Source of the DNA: Rheinheimera sediminis
GTDB lineage: Bacteria; Pseudomonadota; Gammaproteobacteria; Enterobacterales; Alteromonadaceae
Reading direction: 5' to 3'
DNA: 64,000 bases
Assembly: GCF_004005375.1 (NCBI RefSeq)
Contig: NZ_RZUF01000002.1
Coordinates: 120,678 to 184,677 of the forward strand
Both the position numbers and the translations under genes were made by a program. The notes under the pieces were generated by a model, which searched no databases, had not been told where the DNA came from, and worked only from the letters and a program-made list of their open reading frames with translations. This document shows positions 1 to 64,000 of this stretch, piece after piece (the first letter of the stretch is position 1; every line of letters starts with the position of its first letter).

Positions 1-100
1 CTTATCTCCCACTGCCAGTGTTTAACCATCAATGTTGCGGCAGAGTTTGTTATGCCTTTTCTCAGCTGATGTTCCAGTAATAACTATGTGAATTTATTGA

Positions 101-357
101 AGTCTGTACGATGGTTATGCCATTTTAACGTCCTATGACAAGATGCTTGGCTGTAATCTGGCTTTTTGCGATATTTTTTATCAGGACCCTCGCAGTATTC
201 AAGGCATCTCCTTTGATGATTTAACGCGTTTTTCTTTTCGCAAAGGCAAAGCTGTGCGCTTTGACGCGGACAATATTGAAGACTGGCTGGCGCAGGCTAA
301 GCAACATTGGTGGCAAAATCCATTCCGGTTATTTGAGGTGGATTTAACGGACTGTCG
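101..357 (+). pseudogene. Unidentified gene remnant
   Basis: An open frame runs from just after a stop at 98-100 and reads protein-like through about 345-360 (first Met at 143; segments such as DGYAILTSYDKMLG and FRLFEVDLTD). The same frame then passes into DNA that, in another frame, encodes a subtilisin-like peptidase, so the original 3' end is lost. There is no convincing start codon with a ribosome binding site. I do not recognise the family. The composition (aromatic residues, mixed charge) looks like a real former protein rather than noise. It is best read as a truncated neighbour of the peptidase remnant, possibly joined to it by a deletion. Confidence 0.35.
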
Positions 358-938
358 TTGGTTCTTGCTTTCCAGACAAGTTGCGTCGATGCTTTATATG
401 GCTGGACGCAAAATGGTGGGAATGGTGCTGGCGTAAAAATATTAGACATGGAAAACAGTTTCAATTCAGCTCATGAAAATCTTCCGACTACTTTTGTGCA
501 AATAAAAAACACTGCAGCAGCAACTAAAAATCATGGCACGGCGGTTATGAGTATTCTTGGGGCTAAAAATAACGGATTTGGGCTCACAGGTATCGCTTAT
601 GGTGCTTCTCTGGGGTTTTACTGTTGGGGAAGTAACATCGCAAACTCAATTCGGACTGCGGCTGACCGGCTTAGATCTAAGGGGGAGCTTGGTCGTATTA
701 TCAGGTCGTTGGGACAGATGCTATGTGTAGTAATTTGCTTACATGGATCTCCAACCCGTCAGTAACTTTTTATAGTGTTTATGTTAACAATGTGTTTTTG
801 AAAAACTCCTCATTAACAACGGCTTACTTGAATGTTGTTGGCTCAGGAGCAACGGCATACGTTAAGACATGCAATGCATCAGGTTGTAGTAGAGAATCAA
901 ACACTATTAATTTGGCTTACAGAAATACATGCCTGTAG
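358..938 (+). pseudogene. Decayed S8 (subtilisin-like) serine peptidase
   Basis: The first part (about 376-670) encodes the Asp and His portions of an S8 peptidase: GVKILDMENSF supplies the Asp and NHGTAVMSILGAKNNGFGL the His. The frame is then lost, and from 681 another frame carries a C-terminal beta domain resembling a fibronectin-III or adhesion tail (VTFYSVYVNNVFL ... VKTCNASGCS), ending at a TAG near 936. The stretch expected to hold the catalytic Ser and the oxyanion Asn is absent, and there is no N-terminal signal peptide. The gene therefore has at least an internal deletion with a frameshift and a lost 5' end. An active protease is not expected. Confidence 0.7.
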
Positions 939-1222
939 TATTGATCTATGCGACTAGTTGCATCTGACACTGTTCTTGCCTCCTAGCCTTTGGATGGCAA
1001 TTATACTGTTTAACACGCTCGTTTTGCTCTGGCCGGAAGTCTCAAATTAGCAATGCTTCATTCTGACGTGATGACCACAGTAGAGATTTGGTTTAGCTTG
1101 TAGTTCACTGAGTTTACATTGAAGTCTCCTTCTAACAGTTCTGGTAAAAACTACAAAATACGCTCAAAATCCATTTTTTTAAGACCAAGTGCATGTTGAT
1201 ATTTTGGCCTGGAGGCTTTTTG

Positions 1223-2953
1223 GTGAATTCGTCGTTGTTACACTCGTTATTCCGTGTGTTTGGCTTGATACTTTTTGCTTTGGTGTTGCTATCTCCCGTC
1301 TTACTGCAATGGCCGCAGCAGGATCTGATGCCTTTTTTACAGTGGAAACTGATAGCTGCTGTCTGGTGTTACCTCCTGGTATTGTCGTTATTCCGTTCTT
1401 TATGGCCTGGTTTGGTGTTGTTATTGCCTGCAGCCTTGTTGGTACCGCAGGAGGTGTTTTATCTTTTAACTTATCAGAAAAATACCGACGCACATGCTAT
1501 TGCCATAGTGGCGGAAACCGATCTGAACGAAGCTCTGGGTTATTTGACTGGGGTTGGTGTTTTTTTAGCTGTGATGGTGGCAGCTATTTTGCTGTTGTGG
1601 TGGTACCTGGTTCGCAGCGCCTGGCAACGACAGTGGCGCTGGGAAGCCGGAGTACGCCCTTTGGTCTGGCTTATTGGTATTGGTGTGCTGGCGAGTTTGG
1701 GCTGGAATGAATGGCAGTATCAGCAAATCAACAAAGCCAAACAACGCAGTAATCCGGAAGAAAATATCTTTGTGCAACGTCCCTTGCCTTATAGTTATGA
1801 AAAGTTTCATGCCACTTATCCGCTAAATATCTTGTTGGCTTTGAATGAATTCGTTAGACAAAAACAAGCTGTTGCGGATATTGCTCAGGACCTGGCTTTG
1901 TTTAAGTTTTCCGCAAAACAAACCAAAGCGCCTGAGGCTCGGCAAATTTATCTGCTGGTGATAGGGGAAACCTTGAGGCCAGACAGATTGCAGCTCAATG
2001 GCTACAACAGAGCCACTACGCCCCGGCTGGCTGGCACAAAAAATGTGATTAGTTTCACAGACATGGTTAGCCCCTGGGCTTGGACCCGCATGTCTGTGCC
2101 AGTGATAATTTCACGTAAAAGCCCAGTGGATCAGCGTTATTTTCCGACAGAAACCTCTTTGGTTGCTGCTTTTCAGGAGGCTGGTTTTAACACGGCTTGG
2201 TTGTCAACTCAAAGTCCTTTAGGAGTGCATGATTCGTCCATTGCTTTGCATGCCAGTGAGGCCGATCAGGTGCAATATCTGAATCCAGTCGGTTATAAGC
2301 AAGAAGGTTTTTACGATGAGATACTCTTGCCTGCTGTTGAACGAGTAGTGCAACAAAACCACACCAGACAGTTGATAGTCTTACACACTTTGGGCAGCCA
2401 TTTTAGTTACACAGACCGTTACCCTGAATCCTTCGACTTGTTTACTCCCTCGGGTAAAGGACAAGCCATTAGCATGCATGATAAAAAGTCCAAAGTAATG
2501 CTCAATAATGCTTATGATAATACTGTGGCCTACACAGACTTTATCCTGTTTAGTCTGATCAAACAGCTGGAGCAAACTCAAAGTATCAGTACTTTATTCT
2601 ATGTCTCAGACCATGGAGAAAATATTTTTGATGGCCAATGTAACAAAAGCGGTCATGGTCACAATACAGAGCGTGATTACAGAGTTGCAGCTTTGCTCTG
2701 GACCTCAGATGCTTACAATCAACAGTATCCTCATAAAAAAGCTCTGGCAGAAAAAAATCGTCAGCAGCCTTTGAGTACAAGCAGTATTTTCCATAGCATG
2801 CTTGATCTTGCCGATATTCAGTATCCGGATCAGAAGCTGAGTCTAAGCTGGGTGAATCCTGCTTGGCGCACCTCCCCCCGATTACTCCAGCAGGGGCTTC
2901 ATTTCGATACAGCAAAAAGAGTGGGTATATGCCAGGAGCTTCAATCCCCTTAA
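1223..2953 (+). CDS. Phosphoethanolamine transferase-like sulfatase-fold membrane enzyme
   Basis: This is an inner-membrane enzyme of the alkaline-phosphatase/sulfatase superfamily, resembling EptA/CptA proteins that move phosphoethanolamine onto lipid A or LPS core. About five N-terminal transmembrane segments precede a periplasmic catalytic domain. That domain starts at YLLVIGETLRPDRLQLNGY, whose Thr after Glu is the expected nucleophile (about residue 250), and ends with metal-ligand motifs VSDHGEN and SGHGHN. An in-frame ATG lies at 1193 but has no ribosome binding site. GGAGG at 1211-1215 sits 7 nt before GTG 1223, so I prefer the GTG start (576 aa). No Pho box was found upstream. Substrate choice between lipid A and core is not readable from sequence. 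Confidence 0.8.
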   Translation: MNSSLLHSLFRVFGLILFALVLLSPVLLQWPQQDLMPFLQWKLIAAVWCYLLVLSLFRSLWPGLVLLLPAALLVPQEVFYLLTYQKNTDAHAIAIVAETDLNEALGYLTGVGVFLAVMVAAILLLWWYLVRSAWQRQWRWEAGVRPLVWLIGIGVLASLGWNEWQYQQINKAKQRSNPEENIFVQRPLPYSYEKFHATYPLNILLALNEFVRQKQAVADIAQDLALFKFSAKQTKAPEARQIYLLVIGETLRPDRLQLNGYNRATTPRLAGTKNVISFTDMVSPWAWTRMSVPVIISRKSPVDQRYFPTETSLVAAFQEAGFNTAWLSTQSPLGVHDSSIALHASEADQVQYLNPVGYKQEGFYDEILLPAVERVVQQNHTRQLIVLHTLGSHFSYTDRYPESFDLFTPSGKGQAISMHDKKSKVMLNNAYDNTVAYTDFILFSLIKQLEQTQSISTLFYVSDHGENIFDGQCNKSGHGHNTERDYRVAALLWTSDAYNQQYPHKKALAEKNRQQPLSTSSIFHSMLDLADIQYPDQKLSLSWVNPAWRTSPRLLQQGLHFDTAKRVGICQELQSP

Positions 2954-2956
2954 GTT

Positions 2957-2990
2957 TTGTCATAATATTGTCATCTTATAGTCATAAAAT
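2957..2990 (+). promoter_or_regulatory. Three-unit Pho box and -10 of the porin gene
   Basis: Three TGTCAT-like 7-mers recur every 11 bp: TTGTCAT (2957-2963), TTGTCAT (2968-2974) and TAGTCAT (2979-2985). This matches the E. coli PhoB pattern of 7-bp repeats with 4-bp AT-rich spacers. If the first two units form the 18-bp box, a -10-like TAAAAT begins exactly 10 bp later (2985-2990). It points to PhoB-activated transcription of the downstream porin. Confidence 0.8.
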
Positions 2991-3019
2991 AGACTTCGAA
3001 ATGTCATGCTTCTGAAGCG

Positions 3020-3094
3020 TTATCGCCATATTTGCGATAATCCAACACCGAACCATGAATAAATAAATAGGCGCAGCGACTGGACTTCTGCGCC
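3020..3094 (+). other. Two perfect short hairpins in the porin leader
   Basis: The untranslated leader of the porin mRNA holds two 7-bp perfect inverted repeats. TTATCGC (3020-3026) pairs with GCGATAA (3034-3040), and GGCGCAG (3070-3076) pairs with CTGCGCC (3088-3094). Neither is followed by a T run, so they are not intrinsic terminators. They could stabilise the leader or be a small-RNA or Hfq target, as is common for porin mRNAs; that role is inference. Confidence 0.4.
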
Positions 3095-3165
3095 AAATGT
3101 CTATAATTCAGCTAACCAGAGCTTCTGTTCTTAGCCCTAAGTCCCTACCTGAAAAGGATAAAATC

Positions 3166-4071
3166 ATGTTTGCAAAAACTTTAATAAGTATTGCATTGGC
3201 TTTAAGTTGTGTTACTACCGTCCAGGCACAAAGCTTGGAAATCTACGGAAAAATTAATGTGACAGCACAACAGTCCGATGAAGGCGAAGGATCGTTCGGT
3301 GAATTAAAAAGCAACGCCTCTCGTTTTGGTATTCAGGGCGATTATGCGTTGGAAGACGGTTTGACATTGATTTATCAATTGGAATGGGAAGTAGATCCCT
3401 CAGATGAAGCCAACGAAAAAAACATTAAGTCCCGCAACCAATTTATTGGCTTGCAGGGTGCATTTGGTACCCTGACGGCTGGTCGTCACGATACTGCGCT
3501 GAAAATGTCGCAAGGTAAGGTCGATCAGTTTGGCGACTATGAAGCCGATATCAAAGCTCTGTGGAGGGGCGAGAACCGGATGAGCGATTCAGTTGCATAC
3601 AGCTCACCTGCTTTTCAGGGCTTTAAGCTGATGCTTAGTTATGTGATGGAAGATGAAGCAGATGCAGAGGATGCTCAGTCTTACGCCTTGGTGTATGGTG
3701 ATGATAGTTTAAAAGAATCGAGCTGGTACGCCTCTGTTGCGATGGACAGTAAAATTAATGGCTATGATGCAACCCGAGCTACAATACAGTTTAAGATTGC
3801 TGAGTTTAAGCTTGGTGCTATGCTGCAACAACAGAAAGAAGTCAACACAGGTAAAAAAGCGGATGGATATTTAGCCAGTGCTGCTTACCCGTTGAATAAA
3901 TGGGAGCTGAAAGCCCAGTATCAGACTTTGGAAGATGATCAGGGCATATCTTTAGGCACAGATTACAAACTAGGTAAAAACACCAAAGTTTTTGCTTGGT
4001 ACAGTAGTTTTGATTTTGATAGCAAAACAGACAGCGACTATCTGGCTGTAGGTATAGAACATAAGTTTTGA
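3166..4071 (+). CDS. Outer-membrane porin, phosphate-starvation type by promoter
   Basis: The product is a small (301 aa) general porin. A signal peptide ends at VQAQ and is followed by SLEIYGKINVTAQQS, the first beta strand typical of Gram-negative porins. Alternating amphipathic strands follow, with FGTLTAGRHDTALK (loop-3 region) and a C-terminal AVGIEHKF ending in Phe. I use ATG 3166 because AAGGA lies 9 nt upstream and the signal peptide begins there; an upstream in-frame start at 3097 adds an unlikely 23-residue extension. The three-unit Pho box at 2957-2985 suggests it works like PhoE, letting phosphate or other anions cross the outer membrane when phosphate is scarce. It is monocistronic, closed by the terminator at 4090. 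Confidence 0.88.
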   Translation: MFAKTLISIALALSCVTTVQAQSLEIYGKINVTAQQSDEGEGSFGELKSNASRFGIQGDYALEDGLTLIYQLEWEVDPSDEANEKNIKSRNQFIGLQGAFGTLTAGRHDTALKMSQGKVDQFGDYEADIKALWRGENRMSDSVAYSSPAFQGFKLMLSYVMEDEADAEDAQSYALVYGDDSLKESSWYASVAMDSKINGYDATRATIQFKIAEFKLGAMLQQQKEVNTGKKADGYLASAAYPLNKWELKAQYQTLEDDQGISLGTDYKLGKNTKVFAWYSSFDFDSKTDSDYLAVGIEHKF

Positions 4072-4089
4072 AGGCAAAGCTGAATTACT

Positions 4090-4114
4090 AAGGCAGCCAA
4101 ATGGCTGCCTTTTT
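4090..4114 (+). terminator. Rho-independent terminator of the porin gene
   Basis: AAGGCAGCC and GGCTGCCTT form a stem around AAAT and are followed by a T run. It lies about 20 nt after the porin stop codon. Confidence 0.85.
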
Positions 4115-4217
4115 ATTATCTGAGATAAAAAAACAAGTTTGAGCGTCAAGTGGCTATTTAAATACAAAATGCTTGGTTATGATAATCGCAAAGCAGTAGC
4201 GTAATGAGTGGGTTCTG

Positions 4218-4949
4218 ATGTGGAAGTGGGCGTTGTTGCTCTTGCCCTGTCTGACGTGGTCGGCAGAGTCACTAAGAGCTGTAGTCAGTCAAACCAATAC
4301 TGCACCTTATGCTATTTTCGATGAACACAACAGTCTGGCAGACGGTGTAGCGAAAGACTTGCTGGATGAACTCGCTGTGCGCTTAAAAATGCCGATACTG
4401 TATCTTGATTTACCCAGAGGCAGGGTTGTGGAATGGTTAGTCACTGATCAGGCCGATATCAGCTGTTTTCTCAACCCTGAGTGGGTGCCCGCTACTTATA
4501 AACTAAACTGGACCCCTATTCTGTTTCATACCCGCCAATACATAATACGGCGGATTGAAGATGGTCCAGTGCGTTCTAATAAAGACTTGTTTCGAAAGCG
4601 TATAGGCACGACCAGAGGCTTTAGTTATCCTGAATTGCAGCAATTATTTGTCACTGGATCTTCTGTACGTGATGATGCTGAATCGCTGGAAAAAAACATT
4701 CAGCGGCTGGAGCAGGGGAGGATTGATGTCGTTATGACGGTAGATCTGAGTTATGGCCATTATCAACAACATTTTGATACCTCAAAGCTGGCGGCTGATC
4801 CGTTATGGGCTGAACCAGCCGCAGTCTATTGTGCGCTCAATCCAAAAAATGCGCTTTTGGTGCAAAAAATTCAACAGCAGCTTAGTTCTATGCAACACCA
4901 AAAATTGATTGAGAGGATGCTGCAGCGCTGGAAGCACTCTTCACCTTAG
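4218..4949 (+). CDS. Periplasmic solute-binding protein family 3-like, orphan
   Basis: This 243-aa secreted protein has a signal peptide (WKWALLLLPCLTWSAES) and a fold resembling the SBP_bac_3 amino-acid-binding family: LRAVVSQTNTAPYAIFD, then GVAKDLLDELAVRLKM, PRGRVVEWLVTDQADISC and a hinge region IGTTRGFSY. No ABC permease or ATPase is adjacent, so it is probably one of the orphan family-3 proteins common in Alteromonadales, with unknown ligand and possibly a sensory role. It ends tail-to-tail with the next gene, overlapping it by 4 bp. The gene at 35823-36575 is a second orphan of the same type. Confidence 0.7.
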   Translation: MWKWALLLLPCLTWSAESLRAVVSQTNTAPYAIFDEHNSLADGVAKDLLDELAVRLKMPILYLDLPRGRVVEWLVTDQADISCFLNPEWVPATYKLNWTPILFHTRQYIIRRIEDGPVRSNKDLFRKRIGTTRGFSYPELQQLFVTGSSVRDDAESLEKNIQRLEQGRIDVVMTVDLSYGHYQQHFDTSKLAADPLWAEPAAVYCALNPKNALLVQKIQQQLSSMQHQKLIERMLQRWKHSSP

Positions 4950-5356
4950 AGTGTATTCCCTGCACAAATCTGCCATTTCGCACCTTGCCGTTTCGCCACA
5001 TAAAGGGGTGTACAGCTCAGACCCACTTTGTGCTTTCGTCCTCTCTGATACCACTGCTGTTCTGCATTGATTAAAAAAGTATCCAGATCCAACTGCTGCA
5101 GGTGCAATAACTCATATATCCAAACCCTGTCCTGGTGCCTGTCTATTAACTGCTGTTGATAGTCTATCAGCTGCGCTGCCCCTGTCAGGCGTTGGCCAAA
5201 TAAATTGACCAGTACAGCATCTGCACTAAAGCAACTGCTGAATAATGACCAGTTACGCTGATTAATAGCACTTTGCAAAAGCTCTAATAATTGTTCTGCA
5301 TGCTGTAGGTTGGACTGAACATTTGCTCCAATTCTGTAAACGGCCTGTTCCAGCAT
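4946..5356 (-). CDS. NTF2/SnoaL-fold protein, likely SoxR target
   Basis: A 136-aa cytoplasmic protein with the helix and cone-sheet pattern of the NTF2/SnoaL-like superfamily: LLQSAINQRNWSLFSSCFSADAVLVNLFGQRLTGAAQLIDYQQQLI, then a strand-rich C-terminus ending KWQICAGNTL. Members range from small-molecule isomerases to ligand-binding proteins, so the reaction cannot be named. It is transcribed divergently from soxR, 70 bp away. Its promoter has the SoxR operator between a -35 and a -10 spaced by 19 bp, which makes it a probable direct member of the SoxR redox-stress response. Confidence 0.65.
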   Translation of the reverse strand: MLEQAVYRIGANVQSNLQHAEQLLELLQSAINQRNWSLFSSCFSADAVLVNLFGQRLTGAAQLIDYQQQLIDRHQDRVWIYELLHLQQLDLDTFLINAEQQWYQRGRKHKVGLSCTPLYVAKRQGAKWQICAGNTL

Positions 5357-5386
5357 AAAAATCCCCTTTTGGTTTAAATTGCGGTT

Positions 5387-5417
5387 ATGCTAAAACCTCA
5401 AGTTAGGTTAAGGTCAA
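5387..5417 (-). promoter_or_regulatory. SoxR operator in a 19-bp-spaced promoter
   Basis: Read on the minus strand, TTGACC (5412-5417) is a -35 and TAGCAT (5387-5392) a -10, separated by 19 bp (5393-5411). That overlong spacing is typical of MerR-family targets. The dyad CCTCAAGTTAGGTTAAGG (5396-5413) covers the spacer. Its left half, CCTCAAGTT, equals the half-site I recall for the E. coli soxS operator; the right half matches 6 of 9. The arrangement drives the 4946-5356 gene and overlaps the region just upstream of soxR, so SoxR could also regulate itself. Confidence 0.8.
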
Positions 5418-5426
5418 CAGTTTTTT

Positions 5427-5900
5427 ATGCAGCAACTAAAAACAGTGTTATCAGTGGGTGAAGTGGCAAAACGGACAGGGGTGTCAGTCGCTACTTTGCA
5501 TTTTTATGAGCAAAAAGGCTTGATCCATAGCCAGCGCAATGCAGGCAACCAGCGCCGTTATTCGAGAGATGTATTACGCCGGGTGGCTATTATCAAAGTA
5601 GCGCAACGCACCGGTATTCCGCTGGAGCAAATAGGCAAAGCTTTGTCAGTGCTGCCTGCAGGTCAAAATGCCGACCAGCACCACTGGCAACAGATGTCGG
5701 AGCAATGGAAGCTTGAGCTGGATTTACGTATAGCGCAACTGACTGATTTAAGGGATCAGTTAAGTTTGTGCATAGGATGTGGTTGTTTATCTATGGCGCA
5801 TTGCCCGCTACGTAATCCACAGGATAAGTTGGCAGCACAAGGTGCCGGTGCACATTTTTATCCACTGCCTGGTGAGGTGTTGCCGGAAGAAAATCCCTGA
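5427..5900 (+). CDS. soxR: Redox-sensitive transcriptional activator SoxR
   Basis: SoxR is a MerR-family dimer that senses superoxide and redox-cycling compounds through a [2Fe-2S] cluster and untwists overlong promoters. The 157-aa product has the MerR helix-turn-helix ([26 protein letters not shown]), a dimerisation helix and the diagnostic cluster motif C-x2-C-x-C-x5-C at Cys115, 118, 120 and 126. No soxS is adjacent, which fits non-enteric bacteria where SoxR acts directly on enzyme genes. The operator lies 14-31 bp before its start codon, in the shared intergenic region with the NTF2-fold gene. Confidence 0.95.
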
Positions 5901-6114
5901 CAGAACCATTAAGGTTTAAGTCAAAGGGCTTTTAGGCTAGAATGACGCTGTTTTTTCTGAGTCTCCAAAGCGCTTGCCATAAGGAACTTTGTCGCCGATG
6001 TAGTTGTTAAACCGTTTTTTCTATCTGTAAAAGTAAAAACGCAATTTGGGGCGTTACTGCTTTTATGCCGAAAAAAATGCGTTTATTCAGTACTCAAACA
6101 CCAAGGAATTCCTG

Positions 6115-7590
6115 ATGTTTCAATCGATACGACAGCAATGGCTGTCTAATGTCCGTGGCGATGTATTATCCGCCATCGTGGTTGCTCTGGCGCTTATTCC
6201 CGAAGCTATAGCCTTTTCTATTATTGCCGGTGTAGATCCTAAAGTAGGTTTATACGCTTCTTTTGCTATTGCGGTGATCACTGCTTTTGCCGGTGGCCGT
6301 CCGGCGATGATTTCTGCAGCTACAGGTGCCATGGCACTGCTGATGATCACGCTAGTTAAAGAACATGGTTTGCAGTATTTACTGCTGGCTACCTTGCTAA
6401 CGGGTGTGCTGCAAATTCTGTTTGGTTTATGCAAACTTGGCGAGTTGATGCGGTTTGTCTCCCGTTCTGTAGTCACAGGTTTTGTGAATGCCTTGGCTAT
6501 TCTTATTTTCATGGCACAGTTGCCTGAGCTAACAAATATGACCTGGCACGTGTACGCTATGACAGCTGCGGGCTTAGCTATTATTTATTTGTTTCCTTAC
6601 GTGACCAAAACTGTGCCTTCTCCTTTGGTCTGTATTGTGGTGTTAACCTCTATTGCGCTGTATTTCCAGATTGATGTTCGTACTGTGTCCGATATGGGCG
6701 CCTTGCCTGATAGCCTGCCGATTTTCTTATGGCCCGATGTGCCTTTGACTCTCGAAACGCTGCAGATTATTTTCCCTTATGCTTTGGGTCTGGCGTTAGT
6801 TGGTATTCTGGAATCCTTAATGACAGCCACTATTGTCGATGATATGACGGATACCAACAGCAACAAAAACCGCGAATGTATAGGCCAGGGTATTGCCAAC
6901 ATAGGTTCTGGTTTATTGGGCGGTATGGCGGGTTGTGCCATGATTGGCCAGTCAGTTATTAACGTAAAGTCCGGTGGTCGTACGCGTTTATCCACCTTTT
7001 TAGCTGGTATTTTACTACTTATTTTTGCAGTGTTTTTAGGCGAATGGGTGGGGATGATCCCTATGGCGGCCTTAGTTGCCGTGATGATTATGGTGTCTAT
7101 AGGCACCTTTAACTGGCAGTCAGTGCGGGATTTAACTACTAATCCAAAGAGTTCCAGCCTGGTGATGATTATTACTGTATTGGTGGTGGTCTTTACTCAC
7201 AATCTGGCTTACGGTGTGTTTGTTGGTGTACTGATGAGCGCGTTATTTTTTGCCAATAAAGTTGGGCAATTACTGGCGATACAGTCTGAATTATCAGTGG
7301 ATGGCCATAGCCGTCGTTATCTGGTTACAGGCCAGGTGTTTTTCACATCGGCTGAACCTTTTGTTGCTGCTTTTGATTTTAAGGAGCCACTTCGTGTTGT
7401 GCAGATCGATTTAACTCATGCACACTTTTGGGATATCACTGCCGTCAGCTCGCTGGATAAAGTGATCTTAAAATTCCGTAAAGCTGGTGTTGAGGTTGAA
7501 GTGATAGGTCTGAATCATGCCAGTGCAACTTTAGTGGATAAGTTTGCAATTCATAATAAGCCAGAAGCTATAGAACAACTGATGCACTAA
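6115..7590 (+). CDS. SulP-family anion permease with short STAS domain
   Basis: A 491-aa polytopic inner-membrane transporter of the SulP (SLC26) family. It opens with [38 protein letters not shown], the family's first helices, contains the conserved stretch [14 protein letters not shown], and ends in a reduced STAS domain ([28 protein letters not shown]). Substrates in the family include sulfate, bicarbonate and dicarboxylates; sequence alone does not decide. ATG 6115 is preceded by AAGGA at 6103-6107; the longer frame from 6046 lacks support. It stands alone and converges on the TonB-receptor gene through a shared terminator. A second SulP gene lies at 50026. Confidence 0.88.
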
Positions 7591-7593
7591 CAA

Positions 7594-7623
7594 AAAGGGT
7601 CAGAGCTTTGGCTCTGACCCTTT
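7594..7623. terminator. Bidirectional terminator between converging genes
   Basis: AAAGGGTCAGAGC, loop TTTG, then GCTCTGACCCTTT form a perfect 13-bp stem with T runs on both strands. It lies between the sulP stop and the end of the receptor gene and should stop transcription in both directions. Its GGGTCAGAG core recurs in other intergenic hairpins of this window. Confidence 0.85.
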
Positions 7624-7646
7624 CATCAGTCAAACGAGGATAGTAC

Positions 7647-10292
7647 TTAGTACTTATAGCTAAAGCTTAAACCGTAGCTTTGGCCTTCAACGCGGCGCTG
7701 TAACAACTCACCTTGCTGCATAATTTCAACATCTTCATCCAACAGGTTTTTCAGCGACAGTTTCACTGAAGTCGATTCGAACGGCGTGTAAGAGTAGACA
7801 AAGTCCAGCGAGTTAAACGGTTGCTCGTAAGCATCATCTTTATCGTTTACACCAGCAAAAGCGATACGCTTACCAAAGACGTTGTAAGTCATAGTGGCGT
7901 TGTGCTTATCGTCGTCGGAGTCAAAGCCTAACTGAAAGTTCACCACATGTTTAGAGTGGCCACTTAATGGACGAGTCAAATTGGTCAGGTTAGTACCGGC
8001 AAAAGGCTGAATAGTGATTTCAGACTCACTGTAGGTAAAGTTACCAGCCACAAAGAAGTTATCCAGCCAGTTTTTGCCTTCAAACATATTCAATTGTTGC
8101 AGGAATTCCGCTTCCACACCGTACACTTCACCTGTGTCGCCGTTACGGAATGACATCAGTAAGTTGCCGTCTGAACCACTTAATTCAATGGATTCAATTG
8201 GCTTGTCCAGGTCTTTATAGAACACACCCACACTGTAGTTGCTTTCGTCGTAGTACCACTCTAAACGGGCATCGTAGCTGCTGACATCAGTCGTTTGCAG
8301 GCCAGAAAAACCTGTCACTTTAAAGTCGGTCAGAGGGTCGATAAAGAGGACTGGTGTAACTTCACGTAAGTCCGGGCGAACTACTGTATTGCTGTAACCG
8401 AAGCGTGCCTGCAAATCTTCACTGACAAACCAGGTTAAAGATAAGGAAGGGTAGAAACCATCTTCTTCTAACGGGAAATCTTCGACATTACCGCTGATTT
8501 CGCCATCCCCATTCAGTGGGATAGAAATTTGGCGGAAGTCTTCATAACGTACACCAAAGTTTAAACGCAGCAGGTAGTCATAGTTCATTTCCATACCCAC
8601 ATAAGCTGCATCTATCATTTGTGCTGCTATGTAGTCGTCAGCTTGAGTGGTGACGTTGGAAATCTGGAAACCATTGGCTGTATTGAGGATATTTTCATCA
8701 GAAAAAATTTCAGAAAAGCTCTGGCTCAACTGTGCAAGGCTATAACCTACTGTATTGAAGTTAAACAGGTTACTTTCAGATTCACGGGTCCGTTCAAAAT
8801 AGGAATAGCCACCGTTCAACGTCATCTCTGCTTTACCTAAGGTAAAGGGCAGTTTGGCATTCCAACTGGCATTTTCAGTATTATCTTCCATTTTACCGAA
8901 GATATAGTTAACTGCATTCTGGTTGCGACGCAGGAACGAAGTCACAGAACCGTCAGGCTGAATTTCGTTTAAGTACCGATATTCCACTTCACCCGGTGCA
9001 TCACGTTCAGCTTTAGCGTCAGTGTATTGCCAGTCAAGGCTAATGTCGTATAACCAAGGCAGAAGATGACGACCACGAACCTGATTACTCAGCATGGAGC
9101 GCTCTTCATAGCGGATAGATGTATCGGTATTGAAACGGTCTTCCTCATTGACGGTTTCGATGCTGTCACCATTTTTCACTTTTACTTCGTCTTTGGTATC
9201 AAGCAAATAAATAGAAGCAGTCTCGAAACGGTGGTTTTCATCCAGCTCTAAACCAAAGTTCAGCATGCCCGACAATTTCACCTGATGTTCTGTACCTTTG
9301 ATATCGTCGTAAATATTTAACGGCACTAAGTTATCGCCAGAGACAGAAAAGTAACGCTCCTGTTCTTCAATATTTTGCGTGGATCTGTCGTAACTAACGC
9401 CAGCCATGACACCAAAAACCGATGAGCCTATATCGAATTTATCGCCAAAAGAGACACTACCATCAAAATCGGGCTTGATACTTTCACGTTGTACGTCGAT
9501 ATCACGATTAAAAGCTAAGCCTAATTCACGCACTATAGTGTTGGCTTGAGCCAGATTGCCAGCGTTAATACCACCTAAAGCTTCGGCAATATTGATTTGG
9601 CTGATGGTACCGTATTGATCCAAAGCAGCGCGTAAGTCAGGCGACATAGTACGGGTGCCATCGTCGCTGCCCATCCAGTCATCACCACCACCATTGTAGC
9701 TATAGCCTTTATCACTGTTCAGGCTGTTGTAACCAGTACCTACAGACAGGTTAAAACTGCGTTGTAGTGGGATAGAGGCAGTGCGGATATTAACATTACC
9801 ACCACCAAAAGCAGCTGGTAGTTCAGGCGAATAGGCTTTTTGTACTACTAAACTTTCAATGATACCGGCTGGGAACATATCCAGAGGAATAACGTTCCGG
9901 GTCGGATCCGGGCTTGGAACCATGGCGCCGTTTAACAAGGTACTGGAATAACGTTCCCCTAAACCACGCACATAAATAAACTTGTCTTTCACTAAAGTTA
10001 AACCTGTTACCCTGCGCAGTGCTGTTGCTGCATTGCTGTCGCCTGCTCTGGAAATTTGCTCCATGCCCAATAATTCTGCGACATAAGGTTGTTCACGGCG
10101 CTCTGCAGCAGCGGAAGCGGCTGAACTCATCAGACGGCCTGATACTTCAATGCGTTCAACGGCCTGTTCTTGTTCTGCAGGTTCTGCAGGAGCTTCCTGG
10201 GCTGATGCAGGCATAATGCTGGCTGTGGCGGCTAAAGCCAGCAGCACAGAACGGCCAACCTGACTGATTTTAAAACTTTGCTTGCTGCTCAT
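7647..10292 (-). CDS. TonB-dependent outer-membrane receptor, Pho-linked
   Basis: An 881-aa outer-membrane active transporter. The signal peptide ends near ASAQ, followed by an acidic linker, a TonB-box-like stretch (VERIEVSG), a plug domain (AATALRRVTGLTLVKDKFIYVRGLGERYSSTLLNGAMVP ... AFGGGNVNIRT) and a 22-strand barrel ending LSFSYKY with aromatic C-terminal residues. It follows the lipoprotein gene by 112 bp in the same direction, so it probably shares the Pho-box promoter at 13167-13184, with terminator-like hairpins in between. Co-regulation suggests uptake of a phosphorus-containing ligand, but no ligand can be read from sequence. AGGA lies 9 nt before the ATG. Confidence 0.9.
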   Translation of the reverse strand: MSSKQSFKISQVGRSVLLALAATASIMPASAQEAPAEPAEQEQAVERIEVSGRLMSSAASAAAERREQPYVAELLGMEQISRAGDSNAATALRRVTGLTLVKDKFIYVRGLGERYSSTLLNGAMVPSPDPTRNVIPLDMFPAGIIESLVVQKAYSPELPAAFGGGNVNIRTASIPLQRSFNLSVGTGYNSLNSDKGYSYNGGGDDWMGSDDGTRTMSPDLRAALDQYGTISQINIAEALGGINAGNLAQANTIVRELGLAFNRDIDVQRESIKPDFDGSVSFGDKFDIGSSVFGVMAGVSYDRSTQNIEEQERYFSVSGDNLVPLNIYDDIKGTEHQVKLSGMLNFGLELDENHRFETASIYLLDTKDEVKVKNGDSIETVNEEDRFNTDTSIRYEERSMLSNQVRGRHLLPWLYDISLDWQYTDAKAERDAPGEVEYRYLNEIQPDGSVTSFLRRNQNAVNYIFGKMEDNTENASWNAKLPFTLGKAEMTLNGGYSYFERTRESESNLFNFNTVGYSLAQLSQSFSEIFSDENILNTANGFQISNVTTQADDYIAAQMIDAAYVGMEMNYDYLLRLNFGVRYEDFRQISIPLNGDGEISGNVEDFPLEEDGFYPSLSLTWFVSEDLQARFGYSNTVVRPDLREVTPVLFIDPLTDFKVTGFSGLQTTDVSSYDARLEWYYDESNYSVGVFYKDLDKPIESIELSGSDGNLLMSFRNGDTGEVYGVEAEFLQQLNMFEGKNWLDNFFVAGNFTYSESEITIQPFAGTNLTNLTRPLSGHSKHVVNFQLGFDSDDDKHNATMTYNVFGKRIAFAGVNDKDDAYEQPFNSLDFVYSYTPFESTSVKLSLKNLLDEDVEIMQQGELLQRRVEGQSYGLSFSYKY

Positions 10293-10328
10293 TTGAACTT
10301 GGTCCTATCAGCTAATTCGTACATCAAT

Positions 10329-10395
10329 GTGCCGGGCTTATCCAAAGGAGGCCCGGCACTAAGTGAATTCAAAACTGCCAGCAGGCTGGCAGTTT
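10329..10395 (-). terminator. Tandem hairpins between lipoprotein and receptor genes
   Basis: Just after the lipoprotein stop, AAACTGCCAGC (10372-10382) and GCTGGCAGTTT (10385-10395) form an 11-bp stem. On the minus strand it ends in TTTT, giving a terminator-like element. A second stem, GTGCCGGGC with GCCCGGCAC (10329-10359), follows without a T run. Together they probably terminate part of the transcription and stabilise the lipoprotein message, lowering receptor relative to lipoprotein. Confidence 0.65.
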
Positions 10396-10404
10396 ATGGT
10401 GGTC

Positions 10405-13092
10405 TTAGTCGTCCAGACCTACAGCCCAGCCAGCAGTCCAGTTATTGCTTTCAGACACAGCACCGACAAAGTTAACAGTGTCGAAGAAGGCATCGACTGT
10501 TTTCATATCTTTGGCAGGATTAGTATCTATAGTGAATATACCTTTGAGCACTGTACTGCGGTCCGCAACCAGCTTGTTACCTGTTTGTCCAAGGAACCAA
10601 GCTTCAGTGCTGATACCCGTAGCTATGTTGCCTCTGGTTGGCTCAGGGCAAGAGATGACTGAGTTGGTCATGGTTAAGTTACCTGCAGCAGCTAAGGCTA
10701 AAGACTCGGTAGACTCTATTTCCAGACACTCACCCATACCTGTTGGGCCTGTGATAACAAAGTTTGCCAACTGTGCATTTGTTCCTCTGCGCAGCACAAT
10801 ACCTTCAGAATCGTCATCGCCATCAAAGGTGTTACCAATAATCGTCATGTTGGCGATTGTTGGATTAGAGATCGGGGTTGCACCGAAATTATCTGCGTTG
10901 TTATCAGCTTCAATACCACGGTTAGCTTTAGCGTTGCTCGGGTCATGTTTTACCAGTACAAACTGCATTTTACCGTTCCAGCCATCAGCCCAGTCGACTG
11001 AATCGTCACCGTTCCAGGTCAGAACCACGTTTTTACAGCTGACTGAACCACCGAAAAACTCAACGCCGTCATCAACGTTCTGGTGAACCTGGATGTTTGA
11101 ACATTTAGTACCAGAACCCACGCCAGCAAAAGTGATACCGTTTAATTCGTTATCAGGAAGAACTTCATAGCCTGCGTGTTTAACAACGACATAGTTCAAT
11201 GAACCGCTGCTATCTGCTGCATCTGGACCACCGTATGGACCAGCTTCACCTTCAGCCTGAGTTGCGCAGTTATTCAGATTCGGGCAAGTGTTAGTAGGAG
11301 CTTTTCCTAACAGCACTAAACCACCCCATTGTCCAGCGGCAGTAGGTGAACCAATCACATCCTGCACTGAAGTCATAGTGATAGGGTTAGCAGCAGTACC
11401 TTCCGCCATAATTTTTGAACCACGGGTAACCACCAGGAAGTCAGCACCGGACTTACCGTAGATTGTTACGCCTGGTTGTACGGTTAAAGTGGCAGCTGTA
11501 CTGTTATCCACACCAATACGAACACGGCCATTTAGCACATAGTCAGCACCCGCTGCTAACGTGACATTAGTGGTGATATCGCCCGTTAACTGGCAGTTTA
11601 AACGGCCTGTTAAACTGACTACTTCAGTAGTGCCTGCTGGGCAAGACGTAAGATTTACACCATCTGCCTGATGTAAAGACGTGGTCCAGCCTTTGGTCCA
11701 GTCTGTTGTGCCATTGAAAGCACCAATGTAGTTGACATTATCAAACCAGCCATCGACATTGTTTGATACATTGTAGCCATTACCTAAAGCAGGAGAGTTA
11801 GGAGCTGGAATGTAACCACCCAGTAAGGCATCGCCCACTAAGTTATTTGGCTGAGCTTCAAACCAGGTTCTGGCGTTGAAGGTTACGTTTCCTGCAGAAT
11901 CTCTGATATTGGCAAAAGGCTCGGCGCAATCGATAATGGAGTTACGGAAAACTAAATCACCGCTATTGGCGAAGTTGGCTGTTTCTGTAGTGTTAATTTC
12001 AAAACACTCACCCATTTTTTCAGGGCCAGTGACGATGATGTTATACAGCTCAGCAGAGGTACCGGCACGCAATAAAATGCCTTCAGAGTCTTCATCACCA
12101 TCAAAGTTGTTGCCGATGATTGTCAGGTTAGATATTTTGGGCTTACTAATAGGAGCGGCCGTGAAATTACCAGATTGGTTATCTGCTTCAATACCACGGT
12201 TAGCTTTAGTATTGTTTGGATTATGACGAATTAATACGTGTTGCATACGGCCAGTCCAGCCATCTGCCCAGTCTAAAGAGTCGTCGCGGTTACCTGTTAA
12301 TACTACATATTTCGCATCTACAGTGCCGCCGAAAAATTCAACACCGTCATCAAGGTTGTTGTGAACCTGAATATATTCAACTGTAGTGCCACGACCAACA
12401 CCAGCAAAAGTAATACCGTTCAACTCATTGTCCGGGATTACCTCAAAACCAGCATAACGTACTTGTACATATTTTAATGCACCACTGTTATCTTCTGGAT
12501 CTGCACCACCGTATGGTCCAGCTTCACCCTCGGATTCAACCTGGCAAGTAGCCAGAGCAGCTTGATCACATTTGTTGGTAGGTGCTTTACCTAATAAAAC
12601 CAGACCACCCCACTCAGCAGCAGATTCGTCATCAGATAAACCTAACATGTCGTTAACCGAGGTCATGATGATAGGGTTAGTGGCTGTACCAACTGCCTGA
12701 ATTTTTGAACCACGGGCTACCACTAGGTAGTCTGCGCCGCTTTTACCAAAAACTTTAGTACCTGGCTGAATAGTTAAGGTAGCGCTGTTAGCGTTGTCGT
12801 TACCTACTGTTACTTTACCTGATAAAGCCCAGGCGATATCTGCAGTTAAAGTGATATTGCTTGTGATAGTGCCTTTAATTTCACAGACTGGAGTAGTTAC
12901 ACCGGCTAAAGCTGAAGCCTGAGTAGCAAAAGAAGGGCAGGCACTGGTTGGAGGTGGAGTAGGGGTACCACCACCGTTACTTCCACCATTATTACCGCTG
13001 CCGGTATTGATATTGATATCACCACCGCCGCAACCAGCTAACACTAAAGCTGAGGCTATTGCGCTCAGTTTTAAAAATTTACGTAAAGCCAT
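10405..13092 (-). CDS. Tandem-duplicated beta-helix-like lipoprotein, Pho-linked
   Basis: An 895-aa lipoprotein: signal peptide with lipobox LAGC (Cys21), a Gly/Asn/Pro-rich linker to about residue 50, then two homologous domains of about 415-430 residues each. Both copies contain WGGLVLLGKAPTN, EGEAGPYGG, DNELNGITFAGVG, DDGVEFFGG, DWADGW, KANRGIEAD and GECxEI motifs. The regular short strands with Asp/Gly turns suggest a right-handed beta-helix with many acidic, possibly Ca-binding, sites. I recall similar proteins paired with TonB receptors in Bacteroidetes and Alteromonadales but no established biochemical role. A Pho box precedes it, and the receptor gene follows. Likely a surface or periplasmic partner that captures or processes a phosphorus source. 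Confidence 0.8.
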   Translation of the reverse strand: MALRKFLKLSAIASALVLAGCGGGDININTGSGNNGGSNGGGTPTPPPTSACPSFATQASALAGVTTPVCEIKGTITSNITLTADIAWALSGKVTVGNDNANSATLTIQPGTKVFGKSGADYLVVARGSKIQAVGTATNPIIMTSVNDMLGLSDDESAAEWGGLVLLGKAPTNKCDQAALATCQVESEGEAGPYGGADPEDNSGALKYVQVRYAGFEVIPDNELNGITFAGVGRGTTVEYIQVHNNLDDGVEFFGGTVDAKYVVLTGNRDDSLDWADGWTGRMQHVLIRHNPNNTKANRGIEADNQSGNFTAAPISKPKISNLTIIGNNFDGDEDSEGILLRAGTSAELYNIIVTGPEKMGECFEINTTETANFANSGDLVFRNSIIDCAEPFANIRDSAGNVTFNARTWFEAQPNNLVGDALLGGYIPAPNSPALGNGYNVSNNVDGWFDNVNYIGAFNGTTDWTKGWTTSLHQADGVNLTSCPAGTTEVVSLTGRLNCQLTGDITTNVTLAAGADYVLNGRVRIGVDNSTAATLTVQPGVTIYGKSGADFLVVTRGSKIMAEGTAANPITMTSVQDVIGSPTAAGQWGGLVLLGKAPTNTCPNLNNCATQAEGEAGPYGGPDAADSSGSLNYVVVKHAGYEVLPDNELNGITFAGVGSGTKCSNIQVHQNVDDGVEFFGGSVSCKNVVLTWNGDDSVDWADGWNGKMQFVLVKHDPSNAKANRGIEADNNADNFGATPISNPTIANMTIIGNTFDGDDDSEGIVLRRGTNAQLANFVITGPTGMGECLEIESTESLALAAAGNLTMTNSVISCPEPTRGNIATGISTEAWFLGQTGNKLVADRSTVLKGIFTIDTNPAKDMKTVDAFFDTVNFVGAVSESNNWTAGWAVGLDD

Positions 13093-13150
13093 TACTCAAT
13101 CTCCAAATAAGTACGAACAGGAATGCTGTTGTTATAAAAAGCTGTAGCCA

Positions 13151-13184
13151 ACCATACTTATGCTTAATGACTTTTTTATTACAG
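13151..13184 (-). promoter_or_regulatory. Pho box and -10 for the lipoprotein/receptor pair
   Basis: On the minus strand CTGTAAT-AAAA-AAGTCAT (13184 down to 13167) gives two 7-bp units with a 4-bp A-rich spacer. Exactly 10 bp later comes a -10-like TATGGT (13156-13151). The lipoprotein ATG lies about 60 bp further on. Confidence 0.75.
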
Positions 13185-13245
13185 TGGCAGGATTTGAAAT
13201 TGAACTTTAAAGGCAGGCCACGTTTGGCGCGGCATAGCGCTGCCC

Positions 13246-13274
13246 CTGTCAAAAAAGGTTCATTAAAGTGTCAT
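13246..13274 (+). promoter_or_regulatory. Distal three-unit Pho box upstream of phoB
   Basis: CTGTCAA (13246), GGTTCAT (13257) and GTGTCAT (13268) are spaced by 11 bp with A-rich 4-bp gaps. No good -10 lies 10 bp downstream. It may serve as an extra PhoB loading site for the divergent promoters of phoB and the lipoprotein gene rather than as a core promoter. Confidence 0.55.
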
Positions 13275-13426
13275 CTAAAGCGCTTTTTTGTTTATTAGCA
13301 AAATGTAAGCGGATTGCTGGTTTTTTATTTCGCTCAGATGTAGTGAAAGAAATGGCGGCCAGAAGCAGTTCTTATTGGTGTGCCAGAGGCTAGCCAGGGT
13401 CGTTACCATCTACAATGCTTGTTTTG

Positions 13427-13460
13427 TTTTCATAAAAGTGTCATAAACAGACGCCATACT
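13427..13460 (+). promoter_or_regulatory. Proximal Pho box and -10 of phoB
   Basis: TTTTCAT-AAAA-GTGTCAT (13427-13444) is an 18-bp Pho box. After exactly 10 bp comes CATACT (13455-13460) as a -10. It supports PhoB autoactivation; the phoB start codon is at 13500. Confidence 0.75.
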
Positions 13461-13499
13461 GGTCATAATTGGTAAGTTATCCTGAATTGGTAGAGGGTT

Positions 13500-14186
13500 A
13501 TGTCTAGAAAAATCCTGGTCGTAGAAGATGAAGCACCTATCCGTGACATGTTATGTTTTGTGCTTGAACAAAATGGCTATCAGGCCAGTACAGCAGAAGA
13601 TTTTGATTCGGCTGTCAACATGCTGATTGAACCTTATCCTGATTTGGTGTTGTTAGATTGGATGATCCCTGGTGGCAGCGGTATCCAGTTTGCCAAAAAG
13701 ATGAAAAGTCATGAAGTCACCCGCACTATCCCCATCATTATGATTACAGCTCGTGGTGAAGAGGAAGACAAGGTTCGTGGCTTGGAAGTCGGCGCTGATG
13801 ACTACGTCACTAAACCATTTTCACCAAAAGAATTGATGGCTCGAATTAAGGCCGTTATCCGCCGTGTTGCGCCAACCAGTCTTGATGATGTGATTGAAGT
13901 TCAGGGCTTAAAGCTGGATCCGGTTTCACATCGAGTTACAGCCTCTGAACAGGCCGTGGATATGGGGCCCACAGAGTTTCGGTTGCTGCATTTCTTTATG
14001 ACGCACCCAGAGCGGGTTTATAGCCGTGAACAGTTGCTGGATCATGTCTGGGGTACTAATGTGTATGTCGAAGACAGAACTGTAGATGTGCATATACGCC
14101 GTTTACGCAAGGCCATTTCTGTGGCTGGACATGACCGTTTAGTTCAAACTGTAAGGGGTTCGGGTTATCGTTTCTCTGCTAAGTGA
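13500..14186 (+). CDS. phoB: Phosphate regulon response regulator PhoB
   Basis: PhoB (228 aa) is the OmpR-family regulator phosphorylated by PhoR when phosphate is low; it binds Pho boxes and recruits RNA polymerase. The receiver domain (1-120) has the acidic pair E9/D10, the phospho-acceptor D53 ([12 protein letters not shown]) and the Lys of [11 protein letters not shown]. The C-terminal winged helix holds [29 protein letters not shown] and [19 protein letters not shown] directly before the ATG acts as ribosome binding site. It is followed by phoR after a 165-bp gap, and its targets probably include the Pho-box genes listed here. Confidence 0.97.
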
Positions 14187-14351
14187 GAATTGAGACCCAG
14201 TTTTTGTTGCTATTTACCCTAGTTATTTGGAGTTGCAGTCAGGCGGCAACTGAATGAGACCCCATGAACATAGTTGTAGTATGTGATTGGAGAGCAAGAC
14301 TGCTGCCCACAACGCTGCGGCTTCAAGAACGACGGGTAATAAGTAGGTGCT

Positions 14352-15671
14352 ATGCGTTTGTTGCTATCTAAAAGGAAGATTTTCGGTAAGATCTTCCTTT
14401 TGTTTTTTACTGTTGCGTTAATAGGCTGGCTGCTAGGTCTGCTGTTTCCTGCTTTGTTAGTGGCCGCTTTGTTGTTACTTAGCTGGAACTACCGACATCT
14501 TTTTATGTTAGATAAGTGGCTGTGGCGCGATAAAAAACTAACACCTCCCGCAGGGGACGGCAGTTGGCAGCAAGTCTTTGACGGTATTTATTATCGACTG
14601 CGTAAAGCCCGTAAAAAGAATAAAGAATTACGTGCTTTGATCCGGCGCTTCCGCGATGGAGCTGAAGCTTTACCTGATGCCATAGTGGTGTTGAACAGCG
14701 ACTGGACTATTATATGGTGCAATAAACTGGCTCAACAGCTGGTCGGTTTACGCTGGCCACAAGATGAACGCCAGCGTATTGATAACCTGATCCGTAACCC
14801 GGAATTTCAAACTTATATTCAGCAAAAACAATTTGAGCAACCGCTGGAGTTGTCTTCGCCAGTGAATGAAGATTTGATACTGGAATACCGTATGCTGCAG
14901 TACGGCGATGATCAACATCTGCTGATTGTTCGCGATGTAACTCAACTTAAACTGCTGGAGCAGGTCCGTAAGGATTTTGTAGCTAACGTATCCCATGAGT
15001 TGCGCACTCCACTTACTGTGCTGCAAGGCTATCTGGAAGTGATGGATGCGGATAACTTACCAAATGCCGGCATTTGGTTAAAAGCTCACACTGTAATGCT
15101 GGAACAAACTAAACGTATGGATGCTTTGGTGCAACAGCTATTGACCTTGTCACGTATTGAAGCTGCGGCTAAAGTGCAATTTGAAGATGGCATTGACGTA
15201 CCTGCTATGTTGGCTATGTTGGAGCAGGAGTCTCAGACCCTAAATCGTGACAAACATCATCAGATCGTTTTTTCAGTTGAACCCGGTCTGGTGGTTTCAG
15301 GTATTCGTGAAGAGTTACGCAGTGCTTTTTCTAACCTGATCACCAATGCGATTAAATACACTCCAAATGGCGGCGAAATCCAGGTCAGTTGGGTACGCCA
15401 GCATCAAAAAGCAGTATTTAGCGTCTCTGACAATGGCGAGGGGATAGCTCCTCAGCATGTCAAAAGACTTACGGAACGTTTTTACCGCGTTGATCAAGCC
15501 AGAGCGCGCGCAACGGGCGGAACAGGTTTAGGTTTAGCTATAGTTAAACATGTACTGCAACGCCATAACAGTAAGCTGATGATATTTAGCGAACCGAAAA
15601 AAGGTAGTAGTTTTTCGTTTAGCTTGCCCGCGGAACAGCAGTCAAAACGCAAAGCTGTCAAGGCGCGATAA
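14352..15671 (+). CDS. phoR: Phosphate regulon sensor histidine kinase PhoR
   Basis: PhoR (439 aa) phosphorylates and dephosphorylates PhoB according to signals from the Pst/PhoU complex. It has N-terminal hydrophobic helices (about 10-45), a short basic linker, a PAS domain (about 100-200, DAIVVLNSDWTIIWCN), the dimerisation box with phospho-acceptor His215 (ANVSHELRTP), an N box (NLITNAIKYTPNGG) and G boxes (DNGEGI, GTGLGLAIVKHV). The first codons overlap a perfect 11-bp inverted repeat that looks like an intrinsic terminator. The gene ends 14 bp inside the 3' end of the converging yeiE-like gene. Confidence 0.96.
   Translation: MRLLLSKRKIFGKIFLLFFTVALIGWLLGLLFPALLVAALLLLSWNYRHLFMLDKWLWRDKKLTPPAGDGSWQQVFDGIYYRLRKARKKNKELRALIRRFRDGAEALPDAIVVLNSDWTIIWCNKLAQQLVGLRWPQDERQRIDNLIRNPEFQTYIQQKQFEQPLELSSPVNEDLILEYRMLQYGDDQHLLIVRDVTQLKLLEQVRKDFVANVSHELRTPLTVLQGYLEVMDADNLPNAGIWLKAHTVMLEQTKRMDALVQQLLTLSRIEAAAKVQFEDGIDVPAMLAMLEQESQTLNRDKHHQIVFSVEPGLVVSGIREELRSAFSNLITNAIKYTPNGGEIQVSWVRQHQKAVFSVSDNGEGIAPQHVKRLTERFYRVDQARARATGGTGLGLAIVKHVLQRHNSKLMIFSEPKKGSSFSFSLPAEQQSKRKAVKAR
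14370..14408 (+). terminator. Terminator-like hairpin inside the start of phoR
   Basis: AAAAGGAAGAT (14370-14380) and ATCTTCCTTTT (14391-14401) are perfectly complementary around a 10-nt loop and are followed by GTTTTTTA. It occupies codons 7-17 of phoR. Translation of phoR would melt it, so it could act as an attenuator giving fewer phoR than phoB transcripts, or it may be a chance fit to a Lys/Phe-rich sequence. Confidence 0.5.
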
Positions 15672-16530
15672 CAGAGTTACCCTGCTGTAAAAAATCTAAA
15701 AACTTTTGCAGCAGGGGCGCTTGATAATTTTTATGTTGCACCAATCGGAAATGTCGCTGCAATTGTAACGGACTTTTGAGTAACATCAGCTGACCAGCGT
15801 TAACTTCATCCTGTACAGCCAGCAAAGGTAAACAGCCTATGCCGAGTCCTTGTTTCACTGCTTGTTTAATAGCTTCAGGGCGTTCTAACTCCAGTACATT
15901 TTCCGGAGACCAATGCAGTCTCGCTAGTTCATGCTCCAACACAGCACGGGTGCCAGAACCTTGCTCTCTGACTATCCAGCGCTGTGCCAATAATTGCTCT
16001 ACAGATAAATGCTGATGCAGCTCTGGCTTACCAAATAACACAGTTAAATCCTGCCGCCACTGTCGGATGTTGAATTCCGTACTAAGCACTGGGCCTTCGA
16101 CAAAACCTAACTGAGCTTGCTGCTGATGCATCAGTTGTATCACTTCGCTGCTGTTACACAGGCGTAGTTTGAAATTTATCTGTGGATTAAGTGCAGTAAA
16201 TTGTGCCAATAAAGCGGGCAGCAAGTAACAACCTATAGTTTCGCTGGCGACCAGTCTTAGCTCACCTTTCTCAGGGTTTGAATTGACCAGCTCTTGCTGT
16301 AGATCGAGGAAGATCTGCAGTTTGGGTAACAGATCCAGTGTATGTTGGGTTGGGATTAATTGCCGGCCCTGACGCAAAAATAATGGCTGCCCCAAACGTT
16401 GTTCCAGCTCTTTTAGCGCTTGACTGGCAGCAGACTGACTTAAAGCCAGGCGATCTGCTGCTTTGGTCAGACTGTGTTGACGACAAATGGCATCTAGTAA
16501 TAACCAGTGACGTGGGCTGGGATAATTCAT
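15658..16530 (-). CDS. yeiE: LysR-family regulator, YeiE type
   Basis: A 290-aa LysR-type regulator with an N-terminal winged helix-turn-helix (LLLDAICRQHSLTKAADRLALSQSAASQALKELEQRLGQPLFLRQGRQL) and a two-lobed effector domain from about residue 90. It is divergent from, and 94 bp away from, a YeiH-type membrane protein, the same pairing as E. coli yeiE/yeiH, which supports the name. YeiE responds to sulfite in enterics; whether that holds here is inference. Its 3' end overlaps that of phoR by 14 bp. Confidence 0.75.
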   Translation of the reverse strand: MNYPSPRHWLLLDAICRQHSLTKAADRLALSQSAASQALKELEQRLGQPLFLRQGRQLIPTQHTLDLLPKLQIFLDLQQELVNSNPEKGELRLVASETIGCYLLPALLAQFTALNPQINFKLRLCNSSEVIQLMHQQQAQLGFVEGPVLSTEFNIRQWRQDLTVLFGKPELHQHLSVEQLLAQRWIVREQGSGTRAVLEHELARLHWSPENVLELERPEAIKQAVKQGLGIGCLPLLAVQDEVNAGQLMLLKSPLQLQRHFRLVQHKNYQAPLLQKFLDFLQQGNSVIAP

Positions 16531-16624
16531 TTGTTATTTTAATCTGAAGCATAAGATATATCCATTATTCTTATTTCTAAGGCTTAGTACAATAGCGCCG
16601 TCACTTTCATTAAGATGAATTTCT

Positions 16625-17584
16625 ATGTTGATATTGCTACTGCTAAGCTTATTACTGCATTTATGTTATCTGGCTTTGCCTGCACTGGAATATCTGATCA
16701 GTCCGGTTTTTGTCGCTCTGTTGCTCGGCTTATTAGCTGCTTTTGTATTGCCACTCTTCTCCATTCAACCCCGCCAGGTACTGGCGTCCAGGCTAGATAC
16801 TATTGCCAGTTGGCAACAAAAGGCTTTACGTTTTGGTATAGTTCTGTTTGCTTTTAGTGTTGAACCACAACTGGTAATGCAGACAAGCTTACTGGCTTTA
16901 GTACAGCTAGTTGTTTTGATTCTGGTAACGCTGGCTACAGCACTTTGGCTTGGTATCAAGCTGTTTAAATTGCCGAAAGAGCTAGTACTGTTGATTGGCT
17001 GCGGCTTAAGTTTTTGTGGGACTTCAGCTATTTTTGCCACCTGGTCGGTACGGCAAAGCGGGCAGGCGACTTTAACTCAAAGTCTGGCTGTGGTGCTGTT
17101 GATGGGGTTGCTGTCTTTACTGGCTTATACTGTGCTGATACAAGGCGGCTGGTTACCTGAAGTCCAACTCGCCTGGCTGATTGGCAGCACGGCGCCTGAA
17201 GTATCACAGGCTGTAGCTGCAGGCAGTCAGTTAGGGGATGCAGCACCGCAGGCGGTGATCGCCAAGTTGTTCAGGGTGTGTTTACTGGTGCCTTTTTTAC
17301 TGTTGCTGAGTTTTAACAGTAAAACGAAAGATGGATTTGCGTTTCCGTGGTTTGTTTTAGCTTTTATCGCAGTCTTGTTACTCACCATGGTTTTTTCCGT
17401 GCCAGCTTGGTTCAGCCAGGGCGCTGTGCTGTTGTCACAAAGTTGTCTGATTTTTGCCATGCTGGTGACAGGGCTTTTAACCTGTTGGCAGGATTTGAAG
17501 CAATGTAGCGGCAAAGTTTTTGGTTTTGCCGCTGTGGTGATGCTGCTGTTGTTTAGTCTTTCTTTGCTGTTTTTGCCGGGTTAG
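16625..17584 (+). CDS. yeiH: YeiH-family (UPF0324) putative anion exporter
   Basis: A 319-aa very hydrophobic inner-membrane protein with about ten helices. It carries the family landmarks KALRFGIVLFAFSV, LLIGCGLSFCGTSAIFA and LIGSTAPEVSQAVAAGSQLGDAAPQAVIAKLFRV. The family (UPF0324/PF03601) is annotated as putative sulfate or sulfite exporters, without firm proof of substrate. Divergence from yeiE implies control by that regulator. The last 32 bp overlap the converging M20 hydrolase gene. Confidence 0.8.
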   Translation: MLILLLLSLLLHLCYLALPALEYLISPVFVALLLGLLAAFVLPLFSIQPRQVLASRLDTIASWQQKALRFGIVLFAFSVEPQLVMQTSLLALVQLVVLILVTLATALWLGIKLFKLPKELVLLIGCGLSFCGTSAIFATWSVRQSGQATLTQSLAVVLLMGLLSLLAYTVLIQGGWLPEVQLAWLIGSTAPEVSQAVAAGSQLGDAAPQAVIAKLFRVCLLVPFLLLLSFNSKTKDGFAFPWFVLAFIAVLLLTMVFSVPAWFSQGAVLLSQSCLIFAMLVTGLLTCWQDLKQCSGKVFGFAAVVMLLLFSLSLLFLPG

Positions 17585-18863
17585 CCAGATAGTCCAAAGC
17601 CAGAGCTGTTAAAGCCCGAACGCCGTTTTCCAGCGCCTGTTCATTGACCTGAAACAGCGGCGAATGGTTAGGAGCCGTTTGTTCTACAGGCGTATTTTCA
17701 GGGGCTATGCCTAAAAAGAAAAACATGCCCGGTACTTCTTGCTGGAAAAATGAAAAGTCTTCCGAAGCGGTAATAGGTTTTATTGGCGCAACTCCGGCTT
17801 TGCCTGCAGCCCAGTGCAAGCTGGGCATAGCCCATTCAGTCAGTGTGACATCATTCCAGGTCACAGCTGCAAAACTATGGTTATGAAATTCAGCAGTGGC
17901 GCCACTGGCGGTCGCTATATGTTCTGAAGTGTGCTGCATTTTTTGCAGGAGCTGTTCGCGCATCTGTGGGTCAAAAGTGCGGATAGTGCCTTCAAGTGTT
18001 ACGTCATCCGGGATAATATTCCAGCGTATGCCGCCATGCACCTGTCCTACAGACAACACGGCAGGAGCCTGAGTGACATCTAACTGGCGAGCTGGGATTT
18101 GATGCAGAGCAGTGATTAACTGGCCCGTCACAGCTATAGGATCTACGCCACGCCATGGGCTTGAACCATGCACTTGCTTGCCTTTGACAGTGATATTAAA
18201 ACTGTCAGCTGCCGCCATTATGCCTTCACTTTTCACCTGTAACTGACCTGCAGGGCCAGGCCAGACATGAAGGCCAAAAATGGCATCGGGTTTGTATTTG
18301 GCAAAGACACCTTCTTTGAGCATCAGCTTAGCACCACCTTCTTCACCGGCAGGAGGGCCTTCTTCAGCGGGCTGAAATACAAACAGAATAGTACCAGTAA
18401 GTTGTGCTTTAAGCTCTGTTAGCACAGAGGCAGTGGCCATCAGCATAGCTGTATGAGCATCATGCCCACAGGCATGCATTACACCTACATCTTGTCCATT
18501 AAAAGTACTGCGCACTTTAGAGGCAAAGGGCAAATCCACCTGCTCTGTGACAGGCAGTGCATCCATATCAGCGCGCAGCGCCACAGTGGGGCCTGGTTTA
18601 GCACCTTTTAATACACCCAAAACACCATGATGAGCTATGCCGGTTTGTACTTCTAAACCAAGAGATTTTAAATGCGCTGCTACTTTCTTCGCTGTATTGA
18701 CTTCCCGGTTCGACAGTTCAGGGTATTGATGGAAATGACGGCGCCATTGCAGCATTTGTGCTTGAATGTTTTGAATCGCAGTTTCAGTGTGGGGTTTTAA
18801 ATCTGTACTGGCTTGTGCTGAAAAAGCGCTGGCCAGTAGCACAGAAAGTAGAGTTCTCAACAT
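17553..18863 (-). CDS. Exported M20-family amidohydrolase
   Basis: A 436-aa metallo-amidohydrolase of the M20D type (aminoacylase, IAA-amino-acid hydrolase, carboxypeptidase-like). The signal peptide LRTLLSVLLASAFSAQAS places it in the periplasm. Metal-binding motifs are visible: MHACGHDAHTAML, FQPAEEGPPAGEEGGAK, GLHVWPG and the late TASEDFSFF. The lid domain lies roughly at residues 215-330. Substrates are N-acylated amino acids or small peptides; which one is unknown. It stands alone between yeiH and uppP. Confidence 0.85.
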   Translation of the reverse strand: MLRTLLSVLLASAFSAQASTDLKPHTETAIQNIQAQMLQWRRHFHQYPELSNREVNTAKKVAAHLKSLGLEVQTGIAHHGVLGVLKGAKPGPTVALRADMDALPVTEQVDLPFASKVRSTFNGQDVGVMHACGHDAHTAMLMATASVLTELKAQLTGTILFVFQPAEEGPPAGEEGGAKLMLKEGVFAKYKPDAIFGLHVWPGPAGQLQVKSEGIMAAADSFNITVKGKQVHGSSPWRGVDPIAVTGQLITALHQIPARQLDVTQAPAVLSVGQVHGGIRWNIIPDDVTLEGTIRTFDPQMREQLLQKMQHTSEHIATASGATAEFHNHSFAAVTWNDVTLTEWAMPSLHWAAGKAGVAPIKPITASEDFSFFQQEVPGMFFFLGIAPENTPVEQTAPNHSPLFQVNEQALENGVRALTALALDYLANPAKTAKKD

Positions 18864-18957
18864 GATAGTTCCTTCTGGGTGAAGTCACTACCATACTGGT
18901 ACAAGCTTAGAAAAGCAAAGTGCCTTGCGACACTTTGCCGGAAAGGGGCATCTGGGT

Positions 18958-19758
18958 TCAGAAATAAAACACGAAAGCCAGCAGGAATACACCTAAAGCC
19001 AAACGATAAATCACAAAAGGCATCATGCCCATTTTTTCTATCACTTTAAGGAAAAAATGAATACAAACATAAGCCGAGATAAAGCTCAGAACTGTGCCTA
19101 AACCTAAAGCAGTCCAGTCCACGGCTTGTTCGCTTTTCAGCAGCTTCAGGGTTTGATAACCACCGGCCAGCAGAATAATAGGGATAGAAATCAAAAAGGA
19201 GAAACGGGCTGCTGCTTGTCGGGTTAGACCCAGCATCAAACCTGCTGTCATGGTGATACCTGAACGTGAGGTACCAGGGATCAGAGCTATAGCCTGAGCC
19301 AGACCAATAATAATCACATCTTTGACTGTGAGCTGGTCAGTTTGTTTGATTTGTTTGGCTTTTGCATCGGCGTACCACAACAATAAGCCAAAGATGATGG
19401 TTGTGCTTGCAATCACTACAGCAGAGCGGGCGTAGACTTCAATAAAATCTTTAATCAGTAAACCAAACAGAGCTGCGGGAATAGTGGCCAGAATAATCAG
19501 CCAGCCCAGGCGGCTGTGTTGGTCATGTTGTCCTTTCAGGCTGCCAAGCCAACTGACACTGATAAGTCCTACATCACGGCGGAAGTAATGCAAAACCGCG
19601 GCTAGCGTACCTAAATGCACCGCCACATCAAACGCCAGTCCCTGATCACTCCAGCCGAGTAACTGTGAGGGTAAAATCAGATGAGCCGAACTTGAGATAG
19701 GTAAAAATTCGGTAAAGCCTTGCAGTAAGGCCAGAACAATAATTTCCACGATAGTCAT
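18958..19758 (-). CDS. uppP: Undecaprenyl-diphosphatase UppP
   Basis: UppP (BacA) removes a phosphate from undecaprenyl diphosphate at the membrane, recycling the lipid carrier for peptidoglycan and O-antigen synthesis. The 266-aa protein begins [19 protein letters not shown] and carries [17 protein letters not shown] and the later [18 protein letters not shown], the two signature active-site regions. I use the ATG at 19758 because homologues begin at this point; a longer frame from 19806 lacks a ribosome binding site. It releases phosphate outside the cytoplasm, but no Pho box was seen. Confidence 0.93.
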
Positions 19759-19825
19759 AAATGTCCATACAGAGGATGAAAAACCTGTGCTAGTGTAAGG
19801 CTGCATTGCATGGTTGTCTAATAAA

Positions 19826-19847
19826 AAGCCTCTGTATCCAGAGGCTT
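19826..19847 (-). terminator. Terminator downstream of the AI-2E-family permease gene
   Basis: AAGCCTCTG and CAGAGGCTT form a 9-bp stem with a 4-nt loop, and the minus strand continues with TTTTTA. It would end transcripts coming from the permease gene at 20026. Confidence 0.75.
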
Positions 19848-20025
19848 AATCTAAAAAAGTTGATAACTACTCAAGTGGGACTGTTATTGAATGCTCAGGC
19901 ATTTAATAGTCAATCAGGGGTATTAACTTTTTCCATGATTTAGCCTCTGGGGGCGACAATTGTTATTTATCAGTCAGCGGCATTAATCAAAGCTACTATT
20001 TGATAGATTAGTTCTGACTGATACA

Positions 20026-21105
20026 TCACTTATAGTTTTGAGTTTCTTTTTTCAGATGCTGTGGTGCTCTGAGCCATTCCCGCCAAATAGCAACCAATAA
20101 AGCCATCAGCACAGGTCCAACAAACAGACCCACCATCCCCATAGTTTGCACACCACCAATTAAACCAAAAAAAGTCGGTAGAAAAGGCAGCTTGACCGGG
20201 CCACCCACCAGGGTTGGCCTGATGGTTTTGTCAACGATAAAGAGTTCGATGCTACCCCATAAAAACAAACCTACGCCCGCTGTTAAATCACCTGTGCCAA
20301 CCAGATAAATCGAAATTAAGGTAAAAGACAACGGCGCGCCACCCGGAATAAGTGCCATAAAACCTGTTAATACACCAAAAGCCACAGGGGAGGGGACGCC
20401 TGCTATCCAGTAGGCTACACCTAAAATTACTCCTTCGCCAATAGCGATAATGGTCATGCCTATAACGGTTGAGCTGACGGTCGCAGGTACTACGCGGGAG
20501 AAGCGGTTCCAGCGATCAGGCAAAATGCGCTCACCTACAGTATCCAGTTGCCATGCAATACGTTCTCCGTCTTTATATAAAAAAAACAAAGTGATCAGCA
20601 TAAACAATAAGGTCAGCATTAAGCCAGCTGTAGTCCAGCCGAAATTTAACACCCATTTGGAGATGCCGCTGATTTGTTCGCCACTGACTAAACTGACCAC
20701 TTGCCCTAACTGATGGGGTTCAGCTAAATAGGTTTGCCAATAGCTAGCTAAGGTATCACCCACTCCAGGTAAAGCGCTGAGCCAATCTGGTACTGCTGCA
20801 CCATGTTCATTGGCATGTTTTAGCCACTCGATCCAGGCTCGTATTTCTTTCATCGCATAACTGAACACCATTACTAAAGGGATCACTAATCCCAGTACTA
20901 TGGCTATGATGGCGAGGCTGGCGGCCAAGGTAGAATTATTGCGGCAGTGGTTTAGCAGATGGCGATACAAAGGCCAACTGGCAAAGCAGATAATAAGTGC
21001 TGCAAGAACTGGAATCAGAAAACCGATGAAAAAAAATACCCCTGCACCGAGTATAACCAGCAGTAAAGCTCTGCTAATAGCGTCGTTACTAAAAATCTGC
21101 GGCAT
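20026..21105 (-). CDS. AI-2E/PerM-family membrane protein
   Basis: A 359-aa inner-membrane protein of the AI-2E transporter family (PF01594), with about eight helices, a periplasmic loop (residues about 90-150) and the conserved tail SPVAFGVLTGFMALIPGGAPLSFTLISIYL and VGGPVKLPFLPTFFGLIGGVQTMGMVGLFVGPVLMALL. Members include exporters of AI-2 and sodium/proton antiporter-like proteins, so the substrate is unclear. It begins 44 bp after the end of ppx in the same direction and may be the last gene of the ppk-ppx transcript. Confidence 0.85.
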   Translation of the reverse strand: MPQIFSNDAISRALLLVILGAGVFFFIGFLIPVLAALIICFASWPLYRHLLNHCRNNSTLAASLAIIAIVLGLVIPLVMVFSYAMKEIRAWIEWLKHANEHGAAVPDWLSALPGVGDTLASYWQTYLAEPHQLGQVVSLVSGEQISGISKWVLNFGWTTAGLMLTLLFMLITLFFLYKDGERIAWQLDTVGERILPDRWNRFSRVVPATVSSTVIGMTIIAIGEGVILGVAYWIAGVPSPVAFGVLTGFMALIPGGAPLSFTLISIYLVGTGDLTAGVGLFLWGSIELFIVDKTIRPTLVGGPVKLPFLPTFFGLIGGVQTMGMVGLFVGPVLMALLVAIWREWLRAPQHLKKETQNYK

Positions 21106-21149
21106 CTATGACTTTTCCTTTCTGTCTCTGGATCCCAGGGATGAAATTA

Positions 21150-22727
21150 TTACTCCTCATCCGGGTTGGATGAATCAAAGCCCGGGCTTTGTAAACTGCA
21201 CTCTACTAAATATGGACAGTCCAGTACAAAGGCGATTTTTTTCAGATGTAATTGCTCTTGTTGCAGATCTGCGACCAATAAAGGTTGTTGTTCCAACCAT
21301 TCTTTCGGCAACAGCAGTGTTAATTGCTGATTTTTCCCTTGCGCTCTGAGTTCAGGCAGGAAGTCGTTGCGACGTTTTTGATTCAGCAATACAGCCAGAC
21401 GCAATAGCACCAGTAAAGAGACCACTGTACTTGAGCTGTACAGATAAAACTGCGATAGCTCTTCCGTTTTAATTTTGCGACGATGAGAGCGCACCAGCGT
21501 GGCTATTAACTGTTGTTGTTCCTGGTTAAACCCCGGTAAGTTGGCATTTTTTAAAATGTAAGACGAGTGCCGCTGTACGCTGGACGAATTAATATGCAGA
21601 CCTATTTCATACACTGTGGCTGCCCAGCTTAACAAGTCAGCCAGCTCATCGGTCAACTGCCAACTATGGCGTAGCTGAGCAAATAATTCCAAAGCTGTGG
21701 CTCGAACTCTCTCTGCCTGACTGGTATCAATACTGTATCTTTTAATCAGACTTTGAATGGTATGTTCACGAATATCGTGGTGATGCAGCCGGTCACTCAT
21801 TTCATACAGCACCCCTTCACGCAGTGCTGCGTCGACGTAGTACATCTGAGAAATACCAAGCATATTAAAAGCGGCAATTAAAATAGCTAAGCCAGAACAA
21901 ATAAGTAACTTACGATCATCGGCTAAACCAGGTAAATCCAGCTGCAAACTGTTTTCCTGAGCAATGAGCAAATCTTTTAATTGCAGTAGGTGTTCTAGCT
22001 CAATGCAGGCCGGATGCCAGCCTAAACCAATAATGACATCGCGAATAGTTTTGATAGTACCTGAAGTGCCAACTGCCTGTTGCCAACCAGTTTCGCGGTA
22101 AGCTGAGACTATAGGTTCCAGTTCCTGCTCGGCTTGTAAAATAGCTCGTTCAAACTTTTTAGCACTGATCCGGCCATTGGGAAAATGAAACTGAGCATAG
22201 CTGACACAACCCATATTACGACTGGCCAGTCTGATCGGCAGAAAACCTTCGCCTATAGCGAATTCTGTGCTGCCGCCGCCTATATCCATCACCAGCCGAC
22301 GTTCTTGATAATGCTCAAAATGGGCCACGCCCTGATAAATAAAGCGGGCTTCTTCCTGACCTGAAATCACTTCAATAGGAAAAGGAAATACCGCCTGAGC
22401 GCGGCGTAAAAACATAGCACTATTTTTTGCACGCCTCAGGGTGTAAGTGGCAATAACCCGCACTGATTCGGTGGGTACAGGTTTTAAAGTGTCGGCAAAC
22501 TGGCTCAGCACGGCTAAACCACGCAACATGGCTTCTTCGGTTAATAACAAGTCTTCTGTTAAACCTTCGGCAAGCTGCACTTTTTGCTTTTCACGGTGCA
22601 ATAGCTGCAGAGCGCCATCGACAACACGAGCTATCACCATATGAAAACTGTTAGAACCTAAATCAACAGCCGCCATGTAAGCGGCTTTTTGCGCATCTGT
22701 TGTATCTGTGTTAGTCCAATGGGTCAT
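21150..22727 (-). CDS. ppx: Exopolyphosphatase
   Basis: Ppx (525 aa) removes terminal phosphates from polyphosphate chains. The N-terminal actin-like ASKHA fold shows AVDLGSNSFHMVIARV (P-loop-like), SGQEEARFIYQGV and the second phosphate loop MDIGGGSTEFAIG. An HD-like helical domain follows from about residue 310. It overlaps the 3' end of ppk by 4 bp, so synthesis and breakdown enzymes are translationally coupled. The paralogous GppA is shorter in many species; position next to ppk argues for Ppx. Confidence 0.93.
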   Translation of the reverse strand: MTHWTNTDTTDAQKAAYMAAVDLGSNSFHMVIARVVDGALQLLHREKQKVQLAEGLTEDLLLTEEAMLRGLAVLSQFADTLKPVPTESVRVIATYTLRRAKNSAMFLRRAQAVFPFPIEVISGQEEARFIYQGVAHFEHYQERRLVMDIGGGSTEFAIGEGFLPIRLASRNMGCVSYAQFHFPNGRISAKKFERAILQAEQELEPIVSAYRETGWQQAVGTSGTIKTIRDVIIGLGWHPACIELEHLLQLKDLLIAQENSLQLDLPGLADDRKLLICSGLAILIAAFNMLGISQMYYVDAALREGVLYEMSDRLHHHDIREHTIQSLIKRYSIDTSQAERVRATALELFAQLRHSWQLTDELADLLSWAATVYEIGLHINSSSVQRHSSYILKNANLPGFNQEQQQLIATLVRSHRRKIKTEELSQFYLYSSSTVVSLLVLLRLAVLLNQKRRNDFLPELRAQGKNQQLTLLLPKEWLEQQPLLVADLQQEQLHLKKIAFVLDCPYLVECSLQSPGFDSSNPDEE

Positions 22728-24844
22728 TTGCCGGCCTGAATGGATTGCTGCAACTGAGCAAAATAATCGTAGATTTCCTGTTGGGAGCGAATGCTACGCT
22801 TATTGCCTCTTTTTACATAGTGATTGCTTTGATCTTTATCAATAATCCGGGCTTTGACATTGTCGTTCCACTGAATATCCAGACTGGTCATAATTTGCTG
22901 TTTAATGGCTGCGTCGTAAATAGGAACGCCCACCTCAACGCGCTGATCCAGATTACGGGTCATCCAATCAGCTGATGAGATATATAAATCTGTGTTACCA
23001 CCGTTGTGGAACACATAAATTCTGGCGTGTTCAAGATACCTATCCAATACACTGATGACATGAATATTATCACTCATGCCTTTTACACCAGGAATGAGGG
23101 AGCACATCCCCCGCACTATAATTCGTATTTTCACCCCAGCCATACTGGCTTTATAAAGCAAATCAACAATCTGATTATCGACCAGGTTATTCACTTTTAA
23201 TAGGATTTCAGCTTTTCTGCCGGAAGTCGCAAAATTTATTTCCCTTTCGATTAGGGCACAAAGTTTTGGTCTGCTCCAGGTAGGAGACACCATCAAATGA
23301 TTGAACTGAAAGGGTTTGTAGCTGTACTGAATAAATTCAAAGACCTGATCCACTTCATCACAGATTTCACTGTGGCAAGTGAACAAACTCATATCCGTAT
23401 AAATTCGGGCAGTTTTTTCGTTAAAGTTACCTGTGCCTATATGCACAAATTTAACTGTTTTGCCTTTTTCCTGACGACTGATCAAACAAAGCTTCGAGTG
23501 AATTTTTAAAGTTTGCAGACCAAAAATGACTTCAATACCAGCCTCAGTCATACGGCGTGCCCAATTGATATTATTTTCTTCATCAAAACGGGCTTTTAGT
23601 TCAACCACTACTGTTACTTTTTTGCCATTACGCACCGCATCGAGCAGGGAGTTAATCACTCTGGAATTTTTTGCTACCCTGTACATCGTCATTTTGATGC
23701 TGCTGACTTTAGGATCAAAAGAGGCCTGTCGGACCCACTCCGTGAAATAACTGAAGCTGTGGTAAGGATAATACAGCAAGATATCTGAAGTTCGAATCGC
23801 TTCAAAACTGGTGGTATGACGCTCAAACTCCGGACTTTTTAACACTGGCATAGGCGGAAATTCTAAAGATGGATGGCCTATGTTTGGAAAACCAATAAAG
23901 TCTTTAAAGTTGCGGTATTTACCGCCTGGGATCAGAGAGTCATACGAGCTGTAACCCAACAGTTTTTTCAGCATTTTTAGCATATGTTCGGGCATGTTGG
24001 CGTCGTAAACCATACGCACAGGCTCAGACTTTAGGCGTTGCTTGATGCCTTTTGACATTTTATCGATCAGCGACTGGTCCAGTGTATCGCTGATATTGTA
24101 TTCAGCGTCACGGGTTAGTTTAAGTGAAAAGGCCTGGATTTCGCAGAAATCAAAAAAACCATCAAATAAGTCCTTAAGGCAATGCACTATAATGTCGTCA
24201 AGCAAAATAATCTGCCTGCGGTAACGACCTCGTTTTTTGCTTTTATTTAAATGCAGCGGTAATTCGACAAAACGTGACATGGCATCGGTAGGAACTTGCA
24301 CTATGGCATATTCGGCTTTGTTGGCACCTGTCATTTCCACCATCAGATAGGTGGCATTATCTTCTAAATGTTTAGCCAGCTTTACTTCTTCGGCAGATAA
24401 AATAATGGGAGAAATATGGCGTTGTACTTCGCTGCGGTAAAAGCTACGAACCCACTGAGCTTGCGCTTCGGTCAATTTATAATTGTCAATCAACTCAATA
24501 TTGTGTTTGCGAAGTGCTTGCAGTAAGTCGTCATAAATTTTATTAAAGCGTTCGCCCATATTCATGACGATATGTTGAATATCATGCAGTAACTGCTCAG
24601 CATCTTCTTGTTCATTCGCATGGTATTTTTTCAGCAGGATGCGACGTTTCACATCTGCAACCCGAACCCGAAAAAACTCATCCATGTTGTTAGAATAGAT
24701 GCCTAAAAAACGCAAGCGTTCTATAAGTGGGTTACGTTCATCTGCAGCTTCTTGCAGTACCCGGCCGTTAAACGCCAGCCAGCTCAATTCGCGGGGGAAA
24801 TAATTTGTATCGCTCACAGTATGTTTTAACTCTGCAAAAACCAT
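22724..24844 (-). CDS. ppk: Polyphosphate kinase 1
   Basis: PPK1 reversibly makes polyphosphate from ATP at the inner membrane. The 706-aa protein has the N domain (FPRELSWLAFNGRVLQEA), the head domain and two phospholipase-D-like catalytic domains with the active-site histidines in LKIHSKLCLISRQEKG and FVHIGTGNFNEKTARIYTD. The RGMCSLIPGVKGMSDNI stretch is also family-typical. I choose the ATG at 24844 because GGAG lies 6 nt upstream and the inferred -10 (24873-24878) leaves a sensible leader; an in-frame ATG at 24856 has no ribosome binding site. The Pho box at 24889 links polyphosphate storage to PhoB. Confidence 0.95.
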   Translation of the reverse strand: MVFAELKHTVSDTNYFPRELSWLAFNGRVLQEAADERNPLIERLRFLGIYSNNMDEFFRVRVADVKRRILLKKYHANEQEDAEQLLHDIQHIVMNMGERFNKIYDDLLQALRKHNIELIDNYKLTEAQAQWVRSFYRSEVQRHISPIILSAEEVKLAKHLEDNATYLMVEMTGANKAEYAIVQVPTDAMSRFVELPLHLNKSKKRGRYRRQIILLDDIIVHCLKDLFDGFFDFCEIQAFSLKLTRDAEYNISDTLDQSLIDKMSKGIKQRLKSEPVRMVYDANMPEHMLKMLKKLLGYSSYDSLIPGGKYRNFKDFIGFPNIGHPSLEFPPMPVLKSPEFERHTTSFEAIRTSDILLYYPYHSFSYFTEWVRQASFDPKVSSIKMTMYRVAKNSRVINSLLDAVRNGKKVTVVVELKARFDEENNINWARRMTEAGIEVIFGLQTLKIHSKLCLISRQEKGKTVKFVHIGTGNFNEKTARIYTDMSLFTCHSEICDEVDQVFEFIQYSYKPFQFNHLMVSPTWSRPKLCALIEREINFATSGRKAEILLKVNNLVDNQIVDLLYKASMAGVKIRIIVRGMCSLIPGVKGMSDNIHVISVLDRYLEHARIYVFHNGGNTDLYISSADWMTRNLDQRVEVGVPIYDAAIKQQIMTSLDIQWNDNVKARIIDKDQSNHYVKRGNKRSIRSQQEIYDYFAQLQQSIQAGK

Positions 24845-24872
24845 AACAGGCTCCATATCGGGTTCTAGAGTT

Positions 24873-24906
24873 ACTCTATGGCATTTTTATGACGGACTGA
24901 TGAAAG
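24873..24906 (-). promoter_or_regulatory. Pho box and -10 of ppk-ppx
   Basis: On the minus strand CTTTCAT-CAGT-CCGTCAT (24906 down to 24889) is a two-unit Pho box. Exactly 10 bp later comes TAGAGT (24878-24873). The distal unit overlaps one arm of a 9-bp hairpin (24903-24926). Confidence 0.7.
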
Positions 24907-24952
24907 GATCAAGGGGATGATCCTTTACTACAGAAAAAATTTCTATCTAAGA

Positions 24953-25453
24953 TTAATGCTCTATATCAACCACTACATCCGCAGCTATAGCCTCCAGAGC
25001 CTTGACCACTTCATCTTTATTCAAAGTGTCTGGAAGTTCTACAGTGGCAATCGCATGAAACAAGGGAACACCCCAATTGGGAGCGCTCTGTTGGGAGCTT
25101 TCAAAATGAATAATATTTGCACCTTTGTGTTTCATCACACTGGACAGTTCACGAACTATGCCGGGTCTGTCATTGCCCGTAATAATAAACTGCAACTGTT
25201 TATCCGGATGAATTTCTGAATGCAAGCCTTGCTGAATTTTAATGTCCAGATCGGACATACGCTCTAACTCTGTTGTTAATGCAAAGACATGCTCTTCTGG
25301 CACTTCCAGTTGCAGTATCCCCGCGAAATAACCACCTAAATGACTCAAGTTACTGGCCATCCAGTTACCTTGATGACTGGTAATTACTGTGGCAAGTTGT
25401 TCAACTAAGCCTGCTTTGTCCCTGCCTATAACGGTTAAAATCAACTGCTTCAT
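24953..25453 (-). CDS. gcvR: Glycine-cleavage regulator GcvR-like ACT protein
   Basis: A 166-aa cytoplasmic protein made of two ACT domains: LILTVIGRDKAGLVEQLATVITSHQGNWMASNLSHLGGYFAGILQL and FIITGNDRPGIVRELSSVMKHKGANIIHFES. This is the GcvR layout. In E. coli GcvR binds glycine and restrains GcvA, the activator of the glycine cleavage genes. No gcv gene is in the window, so the target is inferred. It is monocistronic and ends about 50 bp before the ppk Pho box. Confidence 0.8.
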   Translation of the reverse strand: MKQLILTVIGRDKAGLVEQLATVITSHQGNWMASNLSHLGGYFAGILQLEVPEEHVFALTTELERMSDLDIKIQQGLHSEIHPDKQLQFIITGNDRPGIVRELSSVMKHKGANIIHFESSQQSAPNWGVPLFHAIATVELPDTLNKDEVVKALEAIAADVVVDIEH

Positions 25454-25639
25454 ACAACCTTACTCCCGGAAACAACAAAAAACTGATAAAAATGCAAAAC
25501 ACCTTTTAAAAAACAGTGGCTTAGCCAAGTTTGGCCTACCCCATTGTAGACGTCTGGCTAGTTTTTAACAGTCAAGTCGTCGCAAATCTTCTTGTAGTTT
25601 TAAAAAAAACTGATAAAGGTCACAGGATGCTCTGTCTTT

Positions 25640-25673
25640 TCGTCATATTAGTGTCATATTTCTTTCTTATGAT
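25640..25673 (+). promoter_or_regulatory. Pho box and -10 of pstS
   Basis: TCGTCAT-ATTA-GTGTCAT (25640-25657) is an 18-bp Pho box. After exactly 10 bp comes a near-consensus -10, TATGAT (25668-25673). The pstS start follows about 60 bp downstream. Confidence 0.85.
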
Positions 25674-25732
25674 GGACGCCAGAAAACAACCTGAACCACG
25701 AACAGGCATTTGTCTGTTGTGAGGAGAGCAAC

Positions 25733-26713
25733 GTGAAAGTAGCAAAATTGTTTACATCAATCAGTCTGATTGCCGCCACTTTAGGCCTGACAGCTCAGGC
25801 AGCCATTATCGAAGCCGATCCTAAATTACCAGCTTATGTAAAAGCCACTGGTGTTTCAGGTAACATTTCCAGCATAGGTTCTGATACGTTAAACAACCTG
25901 ATGACCAAATGGGCTGAAGAATTCCGTAAGCAGTACCCGAATGTGAATATTCAGATCCAGGGTGCAGGGTCTTCTACTGCTCCTACCGCTCTAACTGAAG
26001 GTACATCCAACTTCGGCCCTATGAGCCGTGCGATGAAGCCATCAGAAGTACAGGAATTTGAAGCCAAGTATGGCTACAAGCCAATGGCCGTTCCAGTGGC
26101 TATCGACTTACTGGCTGTGTACGTCAACAAAGACAACCCATTGCAAGGTCTGACTATTGCTCAGGTAGACGCTATTTTTTCTGCAACCCGCAAATGTGGT
26201 TATAAAGAAGATGTAACGCGCTGGGGCCAGTTAGGTATGGAAGGCGCATGGGCTAATCGTGATTTTACTATGTACAGCCGTAACGCAGTGTCTGGTACTT
26301 ATGGTTATTTTAAAGATGTTGCCTTGTGTGGTGGTGACTTTAAATCCAGTATCAACGAACAACCAGGTTCTGCCTCAGTAGTGCAGGGTATCAGTGAGTC
26401 AATCAACGGTATCGGCTACTCAGGTATCGGTTATATCACTTCAAGCGTAAAAGCTCTGCCTTTAGCGAAAAAAGAAGGTGAGCCGTTTTATGCACCAAAT
26501 GCGGACCACGCTTTAGACGGTAAATACCCGTTATCACGTTTCCTTTACGTTTATGTGAACAAGCACCCTAACAAAGAAATGCTGCCTTTAGAGCGTGAAT
26601 TTGTTCGCTTTGTTCTGTCTAAAAATGGTCAGGATGTAGTAGCACACGATGGCTACGTACCTGTACCTGCTTCAGTGGCTGCTAAAGCTTTGGCTGATTT
26701 AAGCATCCAGTAA
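25733..26713 (+). CDS. pstS: Periplasmic phosphate-binding protein PstS
   Basis: PstS (326 aa) captures phosphate in the periplasm and delivers it to PstCAB. The signal peptide runs to AQAA, followed by the phosphate-binding signature [27 protein letters not shown] and the TSG-like loop SGTYGYF. Translation starts at GTG with a strong GAGGAG upstream. It lies under its own Pho box, and a 22-bp hairpin separates it from pstC, so it is probably expressed well above the membrane subunits. Confidence 0.96.
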
Positions 26714-26729
26714 GCCCAGCTCAAATCAT

Positions 26730-26788
26730 ATGGGGCCAGAGCAGATTGTGAATGGCTCACAATCTGCTCTGGCCCCATTTTCATTTTA
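26730..26788 (+). terminator. Strong terminator between pstS and pstC
   Basis: A perfect 22-bp stem (26730-26751 with 26757-26778, ATGGGGCCAGAGC... with ...GCTCTGGCCCCAT) and a 5-nt loop are followed by TTTTCATTTT. It should end most pstS transcripts. Its GGGG(T/C)CAG core links it to the hairpins at 7594, 32587 and 44218. Confidence 0.85.
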
Positions 26789-26827
26789 AATGCCTGCAAT
26801 GTGTCATTTATATGACAAAGTTCCGTG

Positions 26828-26861
26828 ATGTAATATTTCCGTCACAAAACTCTACTATAGT
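26828..26861 (+). promoter_or_regulatory. Pho box and -10 of pstC
   Basis: ATGTAAT-ATTT-CCGTCAC (26828-26845) is followed after exactly 10 bp by TATAGT (26856-26861). The transporter genes therefore have their own PhoB-dependent start just after the pstS terminator. Confidence 0.8.
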
Positions 26862-26897
26862 TGCCAACATCTAAAAGTAACTGGTGGTATAGCAACT

Positions 26898-29186
26898 ATG
26901 CACTCAACCCATCCAAGTCAGCAGTCAGCCGGTGATGCACCGCGTTCCTTACTGCCAACTGGTGAACGTCGTGCCCGTTTACGGCGCTGGCGCTCTGTTA
27001 AAGATAAAATCTCCAAATATGGCATCAGCTTTGCCGGCATCAGTGTGGTGCTGGCTTTTGCTACTATATTTGTTTACCTGTTTTCTGAAGTAGGGCCTTT
27101 GTTTTCCTCTGCCTCAGTGGATCAGAAAACCAGCTATCAAAGCCCGACTGCAAAACCTCTGCATAGCAATATAGAGCGTTATGGTGAGATAGGTTTAACA
27201 GTGACAGCAGATGCCAAGCTGCAGTTTTTTAATGCGGATACAGGGGAGCTGAAGCAGCAAGTGCAGCTGGCTTTGCCTGCTGATGTCACAGTCACTACTT
27301 TTGCCAAAGCTGACCCTCGTACCGGCACTATCATTTTAGGTTTATCTAACGGTCAGGCATTGATTGCCAAGCATGAATATTTGCTGAGTTATCCAAATGA
27401 TAAACGTCAGGTCAATCCTAAGGTTAGTTACCCTTTAGGCGAAGCTCCTGTGCAGGTGGATGCCCAAGGTCAGGCTTTAGTGGCTATTGCTATACAGGAA
27501 AAAGACGAAAACCGGATGTTGAGTGCTTATACGGCTGATGGTCGTTTAGTGCTGTCAAATATGGTGGCCGAAACTGTATTCCTGACCGGCGAAACCACTG
27601 TAGTTCGCACAGATTATACTTTGCCAGATGCTCCAGCTTCAGCCAGCAGAATACTGATCGACAATACCTTTCAAAACCTGTTTGTTGCGGATAAAGCCGG
27701 ACAAATCCATTATTACGCCATCAATAACCCGGAGCAGGCGCGTTTAGTGCAAAGCGTCAATGCCGTCAGTTCTGGTGCGCAGATCACCGCCATTGAGTTT
27801 CTGGTCGGTACTGTGTCTTTGATTGTGGGCTCGTCTACCGGTGAATTGAGTCAGTGGTTTTTAGTACGTGACCAGCACAATAACTTCGACTTAAAACAAA
27901 TTCGTGATTTTGAGCAACATCCTGGTGCTATTACTCAGATTGAAGCTGAATATTCCCGCAAAGGGTTTATGGCCATTGATGACAAGGGACATTTAGGTAT
28001 TCATTACGGCACCTCGGCCCGAACTTTATTTTTAGACGCTTTTGATGATGAGCTGCAGCCGCAACAAATAGCTATCTCTCCCATTAATACCAATTTCCTG
28101 CTGTTAGACACTAAAGGCCAGATGCATAAATTTGAGCTGGAAAACGCCCATCCGGACGTATCTTACACAGCGCTGTGGAATGAAGTCTGGTACGAAGGCC
28201 GTGATGAAGCCAAATACATTTGGCAAGCTTCTGCCGGTTCAGATGAATTTGAAGCCAAAATGAGCATGGTGCCTTTAGCTTTAGGGACTTTAAAAGCCGC
28301 ATTTTTTGCCATGTTGTTCGCTACACCTCTGGCCATTATGAGTGCCATTTATGTCGCTTACTTTATGACGCCAGTGCTGCGTGGCAAAGTGAAGCCTACC
28401 ATCGAAATTATGGCGGCCTTACCTACAGTTATTCTTGGCTTTCTAGCAGGTTTATGGCTGGCGCCTTTTGTTGAAGAATATTTAAGTGCTGTGTTCGCCA
28501 TTCTGATCCTGATGCCCTTTATGATGTTAGGTGCAGCTTACTTGTGGCGCTTTATGCCTGAATCTATCCGCAACCGTTTTGGTTTAGGTTGGGAAGCGGC
28601 GTTTTTAGTGCCTGTAATTATTCTGTTTGGTTACCTGGCTGTGAGTGCTAGCCCAGTAATAGACAATGCTTTTTTTGATGGCAGTTTACGCCAGTGGTTT
28701 ACAGATAATGGCATTAACTACGATCAGCGTAACGCGTTAATTGTTGGTATCGCCATGGGTTTTGCTGTGATTCCAAATATCTTCTCTATTGCTGAAGATG
28801 CCATTTTTAATGTGCCTCGCCACTTAACTCAGGGGTCTTTAGCCTTGGGTGCTACACCATGGCAAACCATGGTCGGCGTCGTATTACCAACAGCCAGTCC
28901 TGGTGTGTTCGCGGCAGTGATGGTTGGTTTTGGCCGTGCTGTGGGGGAAACCATGATAGTACTGATGGCGACAGGTAACAGCCCAGTAGTGAACTTTAAT
29001 ATCTTCGAGGGGATGCGTACTTTATCCGCCAATATAGCGGTGGAGTTACCTGAGACAGCTGTTGGCAGCACCCACTTCCGTGTGTTGTTCCTCGCCGCGC
29101 TGGTGTTGTTTGTCTTTACCTTTGTATTTAATACCCTCGCCGAAGTGATACGGCAGCGTTTACGTCAACGCTTCAGCAATCTGTAA
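26898..29186 (+). CDS. pstC: Phosphate ABC permease PstC, long form
   Basis: PstC with PstA forms the membrane channel of the high-affinity phosphate importer. At 762 aa it is more than twice the E. coli length (about 320). After one helix (about 43-67) there is a roughly 390-residue extracytoplasmic domain built of repeated short strands (for example TITAIEFLVGTVSLIVGSSTGELSQW), propeller-like in rhythm. The usual permease helices then start near residue 460. The ABC-contact EAA loop is LALGATPWQTMVGVVLPTASPGVFAAVMVGFGRAVGETM. I recall similar long forms in marine gammaproteobacteria; the role of the added domain is not known to me. Confidence 0.93.
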   Translation: MHSTHPSQQSAGDAPRSLLPTGERRARLRRWRSVKDKISKYGISFAGISVVLAFATIFVYLFSEVGPLFSSASVDQKTSYQSPTAKPLHSNIERYGEIGLTVTADAKLQFFNADTGELKQQVQLALPADVTVTTFAKADPRTGTIILGLSNGQALIAKHEYLLSYPNDKRQVNPKVSYPLGEAPVQVDAQGQALVAIAIQEKDENRMLSAYTADGRLVLSNMVAETVFLTGETTVVRTDYTLPDAPASASRILIDNTFQNLFVADKAGQIHYYAINNPEQARLVQSVNAVSSGAQITAIEFLVGTVSLIVGSSTGELSQWFLVRDQHNNFDLKQIRDFEQHPGAITQIEAEYSRKGFMAIDDKGHLGIHYGTSARTLFLDAFDDELQPQQIAISPINTNFLLLDTKGQMHKFELENAHPDVSYTALWNEVWYEGRDEAKYIWQASAGSDEFEAKMSMVPLALGTLKAAFFAMLFATPLAIMSAIYVAYFMTPVLRGKVKPTIEIMAALPTVILGFLAGLWLAPFVEEYLSAVFAILILMPFMMLGAAYLWRFMPESIRNRFGLGWEAAFLVPVIILFGYLAVSASPVIDNAFFDGSLRQWFTDNGINYDQRNALIVGIAMGFAVIPNIFSIAEDAIFNVPRHLTQGSLALGATPWQTMVGVVLPTASPGVFAAVMVGFGRAVGETMIVLMATGNSPVVNFNIFEGMRTLSANIAVELPETAVGSTHFRVLFLAALVLFVFTFVFNTLAEVIRQRLRQRFSNL

Positions 29187-29198
29187 TTAAGGGGCACT

Positions 29199-30881
29199 TT
29201 GATGAAATCTTTATTTGGCGTAAGAGCCTGGTTCAGATCAGGGACTCCCTGGATTTGGTTAAACGCCGGTGCTATCGCTTTGTGTCTGGTGATGGTGATA
29301 GGTGTGTTGGGTTTAATTGTAGTACGTGGTGGCAGTCACTTCTGGCCAGCAGATTTACAGCAGACTGAATGGTCGCCTGAATCTGGTCAGAAAAAAGTCA
29401 TTATGGGTGAACTGGTTCGTGCTGAAACAGTGTCTGCTGTGATGCTGCGTGAGTCAGGTGCTACAGTGCCGGCAGAGCTGGAAGCTGTGACCCGTTATTT
29501 GGTCAAAGTAGGTAACCGTGATCTGTATGGTCGGGATTTCTCCTGGTATATGGATTATGAAATTAGCGGCTGGACTGCACCAGAAGGTGCTATTGCACTG
29601 GAGCGTCGTGAGCGTGGTAATTTTTATGGTTTCCCATTAAAGTTAAATGAAGGCGACACCTTGATTGCTGAGGGCACTGCCATGTGGCCTGAACTGTTGA
29701 AGCGGGTTGAACGTGCCAACGGTATTTTTCAGCAGATGAAAGATATCGAAAAAAACGATATCAGCCGTATCAACAACCAAATTGAGAAGTTACGTTTAAC
29801 TGAGCGTCGTCTGGTTCTTGATAAAGTGTCTGATGCTGAAATGGCTGAATTCAAAGCGCAGGCCGAAGCTGAAAACCAAGTGCTAAACGACGAATATGCA
29901 GTGATCCAACAAAAACTGGATCAACTGCGAGCAGAGTCTAATCGTGACAGTTTGGTTGCTCGTTCTGCTGAAGGCCGCGAAGTGACTATTTCGTTGGCTA
30001 ATATAGTGAATGCTTTTGCGCCTAACGATATGTCGGTATGGCAAAAGACGAAACATTACTTTAACGGTATCGCGACTTTCCTCAGTGAAGAGCCACGGGA
30101 AGCCAATACCGAAGGCGGTATCTTTCCTGCTATTTTTGGTACTGTCACTATGGTTATTCTAATGGCCATTATCGTCACGCCTTTTGGTGTGCTGGCGGCC
30201 ATTTACTTGCGTGAATATGCCAAGCAAGGACCACTGCTGAAGATCATCCGGATTTCGGTCTACAACCTGGCAGGTGTACCTTCTATTGTTTATGGTGTTT
30301 TTGGTTTAGGCTTCTTTGTGTACATTATGGGCGGCAGTATCGACCAGTTGTTTTACCCTGAAGCTTTACCAAGCCCGACTTTTGGTACTCCGGGTTTATT
30401 CTGGGCGTCGTTAACGCTCGCCCTGTTAACTTTGCCAGTCGTTATCGTATCGACTGAGGAAGGTTTATCCCGTATTCCAAGTACTATTCGTATGGGTAGT
30501 CTGGCCTTAGGTGCAACCAAGTCTGAAACCTTATGGAAAGTGGTTGTGCCGCTGGCCACTCCGGCTATGATGACGGGTTTAATTTTGGCTGTAGCCCGAG
30601 CCGCAGGCGAAGTAGCTCCACTGATGTTGGTAGGCGTGGTGAAATTGGCACCAACATTACCGATAGATGGCAATTTCCCTTACATCCATTTAGATCAAAA
30701 AATTATGCACTTAGGTTTCCATGTGTTTGATGTGGGTTTCCAGAGTCCAAACGTTGAAGCTTCGCGTCCGTTGCTTTACGCAACTGCGCTGGTGCTGGTG
30801 TTGTTGATTGTGGTGCTGAATATGGCGGCCATTTATATGCGTAACAGATTACGCGAGAAATACCGCAGCGATACTGATTAG
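29199..30881 (+). CDS. pstA: Phosphate ABC permease PstA, long form
   Basis: The second channel subunit (560 aa, about 300 in E. coli). One N-terminal helix is followed by a periplasmic insert of about 260 residues. The insert includes a charged coiled-coil stretch near residues 180-250 (RINNQIEKLRLTERRLVLDK, EYAVIQQKLDQLRAESNRD). The permease core then carries the EAA loop LALGATKSETLWKVVVPLATPAMMTGLILAVARAAGEVAPLM. It starts 12 bp after pstC. Both subunits are enlarged on the periplasmic side, which suggests the inserts touch each other or PstS. Confidence 0.93.
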   Translation: MMKSLFGVRAWFRSGTPWIWLNAGAIALCLVMVIGVLGLIVVRGGSHFWPADLQQTEWSPESGQKKVIMGELVRAETVSAVMLRESGATVPAELEAVTRYLVKVGNRDLYGRDFSWYMDYEISGWTAPEGAIALERRERGNFYGFPLKLNEGDTLIAEGTAMWPELLKRVERANGIFQQMKDIEKNDISRINNQIEKLRLTERRLVLDKVSDAEMAEFKAQAEAENQVLNDEYAVIQQKLDQLRAESNRDSLVARSAEGREVTISLANIVNAFAPNDMSVWQKTKHYFNGIATFLSEEPREANTEGGIFPAIFGTVTMVILMAIIVTPFGVLAAIYLREYAKQGPLLKIIRISVYNLAGVPSIVYGVFGLGFFVYIMGGSIDQLFYPEALPSPTFGTPGLFWASLTLALLTLPVVIVSTEEGLSRIPSTIRMGSLALGATKSETLWKVVVPLATPAMMTGLILAVARAAGEVAPLMLVGVVKLAPTLPIDGNFPYIHLDQKIMHLGFHVFDVGFQSPNVEASRPLLYATALVLVLLIVVLNMAAIYMRNRLREKYRSDTD

Positions 30882-30889
30882 ATTGCAGC

Positions 30890-30910
30890 AGGCCTGCACT
30901 GCAGGCCTTT
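30890..30910 (+). other. Perfect hairpin between pstA and pstB
   Basis: AGGCCTGCA, one base, then TGCAGGCCT form a 9-bp inverted repeat in the 48-bp pstA-pstB gap, followed only by TT. It is probably a weak attenuator or an RNA-stability element. Confidence 0.5.
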
Positions 30911-30929
30911 AATCACAGAATTTCATAGA

Positions 30930-31754
30930 ATGGTAATGAAGATGAATCAAGATAAATTAACAGCTCCACCAGTAGAAAACGAATTGAAATTATCGGAAGA
31001 GAAAATCAAGCTTCAGGTCAACGATCTGAAACTCTATTATGGTGATGCGCTGGCACTAAAAAGCGTCAACATGACGATCCCAGAAAAGCGTGTTACCGCG
31101 TTTATCGGTCCTTCAGGTTGTGGTAAATCTACTTTATTGCGTTGTTTCAACCGGATGAACGATTTAGTGGATATCTGCCGTATTGAAGGCCAGATTTTGA
31201 TGGATGGTCAAAATATTTATGACCCAAAGGTGGATGTTGCTGAGCTGCGCCGCCAAGTGGGTATGGTATTCCAGAAGCCGAACCCATTTCCAAAAAGCAT
31301 TTATGAAAACGTAGCTTACGGCTTGCGCTTACAAGGTGTCAAAGACAAACGCGTGCTGGATGAAGTGGTAGAAACGTCATTAAAAGGCGCGGCTTTATGG
31401 AATGAAGTAAAAGACCGTTTGCATGACAATGCCTTTGGTTTGTCAGGCGGTCAGCAACAACGTTTGGTGATTGCCCGGGCTATTGCCATTGAGCCTGAAG
31501 TGTTATTACTGGATGAGCCAGCCTCAGCACTTGATCCAATTTCTACGTTAAAAATCGAAGAGCTGATTTACGAGCTGAAAGATAAATATACTATTGTGAT
31601 TGTAACCCACAATATGCAACAGGCCGCCCGCGTCTCCGACTATACTGCTTTTATGTATATGGGTGATTTAATAGAGTTTGATGCCACCAATAAGATGTTT
31701 ACCAATCCATCGCAGCAACAAACTGAAGATTACATCACAGGCCGTTTCGGTTAA
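30930..31754 (+). CDS. pstB: Phosphate ABC ATPase PstB
   Basis: PstB (274 aa) powers phosphate import. Walker A is [20 protein letters not shown], the signature is LSGGQQQRL, Walker B is [12 protein letters not shown], and the switch His lies in [16 protein letters not shown]; the [20 protein letters not shown] stretch is typical of PstB. The start is uncertain among ATGs at 30930, 30936 and 30942, none with a clear ribosome binding site. It follows pstA by 48 bp and precedes phoU by about 107 bp. Confidence 0.96.
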
Positions 31755-31861
31755 TAAAAGTCATACCTTGAGTAAGTCGAAGTAGCAGCGAGACGACTAA
31801 CAAGCAAGAGCGGTTGACAAGACTGCTGCTGGAAGTACCAAGGGTATTGGAGGAGAGAGCG
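31755..31861 (+). other. Structured gap between pstB and phoU
   Basis: This 107-bp gap contains nested complementary pieces: TACCTTG with CAAGGGTA at the outside, AGCAGC with GCTGCT further in, and AGTCG with CGACT. Together they could form a branched RNA ending just before the phoU ribosome binding site. No protein frame is supported. A functional role is speculation. Confidence 0.3.
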
Positions 31862-32572
31862 ATGGACAAAATGAATTTAACGAAGCATATTTCCAGTCAG
31901 TTTAATGAAGAAATTGAGCAGGTACGCAACCATGTAATGGCCATGGGCGGCTTAATTGAACAGCAACTGGCTGATGCACTGAATGCTATCGCCAGCAGTG
32001 ATGCTGATTTGGCCCGTCAGGTGATAGCCAATGATGAAAAGGTCAACGACTGGGAAATTAAAATTGACCATGAGTGCACTCGCATTATTGCCAAGCGACA
32101 ACCTGCTGCCAGCGATTTACGTTTGATTATGGCGATTATCAAAACGATTTCTGATTTAGAGCGTATTGGTGACGAAGCTGAGCGTATCGCTAAAGTAGCG
32201 CTTGAATCCTTCAATAGCGCCCAGCAGGACTTGTTGGTCAACCTGGATAATATGGGCCGCCATGTTGCGCAGATGCTGCATGATGTGCTGGATGCTTTTG
32301 CCCGTATGGATGTCGAAGCTGCATTAGCTGTACATCGTGAAGATAAAAAAGTAGACCGTGAGTACGAAGCTATTACCCGTCAATTAATGACGTACATGAT
32401 GGAAGACCCGCGGTCTATACCTAAAATCATGAATGTTTTGTGGTCAGCCCGTTCTATGGAACGTATCGGCGATCGCTGTAAAAACGTGGCTGAATACATA
32501 GTTTTCCTGGTCAAAGGCAAAGATGTTCGCCACAGTGATGACGAAAAAATGGAACAGGATGCCCGTAGTTAA
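31862..32572 (+). CDS. phoU: Phosphate signalling protein PhoU
   Basis: PhoU (236 aa) links the Pst transporter to PhoR and keeps the regulon silent when phosphate is plentiful. It is an all-helical duplicate of the PhoU domain with two metal-site motifs, [14 protein letters not shown] and [21 protein letters not shown] 31862 is preceded by GGAGGAGAG; a longer frame from 31814 is less likely. It is the last gene of the pst cluster and is closed by an imperfect terminator hairpin. Confidence 0.95.
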
Positions 32573-32585
32573 CTAAAATTGGCAA

Positions 32586-32641
32586 AATGGGGTCAGGACG
32601 CATTCGTTTTTACACAATGTGGCTTGGCCCCATTTTTAGTT
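32586..32641 (+). terminator. Terminator after phoU
   Basis: AATGGGGTCAGGACGCATT pairs with AATGTGGCTTGGCCCCATT across about 11 nt with three G-U pairs and one mismatch, then TTTTTA follows. The left arm carries the GGGGTCAG core shared with other hairpins in the window. A further CTCTGATCCC half-element follows near 32650. Confidence 0.7.
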
Positions 32642-32740
32642 TTTATCGCACTCTGATCCCAATTTTATTTTTATTACACTTTGATTGCAGTACAATGCGC
32701 GCCGACTTTCGTCAACTCAACAACAAGAGGCACACTTATT

Positions 32741-33415
32741 ATGCCAAATCACTTTTTGGCGGTTTTCGCTAAATCCCCTATCAAGCCACTGGAAGAGCAT
32801 ATCAAAAAGGTATTTGATGCCAGCTTGTTGCTGCTGCCCTTTTTTGATGCAGTGTTTTTAAAAGATTGGGATACAGCGGCTGAAGTTCGCAAATCTATTG
32901 TGATGTTGGAAAAGGATGCCGACAACTTAAAACGTGATATCCGTGTGCATTTGCCGCGAGGTCTGTTTTTACCTGTCGAACGAACGGATTTGTTAGAACT
33001 GGTTTCACAGCAGGATAAAATTGCGAATAAAGCCAAAGACATTACTGGTCGTGTTTTAGGTCGTGAGTTAGAGATCCCTGCTGCTATTCAAGTAGAGTTT
33101 AAAGCCTACCTGCAACGTTGTATTGATGCTGTTGAACTGGCATGTGAAGCAATTAATGAGCTGGATGAGCTGCTGGAAACTGGTTTCCGTGGCCGTGAAG
33201 TTGATTTAGTGATCAAAATGGTCGAACGTATCGATGAGATTGAGCATGACACCGATCATTTGCAAATCAGCTTACGTAAATTTGTGCGTAAAGCTGAAGC
33301 CGAAATGAACCCTGTTGACGTGATGTTCCTCTACCGCACTTTGGAATGGGTAGGCGATCTCGCTGACTCTGCGTTAAAAGTAGGTTCCCGTCTTGAAATC
33401 ATGTTGGCTCGATAA
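32741..33415 (+). CDS. DUF47 PhoU-like Pit accessory protein
   Basis: A 224-aa helical protein of the DUF47/TIGR00153 family, distantly related to PhoU (FAKSPIKPLEEHIKKVFDASLLLLPFF; VERTDLLELVSQQDKIANKAKD; MVERIDEIEHDTDHLQISL). Such proteins sit next to Pit transporters and are thought to modulate them. I choose ATG 32741; a frame from 32681 adds 20 residues without support. It lies 19 bp upstream of pit and forms an operon with it. No Pho box was found, in contrast to pst. Confidence 0.85.
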   Translation: MPNHFLAVFAKSPIKPLEEHIKKVFDASLLLLPFFDAVFLKDWDTAAEVRKSIVMLEKDADNLKRDIRVHLPRGLFLPVERTDLLELVSQQDKIANKAKDITGRVLGRELEIPAAIQVEFKAYLQRCIDAVELACEAINELDELLETGFRGREVDLVIKMVERIDEIEHDTDHLQISLRKFVRKAEAEMNPVDVMFLYRTLEWVGDLADSALKVGSRLEIMLAR

Positions 33416-33434
33416 TTCTTAAGGTAATTCAAAC

Positions 33435-34703
33435 ATGGATATTTTAACTACGTACGGCTATACGCTGATTATCGTAGCTGCTGTATTTGGCTTTGTTATG
33501 GCTTATGGTGTGGGTGCCAACGATGTGGCAAACGCCATGGGTACTTCTGTAGGTTCCAAGGCATTAACTGTAAAGCAAGCTATTTTTATTGCTGCAATTT
33601 TTGAATTCGCTGGCGCTTATTTAGCAGGCGGTTCCGTAACCTCTACTATTCGCAGTGGCATTGTAGACCCTGTTCATTTCGCCGCAGCGCCTGAGCTTTT
33701 GGTGTTTGGCATGATAGCGGCCTTGTTGGCAGCTGGCACCTGGTTGCTGCTGGCTTCTTATTATGGCTGGCCAGTCTCTACCACTCACTCTATTGTTGGC
33801 GCCATTATTGGTTTTGCTGCTGTGGGCGTGGGTGTAGATGCTGTGGAATGGGGCAAAGTAGGCGGCATAGTCGGTAGCTGGGTCGTGACCCCTGTGTTGG
33901 CTGGTGTTCTGGCGTACTTAATTTTTATGAGTGCGCAGCGTTTAATTTTTGACACCGACAATCCACTGGCCAATGCAAAAAAATATGTGCCGTTTTACAT
34001 GGCTTTTGCTGCGCTGATGATGGCCTTAGTGACTGTGACTAAAGGTTTAACTCATGTGGGGTTAGATTTGAGCACAGAACAAAACCTAATGATCGCCGGT
34101 AGTATCGCTGTAGTTGTGGGTATAGTAGGTAAAATCGCCATCAGCCGGGTGCATATAGACCCGATGGCTGATAAAGAAATGCATTTTACCAACGTAGAAA
34201 AAATCTTCGGTATTCTGATGATTACCACAGCCTGCTGTATGGCCTTTGCTCATGGTTCTAATGATGTGGCGAATGCCATTGGTCCTTTGGCTGCTGTAGT
34301 CAACGTGATTCAATCTGGCGGTGAAGTGGTAGGTAAAGCCAAACTGGATTGGTGGATTTTACCTTTAGGTGCTGTGGGTATTGTGATTGGTTTAGCTACT
34401 CTTGGCGCCAAAGTAATTAAAACCATAGGTACTGCGATAACCCATTTAACCCCAAGTCGTGGTTTTGCCGCCGAAATGTCAGCTGCGACCACCGTAGTGA
34501 TTGCATCTGGTACTGGTTTACCTATCTCTACCACTCAGACTTTAGTGGGTGCCGTATTGGGTGTGGGTTTAGCCCGAGGTATTGCTGCGCTTAATTTAAG
34601 TGTGGTGCGTAATATCTTTATTTCATGGGTGGTGACTCTGCCTGTGGGAGCAGGTTTGGCTATTGTCTTCTTCTATATCATCAAGGCTATTTTTAGCGCC
34701 TGA
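33435..34703 (+). CDS. pit: Low-affinity inorganic phosphate transporter Pit
   Basis: A 422-aa inner-membrane phosphate:cation symporter of the PiT family. The inverted repeat signature appears twice: GVGANDVANAMGTSVGSKALTVKQA near the N-terminus and FAHGSNDVANAIGPLAAVV in the second half, with PVSTTHSIVGAIIG and PISTTQTLVGAVLG as matching helices. It probably imports metal-phosphate when phosphate is ample, complementing Pst. The partner DUF47 gene is immediately upstream. A strong terminator follows. Confidence 0.94.
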   Translation: MDILTTYGYTLIIVAAVFGFVMAYGVGANDVANAMGTSVGSKALTVKQAIFIAAIFEFAGAYLAGGSVTSTIRSGIVDPVHFAAAPELLVFGMIAALLAAGTWLLLASYYGWPVSTTHSIVGAIIGFAAVGVGVDAVEWGKVGGIVGSWVVTPVLAGVLAYLIFMSAQRLIFDTDNPLANAKKYVPFYMAFAALMMALVTVTKGLTHVGLDLSTEQNLMIAGSIAVVVGIVGKIAISRVHIDPMADKEMHFTNVEKIFGILMITTACCMAFAHGSNDVANAIGPLAAVVNVIQSGGEVVGKAKLDWWILPLGAVGIVIGLATLGAKVIKTIGTAITHLTPSRGFAAEMSAATTVVIASGTGLPISTTQTLVGAVLGVGLARGIAALNLSVVRNIFISWVVTLPVGAGLAIVFFYIIKAIFSA

Positions 34704-34724
34704 TAGATTCAGTTCTTTGACGAG

Positions 34725-34750
34725 AAAGCCCGGCTTATGCCGGGTTTTTT
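34725..34750 (+). terminator. Terminator of the DUF47-pit operon
   Basis: GCCCGGC, loop TTAT, GCCGGGT, then a six-T run; an A-rich stretch precedes it. Confidence 0.9.
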
Positions 34751-34891
34751 ATCTGCAGAGCTGTTGTTTTGCCAATGAAGAATTAGTCCGACAAAAAGTG
34801 TAACCTCCGGAGACTGTCGCTAATTCTGCTTTTCTTTTCTTCTTTATTCGATTAAATTGCTTTCAATAGAGGCAAGCCATCGGAATAAAGG

Positions 34892-35803
34892 ATGAAGCGT
34901 GTACCCAGTATCAAACAGTTGCAGTATCTGCTTGCTTTGCATGAGCACCAGCATTTTGGCCGTGCCGCGGATGCTTGTTATATAGGTCAGTCTACCTTAA
35001 GTGCGGCTATCGCCAATTTAGAGGAAACTATGAGTGCGCAATTGCTGGAGCGCGATCATAAAACCTTTATTTTTACGCCTTTGGGTGAAGATGTGGTGCG
35101 CCAGGCAAGATATATAGTAGAGCAGTGTGAAGAGCTGACTGAATTCGCTAAATGTCAGGGCAAGCCTATGGCGGGTCCATTGCGTTTAGGTTGTATCCCG
35201 ACTATTGCACCTTTTGTATTAAGCGAAGTGATGGCGTTATCGCGTGAACGCTTTCCTGAACTGCAGTTGTTGCTCAGGGAAGACACGACTGAGAATTCCC
35301 TGCAGTCCTTGATTGAAGGGCGGTTGGATTTAGTCCTATTGGCTTTGCCTTATGACACCGGTGCCTTGCATACAGAGGTTCTGGCTCAAGATCCCTTTAA
35401 ACTGGTGTTGCACAAAGACTGGCTTAATCGCGGTTTTCAACAGGATATTAGCCAGTGGCCGGACGAAAGTATCTTCTTACTGGAGCGCGAACATTGTATG
35501 ACAGGGCATGCAGTGAAAGCCTGTGATCTGGATGATAATCGCAAGGTCAATCCTTTTTTTGCCACGAGTTTGCACACGCTCAGTCAAATGGTAAATAACA
35601 AGTTGGGTGTGACCTTTATGCCGCAAATGGCAATAAATAGTGGTTTATTGCGGGGTACAGAACTTGTAGCGCAAAAACCCAATTCAGGTCAGGCTTATCG
35701 TGATATTGGAGTGGCATGGCGTCCTACCTCTAGTAAATTGCGCAGTTACCGCCAGATGGCTCAGTTAATCTCTGAGGTTCTGCAACAAAAATGCGGTGAC
35801 TAA
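34892..35803 (+). CDS. oxyR: Hydrogen-peroxide regulator OxyR
   Basis: OxyR (303 aa) is the LysR-type peroxide sensor. The N-terminal helix-turn-helix reads FGRAADACYIGQSTLSAAIANLEE, and the regulatory domain holds the redox pair Cys202 and Cys211 in EREHCMTGHAVKAC. The 9-residue spacing equals that of Cys199/Cys208 in E. coli, which identifies it. No catalase or peroxidase gene is adjacent, so its targets lie elsewhere. Together with soxR, the window carries both classic redox sensors. Confidence 0.93.
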   Translation: MKRVPSIKQLQYLLALHEHQHFGRAADACYIGQSTLSAAIANLEETMSAQLLERDHKTFIFTPLGEDVVRQARYIVEQCEELTEFAKCQGKPMAGPLRLGCIPTIAPFVLSEVMALSRERFPELQLLLREDTTENSLQSLIEGRLDLVLLALPYDTGALHTEVLAQDPFKLVLHKDWLNRGFQQDISQWPDESIFLLEREHCMTGHAVKACDLDDNRKVNPFFATSLHTLSQMVNNKLGVTFMPQMAINSGLLRGTELVAQKPNSGQAYRDIGVAWRPTSSKLRSYRQMAQLISEVLQQKCGD

Positions 35804-35822
35804 GGACTGACCTTCTAAAGGC

Positions 35823-36575
35823 TTAGGGCAATTCAGGTAAGGTCAGTTGAGGGTGTTTTTGATAAAACTGCTTCAAGTGACCCATTTGATAAAGCTTAAG
35901 AAAACGCTGATCCCATAAGCTTTTAAATAAACGGCCAGATTCATTGTCAGCAAAAGCTACATAAATAGGGTCGCGTAGCAGCTCCTGATAAAGTAAAGGT
36001 GGCAATTGTTTGGCGCCTTCGCTTAATAAGTAGTGCTGTAACTCATTTTTCTCTGCAAGGTAAATATCAATTCTGCGATTTTTAACCAGCTCAAGACCTT
36101 GTTTAATGTTCCGCACTTCGTAGCCTTTTTCCGGTAAGTCCAATACCAAATGCAAATCATAGGCTAAATCCCATGCCAGTTTATAGTGGGCTAATTGGCT
36201 TAATTTTGGCAGTGTCGTGTGCGCAGGGTGGTAAACCGCGACAATCAGATCAAAATCAAAGGGGTGAGCGGAGAGCAACAATCCTTGTCGTGCTTTTATC
36301 GATTCATGGGCCGACAGACCGGGAACCATGTGGTATTTCCCTTGTTGCACCTGGTTGATAGCGCGGCCAAAGTGACTGAAATGCCATACCAGTTGCACTT
36401 GTTCCGTTGGATAAATCAGTTGAAATAAATCTGCATAAATACCGGAACCATCAGCATTAGTAAAACCCGGCCAGACCTGAGTGCTGATCTTAAGCTGCAT
36501 TGGTAGCTTTTGCTCAGCCTGAGCAGAGAGAGCTACTAAAAAGCAAAACAAAAATACAGTAGCGCTATACATCAT
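35823..36575 (-). CDS. Periplasmic solute-binding-like protein, orphan
   Basis: A 250-aa secreted protein (signal peptide ATVFLFCFLVALSAQAE) with the fold of family-3 binding proteins: LKISTQVWPGFTNADGSGIYADLFQLIYP, AINQVQQGKYHMVPGLSA and a hinge LAWDLAYDLHL. There is no transporter nearby. It resembles in type, not closely in sequence, the orphan at 4218-4949. Ligand and role are unknown; amino acids or a sensory role are possible. Confidence 0.65.
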   Translation of the reverse strand: MMYSATVFLFCFLVALSAQAEQKLPMQLKISTQVWPGFTNADGSGIYADLFQLIYPTEQVQLVWHFSHFGRAINQVQQGKYHMVPGLSAHESIKARQGLLLSAHPFDFDLIVAVYHPAHTTLPKLSQLAHYKLAWDLAYDLHLVLDLPEKGYEVRNIKQGLELVKNRRIDIYLAEKNELQHYLLSEGAKQLPPLLYQELLRDPIYVAFADNESGRLFKSLWDQRFLKLYQMGHLKQFYQKHPQLTLPELP

Positions 36576-36759
36576 CTGGTTTTGTCCTTAAGCTTTTTTC
36601 AAGCTTAGCTTAAATTTAGCTGATTACCGTCGTATTAAAAATAGCTTGTATTGAAAAAAGCATCTTTGTAGACTGCCGCGGCGGCGCAATGGTGCGGCGT
36701 ACTTGGTGCCGGCATCAATGCCGGTTTGATACAGTTTGTCGGTAAAGCGGACTAGACAT

Positions 36760-37794
36760 ATGCAAGTAAAAGATTTTTCCTTCGAGCTGCCAGAGCAGCT
36801 GATCGCACGTTTTCCTAAAGCTGAACGTTCCAGTAGTCGTTTATTAAAAATGCAGCGCCAGACTGGTGAGTTGTCCCATCTGGTGTTTACTGATTTGCTT
36901 GAACAACTTAATAGTGGCGATTTATTGGTATTTAACAATACCCGTGTGATACCAGCCCGTTTATTTGGTCAAAAAGAATCGGGTGGCAAAGTCGAAATAC
37001 TGGTCGAGCGGGTCTTGGATTCACAACGCTTTTTAGCTCATGTGCGTGCCAGTAAAGCGCCTAAACCAGACAGTTTTATTTTGGTCGATGACAACACAAA
37101 GCTGAAAATGCTGCAGCGCCACGAGACCTTATTTGAGTTGGAGCTGCTAGGCGAAGAGGTTTTATTGACTATGTTAGACAGGCTGGGCCACATGCCTTTG
37201 CCCCCTTACATAGACAGACCTGATAGCGACGAAGATAAGCAGCGCTATCAGACAGTATATAACCAGAAGCCGGGTGCAGTAGCTGCACCTACTGCAGGTT
37301 TGCATTTTGATGAGCCTTTATTGGCCGGATTAAAAGCCAAAGGCGTTGAGTTTGCTTATGTTACCTTGCATGTCGGGGCTGGAACTTTTCAGCCGGTGCG
37401 GGTAGATAATGTGTTGGATCACCAGATGCATGCTGAATACATTGAAGTGGATCAGACTGTCGTCGATGCTATTGTGGCCTGTAAAGCTCGTGGCGGGCGA
37501 GTGGTCGCTGTAGGGACTACATCGGTGCGTTCACTGGAATCTGCCGCACAAATTGCTTTGCAGCAAGGCAAAAACTTACAACCGTACAGCGGCGATACCA
37601 AGATTTTTATCTACCCTGGCTATCAGTTCCAGGTAATAGATGGCTTAATCACCAACTTTCATTTACCTGAATCTACATTGATTATGCTGGTCAGCGCTTT
37701 TAGCCAAAAAGACTATGTGATGCAGGCCTATCAAACCGCTATAGAGCAAGAGTATCGCTTTTATTCCTACGGCGATGCGATGCTGCTGCTGTAA
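36760..37794 (+). CDS. queA: tRNA preQ1(34) S-adenosylmethionine ribosyltransferase-isomerase QueA
   Basis: QueA (344 aa) transfers the ribosyl part of S-adenosylmethionine to preQ1 in tRNA to give epoxyqueuosine. Family stretches are [57 protein letters not shown] and [18 protein letters not shown] 36760 matches the family N-terminus ([11 protein letters not shown]); an upstream in-frame start at 36736 is unlikely. It precedes tgt, which does the earlier step of the same pathway, but is separated from it by 276 bp with REP-like hairpins. Confidence 0.96.
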
Positions 37795-37811
37795 ATTTTC
37801 CTTAATCGGTC

Positions 37812-37937
37812 GTAGGGGCGGGTCTTGCACCCGCCCGTCTTGAATTCCAATCCGATGCTAAGTTGGACTTATCCCTGTTCTTCTCTTGCTACCATGGAGC
37901 CTATGGACGGGCCAGGACAAGACAAGTCGTGGCCCGT
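37812..37937. repeat. Pair of REP-like hairpins between queA and tgt
   Basis: The first element is GTAG (37812-37815) directly followed by GGGCGGGT, loop CTTGC, ACCCGCCC (37816-37836). The second is ACGGGCCA (37907-37914) with TGGCCCGT (37930-37937) around a longer loop, close to the inverse orientation. A GTAG tetranucleotide before a GC-rich hairpin is the form of REP elements mobilised by RAYT transposases. No RAYT gene is in the window. No T run follows, so these are not ordinary terminators. Confidence 0.55.
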
Positions 37938-38067
37938 ACAATTCGTTGTTTACAATGTTTTTTGGCACTAAAGGCTATACCGCTTTAAGGGTGGGGTTTG
38001 GCCTTATCTTCTGCTACAATCGGGCGCGAAAAAAGCCGGACTGTTTTTCTGGCAGAGACTGAGGTAG

Positions 38068-39204
<1,137 letters not shown>

Positions 39205-39257
39205 GATTTCATTTTTAATTTTAAAAACTTTTAATTTAAAACTTTAGGGGACATGTG

Positions 39258-39596
39258 ATGAGTTTATTTATTTCTAATGCATACGCCAACGCTCCAGCTC
39301 CAGCACCTGCAGGTGGTGGTTGGGATTTACTGATTATGTTAGTGGCTTTTGGTTTGATCTTTTATTTCCTGATCTACCGTCCACAAGCTAAGCGCGTAAA
39401 AGAGCATAAAAATCTGATGTCTGCTTTAGGCAAAGGTGATGAAGTCTTAACTCAAGGTGGTTTAGTAGGCCGCATTGCAAAGATTGCTGATGATAAAGAC
39501 TTTGTGGCTATCGCATTAAACGATACCACTGAAGTGACAGTGCAGAAATCTGCTATCGCTGCCGTACTGCCGAAAGGCACTATGAAATCACTGTAA
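39258..39596 (+). CDS. yajC: Preprotein translocase subunit YajC
   Basis: YajC (112 aa) is a small inner-membrane partner of SecDF. A short periplasmic N-terminus is followed by one helix (WDLLIMLVAFGLIFYFLIYRP), then the conserved QAKRVKEHKNLMSALGKGDEVLTQGGLVGRI. ATG 39258 has AGGGG 7 nt upstream; the GTG just before it is a poorer choice. It lies 12 bp before secD. Confidence 0.93.
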   Translation: MSLFISNAYANAPAPAPAGGGWDLLIMLVAFGLIFYFLIYRPQAKRVKEHKNLMSALGKGDEVLTQGGLVGRIAKIADDKDFVAIALNDTTEVTVQKSAIAAVLPKGTMKSL

Positions 39597-39608
39597 AAGG
39601 ATTTTAAT

Positions 39609-41459
39609 GTGTTAAACCAGAACTCCATCTGGCGGTACTTAGTGGTGATCATCGTCATGGGCGTCAGCATGCTGTACGCCCTGCCGAATTTATATCCTAA
39701 TGACCCGTCGATACAAATCAATGCAACCCGGGGCGCTGATGTGACTCAGCAAACTGTGGATGAATTGCAAAAAGCTTTTACTGAACAAGGGTTAACGCCT
39801 AAGTCTGCTGTATTGGAAAAAGGCCAGGTGCTGGTTCGCTTTTTAAACACTGAAGATCAGCTAAAAGCGCGTGAAGTTGCGAATAAGACGTTAGGCGATA
39901 ATTTTGTCACTGCATTAAATCTTGCCCCTGCTACACCAGCCTGGCTGGATGCTATAGGTGCAGCTCCAATGAAATTGGGTCTGGACTTACGTGGTGGTGT
40001 GCATTTCCTGATGGAAGTGGACATGAAAACCGCGATGGAGAAAAACGTCAACGACTTGGTGCTGGTCTACCGAACTGATTTACGTGAAGCCAAGGTTCGT
40101 TACCGCGCCGTAACTGCTGATGTGCCAAATTTAAAGGTTAATCTGAGTTTCCGCAGCGCTGAAGATTTAGCTGCAGCTCAAACCTTGTTAAGCGGTAAAG
40201 ACCGCGACATGACCTTTACTGAAATTGACGATCTGACTTTGGTTGCAGCTTTTAGTGAGATCAAAGTAAAAGCATTGCGTGAAGATGCGGTAGCACAAAA
40301 TATCACTATTATCCGTAACCGTGTTAACGCCATTGGTGTAGCTGAACCTTTAGTACAGCGTCAAGGCGCAGAACGTATTGTGGTTCAATTGCCAGGTGTG
40401 CAGGACACGGCGCGTGCAAAAGAAATTTTAGGTGCAACTGCTACTCTTGAATTCCGCATGGTGGATGAAGCTGGTGATTTGCAAAGCGCGATAGAAGGTC
40501 GGGTGCCGCCTAATGCGCAGTTGTACAACGACCGCGAAGGTCGTCCTGTGTTGTTGCAAAAACGTGTAATGTTGACAGGTAACCATATCATTGGTGCGAA
40601 CAGCAGCTTTGATGAATACAGTCGTCCGCAGGTCAATATTGATTTGGATGCCAAAGGAGGAAACACTTTCTCACAAGCGACCAAAGAAGCTATTGGTAAG
40701 AGAATGGCCACTGTATTTATTGAATACAAGCCAACAGATAAAAAAGATGCGCAAGGCCGCACTATTCTTGAGAAAAAAGAAGAAGTGATCAACGTGGCTA
40801 CTATTCAGGCTCGTTTAGGCCGCAGCTTCCGTATTACTGGCGTAGATAGCCCTGCTGAAGCGCAAAATCTGGCGCTGTTATTACGTGCCGGTGCTTTGAT
40901 TGCGCCTATTCAGATTGTGGAAGAACGTACCATAGGTCCAAGCCTGGGTCAGGAAAACATTGAGCTCGGTACCAACGCTATTATGGTGGGTATGCTGCTG
41001 ACCGTTATCTTTATTGCCTTTTACTACAAGTGGGTGGGGGTTGTAGCTAACCTGGCATTGGCCAGTAACGTGGTCTTGCTGATAGGTGTCTTATCTATGG
41101 TGCCTGGCGCTACACTAACTTTGCCTGGCATGGCCGGTATTTTATTAACTATAGGTATGGCTATCGATGCCAACGTACTGATCAACGAGCGTATTCGTGA
41201 AGAACTAGCCAGTGGTCGTTCTGTGCAGCAGGCTATTCATGAAGGCTACAACAGAGCTTTTGCCACTATTACCGACTCGAACATCACCACCTTCTTAGTG
41301 GCTATTATTCTGTTTGGTTTAGGTTCTGGCCCGGTCAAAGGTTTTGCCGTGACTTTAGCCATAGGTATTATCACCTCTATCTTTACCGCTGTGACCGTAT
41401 CCAGGTTGTTTGTCAATCTGATCTGGGGTGGCCGTAAAGTTGAAAAATTACCTATATAA
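39609..41459 (+). CDS. secD: Protein translocase subunit SecD
   Basis: SecD (616 aa) uses the proton motive force with SecF to help pull exported proteins through SecYEG. One N-terminal helix is followed by the large periplasmic P1 region (GLDLRGGVHFLMEVD, NRVNAIGVAEPLVQRQGAERIVVQLPGVQD). Five C-terminal helices include PGMAGILLTIGMAIDANVLINERIREEL. The start is GTG with AGGA 8 nt upstream. secF follows after 6 bp. Confidence 0.97.
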   Translation: MLNQNSIWRYLVVIIVMGVSMLYALPNLYPNDPSIQINATRGADVTQQTVDELQKAFTEQGLTPKSAVLEKGQVLVRFLNTEDQLKAREVANKTLGDNFVTALNLAPATPAWLDAIGAAPMKLGLDLRGGVHFLMEVDMKTAMEKNVNDLVLVYRTDLREAKVRYRAVTADVPNLKVNLSFRSAEDLAAAQTLLSGKDRDMTFTEIDDLTLVAAFSEIKVKALREDAVAQNITIIRNRVNAIGVAEPLVQRQGAERIVVQLPGVQDTARAKEILGATATLEFRMVDEAGDLQSAIEGRVPPNAQLYNDREGRPVLLQKRVMLTGNHIIGANSSFDEYSRPQVNIDLDAKGGNTFSQATKEAIGKRMATVFIEYKPTDKKDAQGRTILEKKEEVINVATIQARLGRSFRITGVDSPAEAQNLALLLRAGALIAPIQIVEERTIGPSLGQENIELGTNAIMVGMLLTVIFIAFYYKWVGVVANLALASNVVLLIGVLSMVPGATLTLPGMAGILLTIGMAIDANVLINERIREELASGRSVQQAIHEGYNRAFATITDSNITTFLVAIILFGLGSGPVKGFAVTLAIGIITSIFTAVTVSRLFVNLIWGGRKVEKLPI

Positions 41460-41468
41460 GGAATTATG

Positions 41469-42410
41469 ATGAAGTTTCTTGATTTTAAAGAACCGCTTAA
41501 CTTTATGCGCTTCAAGTCGCCAGCCATCATATTTTCTTTGTTGCTGGTGCTGGGATCTTTGTTCAGCATTTTTACCAAAGGTATTAACTTTGGTCTGGAT
41601 TTTACCGGCGGTATAGTGGTTGAAGCTGGTTTTGAGCAACAAGCTGATTTATCAAAAATACGAAATGCTTTAGCTGCAGATGGTTTTCCTGATGCGGTAG
41701 TGCAATATTTTGGTACTTCTACTGAGGTGATGATCCGTATAGCGCCACGCGAAGATGTAGACCAAGCTGTAATTGGTGAGCAGATTATTGGCTCTATCCA
41801 GAAAGTGGAATCAGGTGAGGTCACTAAGCGTCGTGTTGAGGTTGTTGGTGCTGCGATAGGTGATGAACTGAAAGATGACGGTATGCTGGCTTTATTAGCC
41901 TCTTTTATCGGTATCATGATGTATGTGGCCTTCCGCTTTGAATGGCGGTATTCAGTCGGTTCTGTAGTGGCGTTAATTCACGACGTAATCATTACTGTAG
42001 GTATGTTTTCTATCACAGGTATGGAGTTTGATTTAACTGTATTAGCGGCCTTACTGGCGCTGGTGGGTTACTCAATCAACGACACCATAGTGGTATTTGA
42101 CCGCATCCGCGAAATGTTCCGTAAACTGCGTGAAGCCACAGTTGAAGAAACAGTGAATGAAGCTATAACCTCCACATTGAGCCGTACCACTATCACCTCT
42201 GGCACTACCGCTTTGTCTTTGGTGGCACTGTTTTACTTGGGTGGCCCTTTGTTGCATGGATTTGCTGCTGCTTTACTATTTGGCATTGCCATTGGTACTT
42301 ATTCTTCAATTTACGTAGCAAGCTCTATTGCTGTGTTGTTAGGCGCAAGCCGAGAAGATTTGTTACCTGAAGTGATTGAAAAAGAAGGTGAGAATACCCC
42401 CTCACTCTAG
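41469..42410 (+). CDS. secF: Protein translocase subunit SecF
   Basis: SecF (313 aa from the second of two tandem ATGs at 41466 and 41469, the latter better spaced from AAGGA). Signature segments are GINFGLDFTGGIVVEAG, the helix pair around LALVGYSINDTIVVFDRIREMFRKL and TTITSGTTALSLVALFYLGG. It is the last gene of the tgt-yajC-secD-secF cluster and is closed by a strong terminator. Confidence 0.96.
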   Translation: MKFLDFKEPLNFMRFKSPAIIFSLLLVLGSLFSIFTKGINFGLDFTGGIVVEAGFEQQADLSKIRNALAADGFPDAVVQYFGTSTEVMIRIAPREDVDQAVIGEQIIGSIQKVESGEVTKRRVEVVGAAIGDELKDDGMLALLASFIGIMMYVAFRFEWRYSVGSVVALIHDVIITVGMFSITGMEFDLTVLAALLALVGYSINDTIVVFDRIREMFRKLREATVEETVNEAITSTLSRTTITSGTTALSLVALFYLGGPLLHGFAAALLFGIAIGTYSSIYVASSIAVLLGASREDLLPEVIEKEGENTPSL

Positions 42411-42431
42411 TCATAGATGATCAATATTACT

Positions 42432-42456
42432 AAAGGCCGGTTTCCGGCCTTTTTTT
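42432..42456 (+). terminator. Terminator after secF
   Basis: AAAGGCCGG, TTT, CCGGCCTTT followed by more Ts; 9-bp perfect stem. Confidence 0.92.
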
Positions 42457-42965
42457 ATGCCACCACAAAAATTTATTTTGCATAAAACCATGAGTTGTTA
42501 TTTGTTCAGTTTTTTAGCTTTGTTTATTGATTTTATTAAGTATTTTAGGTCGCCTAACTGAAGGCTTACATAGTTAAGTACTTTTCTATCAACATTTTCC
42601 AGCTAAAGATGAAGTAAAACTGCATGCTTTATCACTGTCATAGATTGTCTGGTCTGATCAGTTTGGTTTTAGCGCTTGGCGCACTGCATAAAACTTGTTA
42701 TAACAGACGTGTAGAGCTCTATTGTGGATGTTTCAAGCAGTCTGAGCCGAACAGGCATACCCTACAAAAACGCCTGGCGGCATACGGAAACGTCGGAACC
42801 AGCCCTACTGAACAGTGTCGTCTCACTGGTACGATCTGAAATTTATTGGTTCTAAAGGGCTGGCTTGCTCTTTAGAATGAGCCACCATTTCGGGTTGCAC
42901 CACAGCTCATGGCAAATAGAAGATAACAGCCCACAGGGCATACTTACTCATGGAACCTCTTACCT
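42457..42965 (+). other. Non-coding stretch with promoter and structured leader before malic enzyme
   Basis: I see no credible gene here. A promoter fits at TTGGCG (42676-42681), 17 bp, TATAAC (42699-42704), which would give the malic-enzyme mRNA a leader of about 255 nt. The leader contains small hairpins: CAGGC with GCCTG near 42750, CAGTG with CACTG near 42820, and TTCTAAAG (42850-42857) with CTTTAGAA (42870-42877). No known riboswitch was recognised. Confidence 0.45.
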
Positions 42966-44207
42966 ATGTCAGACTTTCGAGAACAGGCGCTGAAGTATCA
43001 CGCCGAACCTAAACCGGGAAAAATCAGTATTGAGATCAGTAAGCCTGCAGAAACAGTCAAAGATCTGGCTTTAGCGTACAGCCCTGGTGTGGCTGAGCCA
43101 GTGCGTGAAATAGCGAATAATATTGATGATGTCTACAAATATACAGGCAAAGGCAATCTGGTGGCTGTTATTAGTAACGGTACCGCTATTTTGGGGTTAG
43201 GAAACTTAGGCCCCATGGCATCTAAGCCTGTAATGGAGGGCAAAGCTCTGCTGTTTAAGCGCTTTGCTGGGTTAGACTCTATAGATATCGAGGTCACCCA
43301 TCGTACTACTGAAGAATTTATCGACACTGTGGCTAATATAGCGGATACCTTCGGCGGTATTAACCTTGAAGATATCAAAGCACCTGAGTGCTTTGAAATT
43401 GAAAAAGAGCTGATCAGGCGCTGCAATATTCCTGTGTTTCATGATGATCAGCATGGCACTGCTATAGTCACTGCTGCGGGCTTGCTGAATGCTTTGGAAA
43501 TTCAGGGCAAAGATATCAGTAAAGTCGTGATTGTCTGTTTAGGTGCTGGTGCTGCCGCTATAGCCTGTATGGAGCTCTTGATCAAATGTGGCGCTAAACG
43601 CGAACATATTTATATGCTCGATACCAAAGGAGTGATCCACACCCGCCGCAATGATTTAAACAAATACAAAGAGTTATTTGCCAATAATACTGACAAACGT
43701 ACTCTTGAAGACGCAATGGACGGAGCCGATGTATTTGTTGGAGTTTCTGGTCCCGATGCTTTACCAGCTGAAGCTTTAAAGTTAATGGCTGATAAACCGG
43801 TGATTTTTGCTTGCTCGAATCCAGACCCAGAAATTAAGCCTGAATTGGCTCATGCACAGCGCAATGATTTAATTATGGCGACAGGTCGTTCGGATTACCC
43901 GAATCAGGTTAACAACGTTTTGTGTTTTCCTTTTATTTTCCGTGGTGCTTTAGACGTGCGTGCCAAAGTTATAAACGATGAAATGAAACTGGCTGCAGTG
44001 CAGGCGATTCGCGCTATCGCCAAAGAGCCTGTATCGCAGGCCGTACTAGCAGCTGCTCAGGTGGATAAACTGGAGTTTGGTGCTCAGTATATTATTCCGA
44101 AGCCAATGGACCCACGTTTATTGTCACGTGTCGCTCGTGCTGTTGCTGAAGCCGCTGTGGCATCAGGAGTGGCGCGTTTGCCAATGCCTGAAAACTATAT
44201 GCTGTAA
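42966..44207 (+). CDS. NADP-type malic enzyme, short form
   Basis: A 413-aa malic enzyme converting malate to pyruvate and CO2 with NAD(P)H. Visible are LALAYSPGVAEPVREIA, the catalytic Lys region GPMASKPVMEGKALLFK, the metal site EDIKAPECFEIE and HDDQHGTAIVTAAGLLNAL, and a nucleotide-binding GAGAAAIA. It lacks the C-terminal phosphotransacetylase-like domain of MaeB (about 760 aa), so it is the short form found in many bacteria. It stands alone between the sec cluster and metJ. Confidence 0.9.
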   Translation: MSDFREQALKYHAEPKPGKISIEISKPAETVKDLALAYSPGVAEPVREIANNIDDVYKYTGKGNLVAVISNGTAILGLGNLGPMASKPVMEGKALLFKRFAGLDSIDIEVTHRTTEEFIDTVANIADTFGGINLEDIKAPECFEIEKELIRRCNIPVFHDDQHGTAIVTAAGLLNALEIQGKDISKVVIVCLGAGAAAIACMELLIKCGAKREHIYMLDTKGVIHTRRNDLNKYKELFANNTDKRTLEDAMDGADVFVGVSGPDALPAEALKLMADKPVIFACSNPDPEIKPELAHAQRNDLIMATGRSDYPNQVNNVLCFPFIFRGALDVRAKVINDEMKLAAVQAIRAIAKEPVSQAVLAAAQVDKLEFGAQYIIPKPMDPRLLSRVARAVAEAAVASGVARLPMPENYML

Positions 44208-44217
44208 ACAAGCCGGT

Positions 44218-44262
44218 GTCAGGCCTTGAATGTTGAATCTGATTCAACATTCAAGGCCTGAC
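44218..44262. terminator. Long perfect hairpin between malic enzyme gene and metJ
   Basis: A 22-bp perfect inverted repeat (44218-44239 with 44241-44262; outer GTCAGGCCTTG, inner GTTGAATC) sits 11 bp after one stop codon and 11 bp before the other. It lacks long T runs but is very stable and is probably a shared barrier between converging genes. The GTCAGG ... CCTGACCCC ends match the recurrent GGGTCAG family. Confidence 0.7.
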
Positions 44263-44272
44263 CCCGTGTCTA

Positions 44273-44608
44273 TTATTCTTCGTCCGATTCCGCTTCTTCA
44301 ATCACAGGAATTGGCTTACCCATACTGGTTAAAATGTTACGTACTTCCACTGGAATTTGGTGCGGATTGTCTTTGCGTAAATCTTCGTCTGCAGGCAAAG
44401 GCTGGCCAGTGAATGCATGCAAAAACGCTTCGCATAATAATTCGCTGTTGGTGGCATGACGCAGGTTATTGACCTGACGGCGTGTTCTTTCATCGGTTAA
44501 CACTTTCAAAACGTTCAACGGGATAGAGACTGTGATCTTTTTTACCTGTTCGGACTTCTTTCCATGTTCCGCATAAGGGTGAACATATTCACCATTCCAC
44601 TTTGCCAT
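44273..44608 (-). CDS. metJ: Methionine repressor MetJ
   Basis: MetJ (111 aa) is a ribbon-helix-helix repressor that binds tandem met boxes when loaded with S-adenosylmethionine. The sequence is highly recognisable: [25 protein letters not shown] for the DNA-binding strand, then [36 protein letters not shown]. It is divergent from the metB-metL-metF operon; met boxes lie in the shared region, closer to metB. Confidence 0.97.
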
Positions 44609-44741
44609 AAGGATACCTTGATTGAATTTAGTTATATGGTCTGCTGACCTTTGCTACGTTGTCGCGCACGTACACGTAATTGAACGAAATTTTACTTCTT
44701 TATACCCCCGAGCACAAACTCTGTGCAAGATTTAATAGTAC

Positions 44742-44811
44742 AGACGTCTAAATGTTTTGACTTCTTATTTTTGCTGGGTATACTTTTAGACGTCTAAACA
44801 TCTAAATTTGA
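44742..44811 (+). promoter_or_regulatory. metB promoter with MetJ-binding met boxes
   Basis: The core promoter is TTGACT (44757-44762), 16 bp, TATACT (44779-44784). Perfect met boxes AGACGTCT lie on both sides: 44742-44749 followed by AAATGTTT, and 44788-44795 followed by weaker 8-mers AAACATCT and AAATTTGA. MetJ bound at tandem 8-mers would cover both the -35 edge and the start region. Confidence 0.85.
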
Positions 44812-44819
44812 GGTTTTTT

Positions 44820-46090
44820 ATGAGCAAACAACACTCAGCCACAGTTGCTGCCCGCGCCGGAATAGCGCAGGACTCTGCCTATGGTGCTGTGACTCCGCCT
44901 TTGTATCTAACCTCAACTTATGAACTCAAAGCCTTTAAACAACCCGGCAAATATGATTATTCGCGCTCGAACAACCCAACACGGGATTTATTAGGTGATG
45001 CCTTGGCAGAGCTGGAAGGTGGTGCTAAGGGTTTAATTACCGGCACTGGCATGTCCGCTTGTCTGCTGGCGCTGCAATTGATAGGCCCGGAAGATACTTT
45101 AGTCATCCCCCATGATTGTTACGGTGGCAGTTATCGTTTATTCCTGAATCTAGCCACTCGCAAAAAAGCTTTTAAGCTGGTTGTGGTGAATTTCCAGCAA
45201 GCCGACTGGGTAGAACAAATTAAAGCAGCACAGCCAAAAATGATTTGGGTTGAAACCCCAAGTAACCCGTTGCTGCAAATTACTGATGTGAAAGCGACTG
45301 CAGAGCTGGCTAAAACACTGAATGCGATTTTGGTGGTAGATAACACCTTCTTATCACCAGCTTTGCAAAACCCTCTAGCTTTGGGTGCTGACATAGTGGT
45401 TCATTCCACTACTAAATTTATTAATGGCCACAGCGACATAGTTGGCGGCGCTTTAATTGCCAAAGACGCCGCTGTGGGTGACGAGCTGAAATGGTGGGCG
45501 AATTGTTTAGGTGTGACAGGTGGCGCTTTTGATGCCTATCAAACCTTACGTGGCCTGCGCACTTTATTACCCCGTATTAAACAACATCAGCACAATGCAG
45601 AGCTGGTGGTGGATTTCCTGCAAAAACAACCACTGGTGGGTCGTGTCTATTACCCAGGTTTAAAAGAGCATCCAGGTCATGCTATTGCCAAAGCACAACA
45701 GCACGGTTTTGGTTCTATGCTGAGTTTTGATCTGGCTGCCGAAGAAGCCTATTTAGCAGTATTTTTTGCAGCCCTGCAGTGTTTCACTTTGGCGCAGTCT
45801 TTAGGTGGCATTGAAAGCTTAATTTGTCACCCTGGTTCTATGACGCATGCCTCTTTAGATGCAGCCACACAAAAAGCCGCTGGTATAGGTCCAACCTTAA
45901 TTCGTTTATCTGTGGGTATTGAAGACGCACAAGATTTAATAGCCGATCTGGCACAGGCTTTTGCTGCGGTAGATGCAGCGATAAAGCAAAACCACCCAAC
46001 AGAAAAAGTTCAGTCAGAGCAAGCAGCAGATTCAGCTTTAGCAAAAAATGAACAGCAGCAATTCAGATTAAATCCGGCACTTAGTGTTTT

Positions 46091-46097
<7 letters not shown>
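44820..46097 (+). CDS. metB: Cystathionine gamma-synthase
   Basis: MetB (425 aa) is a PLP enzyme joining an O-acylhomoserine to cysteine to form cystathionine. Typical stretches are TPPLYLTSTYEL, YDYSRSNNPTRDLLGDALAELEGG, the PLP-lysine loop HSTTKFINGHSDIVGGALI and SLGGIESLICHPGSMTHASL. GAGG before ATG 44820 fixes the start; a TTG at 44808 is not needed. It has an extra Gln-rich C-terminal tail of about 30-40 residues beyond E. coli MetB (386 aa). It is first in metB-metL-metF. Confidence 0.93.
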
Positions 46098-49948
<3,851 letters not shown>

Positions 49949-50025
49949 ATCTTTACACTAGATCAACACCTTAGTCGCTAGACTTAGTTACACTCACTTT
50001 GTGTTTTGCCACTGGACGGATTCAG

Positions 50026-51765
50026 ATGTCGCACCGCTCTTATTTATTTTCTTTACGTATCGGTCATGCGCTGCGGGAATGTCTGGCTGAAGGTTATAGC
50101 TTTGGCGCTTTTAAGCTGGATCTAATTGCCGGTATTACGGTGGGAATTATCGCCATTCCACTGGCGATGGCGCTGGCTATTGCCAGTGGTGTGCCGCCGC
50201 AATACGGTTTGTATACAGCCGTTATCGCAGGTTTTTTAATTGCCCTGACCGGTGGTTCGCGTTACAGCATTAGCGGGCCTACAGCGGCTTTTGTAGTGAT
50301 ATTGTACCCTGTAGCACAAAGTTATGGTCTGGCGGGTTTGCTGCTCGCCACCATCTTGTCTGGGGTGATGCTGATCATCATGGCCGCTATGCGATTTGGC
50401 CGTTTTATTGAATATATTCCAGAAGCTGTCACCTTAGGTTTTACCAGTGGTATTGCTGTGGTGATTGCCACTTTGCAAATCAAAGATGTGTTTGGTTTGC
50501 CGATAGACAAGCTGTCTGAACATTATCTGGAAAAACTACAGCAACTGTCTTTTGCCTTACCTGATATGCACTGGCCATCCTTGCTGGTCGCTGCCGTCAC
50601 TTTAGCTGTGATGTGGCTCTGGCCTAAACTTAAACTGCCTTTACCACCGCATTTACCCGCCATAGTGATAGCTACAGCTTTGGCCTTAGCGCTGGCTCAG
50701 TTTGGGCTGGAGCTGGATACCATAGGCAGTCGATTTAGTTATCTGTTGCCTGATGGCTCGCAAGGGCTGGGTATTCCTGCTGTATTACCCGAATTCACCT
50801 GGCCCTGGCTGCAGGCTGGCCCTGATGGGCAAACCTTAGAGTTCAGTACTCAAATGGTGAAAGATTTACTGGCGGCAGCTTTTGCAATGGCGATGTTAGG
50901 CGCTATTGAGTCTCTGCTTTGTGCCGTAGTGCTGGATGGCATGACAGGACGCAGGCATAGCGCCAACAGCGAATTATTGGGTCAGGGTATAGGCAACATA
51001 GTAGCGCCGTTTTTGGGCGGTTTTACCGCTACTGCGGCCTTAGCCCGTTCTGCCGCTAATGTGCGGGCAGGCGCGCAGTCGCCAGTAGCCGCTATGGTCC
51101 ATGCAGTGGTGGTGTTGTTAGCCTTGCTGGTACTGGCGCCTGTATTAGCCTATTTACCTATGGCCGCTATGGCCGCTTTGCTATTGGTAGTGGCCTGGAA
51201 TATGAGTGAAGCGCCTAAAGCTGTGCATCTGCTAAAAACAGCACCCCGTAACGACATTATTATTTTCCTGATTTGTTTTGGCTTTACAGTGCTGTTTGAT
51301 ATGGTGATCGCCATCAGCTGTGGCATGGTGATAGCGGCTTTTTTCTTTGTCAAACAAGTGGCGGATATGACCCGTGTCGCAGATATCAGTCATAACAGGA
51401 AATACCTGTTTGAGCCTTTGCCTGAAGGCTGGAAAGCATTTCGGATCAGTGGCCCTTTGTTTTTTGCCGCAGCCGACCGGGTTTTTGGTGAGCTATCGGT
51501 AAAACTCAAACAACAGCAAGGCGCTATTTTGGTGATGGATGCCGTGACGTTGATGGACGCTGGTGGCCTCTCGGCTTTTACCAAACTGGTCAGTCTGGCA
51601 GAAAAGCAGGGTATTCATTTATTGGTGACCGATTTAACCTTTCAACCGCTAAAAACTCTGGCGAAAGCTAAGGTGCAGCCTTTACCTGGTATTTTGAGTT
51701 TTTATTCAACCTTAGCTGATGCGCTAAACAGTCGGCCTGGTCAGAACATCGATCCTCGGGACTAA
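50026..51765 (+). CDS. SulP-family anion transporter with STAS domain
   Basis: A 579-aa SulP transporter with about 12-14 helices, starting GAFKLDLIAGITVGIIAIPLAMALAIASGVPPQYGLYTAVIAGFLIALTGGSRYSISGPTAAF, and a full C-terminal STAS domain (FRISGPLFFAAADRVFGEL ... ILVMDAVTLMDAGGLSAFTKL). It resembles the DauA type (C4-dicarboxylates) and sulfate permeases; substrate not decidable by eye. ATG 50026 gives the family N-terminus; an upstream in-frame start at 49999 adds nine residues. It is only distantly related to the SulP at 6115. Confidence 0.88.
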   Translation: MSHRSYLFSLRIGHALRECLAEGYSFGAFKLDLIAGITVGIIAIPLAMALAIASGVPPQYGLYTAVIAGFLIALTGGSRYSISGPTAAFVVILYPVAQSYGLAGLLLATILSGVMLIIMAAMRFGRFIEYIPEAVTLGFTSGIAVVIATLQIKDVFGLPIDKLSEHYLEKLQQLSFALPDMHWPSLLVAAVTLAVMWLWPKLKLPLPPHLPAIVIATALALALAQFGLELDTIGSRFSYLLPDGSQGLGIPAVLPEFTWPWLQAGPDGQTLEFSTQMVKDLLAAAFAMAMLGAIESLLCAVVLDGMTGRRHSANSELLGQGIGNIVAPFLGGFTATAALARSAANVRAGAQSPVAAMVHAVVVLLALLVLAPVLAYLPMAAMAALLLVVAWNMSEAPKAVHLLKTAPRNDIIIFLICFGFTVLFDMVIAISCGMVIAAFFFVKQVADMTRVADISHNRKYLFEPLPEGWKAFRISGPLFFAAADRVFGELSVKLKQQQGAILVMDAVTLMDAGGLSAFTKLVSLAEKQGIHLLVTDLTFQPLKTLAKAKVQPLPGILSFYSTLADALNSRPGQNIDPRD

Positions 51766-51861
51766 GCTGTGGGGCTTTGATTTAAGTCAGTTCGACTTCT
51801 GCCTTGAGCCGTTTTGGTCTAAGCTGTGGTCTTTCTGCAGTGGATCGGGTGCTTATTTGGA

Positions 51862-51900
51862 TTTATGAATTAAGTAAAATAAAAATTCACTAATTCAGCA
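51862..51900 (+). promoter_or_regulatory. ArgR-box-like AT-rich region before argC
   Basis: TTTATGAAT, AAAATTCA and TAATTCA half-sites cluster here, resembling the ArgR consensus TNTGAATWWWWATTCANW, though no single 18-mer matches well. The location about 100-140 bp before argC is right for arginine-responsive repression of the arg operon. Confidence 0.4.
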
Positions 51901-51999
51901 TAATAATTCTTGAAACTGCATGGAGAAGCCACTACACTGGCCACACTTTTTTGGCTTGGCCTTAATTTATTATTTTTGTTTTCGGAGACTCAGCGACCT

Positions 52000-53040
52000 A
52001 TGTCCACTCAATCCACTTCCCCTACCACCAAACTGCGCAGCGCTGTGTTAGGTGCTGCCGGCTATAGCGGCGCCGAATTGGCCGTTATGTTGGCACGGAA
52101 TCCGTATTTTGAGTTGAGTTATGCTTTTGCTTCTGCTGGCCGCACTGCTGAGCCTTTTTATAATTTATATCCACGTTATCAGGGCGTTGTGGATATCCAG
52201 GTTCAGCCGTGGACAGATGATTTAGTGGAAGACTTAGCAGGCAAGCTGGACGTGGCTTTTTTAGCTTTACCACATGAAGTCAGTGAAGCTGTCACGCCTT
52301 TGTTATTGGCCAAAGGCATAGCCGTGTTTGATTTATCCGGTGCTTTCCGCTTAAAAGACCCGGCTTTGTATCCTAAATATTATGGTTATGAGCATCAGCA
52401 TCCGGAATTGCTGGAGCAAGCAGTGTATTCACTGATGGAATGGCTGGATAAGCCATTGCCACAGCTGGTTTCGGTGCCAGGTTGTTACCCAACAGCTTGT
52501 TCGCTGGCGTTATTGCCTTTATTAAAAGCAGGTTTAGTAGCTGATGGCTGTATTCCAGTGATCAACGCCACCAGCGGTGTGTCAGGTGCTGGTCGTAAAG
52601 CTGCGTTAAACACCTCATTTTGTGAAGTGGGCTTGAATGCTTATGGTTTCTTTAAACACAGACACAGACCCGAAATCGAACAGAATTTAGGCCGTAAAGT
52701 GGTGTTCACGCCACATTTAGGCAACTTTAAACGTGGCATTCTGGCGACCAGCGTCGTGACTTTAAAATCTGGTGTTACTGCAGAGCAAGTGGCTGCCACT
52801 TTCCAGCAGGCTTATGCAGCTAAGCCATTAGTACGTTTAGTCAAGCATTCGCCCAATGTGGCTGATGTGGCAGGTACGCCATTTTGTGATATCCACTGGC
52901 AACAGGACGGTGAGCAACTGGTGATTGTGTCCGCTATTGATAACCTGCTCAAAGGTGCTGCTGCACAAGCGATGCAGGCGGCCAATATCAAATTTGGCGC
53001 TCCTGAAACCGCAGGTTTATTTGCAGGAGCAGCAGAATGA
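52000..53040 (+). CDS. argC: N-acetyl-gamma-glutamyl-phosphate reductase
   Basis: ArgC (346 aa) carries out the third step of arginine synthesis. The NADP fold starts RSAVLGAAGYSGAELAVML. The catalytic Cys lies in VPGCYPTACSLALLPLL, with INATSGVSGAGRKA and PHLGNFKRGILAT following. I choose ATG 52000; a hydrophobic upstream extension from 51910 is unlikely. It heads argC-argB-argF-argG-argH. The divergent argE often found beside argC in gammaproteobacteria is absent; a SulP gene is upstream instead. Confidence 0.95.
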   Translation: MSTQSTSPTTKLRSAVLGAAGYSGAELAVMLARNPYFELSYAFASAGRTAEPFYNLYPRYQGVVDIQVQPWTDDLVEDLAGKLDVAFLALPHEVSEAVTPLLLAKGIAVFDLSGAFRLKDPALYPKYYGYEHQHPELLEQAVYSLMEWLDKPLPQLVSVPGCYPTACSLALLPLLKAGLVADGCIPVINATSGVSGAGRKAALNTSFCEVGLNAYGFFKHRHRPEIEQNLGRKVVFTPHLGNFKRGILATSVVTLKSGVTAEQVAATFQQAYAAKPLVRLVKHSPNVADVAGTPFCDIHWQQDGEQLVIVSAIDNLLKGAAAQAMQAANIKFGAPETAGLFAGAAE

Positions 53041-53819
53041 GCCAGACACCTTTAGTTCTTAAAATGGGTGGCCGTTTATTGCAGGATCAGGCCGCTTTAG
53101 ATGCCTTATTAAAAGTCTGTGCAGAGCTTAAAACTCAGTATCCGATCGTGCTGGTGCATGGTGGTGGTGATCAGGTCGATCAGTGGCTGGCAAAATTTGG
53201 TTTTACCACTGAAAAAATTGATGGCCAAAGGGTATCTCCAGCTGAACAAATGCCAGTGATCACTGGTGCTTTAGACGGTGCAGTTAACGCTGATATGGTG
53301 GCACGAGCGACATTACAGGGTTTAAATCCTGTAGGTTTAAGTCTGGCTGCCGGTGGCAGTCTGGAATTTGACATTAATCATAAATTAGGTGCTGTGGGTA
53401 TCGCCAAAGCGGGCAACCCACTGTTATTGAATACTTTATTGGCTCAGGGCTTTACCCCTGTATTCAGCTCTATTGGTTTAAGTGCCGATGGTCAGTTATT
53501 GAATGTGAATGCCGATATTGCAGCTGCTGCTATTTGCCAGTTGGTGCAGGGACAATTGGTGTTGCTGACCGATGTGCCAGGCATTCTTGATGCCACTATG
53601 CAGCTTATCCCAACCTTAACTGCAGCAGAAGCTCAGCAACTGGTCACAGATGGTGTGATTAAAGGTGGCATGAAAGTAAAACTGGATGCTGCGCTGGAAA
53701 CAGCCCAAGCACTGAAACGTAATATTACAGTGGCAGGATGGCAGCATCCGGACGATTTATTAAAGTTGATGCAACAAGAAGCAGTAGGCACCAACATTAT
53801 TTACACCGAAAGTAATTGA
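53037..53819 (+). CDS. argB: Acetylglutamate kinase
   Basis: ArgB (260 aa) phosphorylates N-acetylglutamate. Amino-acid-kinase motifs are LVLKMGGRLLQDQ, VLVHGGGDQVDQWL, NADMVARATLQGLNPVGLS and INPTL-equivalent LTDVPGILD with the C-terminal GGMKVKLDAALETA. The ATG overlaps the argC stop (ATGA), with AGGAG inside the end of argC, so translation is coupled. Confidence 0.95.
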   Translation: MSQTPLVLKMGGRLLQDQAALDALLKVCAELKTQYPIVLVHGGGDQVDQWLAKFGFTTEKIDGQRVSPAEQMPVITGALDGAVNADMVARATLQGLNPVGLSLAAGGSLEFDINHKLGAVGIAKAGNPLLLNTLLAQGFTPVFSSIGLSADGQLLNVNADIAAAAICQLVQGQLVLLTDVPGILDATMQLIPTLTAAEAQQLVTDGVIKGGMKVKLDAALETAQALKRNITVAGWQHPDDLLKLMQQEAVGTNIIYTESN

Positions 53820-53936
53820 TTTAATGAGTATATTGATCCCGAAACAAAACAGCGCCTGATACCCTGTTGACTCCAACAGAAGCTGAGCCTGTTGCAACGA
53901 TAAGGATGCCGCCTAGCGGACATGCAGTGTGTTTTT

Positions 53937-54851
53937 ATGAGTAAATTAACCCAGCTTTTATGTTTAGCTGAATTAGATCAGAAGCAATTATCCGACCTGC
54001 TGGAGCTAGCGCTTCAGATCAAACAAAATCCAGAGCAATACAGCTCTGCGCTCAAAGGCAAAAGCATTGCCCTGTTGTTTGAAAAACCTTCTTTGCGAAC
54101 CCGCGTCAGCTTTGATGTAGGGATCAATAAATTAGGTGGTCACAGTGTCTATCTGGATCAGCAAAACGGAGCTATGGGCGTACGCGAATCAGTGGAAGAT
54201 TTTGGCAGTAATCTGGCCTGTTGGTGTGATGCCATAGTGGCGCGGGTCTATTCTCAGAAAACATTAGTGCAGCTTGCGCAAAGCAGTAAAAAACCAGTGA
54301 TTAATGCACTGAGCGATTTGTACCATCCTTGTCAGGCGCTGGCCGATTTGTTGACTTTAAAAGAGCATTATGGCGACTTAAGCAAGGTGCATCTGGCTTT
54401 TGTCGGTGATGGTAACAATGTTTGCCACTCGCTGATGTTAGGCGCTGCCATTATGGGCATGACGCTGACTGTGGTCACACCACAAGGCTTTGGTCCTGAT
54501 GCTCATGTATTGTTAAAAGCTCAGGCGATAGCAGAAAAAAGCGGCGCCAAACTGACCTTAAGTCAGCATGTGTCTGCTGCTGCCGGCGCTGATGCTATTT
54601 ACACCGACACCTGGTTGTCTATGGGCGCGAAGGCCGATCCTAAATTGGTCGAGAACCTGTTTGCGCCCTATCAAATCAATACCGCTGTGATGCAGCGTTT
54701 AGCGGTGAAACATTTTATGCACTGTCTGCCTGCACACCGTGGGCAGGAAGTGACCAGCGAAGTGCTGGACAGTGATAATTCCTTAGTGTTGCAACAGGCA
54801 GAAAACCGTATGCACGCTCAGAATGCCGTATTAGTCAGTTTATTTAGTTGA
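53937..54851 (+). CDS. argF: Ornithine carbamoyltransferase
   Basis: ArgF (304 aa) makes citrulline from ornithine and carbamoyl phosphate. Motifs are [12 protein letters not shown] (carbamoyl-phosphate loop, with Leu where STRTR enzymes have Thr), [23 protein letters not shown] and HCLPAHRG. The start is uncertain: ATG 53937 fits the family N-terminus ([13 protein letters not shown]), ATG 53922 adds five residues. A 117-bp gap with a small CTGTTG/CAACAG hairpin separates it from argB. Confidence 0.93.
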
Positions 54852-54859
54852 GGTTGGAC

Positions 54860-56062
54860 ATGAGTATCAAAAAAGTAGTGTTAGCGTATTCAGGTGGTTT
54901 AGACACATCAGCCATTGTGCCTTGGTTAAAAGACAACTATGACTGTGAAGTCATAGCTTTTGTTGCCAACGTAGGTCAGGGCGATGAAGAACTGGCTGGT
55001 GTGGAAGAAAAAGCTATTAAATCAGGTGCCAGCTCCTGTTATGTGGTTGACCTGCGTGAAGAACTGATCAAAGAAGTGATTTACCCAACCTTGAAAACAG
55101 GTGCAGTGTATGAAGGCCAGTATTTGCTGGGTACTTCTATGGCACGCCCTGTGATTGCCCGTGCTCAGGTTGAGCTGGCACTGAAATTAGGTGCTGATGC
55201 TTTATGTCACGGTTGTACTGGTAAAGGTAATGATCAGGTGCGTTTTGAAGGCGCTTTTGCTGCCTTAGCTCCACAGTTAAAAGTGATAGCGCCATGGCGT
55301 GAATGGCAGTTTAACTCGCGTCAGTCACTGCTGAATTACCTGGCTGAGAAAAATGTGCCTACTACAGCTTCAGCTACCAAAATCTATAGCCGTGACGCCA
55401 ACTTATGGCATATCTCGCACGAAGGCGGTGAGATTGAAAACCCATGGAATGAGCCATCAGACCAAATTTGGATGTGGACTAAATCTCCGGAACAAGCGCC
55501 GGATAAAGCCGAACATATTCAGTTAAGTTTTGAAAAAGGCGAACTGACCCAGTTAAACGGTGAAGCTGTAGCTCCGGTTAAAGCCATTGAAGTGCTGAAC
55601 GCTATTGGTTCAGAGCATGGTATAGGCCGTATCGACATAGTCGAAAACCGTTTAGTAGGTATGAAATCCCGTGGTTGTTACGAGACTCCTGGCGGTACTA
55701 TTTTAGTGGCGGCTTTACGTGCACTGGAATCTCTGGTGTATGACCGCACTTCACTGAAATACCGTGAAGAAGTGGGCTTAGAGTTTGCTCAGCTGGTGTA
55801 CGACGGCCGTTGGTTCACGCCGTTAAAAGATGCCTTATTAGCAGCTGCTACTTCATTGGCTGATCAACTGACAGGTGACATAGTGGTCAAGCTGTACAAA
55901 GGCAACGTGACTGTGACGCAACGCCGTTCACCCAACAGCCTGTACTCTGAAGCCTTTGCCACTTTTGAAGGTGATGAAGTGTACAACCAAAAAGATGCTG
56001 CAGGTTTTATCCGCCTGTATAGCTTAGCCAGCCGTATTCGTGCTTTGCATAGCAAAGGTTAA
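54860..56062 (+). CDS. argG: Argininosuccinate synthase
   Basis: ArgG (400 aa) joins citrulline and aspartate using ATP. The PP-loop is [18 protein letters not shown]. Other landmarks are [29 protein letters not shown] and [27 protein letters not shown] before ATG 54860 decides the start. It lies 8 bp after argF. A GGGCGGC/GCCGCCC hairpin follows at 56085-56104 before argH. Confidence 0.97.
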
Positions 56063-56084
56063 GCTTCTGGCGTGACTATTAATA

Positions 56085-56104
56085 GGGCGGCCACCAAGCC
56101 GCCC
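56085..56104 (+). other. Hairpin between argG and argH
   Basis: GGGCGGC, loop CACCAA, GCCGCCC form a 7-bp stem without a T run, in the 69-bp gap. It is probably an mRNA-stability or weak attenuation element rather than a terminator, since argH is likely cotranscribed. Confidence 0.5.
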
Positions 56105-56131
56105 ATTCTATTTGGATAAGAGGTATTTATC

Positions 56132-57511
56132 ATGGCGATGTGGGGTGGTCGGTTTACCGAAGCCAGTCTGGCCGAGTTTAGTGAATTTAATGACTCATTA
56201 AGTTTTGATTATCTGCTGGCGCAACAGGATATTCAGGCCTCCCGTGCCTGGACCATAGGCTTGCTTGAAGCAAGCATTATTACGGCAGCCGAAGCAGAGC
56301 AACTGGATCATGCGTTGGCGGATTTGGCTTTAGCGCTCGAATCTAATCCTAAGCTGCCATTGCAGACGCAGGAAGAAGATATTCACAGTTGGGTGGAAGC
56401 TCAGTTACAGCAAAAAATTGGTGGTGTAGCGAAAAAGCTGCATACAGGCCGCAGCCGTAACGACTTAGTAGCCACCGACTTACGCTTGTGGACCAAATTG
56501 AATGCCAATCAGGTTCGCAGCACGTTAATCACGTCCATTGGTGCCCTTATTACTTTTGCTGATGCGCATTTTGGTGCTGTGATGCCGGGCTTTACCCACT
56601 TGCAACGGGCACAGCCTGTGCTGGTCAGTCACTGGGCTTTGGCGTACATCGAAATGTTTAAACGGGATTTAAGCCGTATTGATGATGCTTTAGCGCGGAT
56701 GGATGTTTGTCCTTTAGGTTGTGGTGCTTTAGCCGGTACTGGTATTCAAATCGACCGCACAGCGTTAGCGCAGCGTTTAGGTTTCCAATCTGCAGCACTG
56801 AATAGCTTAGATGCCGTATCTGACCGGGATTATGTGGTGGAGCTGTCCGCTACTGCATCTTTGTGTATGACACATTTGTCGCGTTTATCTGAAGATGTGA
56901 TTTTCTTTTGCTCAGGCGAAGCGGCTTTCTTTAAGTTGGGTGATGCGATTAGCAGTGGCTCGTCTTTAATGCCACAAAAGAAAAACCCTGATGTGTTTGA
57001 GTTATTACGTGGCAAAACCGGCCGGGTGTTGGGTCATTTAGTGGCTATTTTGCATGTACTCAAAGGTTTGCCATTGGCGTACAACAAAGATATGCAGGAA
57101 GACAAGCAGGGCTTTTTTGATTTGATGGCCAGCTGGCAGCAATGTTTGCTGGTGCTGGCGACAGTACTGCCGCATTTATCCGTCAACGTTGAACGTTGCC
57201 GTTTAGCTGCTGAGCTCGGCTATAGCAATGCCACTGACCTTGCTGATTATCTGGTAGGAAAAGGCATAGCCTTCCGTGACGCTCATGAGTTGTCCGGTGA
57301 GCTGGTGCTGGTGGCTTCAAAGCAGCAAAAACCGCTGGAAGCTTTAGCTTTAGACGAAATGCAGCAGGTGTCGCCTTTAATCAGCGACGATGTTTTTGCC
57401 GCCCTGACCATTGAAGCAGGTCTGGCAAAACGCGCCTCTTTAGCCGGCACCAGTCCGGACAGAGTCAAAGAAGCGCTGGACGCCACTAAAGTCTGGTTTG
57501 AAGCACTCTGA
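56132..57511 (+). CDS. argH: Argininosuccinate lyase
   Basis: ArgH (459 aa) splits argininosuccinate to arginine and fumarate. It begins MAMWGGRFTEA and has EEDIHSWVEAQL, LHTGRSRNDLVATD, THLQRAQPVLVSHW and the signature GSSLMPQKKNPDVFELLRGKTGRV. It is the normal single-domain length, so it is not the ArgH-ArgA fusion known in some Vibrio and Moritella relatives. It ends the operon at a terminator. Confidence 0.97.
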   Translation: MAMWGGRFTEASLAEFSEFNDSLSFDYLLAQQDIQASRAWTIGLLEASIITAAEAEQLDHALADLALALESNPKLPLQTQEEDIHSWVEAQLQQKIGGVAKKLHTGRSRNDLVATDLRLWTKLNANQVRSTLITSIGALITFADAHFGAVMPGFTHLQRAQPVLVSHWALAYIEMFKRDLSRIDDALARMDVCPLGCGALAGTGIQIDRTALAQRLGFQSAALNSLDAVSDRDYVVELSATASLCMTHLSRLSEDVIFFCSGEAAFFKLGDAISSGSSLMPQKKNPDVFELLRGKTGRVLGHLVAILHVLKGLPLAYNKDMQEDKQGFFDLMASWQQCLLVLATVLPHLSVNVERCRLAAELGYSNATDLADYLVGKGIAFRDAHELSGELVLVASKQQKPLEALALDEMQQVSPLISDDVFAALTIEAGLAKRASLAGTSPDRVKEALDATKVWFEAL

Positions 57512-57532
57512 GTTGATTTGACCCAAATGAAA

Positions 57533-57560
57533 AAGCCGGATTTTTGATCCGGCTCTTTTG
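57533..57560. terminator. Terminator after argH, shared with converging gene
   Basis: AGCCGGAT (57534-57541), loop TTTTG, ATCCGGCT (57547-57554), then CTTTTG. An A run precedes it, so it may also work on the minus strand for the DUF533 gene. Confidence 0.8.
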
Positions 57561-57587
57561 CTTTTTGCTTTTTGCCGCAGCCAAAAG

Positions 57588-58283
57588 TTAAGCGGCTAAT
57601 GCCTGTTTGGCCTGAAAATCCAGCTCGGCTTTGAGTTCGACCGGTAATTTAAGCTGACGTGCCAGCTCCTGCAGATAAGCCCCTTCCATATAGTTTTGTT
57701 CATTGATCACCAGCAGGCTGGCCAAATACATCTCAGCTGCCATTTCTTCTGTAGTGGCTGCGCTTGCGATATCGGCTGGATCTAAAGCTTTGGCCAATTC
57801 CTGCTCAAACCAGCGCTGCAGGCTGAAATCCGACGTCAGTTTGGCGATTTCACTGTCAATCAATTCGCGCTCTTGCTGATCAATATGGCCATCGGCTTTG
57901 GCTGCACCAATCAGCGCTTTTAAAATCGCGTTGCTGTGCAGCTCTGCCTCTGGAGCTGGCAAGCGATCCACCGTCTGTGGTTCATGTTGATCCACTGTGC
58001 CTTTGTTTTGCTGTTGCCAGTTGCCATAGGCTTTATAAGCCAGCACACCCAAAGCCGCCAGGCCACCATAAGTAATCACTTTACCACCCAAGCTGCGACC
58101 TTTTTTTGAGCCTAACAACAAAGCTAAAGCACCTCCTGATAAGGCTCCACCGCCAAAGCCTGACAGCAAGCTACTGACAGAGGAGATATCTGACTGTTTG
58201 CTGCTAGCAGGTCCTGAGGTATTTTTTTGCATTAGATCTGAGCCCGTTTTTAATAACTGATCTAGCAAAGCTTTGGTATTCAT
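57588..58283 (-). CDS. DUF533 (YebE/TerB-like) protein
   Basis: A 231-aa protein with a low-complexity Ser/Gly N-terminus, one glycine-rich hydrophobic segment (about 45-85; SGGALALLLGSKKGRSLGGKVITYGGLAALGVLAY) and a C-terminal TerB-like helical domain (LKALIGAAKADGHIDQQERELIDSEIAKL ... YLEELA-like end). It matches the DUF533/YebE inner-membrane family, whose function is unknown. It is monocistronic. Confidence 0.8.
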   Translation of the reverse strand: MNTKALLDQLLKTGSDLMQKNTSGPASSKQSDISSVSSLLSGFGGGALSGGALALLLGSKKGRSLGGKVITYGGLAALGVLAYKAYGNWQQQNKGTVDQHEPQTVDRLPAPEAELHSNAILKALIGAAKADGHIDQQERELIDSEIAKLTSDFSLQRWFEQELAKALDPADIASAATTEEMAAEMYLASLLVINEQNYMEGAYLQELARQLKLPVELKAELDFQAKQALAA

Positions 58284-58933
58284 TAATTTTTCCCTTTTTG
58301 AATTGAGTTAAAAATTCTGACAGATCTTTTCTTAAAAAATTCATTAGCTTGTGTAACGGAATGTATCAAGCAACAGGATCCACCCGCTAAAAATAGCTTT
58401 CGCTAACCAGAGTGTGTTGACCTTTTTGAACTTTATTGCCCAGATGGTTGCAGGTAAGGGAGCTGGGGATCGGCGGAAGCATCCCTAAGCTTCATTCTTG
58501 CTTTTGCGCTCAAAGCGTCGTTAGAGCAAATAAAATTTAATCATCGCAACGTCAGTTTGTTCTCAATTTCTGATGGAAAAATATGCACTAATTCGGACTG
58601 TTGCAATTGCACTAATAGGATCACAACACATAACTCATGAACGATAATGGTGCATTTATATTCATTTTTGTGGGTGTGGTACTTTTAGTGCTGTTTGATT
58701 GTGGTGCAGAAAGTAAAAGGCGATTTTACTTTGAAAAGATCAATTGAAACATAGTATTGCATGAAATACTAATTTTCATCTGATGGTTAATTTTTATTCA
58801 TTTGACGGGTGTTGAACTAAATAGGACTGTATTTATATGTTGATTATTTGAATTGAAAATCAACGGGTGGCGGCGCGATTTTGCCGCGTTCAGGGCAGAA
58901 ATACAACTTTACCTCTCATTCTGGATAAAGACT
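58284..58933 (+). other. Long regulatory gap before the amine-oxidase locus receptor
   Basis: I see no credible gene in this 650-bp gap. It holds TGCACTAAT twice (58584-58592 and 58608-58616) and the inverted form TGGTGCA twice (58648-58654 and 58702-58708). A sigma-54-like element TGGTAC-N6-TGCT places GG at 58678-58679 and GC at 58690-58691 with the required 10-bp spacing. TGCAC...GGTGCA halves resemble NtrC sites, but no complete site is present. A GGCGGC...GCCGC hairpin lies near 58867-58886, close to the receptor start. Confidence 0.35.
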
Positions 58934-61507
58934 ATGAAAATAAAAAAAAATGCGTTAGCTCTTCAGATTGGTGCCGCTTTACAAGGTGCTGTGTTACTTA
59001 GTTTTAGTGGCTTTGCCCTTGCTGCAGAAGAGGATGATGCAGCCAAAGAAAAAGAAAATGTTGAGAAGATTGCTGTCGTTGGTTCCCGCGCCGCGCCGCG
59101 CTCAGTTGGAGAGTCTCCGGTACCTATCGATATTATAGGGGCCGAGGAGTTCGCCAATCAGGGTAATCCGGACATGCTCAATATGCTAAGCACCTTAGTT
59201 CCCAGTTTTAATATTAACACTCAGGCGATCAGTGATGCTGCGACTCTAATCAGGCCCGCAAACTTACGCGGTCTGGGTCCAGACCAAACATTGGTATTAG
59301 TGAACGGTAAAAGGCGCCACAGAGCTTCGGTTATTGCTTTTGCCGGTGGTGGTATATCAGATGGTGCCCAAGGCCCTGATATTTCAGTGATCCCTTCTGT
59401 TGCAATCAAGCAGGTGGAAGTATTAAGAGATGGTGCTGCCGCTCAATACGGCTCAGATGCCATAGCTGGCGTGCTGAACTTCCAGTTAAAAAACGACAAC
59501 GAAGGTGGCATGCTGGAAGCCAAGTGGGGTCAGTATTACGAGGGGGATGGCGCTAGTGAAACACTGGCTGGCAATATTGGTTTGCCATTAACAGATTCAG
59601 GTTCAGCTAACTTTAGCTTTGAGTACAAAAATGCAGATCCGACTGACCGCAGCGTGCAGCGTTCTGACGCTGCAGCTTTGATTGCTGCGGGCAATACGGC
59701 TGTAGCCAATCCGGCTCAGGTCTGGGGTTCTCCGGAAATTAAAGACGACTATAAGCTGTTTGCTAACCTGGAACTGGATCTGAAAAACGGCAAAGAAGCC
59801 TATGCTTTTGGTAACCATGCCTCGCGCGAAGTAGAAGGTGGTTTTTACTACCGTAACCCAAATCTTCGTTCTGGTGTTTATGCAGGTCCTAAAGTCACAG
59901 TAGGCGGGGTAGACTATAACACAGTAAGAGTAGGCGACATGACGCCAGATGATGGTAATAGTTGTGGGCCTTTACGACTGGACGCCAATGGTATCCCTAT
60001 TGCCTCTGATCTGGCTGCGGTCACAGCCGACCCGAACTGTTGGTCTTTTGTTGAACTGTTCCCGGGTGGTTTTACCCCAAAATTCGGTGGTACTGTGACT
60101 GACAGCGCCATTGCTGCTGGTGTAAAAGGCGAGCTGGTCGACACTGTCTTTTTTGACGCCAGTGCCTCTTATGGTCGCAATGAAGCTGAGTTTAAAATTA
60201 ACAACACGGTGAATGCGTCTATGGGCGCTAATTCTCCAACCAGTTTTACACCTGGTACTTACGTGCAAAGTGAGCTGGGGTTAAATTTCGATTTATTCCG
60301 TGAATTTGAAGTGGGTTTGTATGACGCCGTGGTGCTGGCCGGTGGGGTGGAGTGGCGTGAAGATACCTTTGAGGTCAAAGCAGGAGATGTTGCGTCTTAC
60401 ACTGTAGGTGTGCTGGCAGATCAGGGCTTTGGTATTGGTTCTAACGGTTTCCCCGGCTTTAAACCTGAAACCGCCGGTATATTTAGTCGCCACAACTTAT
60501 CGTTTTATACTGACCTTTCAAACTGGGTTACTGAGAGTCTGATGCTCAATGCCGCCTTAAGGTACGAGGATTACTCAGACTTTGGCGATACCACCAACTG
60601 GAAGATGTCTGGCTTGTACAAACTGACTGACAGTATCTCGATTCGCGGTGCTACAGGCACTGGCTTTCGCGCGCCAACTATAGGTCAGAGTAAGGTAGTG
60701 AACGTCAGTACGCTGTTCGGACCCAACGGTTTGATCGATCAGGCGACTCTGCCTCCAGATAACCCTATAGCAGTGCAAAAAGGTGGCAAGGCCTTAACGC
60801 CAGAAGAGTCGAAGAATATTTCTTTTGGTTTTGTCGGTGAGTTCGGGTCTACCCATGTCTCCTTAGACATGTACAGGATCGACGTGGAAGATCGCTTAAG
60901 CCAAACCTCTGGTTTGGAACTGACGACAGCAGATATTGATGCGTTACTTGCACTAGGGATAGCTGATGCAACCAGTTACTCCAGCGTCACTTTTTTTACC
61001 AATGACTTTGATACTGAAACCACAGGTGCTGATTTAGTGATCAGTCAGGATCTGGATTTAGGCTCAGGTGCGTCCAAGTTAAGCTTCTTAATGAACTGGA
61101 ATAAAACCGATGTGACTGTGGATCCAACCACTACCAACATCGATGACGTGAAAATCCGTACTCTGGAAGAGAACTTACCTAAAACCCGCGGAAGCATTAC
61201 CTTTAATCACGCTCAGGACAACTGGCGTGCTTTGGCAAGACTGAACTACTTTGGTTCATTTTGGGAAGTTGACGACACCTATGATGCAACTCAGGGCATG
61301 TCCGAAAGTTCTGCCTTTCTGGTTGATCTTGAACTGGCTTATATGCTCAGCAGTAATATCGAATTGATTGTAGGTGCGCAAAATGCCTTCGATAAATATC
61401 CGGGCTTAAACCCTTATGGCGATTCTGTAGGTGCTAAATACCCAGTGACATCGCCTTATGGTTTTAACGGTGGATATTATTACTTCAGAGGCGTGTATAC
61501 CTTCTGA
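58934..61507 (+). CDS. TonB-dependent receptor of the amine-oxidase locus
   Basis: An 857-aa outer-membrane receptor. The signal peptide ends ALAAEE, a TonB-box-like VEKIAVVGSR follows, then the plug domain (PDMLNMLSTLVPSFNINTQ ... RGLGPDQTLVLVNGKRRHRAS ... VEVLRDGAAAQYGSDAIAGVLNFQLK) and a barrel ending YYYFRGVYTF with terminal Phe. ATG 58934 begins the signal peptide; the in-frame upstream extension from 58853 is unlikely. The oxidase gene starts 109 bp downstream, so this receptor may bring in that enzyme's substrate. It is not closely similar to the Pho-linked receptor at 7647. Confidence 0.88.
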   Translation: MKIKKNALALQIGAALQGAVLLSFSGFALAAEEDDAAKEKENVEKIAVVGSRAAPRSVGESPVPIDIIGAEEFANQGNPDMLNMLSTLVPSFNINTQAISDAATLIRPANLRGLGPDQTLVLVNGKRRHRASVIAFAGGGISDGAQGPDISVIPSVAIKQVEVLRDGAAAQYGSDAIAGVLNFQLKNDNEGGMLEAKWGQYYEGDGASETLAGNIGLPLTDSGSANFSFEYKNADPTDRSVQRSDAAALIAAGNTAVANPAQVWGSPEIKDDYKLFANLELDLKNGKEAYAFGNHASREVEGGFYYRNPNLRSGVYAGPKVTVGGVDYNTVRVGDMTPDDGNSCGPLRLDANGIPIASDLAAVTADPNCWSFVELFPGGFTPKFGGTVTDSAIAAGVKGELVDTVFFDASASYGRNEAEFKINNTVNASMGANSPTSFTPGTYVQSELGLNFDLFREFEVGLYDAVVLAGGVEWREDTFEVKAGDVASYTVGVLADQGFGIGSNGFPGFKPETAGIFSRHNLSFYTDLSNWVTESLMLNAALRYEDYSDFGDTTNWKMSGLYKLTDSISIRGATGTGFRAPTIGQSKVVNVSTLFGPNGLIDQATLPPDNPIAVQKGGKALTPEESKNISFGFVGEFGSTHVSLDMYRIDVEDRLSQTSGLELTTADIDALLALGIADATSYSSVTFFTNDFDTETTGADLVISQDLDLGSGASKLSFLMNWNKTDVTVDPTTTNIDDVKIRTLEENLPKTRGSITFNHAQDNWRALARLNYFGSFWEVDDTYDATQGMSESSAFLVDLELAYMLSSNIELIVGAQNAFDKYPGLNPYGDSVGAKYPVTSPYGFNGGYYYFRGVYTF

Positions 61508-61616
61508 TCTTGCTGCATGACTGGCTCGGGCTGAGGAGCGTAATGCGCAGCCTGACGCCAGTTCTCTCTGATATTGACCCTTCTGCTGTTGGGCAGGATC
61601 TTGAGGTGTAGGGCCG

Positions 61617-63230
61617 ATGACAAATCCGGACAATAAACAAATCCCTGCTAAAGGCTTAACTCGCAGAGAAGCCTTGTTGTGGATAGGCAAAGTGGCAGGT
61701 TCTGCCGCTATGCTGCAGGCTGCAACTCTATTTGGAGTGCTCGCAGCGCCAGTAGCGGCACAAACTGAACAGGTGAAACTAAAGCCACTGACAACAGGGC
61801 GTAAAACTGTCTTGATACTCGGAGCTGGTATCAGCGGTTTGGTGGCGGCCTATGAACTGGGAAAGGCAGGCTATCATTGTAAAATCCTTGAAGCATCGCA
61901 CAGAGCTGGTGGCCGGAATTTCACTATCCGCCATGGTGATTTTATTGATGAGTTGGGGAATCCACAATTTTGTAACTTTGACAAAGACCCAGATCTTTAC
62001 TTTAACGCTGGGCCAGCCCGTATTCCGGCTCACCATACCGCTATTTTGCATTATTGCCGTGAGTTTGGGATCGAAATGCAGCTGTTTTGCAATCATAACA
62101 AAAACTGCTACACCCAGGATAACACTGCTTTTGGCGGCAAAGCAGTGCGTATTGGTGAATATGAAGCTGATACCAGAGGTTTTTTCAGTGAACTGATGGC
62201 GAAATCTATTCAGTCTCAGGCAAAACTGGATGCTCCTTTTGACGACATAGACAAACAAAAGTTGCTTGATTTTTGCCGTTCTTATGGTGATTTATCCAGT
62301 GATTTTACCTATGAAGGCAGCGTGAGAGCGGGTTATAAGTCAGGCGGTATTTTATCGCCTGGTGTACTGAAAACTCCCAGAGCCTTGGCGGATTTACTGC
62401 AAAGCGACTTCTGGGCTGGTGCTATGCACTTTGGTGAACTCTCTGATCAGTCTGCTGCATTAATGACGCCTGTAGGGGGCATGGATAAAATTGTCGATGC
62501 GTTTTTAAGCCGGCTTGTTGGCAAAGTACAATTAAAAGCTCAAGTACAGAAAGTACAACTTTTACCGCTTGGGGTGGAGGTGAGTTATTGGCTGGATGGA
62601 CAGCTGCAAGTTGAACAGGCGGACTATTGCCTGAATTGTATTCCAGCACAGTTGATGGCTGGTATAGAAAACAATTTCCCGGCTGACTATGTCGGTGTGA
62701 TGCGCCAGCTAAAACGGGGCAAATTATCAAAAATTGCACTGCAAGCCAAAGAGCGGTTTTGGGAAAAAGATCAGATTTATGCCGGTATTAGCTGGACCAG
62801 TCAGGATATAACCCAAATTTGGTATCCTTCTCATGGCATGTTCAAAGCGAAAGGCATTTTATTAGGAGCTTATAGCTGGGATCCCGCCATCTCGGATCGA
62901 TTTTCTGCCATGACAAATCAAGAGCGTATAGCTACAGCTATTGCTCAGGGGGCTAAGTTGCATCCGGACTATGCCAAATACATTGAGCAGGGCAACAGTA
63001 TTTGTTGGCAGCGAATGAATCATATGCTCGGTTGCGGCGCAGTTTGGTCTGAAGATCTGTTAAAAACCAGTTTTGCCAGGTTACAAGCACCAGTTGGCAG
63101 TCATTATCTGGTTGGTGATCAGGTCAGCTATCATCCGGGTTGGCAGGAAGGAGCTGTGCGCTCTGCCTGGTATGCGATGGAAAGTATTCAGCAGCAAGAG
63201 CAACAAAAACAACGACAGGGGGCTGCATGA
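61617..63230 (+). CDS. Tat-exported flavin amine/L-amino-acid oxidase
   Basis: A 537-aa FAD enzyme of the flavin monoamine oxidase/L-amino-acid oxidase family. The N-terminus is a Tat signal (LTRREALLWIG, twin Arg16-Arg17) ending near VAAQT, so it folds in the cytoplasm and acts in the periplasm. The dinucleotide motif is VLILGAGISGLVAAYELGKAG (about 65-85), followed by EASHRAGGRNFTIR. The C-terminal FAD segment includes YLVGDQVSYHPGWQEGAVRSAW. Such enzymes turn an amine or amino acid into an imine. The overlapping cytochrome c gene suggests electrons go to the respiratory chain rather than to oxygen. Substrate unknown. Confidence 0.85.
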   Translation: MTNPDNKQIPAKGLTRREALLWIGKVAGSAAMLQAATLFGVLAAPVAAQTEQVKLKPLTTGRKTVLILGAGISGLVAAYELGKAGYHCKILEASHRAGGRNFTIRHGDFIDELGNPQFCNFDKDPDLYFNAGPARIPAHHTAILHYCREFGIEMQLFCNHNKNCYTQDNTAFGGKAVRIGEYEADTRGFFSELMAKSIQSQAKLDAPFDDIDKQKLLDFCRSYGDLSSDFTYEGSVRAGYKSGGILSPGVLKTPRALADLLQSDFWAGAMHFGELSDQSAALMTPVGGMDKIVDAFLSRLVGKVQLKAQVQKVQLLPLGVEVSYWLDGQLQVEQADYCLNCIPAQLMAGIENNFPADYVGVMRQLKRGKLSKIALQAKERFWEKDQIYAGISWTSQDITQIWYPSHGMFKAKGILLGAYSWDPAISDRFSAMTNQERIATAIAQGAKLHPDYAKYIEQGNSICWQRMNHMLGCGAVWSEDLLKTSFARLQAPVGSHYLVGDQVSYHPGWQEGAVRSAWYAMESIQQQEQQKQRQGAA

Positions 63231-63847
63231 AAAATTTGATCTTAGGTTGTCTGTTGTTTTGCGTTTCTGTTCAGGCTGAAACCTTTCACAAGGATGCGCA
63301 ATATTGTCTGGTCTGTCATGGCAGCAATGCGCAGGGCAACGAAGCCATCAGTGCACCTAATCTGGCTATTTTACCTGATTGGTACTTATCTTCTCAGCTA
63401 CAGGCATTTAAATCCGGTTGGCGTGGTCATCAAACAACAGATGCCTACAGCAAAGAAATGATGGCTGTGGCTCAAAGTATGAGTCCTGAGGATGTAAAGC
63501 GCGCTATTGGTTTTATTACTGCTTTTCAGGTCAGCAAAGCAGTTGAAACTCTGGATGGTGATATCAGTCATGGTAAAGATTTATTTCAGACGTGCGCGGC
63601 TTGTCATGGAGCCTCAGCTGAAGGCAATAAAACCCTGGGAGCCCCTCCTTTGGCGGGGCAGTACAGCTGGTATTTGTTGAGGCAGCTTGAAGCATATCGC
63701 AGCGGGCAGCGTGGTGCTGCTGCACAAGACAGTAATGGTGCGATGATGAAACAAATAGCCACAGCCATTAAAACTGACCAGGATTTGAATGACCTCGTGG
63801 CTTATATCAATACTTTAGCTCTTCCATCAACAAAGGTTAAACATTAA
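63227..63847 (+). CDS. Periplasmic di-haem cytochrome c (c4-like)
   Basis: A 206-aa secreted cytochrome with two haem sites, CLVCH (27-31) and CAACH (123-127), in two similar class-I domains; each has a downstream Met-containing segment that could supply the axial ligand (SKEMMAVAQSM; NGAMMKQIATAI). Signal peptide MKNLILGCLLFCVSVQA. Its ATG overlaps the oxidase TGA (ATGA) with a GGGGG-rich ribosome binding site, so the two proteins are translationally coupled. It most likely accepts electrons from the exported oxidase and passes them to a terminal oxidase. Confidence 0.88.
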   Translation: MKNLILGCLLFCVSVQAETFHKDAQYCLVCHGSNAQGNEAISAPNLAILPDWYLSSQLQAFKSGWRGHQTTDAYSKEMMAVAQSMSPEDVKRAIGFITAFQVSKAVETLDGDISHGKDLFQTCAACHGASAEGNKTLGAPPLAGQYSWYLLRQLEAYRSGQRGAAAQDSNGAMMKQIATAIKTDQDLNDLVAYINTLALPSTKVKH

Positions 63848-63861
63848 CAGGAAATGATTTC

Positions 63862-64000
63862 ATGAAAACATGGACAAAATTAGCTTTTTTATCACTTTGC
63901 GTTGCAAGTACAGGCCTGCTGGCTGAAGTGAAACGTTATCCTCTGCCAGACAACAGCACTTTTCCTATTGCCAATGCAGTGGAAGTGAATAAGCTGGTGT
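63862..64000 (+). CDS. Exported RidA-like protein, 5' part only
   Basis: The window ends after 46 codons. The visible part is a signal peptide (MKTWTKLAFLSLCVASTGLLA) followed by EVKRYPLPDNSTFPIANAVEVNKLV, which matches the N-terminal pattern of RidA/YjgF proteins (FPIxxAVEVxxxVYxSG). RidA proteins hydrolyse reactive imines or enamines to keto compounds. An exported version right behind an exported amine oxidase would detoxify its product. It begins 15 bp after the cytochrome gene, with AGGAAATG upstream. Family assignment rests on a short stretch. Confidence 0.6.
   Translation, partial: MKTWTKLAFLSLCVASTGLLAEVKRYPLPDNSTFPIANAVEVNKLV

Follow-up and report, generated by a model that had tools for sequence, protein, structure and literature searches.

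A predicted periplasmic L-amino-acid:cytochrome c dehydrogenase encoded beside an exported Rid3-like protein in Rheinheimera sediminis

Described systems and the gene row in the window

Joint action of an oxidase, a cytochrome and a RidA protein was already proposed in 2016 for the lao-cccA-ridA operon of Gluconacetobacter diazotrophicus (PMC5053998). According to passages of that report, lao mutants make no auxin and little indole-3-pyruvate from Trp, and cytochrome c maturation mutants make 5% of wild-type auxin. A periplasmic L-amino acid oxidase (LAAO)/RidA pair is described in passages on Chlamydomonas (PMC10805672), and in 2025 stopped flow demonstrated flavin amine dehydrogenases that use a cytochrome (PMC12224317). 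A sequence-only reading of the present locus had implied that an all-periplasmic chain of this kind was new; both the cluster with its joint-action idea and the Chlamydomonas pair take that novelty away.

The window analysed here, the whole stretch of 64,000 nucleotides, ends in four genes on the + strand, and the row first reported from it is real. It consists of a TonB-dependent outer-membrane receptor (58934..61507, ATG at 58934; PF07715 and PF00593), a Tat-type flavoenzyme of LAAO type, proposed to be a cytochrome c-reducing dehydrogenase (61617..63230; PF01593, 2jae match), an exported, c4-like di-haem cytochrome c (63227..63847; PF00034 in two stretches), and the 5' part of a gene for a putative Rid3-like imine deaminase with an exported-type leader (63862..64000; PF01042). 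The cytochrome start ATG (63227-63229) and the flavoenzyme stop TGA (63228-63230) overlap as ATGA, and 14 bases separate the end of the cytochrome gene from the Rid gene start at 63862. A weak scan, overall no richer than shuffled sequences, detected no terminator-like sites in the intergenic stretches of this row. The Rid gene crosses the window end, with its stop on the contig at the equivalent of 64347 (L002:5940-6425). Extension of the sequence beyond 64000 revealed both the RidA domain and its catalytic Arg; absence of the domain past the window end was thus ruled out by the PF01042 match on the extended contig. The host genome also carries ccoP, tatC and two further Rid proteins.

The flavoenzyme has 537 aa and matches PF01593 with 126 bits (cut-off 19.8). 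Its N-terminus, MTNPDNKQIPAKGLTRREALLW...APVAAQ, was judged by eye to be Tat-type with a hydrophobic stretch, and the twin arginine R16-R17 (61662..61667, motif LTRREALL) is nearly invariant in an 11-row alignment. Among the best 60 of 100 PDB matches, the best by sequence is the Rhodococcus opacus LAAO 2jae (E 1.2e-75), which also ranked top in Foldseek with an AF2 model (pLDDT 88.3; TM-score by target 0.94). Domain and fold place the protein in the LAAO type, which refines the earlier label of a general amine oxidase; the nearest solved relatives are deposited as LAAOs. Arg135 (62019..62021) aligns with an Arg in 2jae and in two further LAAO chains and is Arg in 128/128 loci; we take this residue to be the carboxylate-binding Arg of LAAO enzymes, and propose it as the substrate anchor here. 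Tyr-Pro 403-404 also aligns with LAAOs (Tyr in 99/102 rows, Pro in 102/102). A NicA2-type nicotine enzyme was considered and set aside, the best solved matches (among the best 60 of 100) being LAAOs. In a comparison that rests on a C-terminal profile rather than the full length, 5ttj, 7khn and 7kho, presumably NicA2, gave E values of 0.055 to 0.77, whereas chains of LAAO and L-glutamate oxidase gave 1e-6 to 1e-10. The Lys on the flavin side of oxidases, here Lys372, is retained in 124/128 loci, and does not decide between oxidase and dehydrogenase because NicA2 and Pnao also keep it, according to passages of PMC9396064.

The cytochrome c (206 aa) has a Sec-type leader, recognised by eye, and two CxxCH motifs, CLVCH (63305..63319) and CAACH (63593..63607). 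Its best solved relative is cytochrome c4 1etp (E 2.5e-16), and with its two c-type haem domains it resembles c4 proteins. As judged by eye, the locus combines two features of the cytochrome c-using flavin amine dehydrogenases of PMC12224317, a Tat signal and an adjacent gene for an exported c-type cytochrome.

The Rid protein (161 aa; PF01042 at 69.9 bits, cut-off 27.3) carries the leader MKTWTKLAFLSLCVASTGLLA and a catalytic Arg within PARS, and its closest solved chains, 9bkc and 9bka, are two Rid3 proteins. The Rid3 subfamily keeps the catalytic Arg and has Ile in place of the RidA Tyr, as stated in passages of PMC4433059; the present protein retains Arg137 and has Ile36, placed at the Tyr position by motif reading in an alignment without a RidA row. 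The sequence fits the Rid3 subfamily. The earlier description of a secreted RidA-like protein is thus borne out as to domain and leader, and refined as to subfamily.

Linkage of the genes across genomes

Conserved co-occurrence, sought in other genomes, was found in an even draw from the phylum. The draw gave 31 places in 27/398 genomes, of which one had no locus and one was the window's own; among the remaining 29 loci, a c-type cytochrome lies beside the enzyme in 21, RidA in 21, and both in 16. A chance neighbourhood is ruled out by these linkage counts.

For a larger comparison, 122 loci with an enzyme frame were reduced to 116 distinct ones by removing 6 duplicates, to 103 by dropping 13 with short flanks, and to 102 by dropping L109, whose enzyme is in pieces. 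Eighty of the loci are the best 80 of 580 by score and lean toward close relatives, and the profiles that detected cytochrome, RidA and receptor were built from these same loci. Cytochrome type tracks the enzyme tree, with di-haem partners in one branch (36 loci) and mono-haem partners in another (19 loci); the 47/102 family members without a cytochrome nearby may be plain oxidases. By motif and hydrophobicity rules, which underlie all Tat and export calls, the Tat motif is present in 35/36 di-haem, 15/19 mono-haem and 32/47 other rows, and being common in all groups does not separate them. Among the fetched plasmid loci of pseudomonadota, the gene directly downstream is annotated as cytochrome c in 8/8 annotated ones, and in 2/9 cytochrome c oxidase genes line up with the pair of enzyme and cytochrome. 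Within Rheinheimera, the flavoenzyme is accessory, since only 6/22 genomes contain it.

The catalytic Arg is present in 59/59 readable copies of linked RidA (61 in all), and 56/61 have an exported-type N-terminus by the hydrophobicity rule. This count includes L055, L065, L068 and L069, called exported by a longer stretch with a low score by a shorter one; of those not called exported, L018 and L031 fall narrowly below threshold, L060 is cut, and L035 and L038 are clearly without a leader. RidA is dispensable, because it is missing beside 5/36 di-haem and 6/19 mono-haem loci.

A TonB receptor, detected with a profile built on that of the window, lies within 2.5 kb in 26/36 di-haem loci; the match in L068 is weak (24 bits), and where loci are short their ends truncate the matches. 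The preceding receptor, assigned earlier as the importer of the substrate, may serve in that role. A 56% identical receptor in the host genome adjoins dipeptidyl peptidase IV, and the neighbours of a third paralogous receptor include a Cys/Met-metabolism PLP enzyme and a PF00375 symporter.

Cys473 and cytochrome linkage

Cys473 (63033..63035) marks most cytochrome-linked enzymes. In the 102 loci, a cytochrome is adjacent to 52/55 enzymes with Cys473 and 3/47 without it. Column 473 is the most divergent of all columns on these rows, narrowly above column 466. Since it was picked on the same 102 rows, 26 further loci were gathered as a test set (30 minus the repeats L138, L143, L151 and L154), of which 10 are plasmid loci picked from the 15 records listed out of 35. 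An adjacent cytochrome was found for 16/16 of these with Cys473 and 2/10 without, in a set that is partly dependent, the enzymes of L135 and L136 being near-identical. A description of Cys473 as a marker of cytochrome-linked LAAO-type enzymes was sought in the literature, and none was found.

A single clade of all cytochrome-linked enzymes appeared in the first quick tree only, where one side of a starred branch (97) holds 58 rows, 55 of them cytochrome-linked and including all such rows. Cys occupies column 473 in 55/58 rows on this side and 0/44 on the other. Neither a larger quick tree nor a careful tree built without columns 470-476 settled the deep branching (59/2), and a single clade of the 49 Cys rows, a group named after the trees had been seen, received p 0.022 in an AU test. 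The independent-pairs test had 3 pairs to draw on at starred branches, a number that does not allow significance; few evolutionary events thus underlie the association of Cys with cytochrome, and its counts cannot be taken as independent.

By position arithmetic, which takes the profile as ungapped from position 10 to 19, Cys473 falls with profile position 19 on MAO-B 397 and MAO-A 406, the position of the flavin-linking Cys of these monoamine oxidases. MAO-B holds FAD by a bond to Cys397, as stated in passages of PMC8836602. As a claim separate from the marker and less certain, Cys473 probably carries FAD covalently in monoamine-oxidase fashion. Cys is the one residue able to form this flavin bond, and the PDB contains a putrescine oxidase A394C under the title 'Structure-based redesign of cofactor binding'. 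Chains of this variant score 44.6 to 47.8 bits against the flavoenzyme and the wild type 42.8, a slight increase that is expected if residue 394 aligns with 473. Searches of the literature on LAAO with covalently bound FAD and cytochrome c, on roLAAO Arg84 and on PuO A394C returned nothing.

Almost as probable is that Cys473 makes no flavin link, and is instead a substrate-pocket replacement or a structural residue. Cys473 goes together with loss of Trp474, the usual residue there, which is found in 0/71 Cys473 rows and 53/57 others; the window enzyme has Cys-Gly (473-474) in its aromatic-cage region. Column 466 (Arg vs Lys, Asn, Gln) separates the groups almost equally well. The residue aligned with Cys473 is Glu in the L-glutamate oxidase 2e1m, whereas other deposits of such chains have Phe, Gln or Lys, which indicates that the equivalent site has been engineered in that enzyme. 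Gly-Trp is retained by five cytochrome-linked rows that form a branch of their own, and according to passages of PMC9396064 a cytochrome also serves NicA2 and Pnao, whose cages contain Trp427 and Trp434, so that Cys is not required for cytochrome use. Column 338 is also Cys-rich on the cytochrome side (55/58 vs 13/44), and Cys473 may be half of a disulfide with it.

A broader reading can be tentatively put forward, at somewhat less than even odds. It describes a lineage of periplasmic L-amino-acid dehydrogenases, absent from the papers searched, in which the aromatic-cage region next to the flavin has been replaced by a Cys that binds FAD covalently, in two branches with different cytochromes (di-haem c4-like and mono-haem) and possibly by two independent gains, and which together with exported Rid3 would give external amino acids a widespread route into respiration. 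Cys473 would then predict cytochrome use from sequence alone.

Proposed mechanism, alternatives and comparison with known systems

The gene set is best read as encoding a periplasmic L-amino-acid:cytochrome c dehydrogenase together with a dedicated electron carrier and a protein that scavenges the imine, a reading to which we assign a probability of roughly 0.75. This reading rests on gene order and spacing, linkage, Arg135, the Arg and leader of RidA, the Gluconacetobacter operon and the kinetics of relatives. In the proposed pathway, Tat would export the folded, FAD-loaded enzyme, and Arg135 would bind an L-amino acid for hydride transfer to FAD. The reduced flavin would give up its two electrons singly, to the co-encoded c4-like di-haem cytochrome rather than to O2, and the cytochrome would deliver them to a haem-copper oxidase such as that suggested by ccoP. 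In the periplasm, the exported Rid3-type protein would hydrolyse the released imino acid and so yield 2-keto acid and ammonia, consistent with imine hydrolysis by Rid3 relatives (PMC5619798, in passages). In the weakest step, the TonB receptor of this branch probably imports the substrate or a peptide yielding it. The scheme of dehydrogenase, cytochrome and imine clearance in place, proposed from the window letters, is likely, its RidA domain, catalytic Arg and linkage having held; it is not new. More generally, we predict L-amino-acid:cytochrome c dehydrogenases that work in the periplasm and mostly bind FAD covalently, and infer the substrate, the covalent bond and the TonB cargo.

A periplasmic LAAO that passes electrons to O2 with formation of H2O2, the cytochrome being a peroxidase or an unrelated respiratory part and RidA clearing imines, is unlikely. 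The fold and the nearest solved relatives, deposited as L-amino acid oxidases, the retained flavin-side Lys and the many family members without a nearby cytochrome are in line with it, as is the fast reaction with O2 of most tested flavin amine enzymes that have a Tat signal and lack an adjacent cytochrome, reported in passages of PMC12224317. Adjacency alone does not prove the acceptor, because clade 1 of that study is slow with both O2 and its own cytochrome. However, the cytochrome is tied to particular branches, matched in type and similar to cytochrome c4, and the Gluconacetobacter pathway needs cytochrome c maturation (PMC5053998). Linkage, these maturation mutants and the kinetics of other Tat/cytochrome enzymes favour the cytochrome over O2 as electron acceptor. 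Still less likely is another amine (peptide-derived, N-methyl or cyclic) brought in by the receptor: a TonB receptor should be unnecessary for free amino acids, the paralogue beside dipeptidyl peptidase IV hints at peptide-like cargo, and the unusual residue 474 should alter the pocket, but Arg135 is invariant, Tyr-Pro 403-404 is kept, the third receptor's neighbours fit amino acids equally, and the Gluconacetobacter relative acts on a Trp route (PMC5053998).

If the dehydrogenase reading is true, many Pseudomonadota annotations of 'flavin monoamine oxidase' denote enzymes that feed respiration and are not peroxide makers, a single residue is of help in recognising them, Rid3 proteins gain a home in the periplasm beside an imine producer, and the need for cytochrome c maturation in auxin formation by a plant endophyte is explained. 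Members with and without Cys would then test how a flavoenzyme chooses between O2 and cytochrome.

Among known systems, monoamine oxidases A and B share Cys at the aligned flavin-attachment position. They are mitochondrial, O2-using oxidases, with a cage Tyr next to the Cys where the window enzyme has Gly. Rhodococcus opacus 2jae, the best match in sequence and fold and the owner of the Arg aligned with Arg135, has Ala-Trp in place of Cys-Gly and is deposited as an oxidase. Chlamydomonas LAO1/LAO2 pair a periplasmic LAAO with a RidA partner on external amino acids (PMC10805672), but in a eukaryote, with an H2O2-producing oxidase and, in the passages available, no cytochrome partner. The Rid3 proteins PFL_1385 and PSPTO_3006 (PDB 9bkc and 9bka) keep the Arg and hydrolyse LAAO-made imines in vitro (PMC5619798). 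The word periplasm is absent from the main texts of PMC5619798 and PMC4433059, as are 'signal' from the former and 'signal peptide' from the latter, whereas the linked copies compared here as a rule have an N-terminus of exported type. NicA2, Pnao and relatives combine a Tat signal with an adjacent Sec-exported cytochrome c, for which a route to respiration was proposed (PMC12224317 and PMC9396064, in passages). The enzymes of PMC12224317 were found from NicA2 relatives (2911 sequences), whereas the window enzyme is LAAO-type with Cys-Gly in the cage region; the words RidA, amino acid oxidase and covalent are absent from the main text of that paper. The closest system is lao-cccA-ridA, identified with our locus L136 by all six published primers, which match with 0 mismatches. 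Passages on it (PMC5053998) mention no TonB receptor and tie the operon to auxin from Trp, and L136 has one CxxCH (mono-haem) versus two in the window. Its enzyme, of the same family but another branch, is 37% identical to that of the window and has Cys at the 473 site, and the two loci share the order of enzyme, cytochrome and RidA, with Tat on the enzyme and a leader on RidA.

Gene order and predicted proteins of the module

The window belongs to contig C13 of a 4.49-Mb genome whose closest named relatives are Rheinheimera. Analysis of its right end revealed four + strand genes. They encode a receptor of the TonB-dependent type (58934-61507), a flavoenzyme of 537 residues (61617-63230), a cytochrome of 206 residues (63227-63847), and a RidA-type protein of 161 residues, which begins at 63862 and continues on the contig beyond the window to the equivalent of 64347. 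By inspection, the next long frame past ridA lies on the opposite strand and apparently encodes a penicillin-binding protein. Upstream, the arginine biosynthesis genes argF, argG and argH (53922-57511, also by inspection) show no obvious tie to the module. A terminator scan placed two terminator-like sites within the enzyme gene and two past ridA (one of these two-way), but none in any of the intergenic gaps of the module; this is weak evidence since the total of 5 sites compares with 4.0 in shuffles.

The flavoenzyme carries a Tat-type motif at its N-terminus and matches PF01593 with 126 bits (cut-off 19.8). Rhodococcus opacus L-amino acid oxidase (LAAO, 2jae) is its best match among solved chains both by sequence (E 1.2e-75) and by fold (TM-score by target 0.94, AF2 model with pLDDT 88.3). 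The Arg aligning with the LAAO carboxylate anchor, which we take to have the same role here, is kept in 128/128 loci compared.

Two haem motifs are present in the cytochrome, which is similar to cytochrome c4. The RidA domain that the sequence-only reading expected past the window end was confirmed by a match to PF01042, with the catalytic Arg kept. In our reading, Ile sits where RidA has Tyr, and this replacement with retention of the catalytic Arg is described as the Rid3 mark (PMC4433059). Among solved structures, the protein's closest matches are two Rid3 proteins, reported to hydrolyse imines made by LAAO in vitro (PMC5619798); two more Rid proteins are found elsewhere in the genome. Of 61 enzyme-linked RidA copies, all 59 that were readable keep the catalytic Arg, and 56 of the 61 have an N-terminus of the exported type. 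A lipobox-like pattern in six linked copies (L024, L028, L037, L039, L053 and, doubtfully, L048) suggests that these are possibly membrane-anchored periplasmic Rid proteins. Two loci, L035 and L038, are clear leaderless cases, and the cytochrome is also missing there; the enzyme in both has Gly-Pro-Trp at the site of residue 473. In the Rheinheimera locus L008 (428-836), ridA was matched by tblastn in two pieces, and may thus be broken or misassembled.

Distribution, linkage and two cytochrome types

At E <= 1e-60, the enzyme was found in 14/98 genomes of a draw of relatives and, within the genus, in 6/22 (the window's own genome counted); an even draw from the phylum gave 27/398. The low share in both draws indicates a patchy distribution. 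Where the enzyme occurs, its neighbours are often conserved: among 29 loci of the phylum draw, a same-strand adjoining c-type cytochrome is present in 21, RidA in 21 and both in 16, bearing out the predicted three-gene linkage. A set of 103 distinct loci with enough flank, biased to close relatives, gave cytochrome in 55, RidA in 57, both in 44 and neither in 35. Seven cyanobacterial loci (L083, L090, L091, L092, L096, L098 and L100) pair the enzyme with an exported-type Rid protein, and no nearby cytochrome was found in them, L091 having only 773 bases downstream; they could serve as natural controls for O2 use.

In the careful enzyme tree, constructed with columns 470-476 removed, the window belongs to a branch in which 21/23 rows have a di-haem partner and the other two have none (100/100), while a separate 26-row branch combines Cys at position 473 with mono-haem partners (100/100). 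A plasmid search gave 35 records with a match, of which 10 were retrieved (9 pseudomonadotan, 1 Gram-positive). A 'cytochrome c' is annotated directly downstream of the enzyme in 8/8 annotated pseudomonadotan loci, 4 of which also have an annotated 'RidA family protein', and the ninth, unannotated locus (L161) has a mono-haem cytochrome by profile. On the Roseinatronobacter (L159) and Dinoroseobacter (L164) plasmids the enzyme-cytochrome pair is part of a gene row that includes ctaD and other cytochrome c oxidase genes, which hints at the path of the electrons. The Gram-positive Metabacillus plasmid (L155, NZ_OK052578.1, 2983-6246) carries the enzyme, with Gly-Trp at 473-474, a Rid protein and tatA-tatC in a row, and no cytochrome was found there.

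The receptor, proposed in the sequence-only reading to import the substrate, was searched for with a profile built on the window's copy. It lies within 2.5 kb of 26/36 di-haem, 5/19 mono-haem and 7/47 other loci, the latter two groups including several phyla not expected to have such receptors; near di-haem loci its side and its orientation both vary. Of two paralogous receptors in the window's genome, one (L128, 2889-8016, 56% identity) is transcribed divergently from a gene for dipeptidyl peptidase IV, and the other (L129) has a PLP enzyme of Cys/Met metabolism and a PF00375 symporter nearby. These neighbours suggest that the cargo is a peptide or amino acid.

Cys473 and the flavin

The first tree divides the enzymes into 58 cytochrome-side rows and 44 others, which were compared column by column. 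The most divergent column is 473, with Cys in 55/58 rows on the cytochrome side and 0/44 on the other, closely followed by column 466 (Arg in 54/58 versus 1/44); column 474 is Trp in 41/44 rows of the other side, with Gly, Ser, Ala or Tyr predominating among the cytochrome-side rows. By locus, a cytochrome adjoins 52/55 enzymes with Cys and 3/47 without, counts that rest on few evolutionary events. In 26 further loci the values are 16/16 and 2/10. Cys473 thus marks most cytochrome-linked enzymes; the five that lack Cys form their own branch in the careful tree. That tree does not settle the deep branching, and an independent-pairs test of the association had too few pairs. An AU test rejected a single clade of all Cys rows (p 0.022, for a group chosen after the trees were seen), which would point to two gains, or to losses, of Cys.

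A profile of the Cys473 stretch aligns, from its position 10, with MAO-B 388-444 and full-length MAO-A 397-453. Assuming that positions 10-19 are ungapped, the Cys (profile 19) falls on MAO-B 397 and on MAO-A 406, the flavin-linking cysteine of MAO-A. In MAO-B, Cys397 is the flavin-linking residue (PMC8836602). PDB titles further include an A394C variant of putrescine oxidase from a redesign of cofactor binding, and the A394C chains score slightly higher than the wild type against the enzyme. Together these make FAD covalently bound at Cys473 a fair prediction. Against it, the aligned residue in L-glutamate oxidase is Glu, varied in other deposits, which fits a pocket role for the site. Nor is Cys required for cytochrome use: NicA2 and Pnao use a cytochrome with Trp427 and Trp434 in the cage (PMC9396064).

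Relation to known systems

The module is real and functional-looking, and its logic had been guessed well from sequence; its implied novelty did not stand, as the core idea is published. For lao-cccA-ridA of Gluconacetobacter diazotrophicus, Rodrigues et al. 2016 (PMC5053998) describe a Tat signal, joint expression, and lao mutants with indolic compounds down 95% and no auxin, and cite earlier work in which mutants of cytochrome c maturation yielded 5% of the wild-type auxin. They also note conservation in Caulobacter and Xanthomonas, by database, and propose joint action of the three proteins, with the enzyme probably periplasmic. A search of 299 genomes with the published primers gave 3 with a match, and L136, the Gluconacetobacter operon, matched all six exactly. 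Like the window, it has Cys at the 473 site and, by eye, a RidA with a leader, whereas its cytochrome has one haem motif and the window's has two.

Starting with NicA2 relatives, Akram et al. 2025 showed dehydrogenase behaviour for many flavin amine enzymes of the Tat/cytochrome kind (PMC12224317); the main text of that paper uses none of the terms RidA, amino acid oxidase or covalent. In Chlamydomonas, a pairing of RidA with a LAAO in the periplasm has been described (PMC10805672). Searches of open-licence PMC papers turned up none that states the Cys signature, reports a di-haem/TonB variant, or treats Rid3 as a subfamily of exported proteins. To these systems the present analysis adds the breadth of the module, its split into two cytochrome types, a Rid3-like partner that is generally exported, and a cysteine signature whose chemical meaning can be tested.
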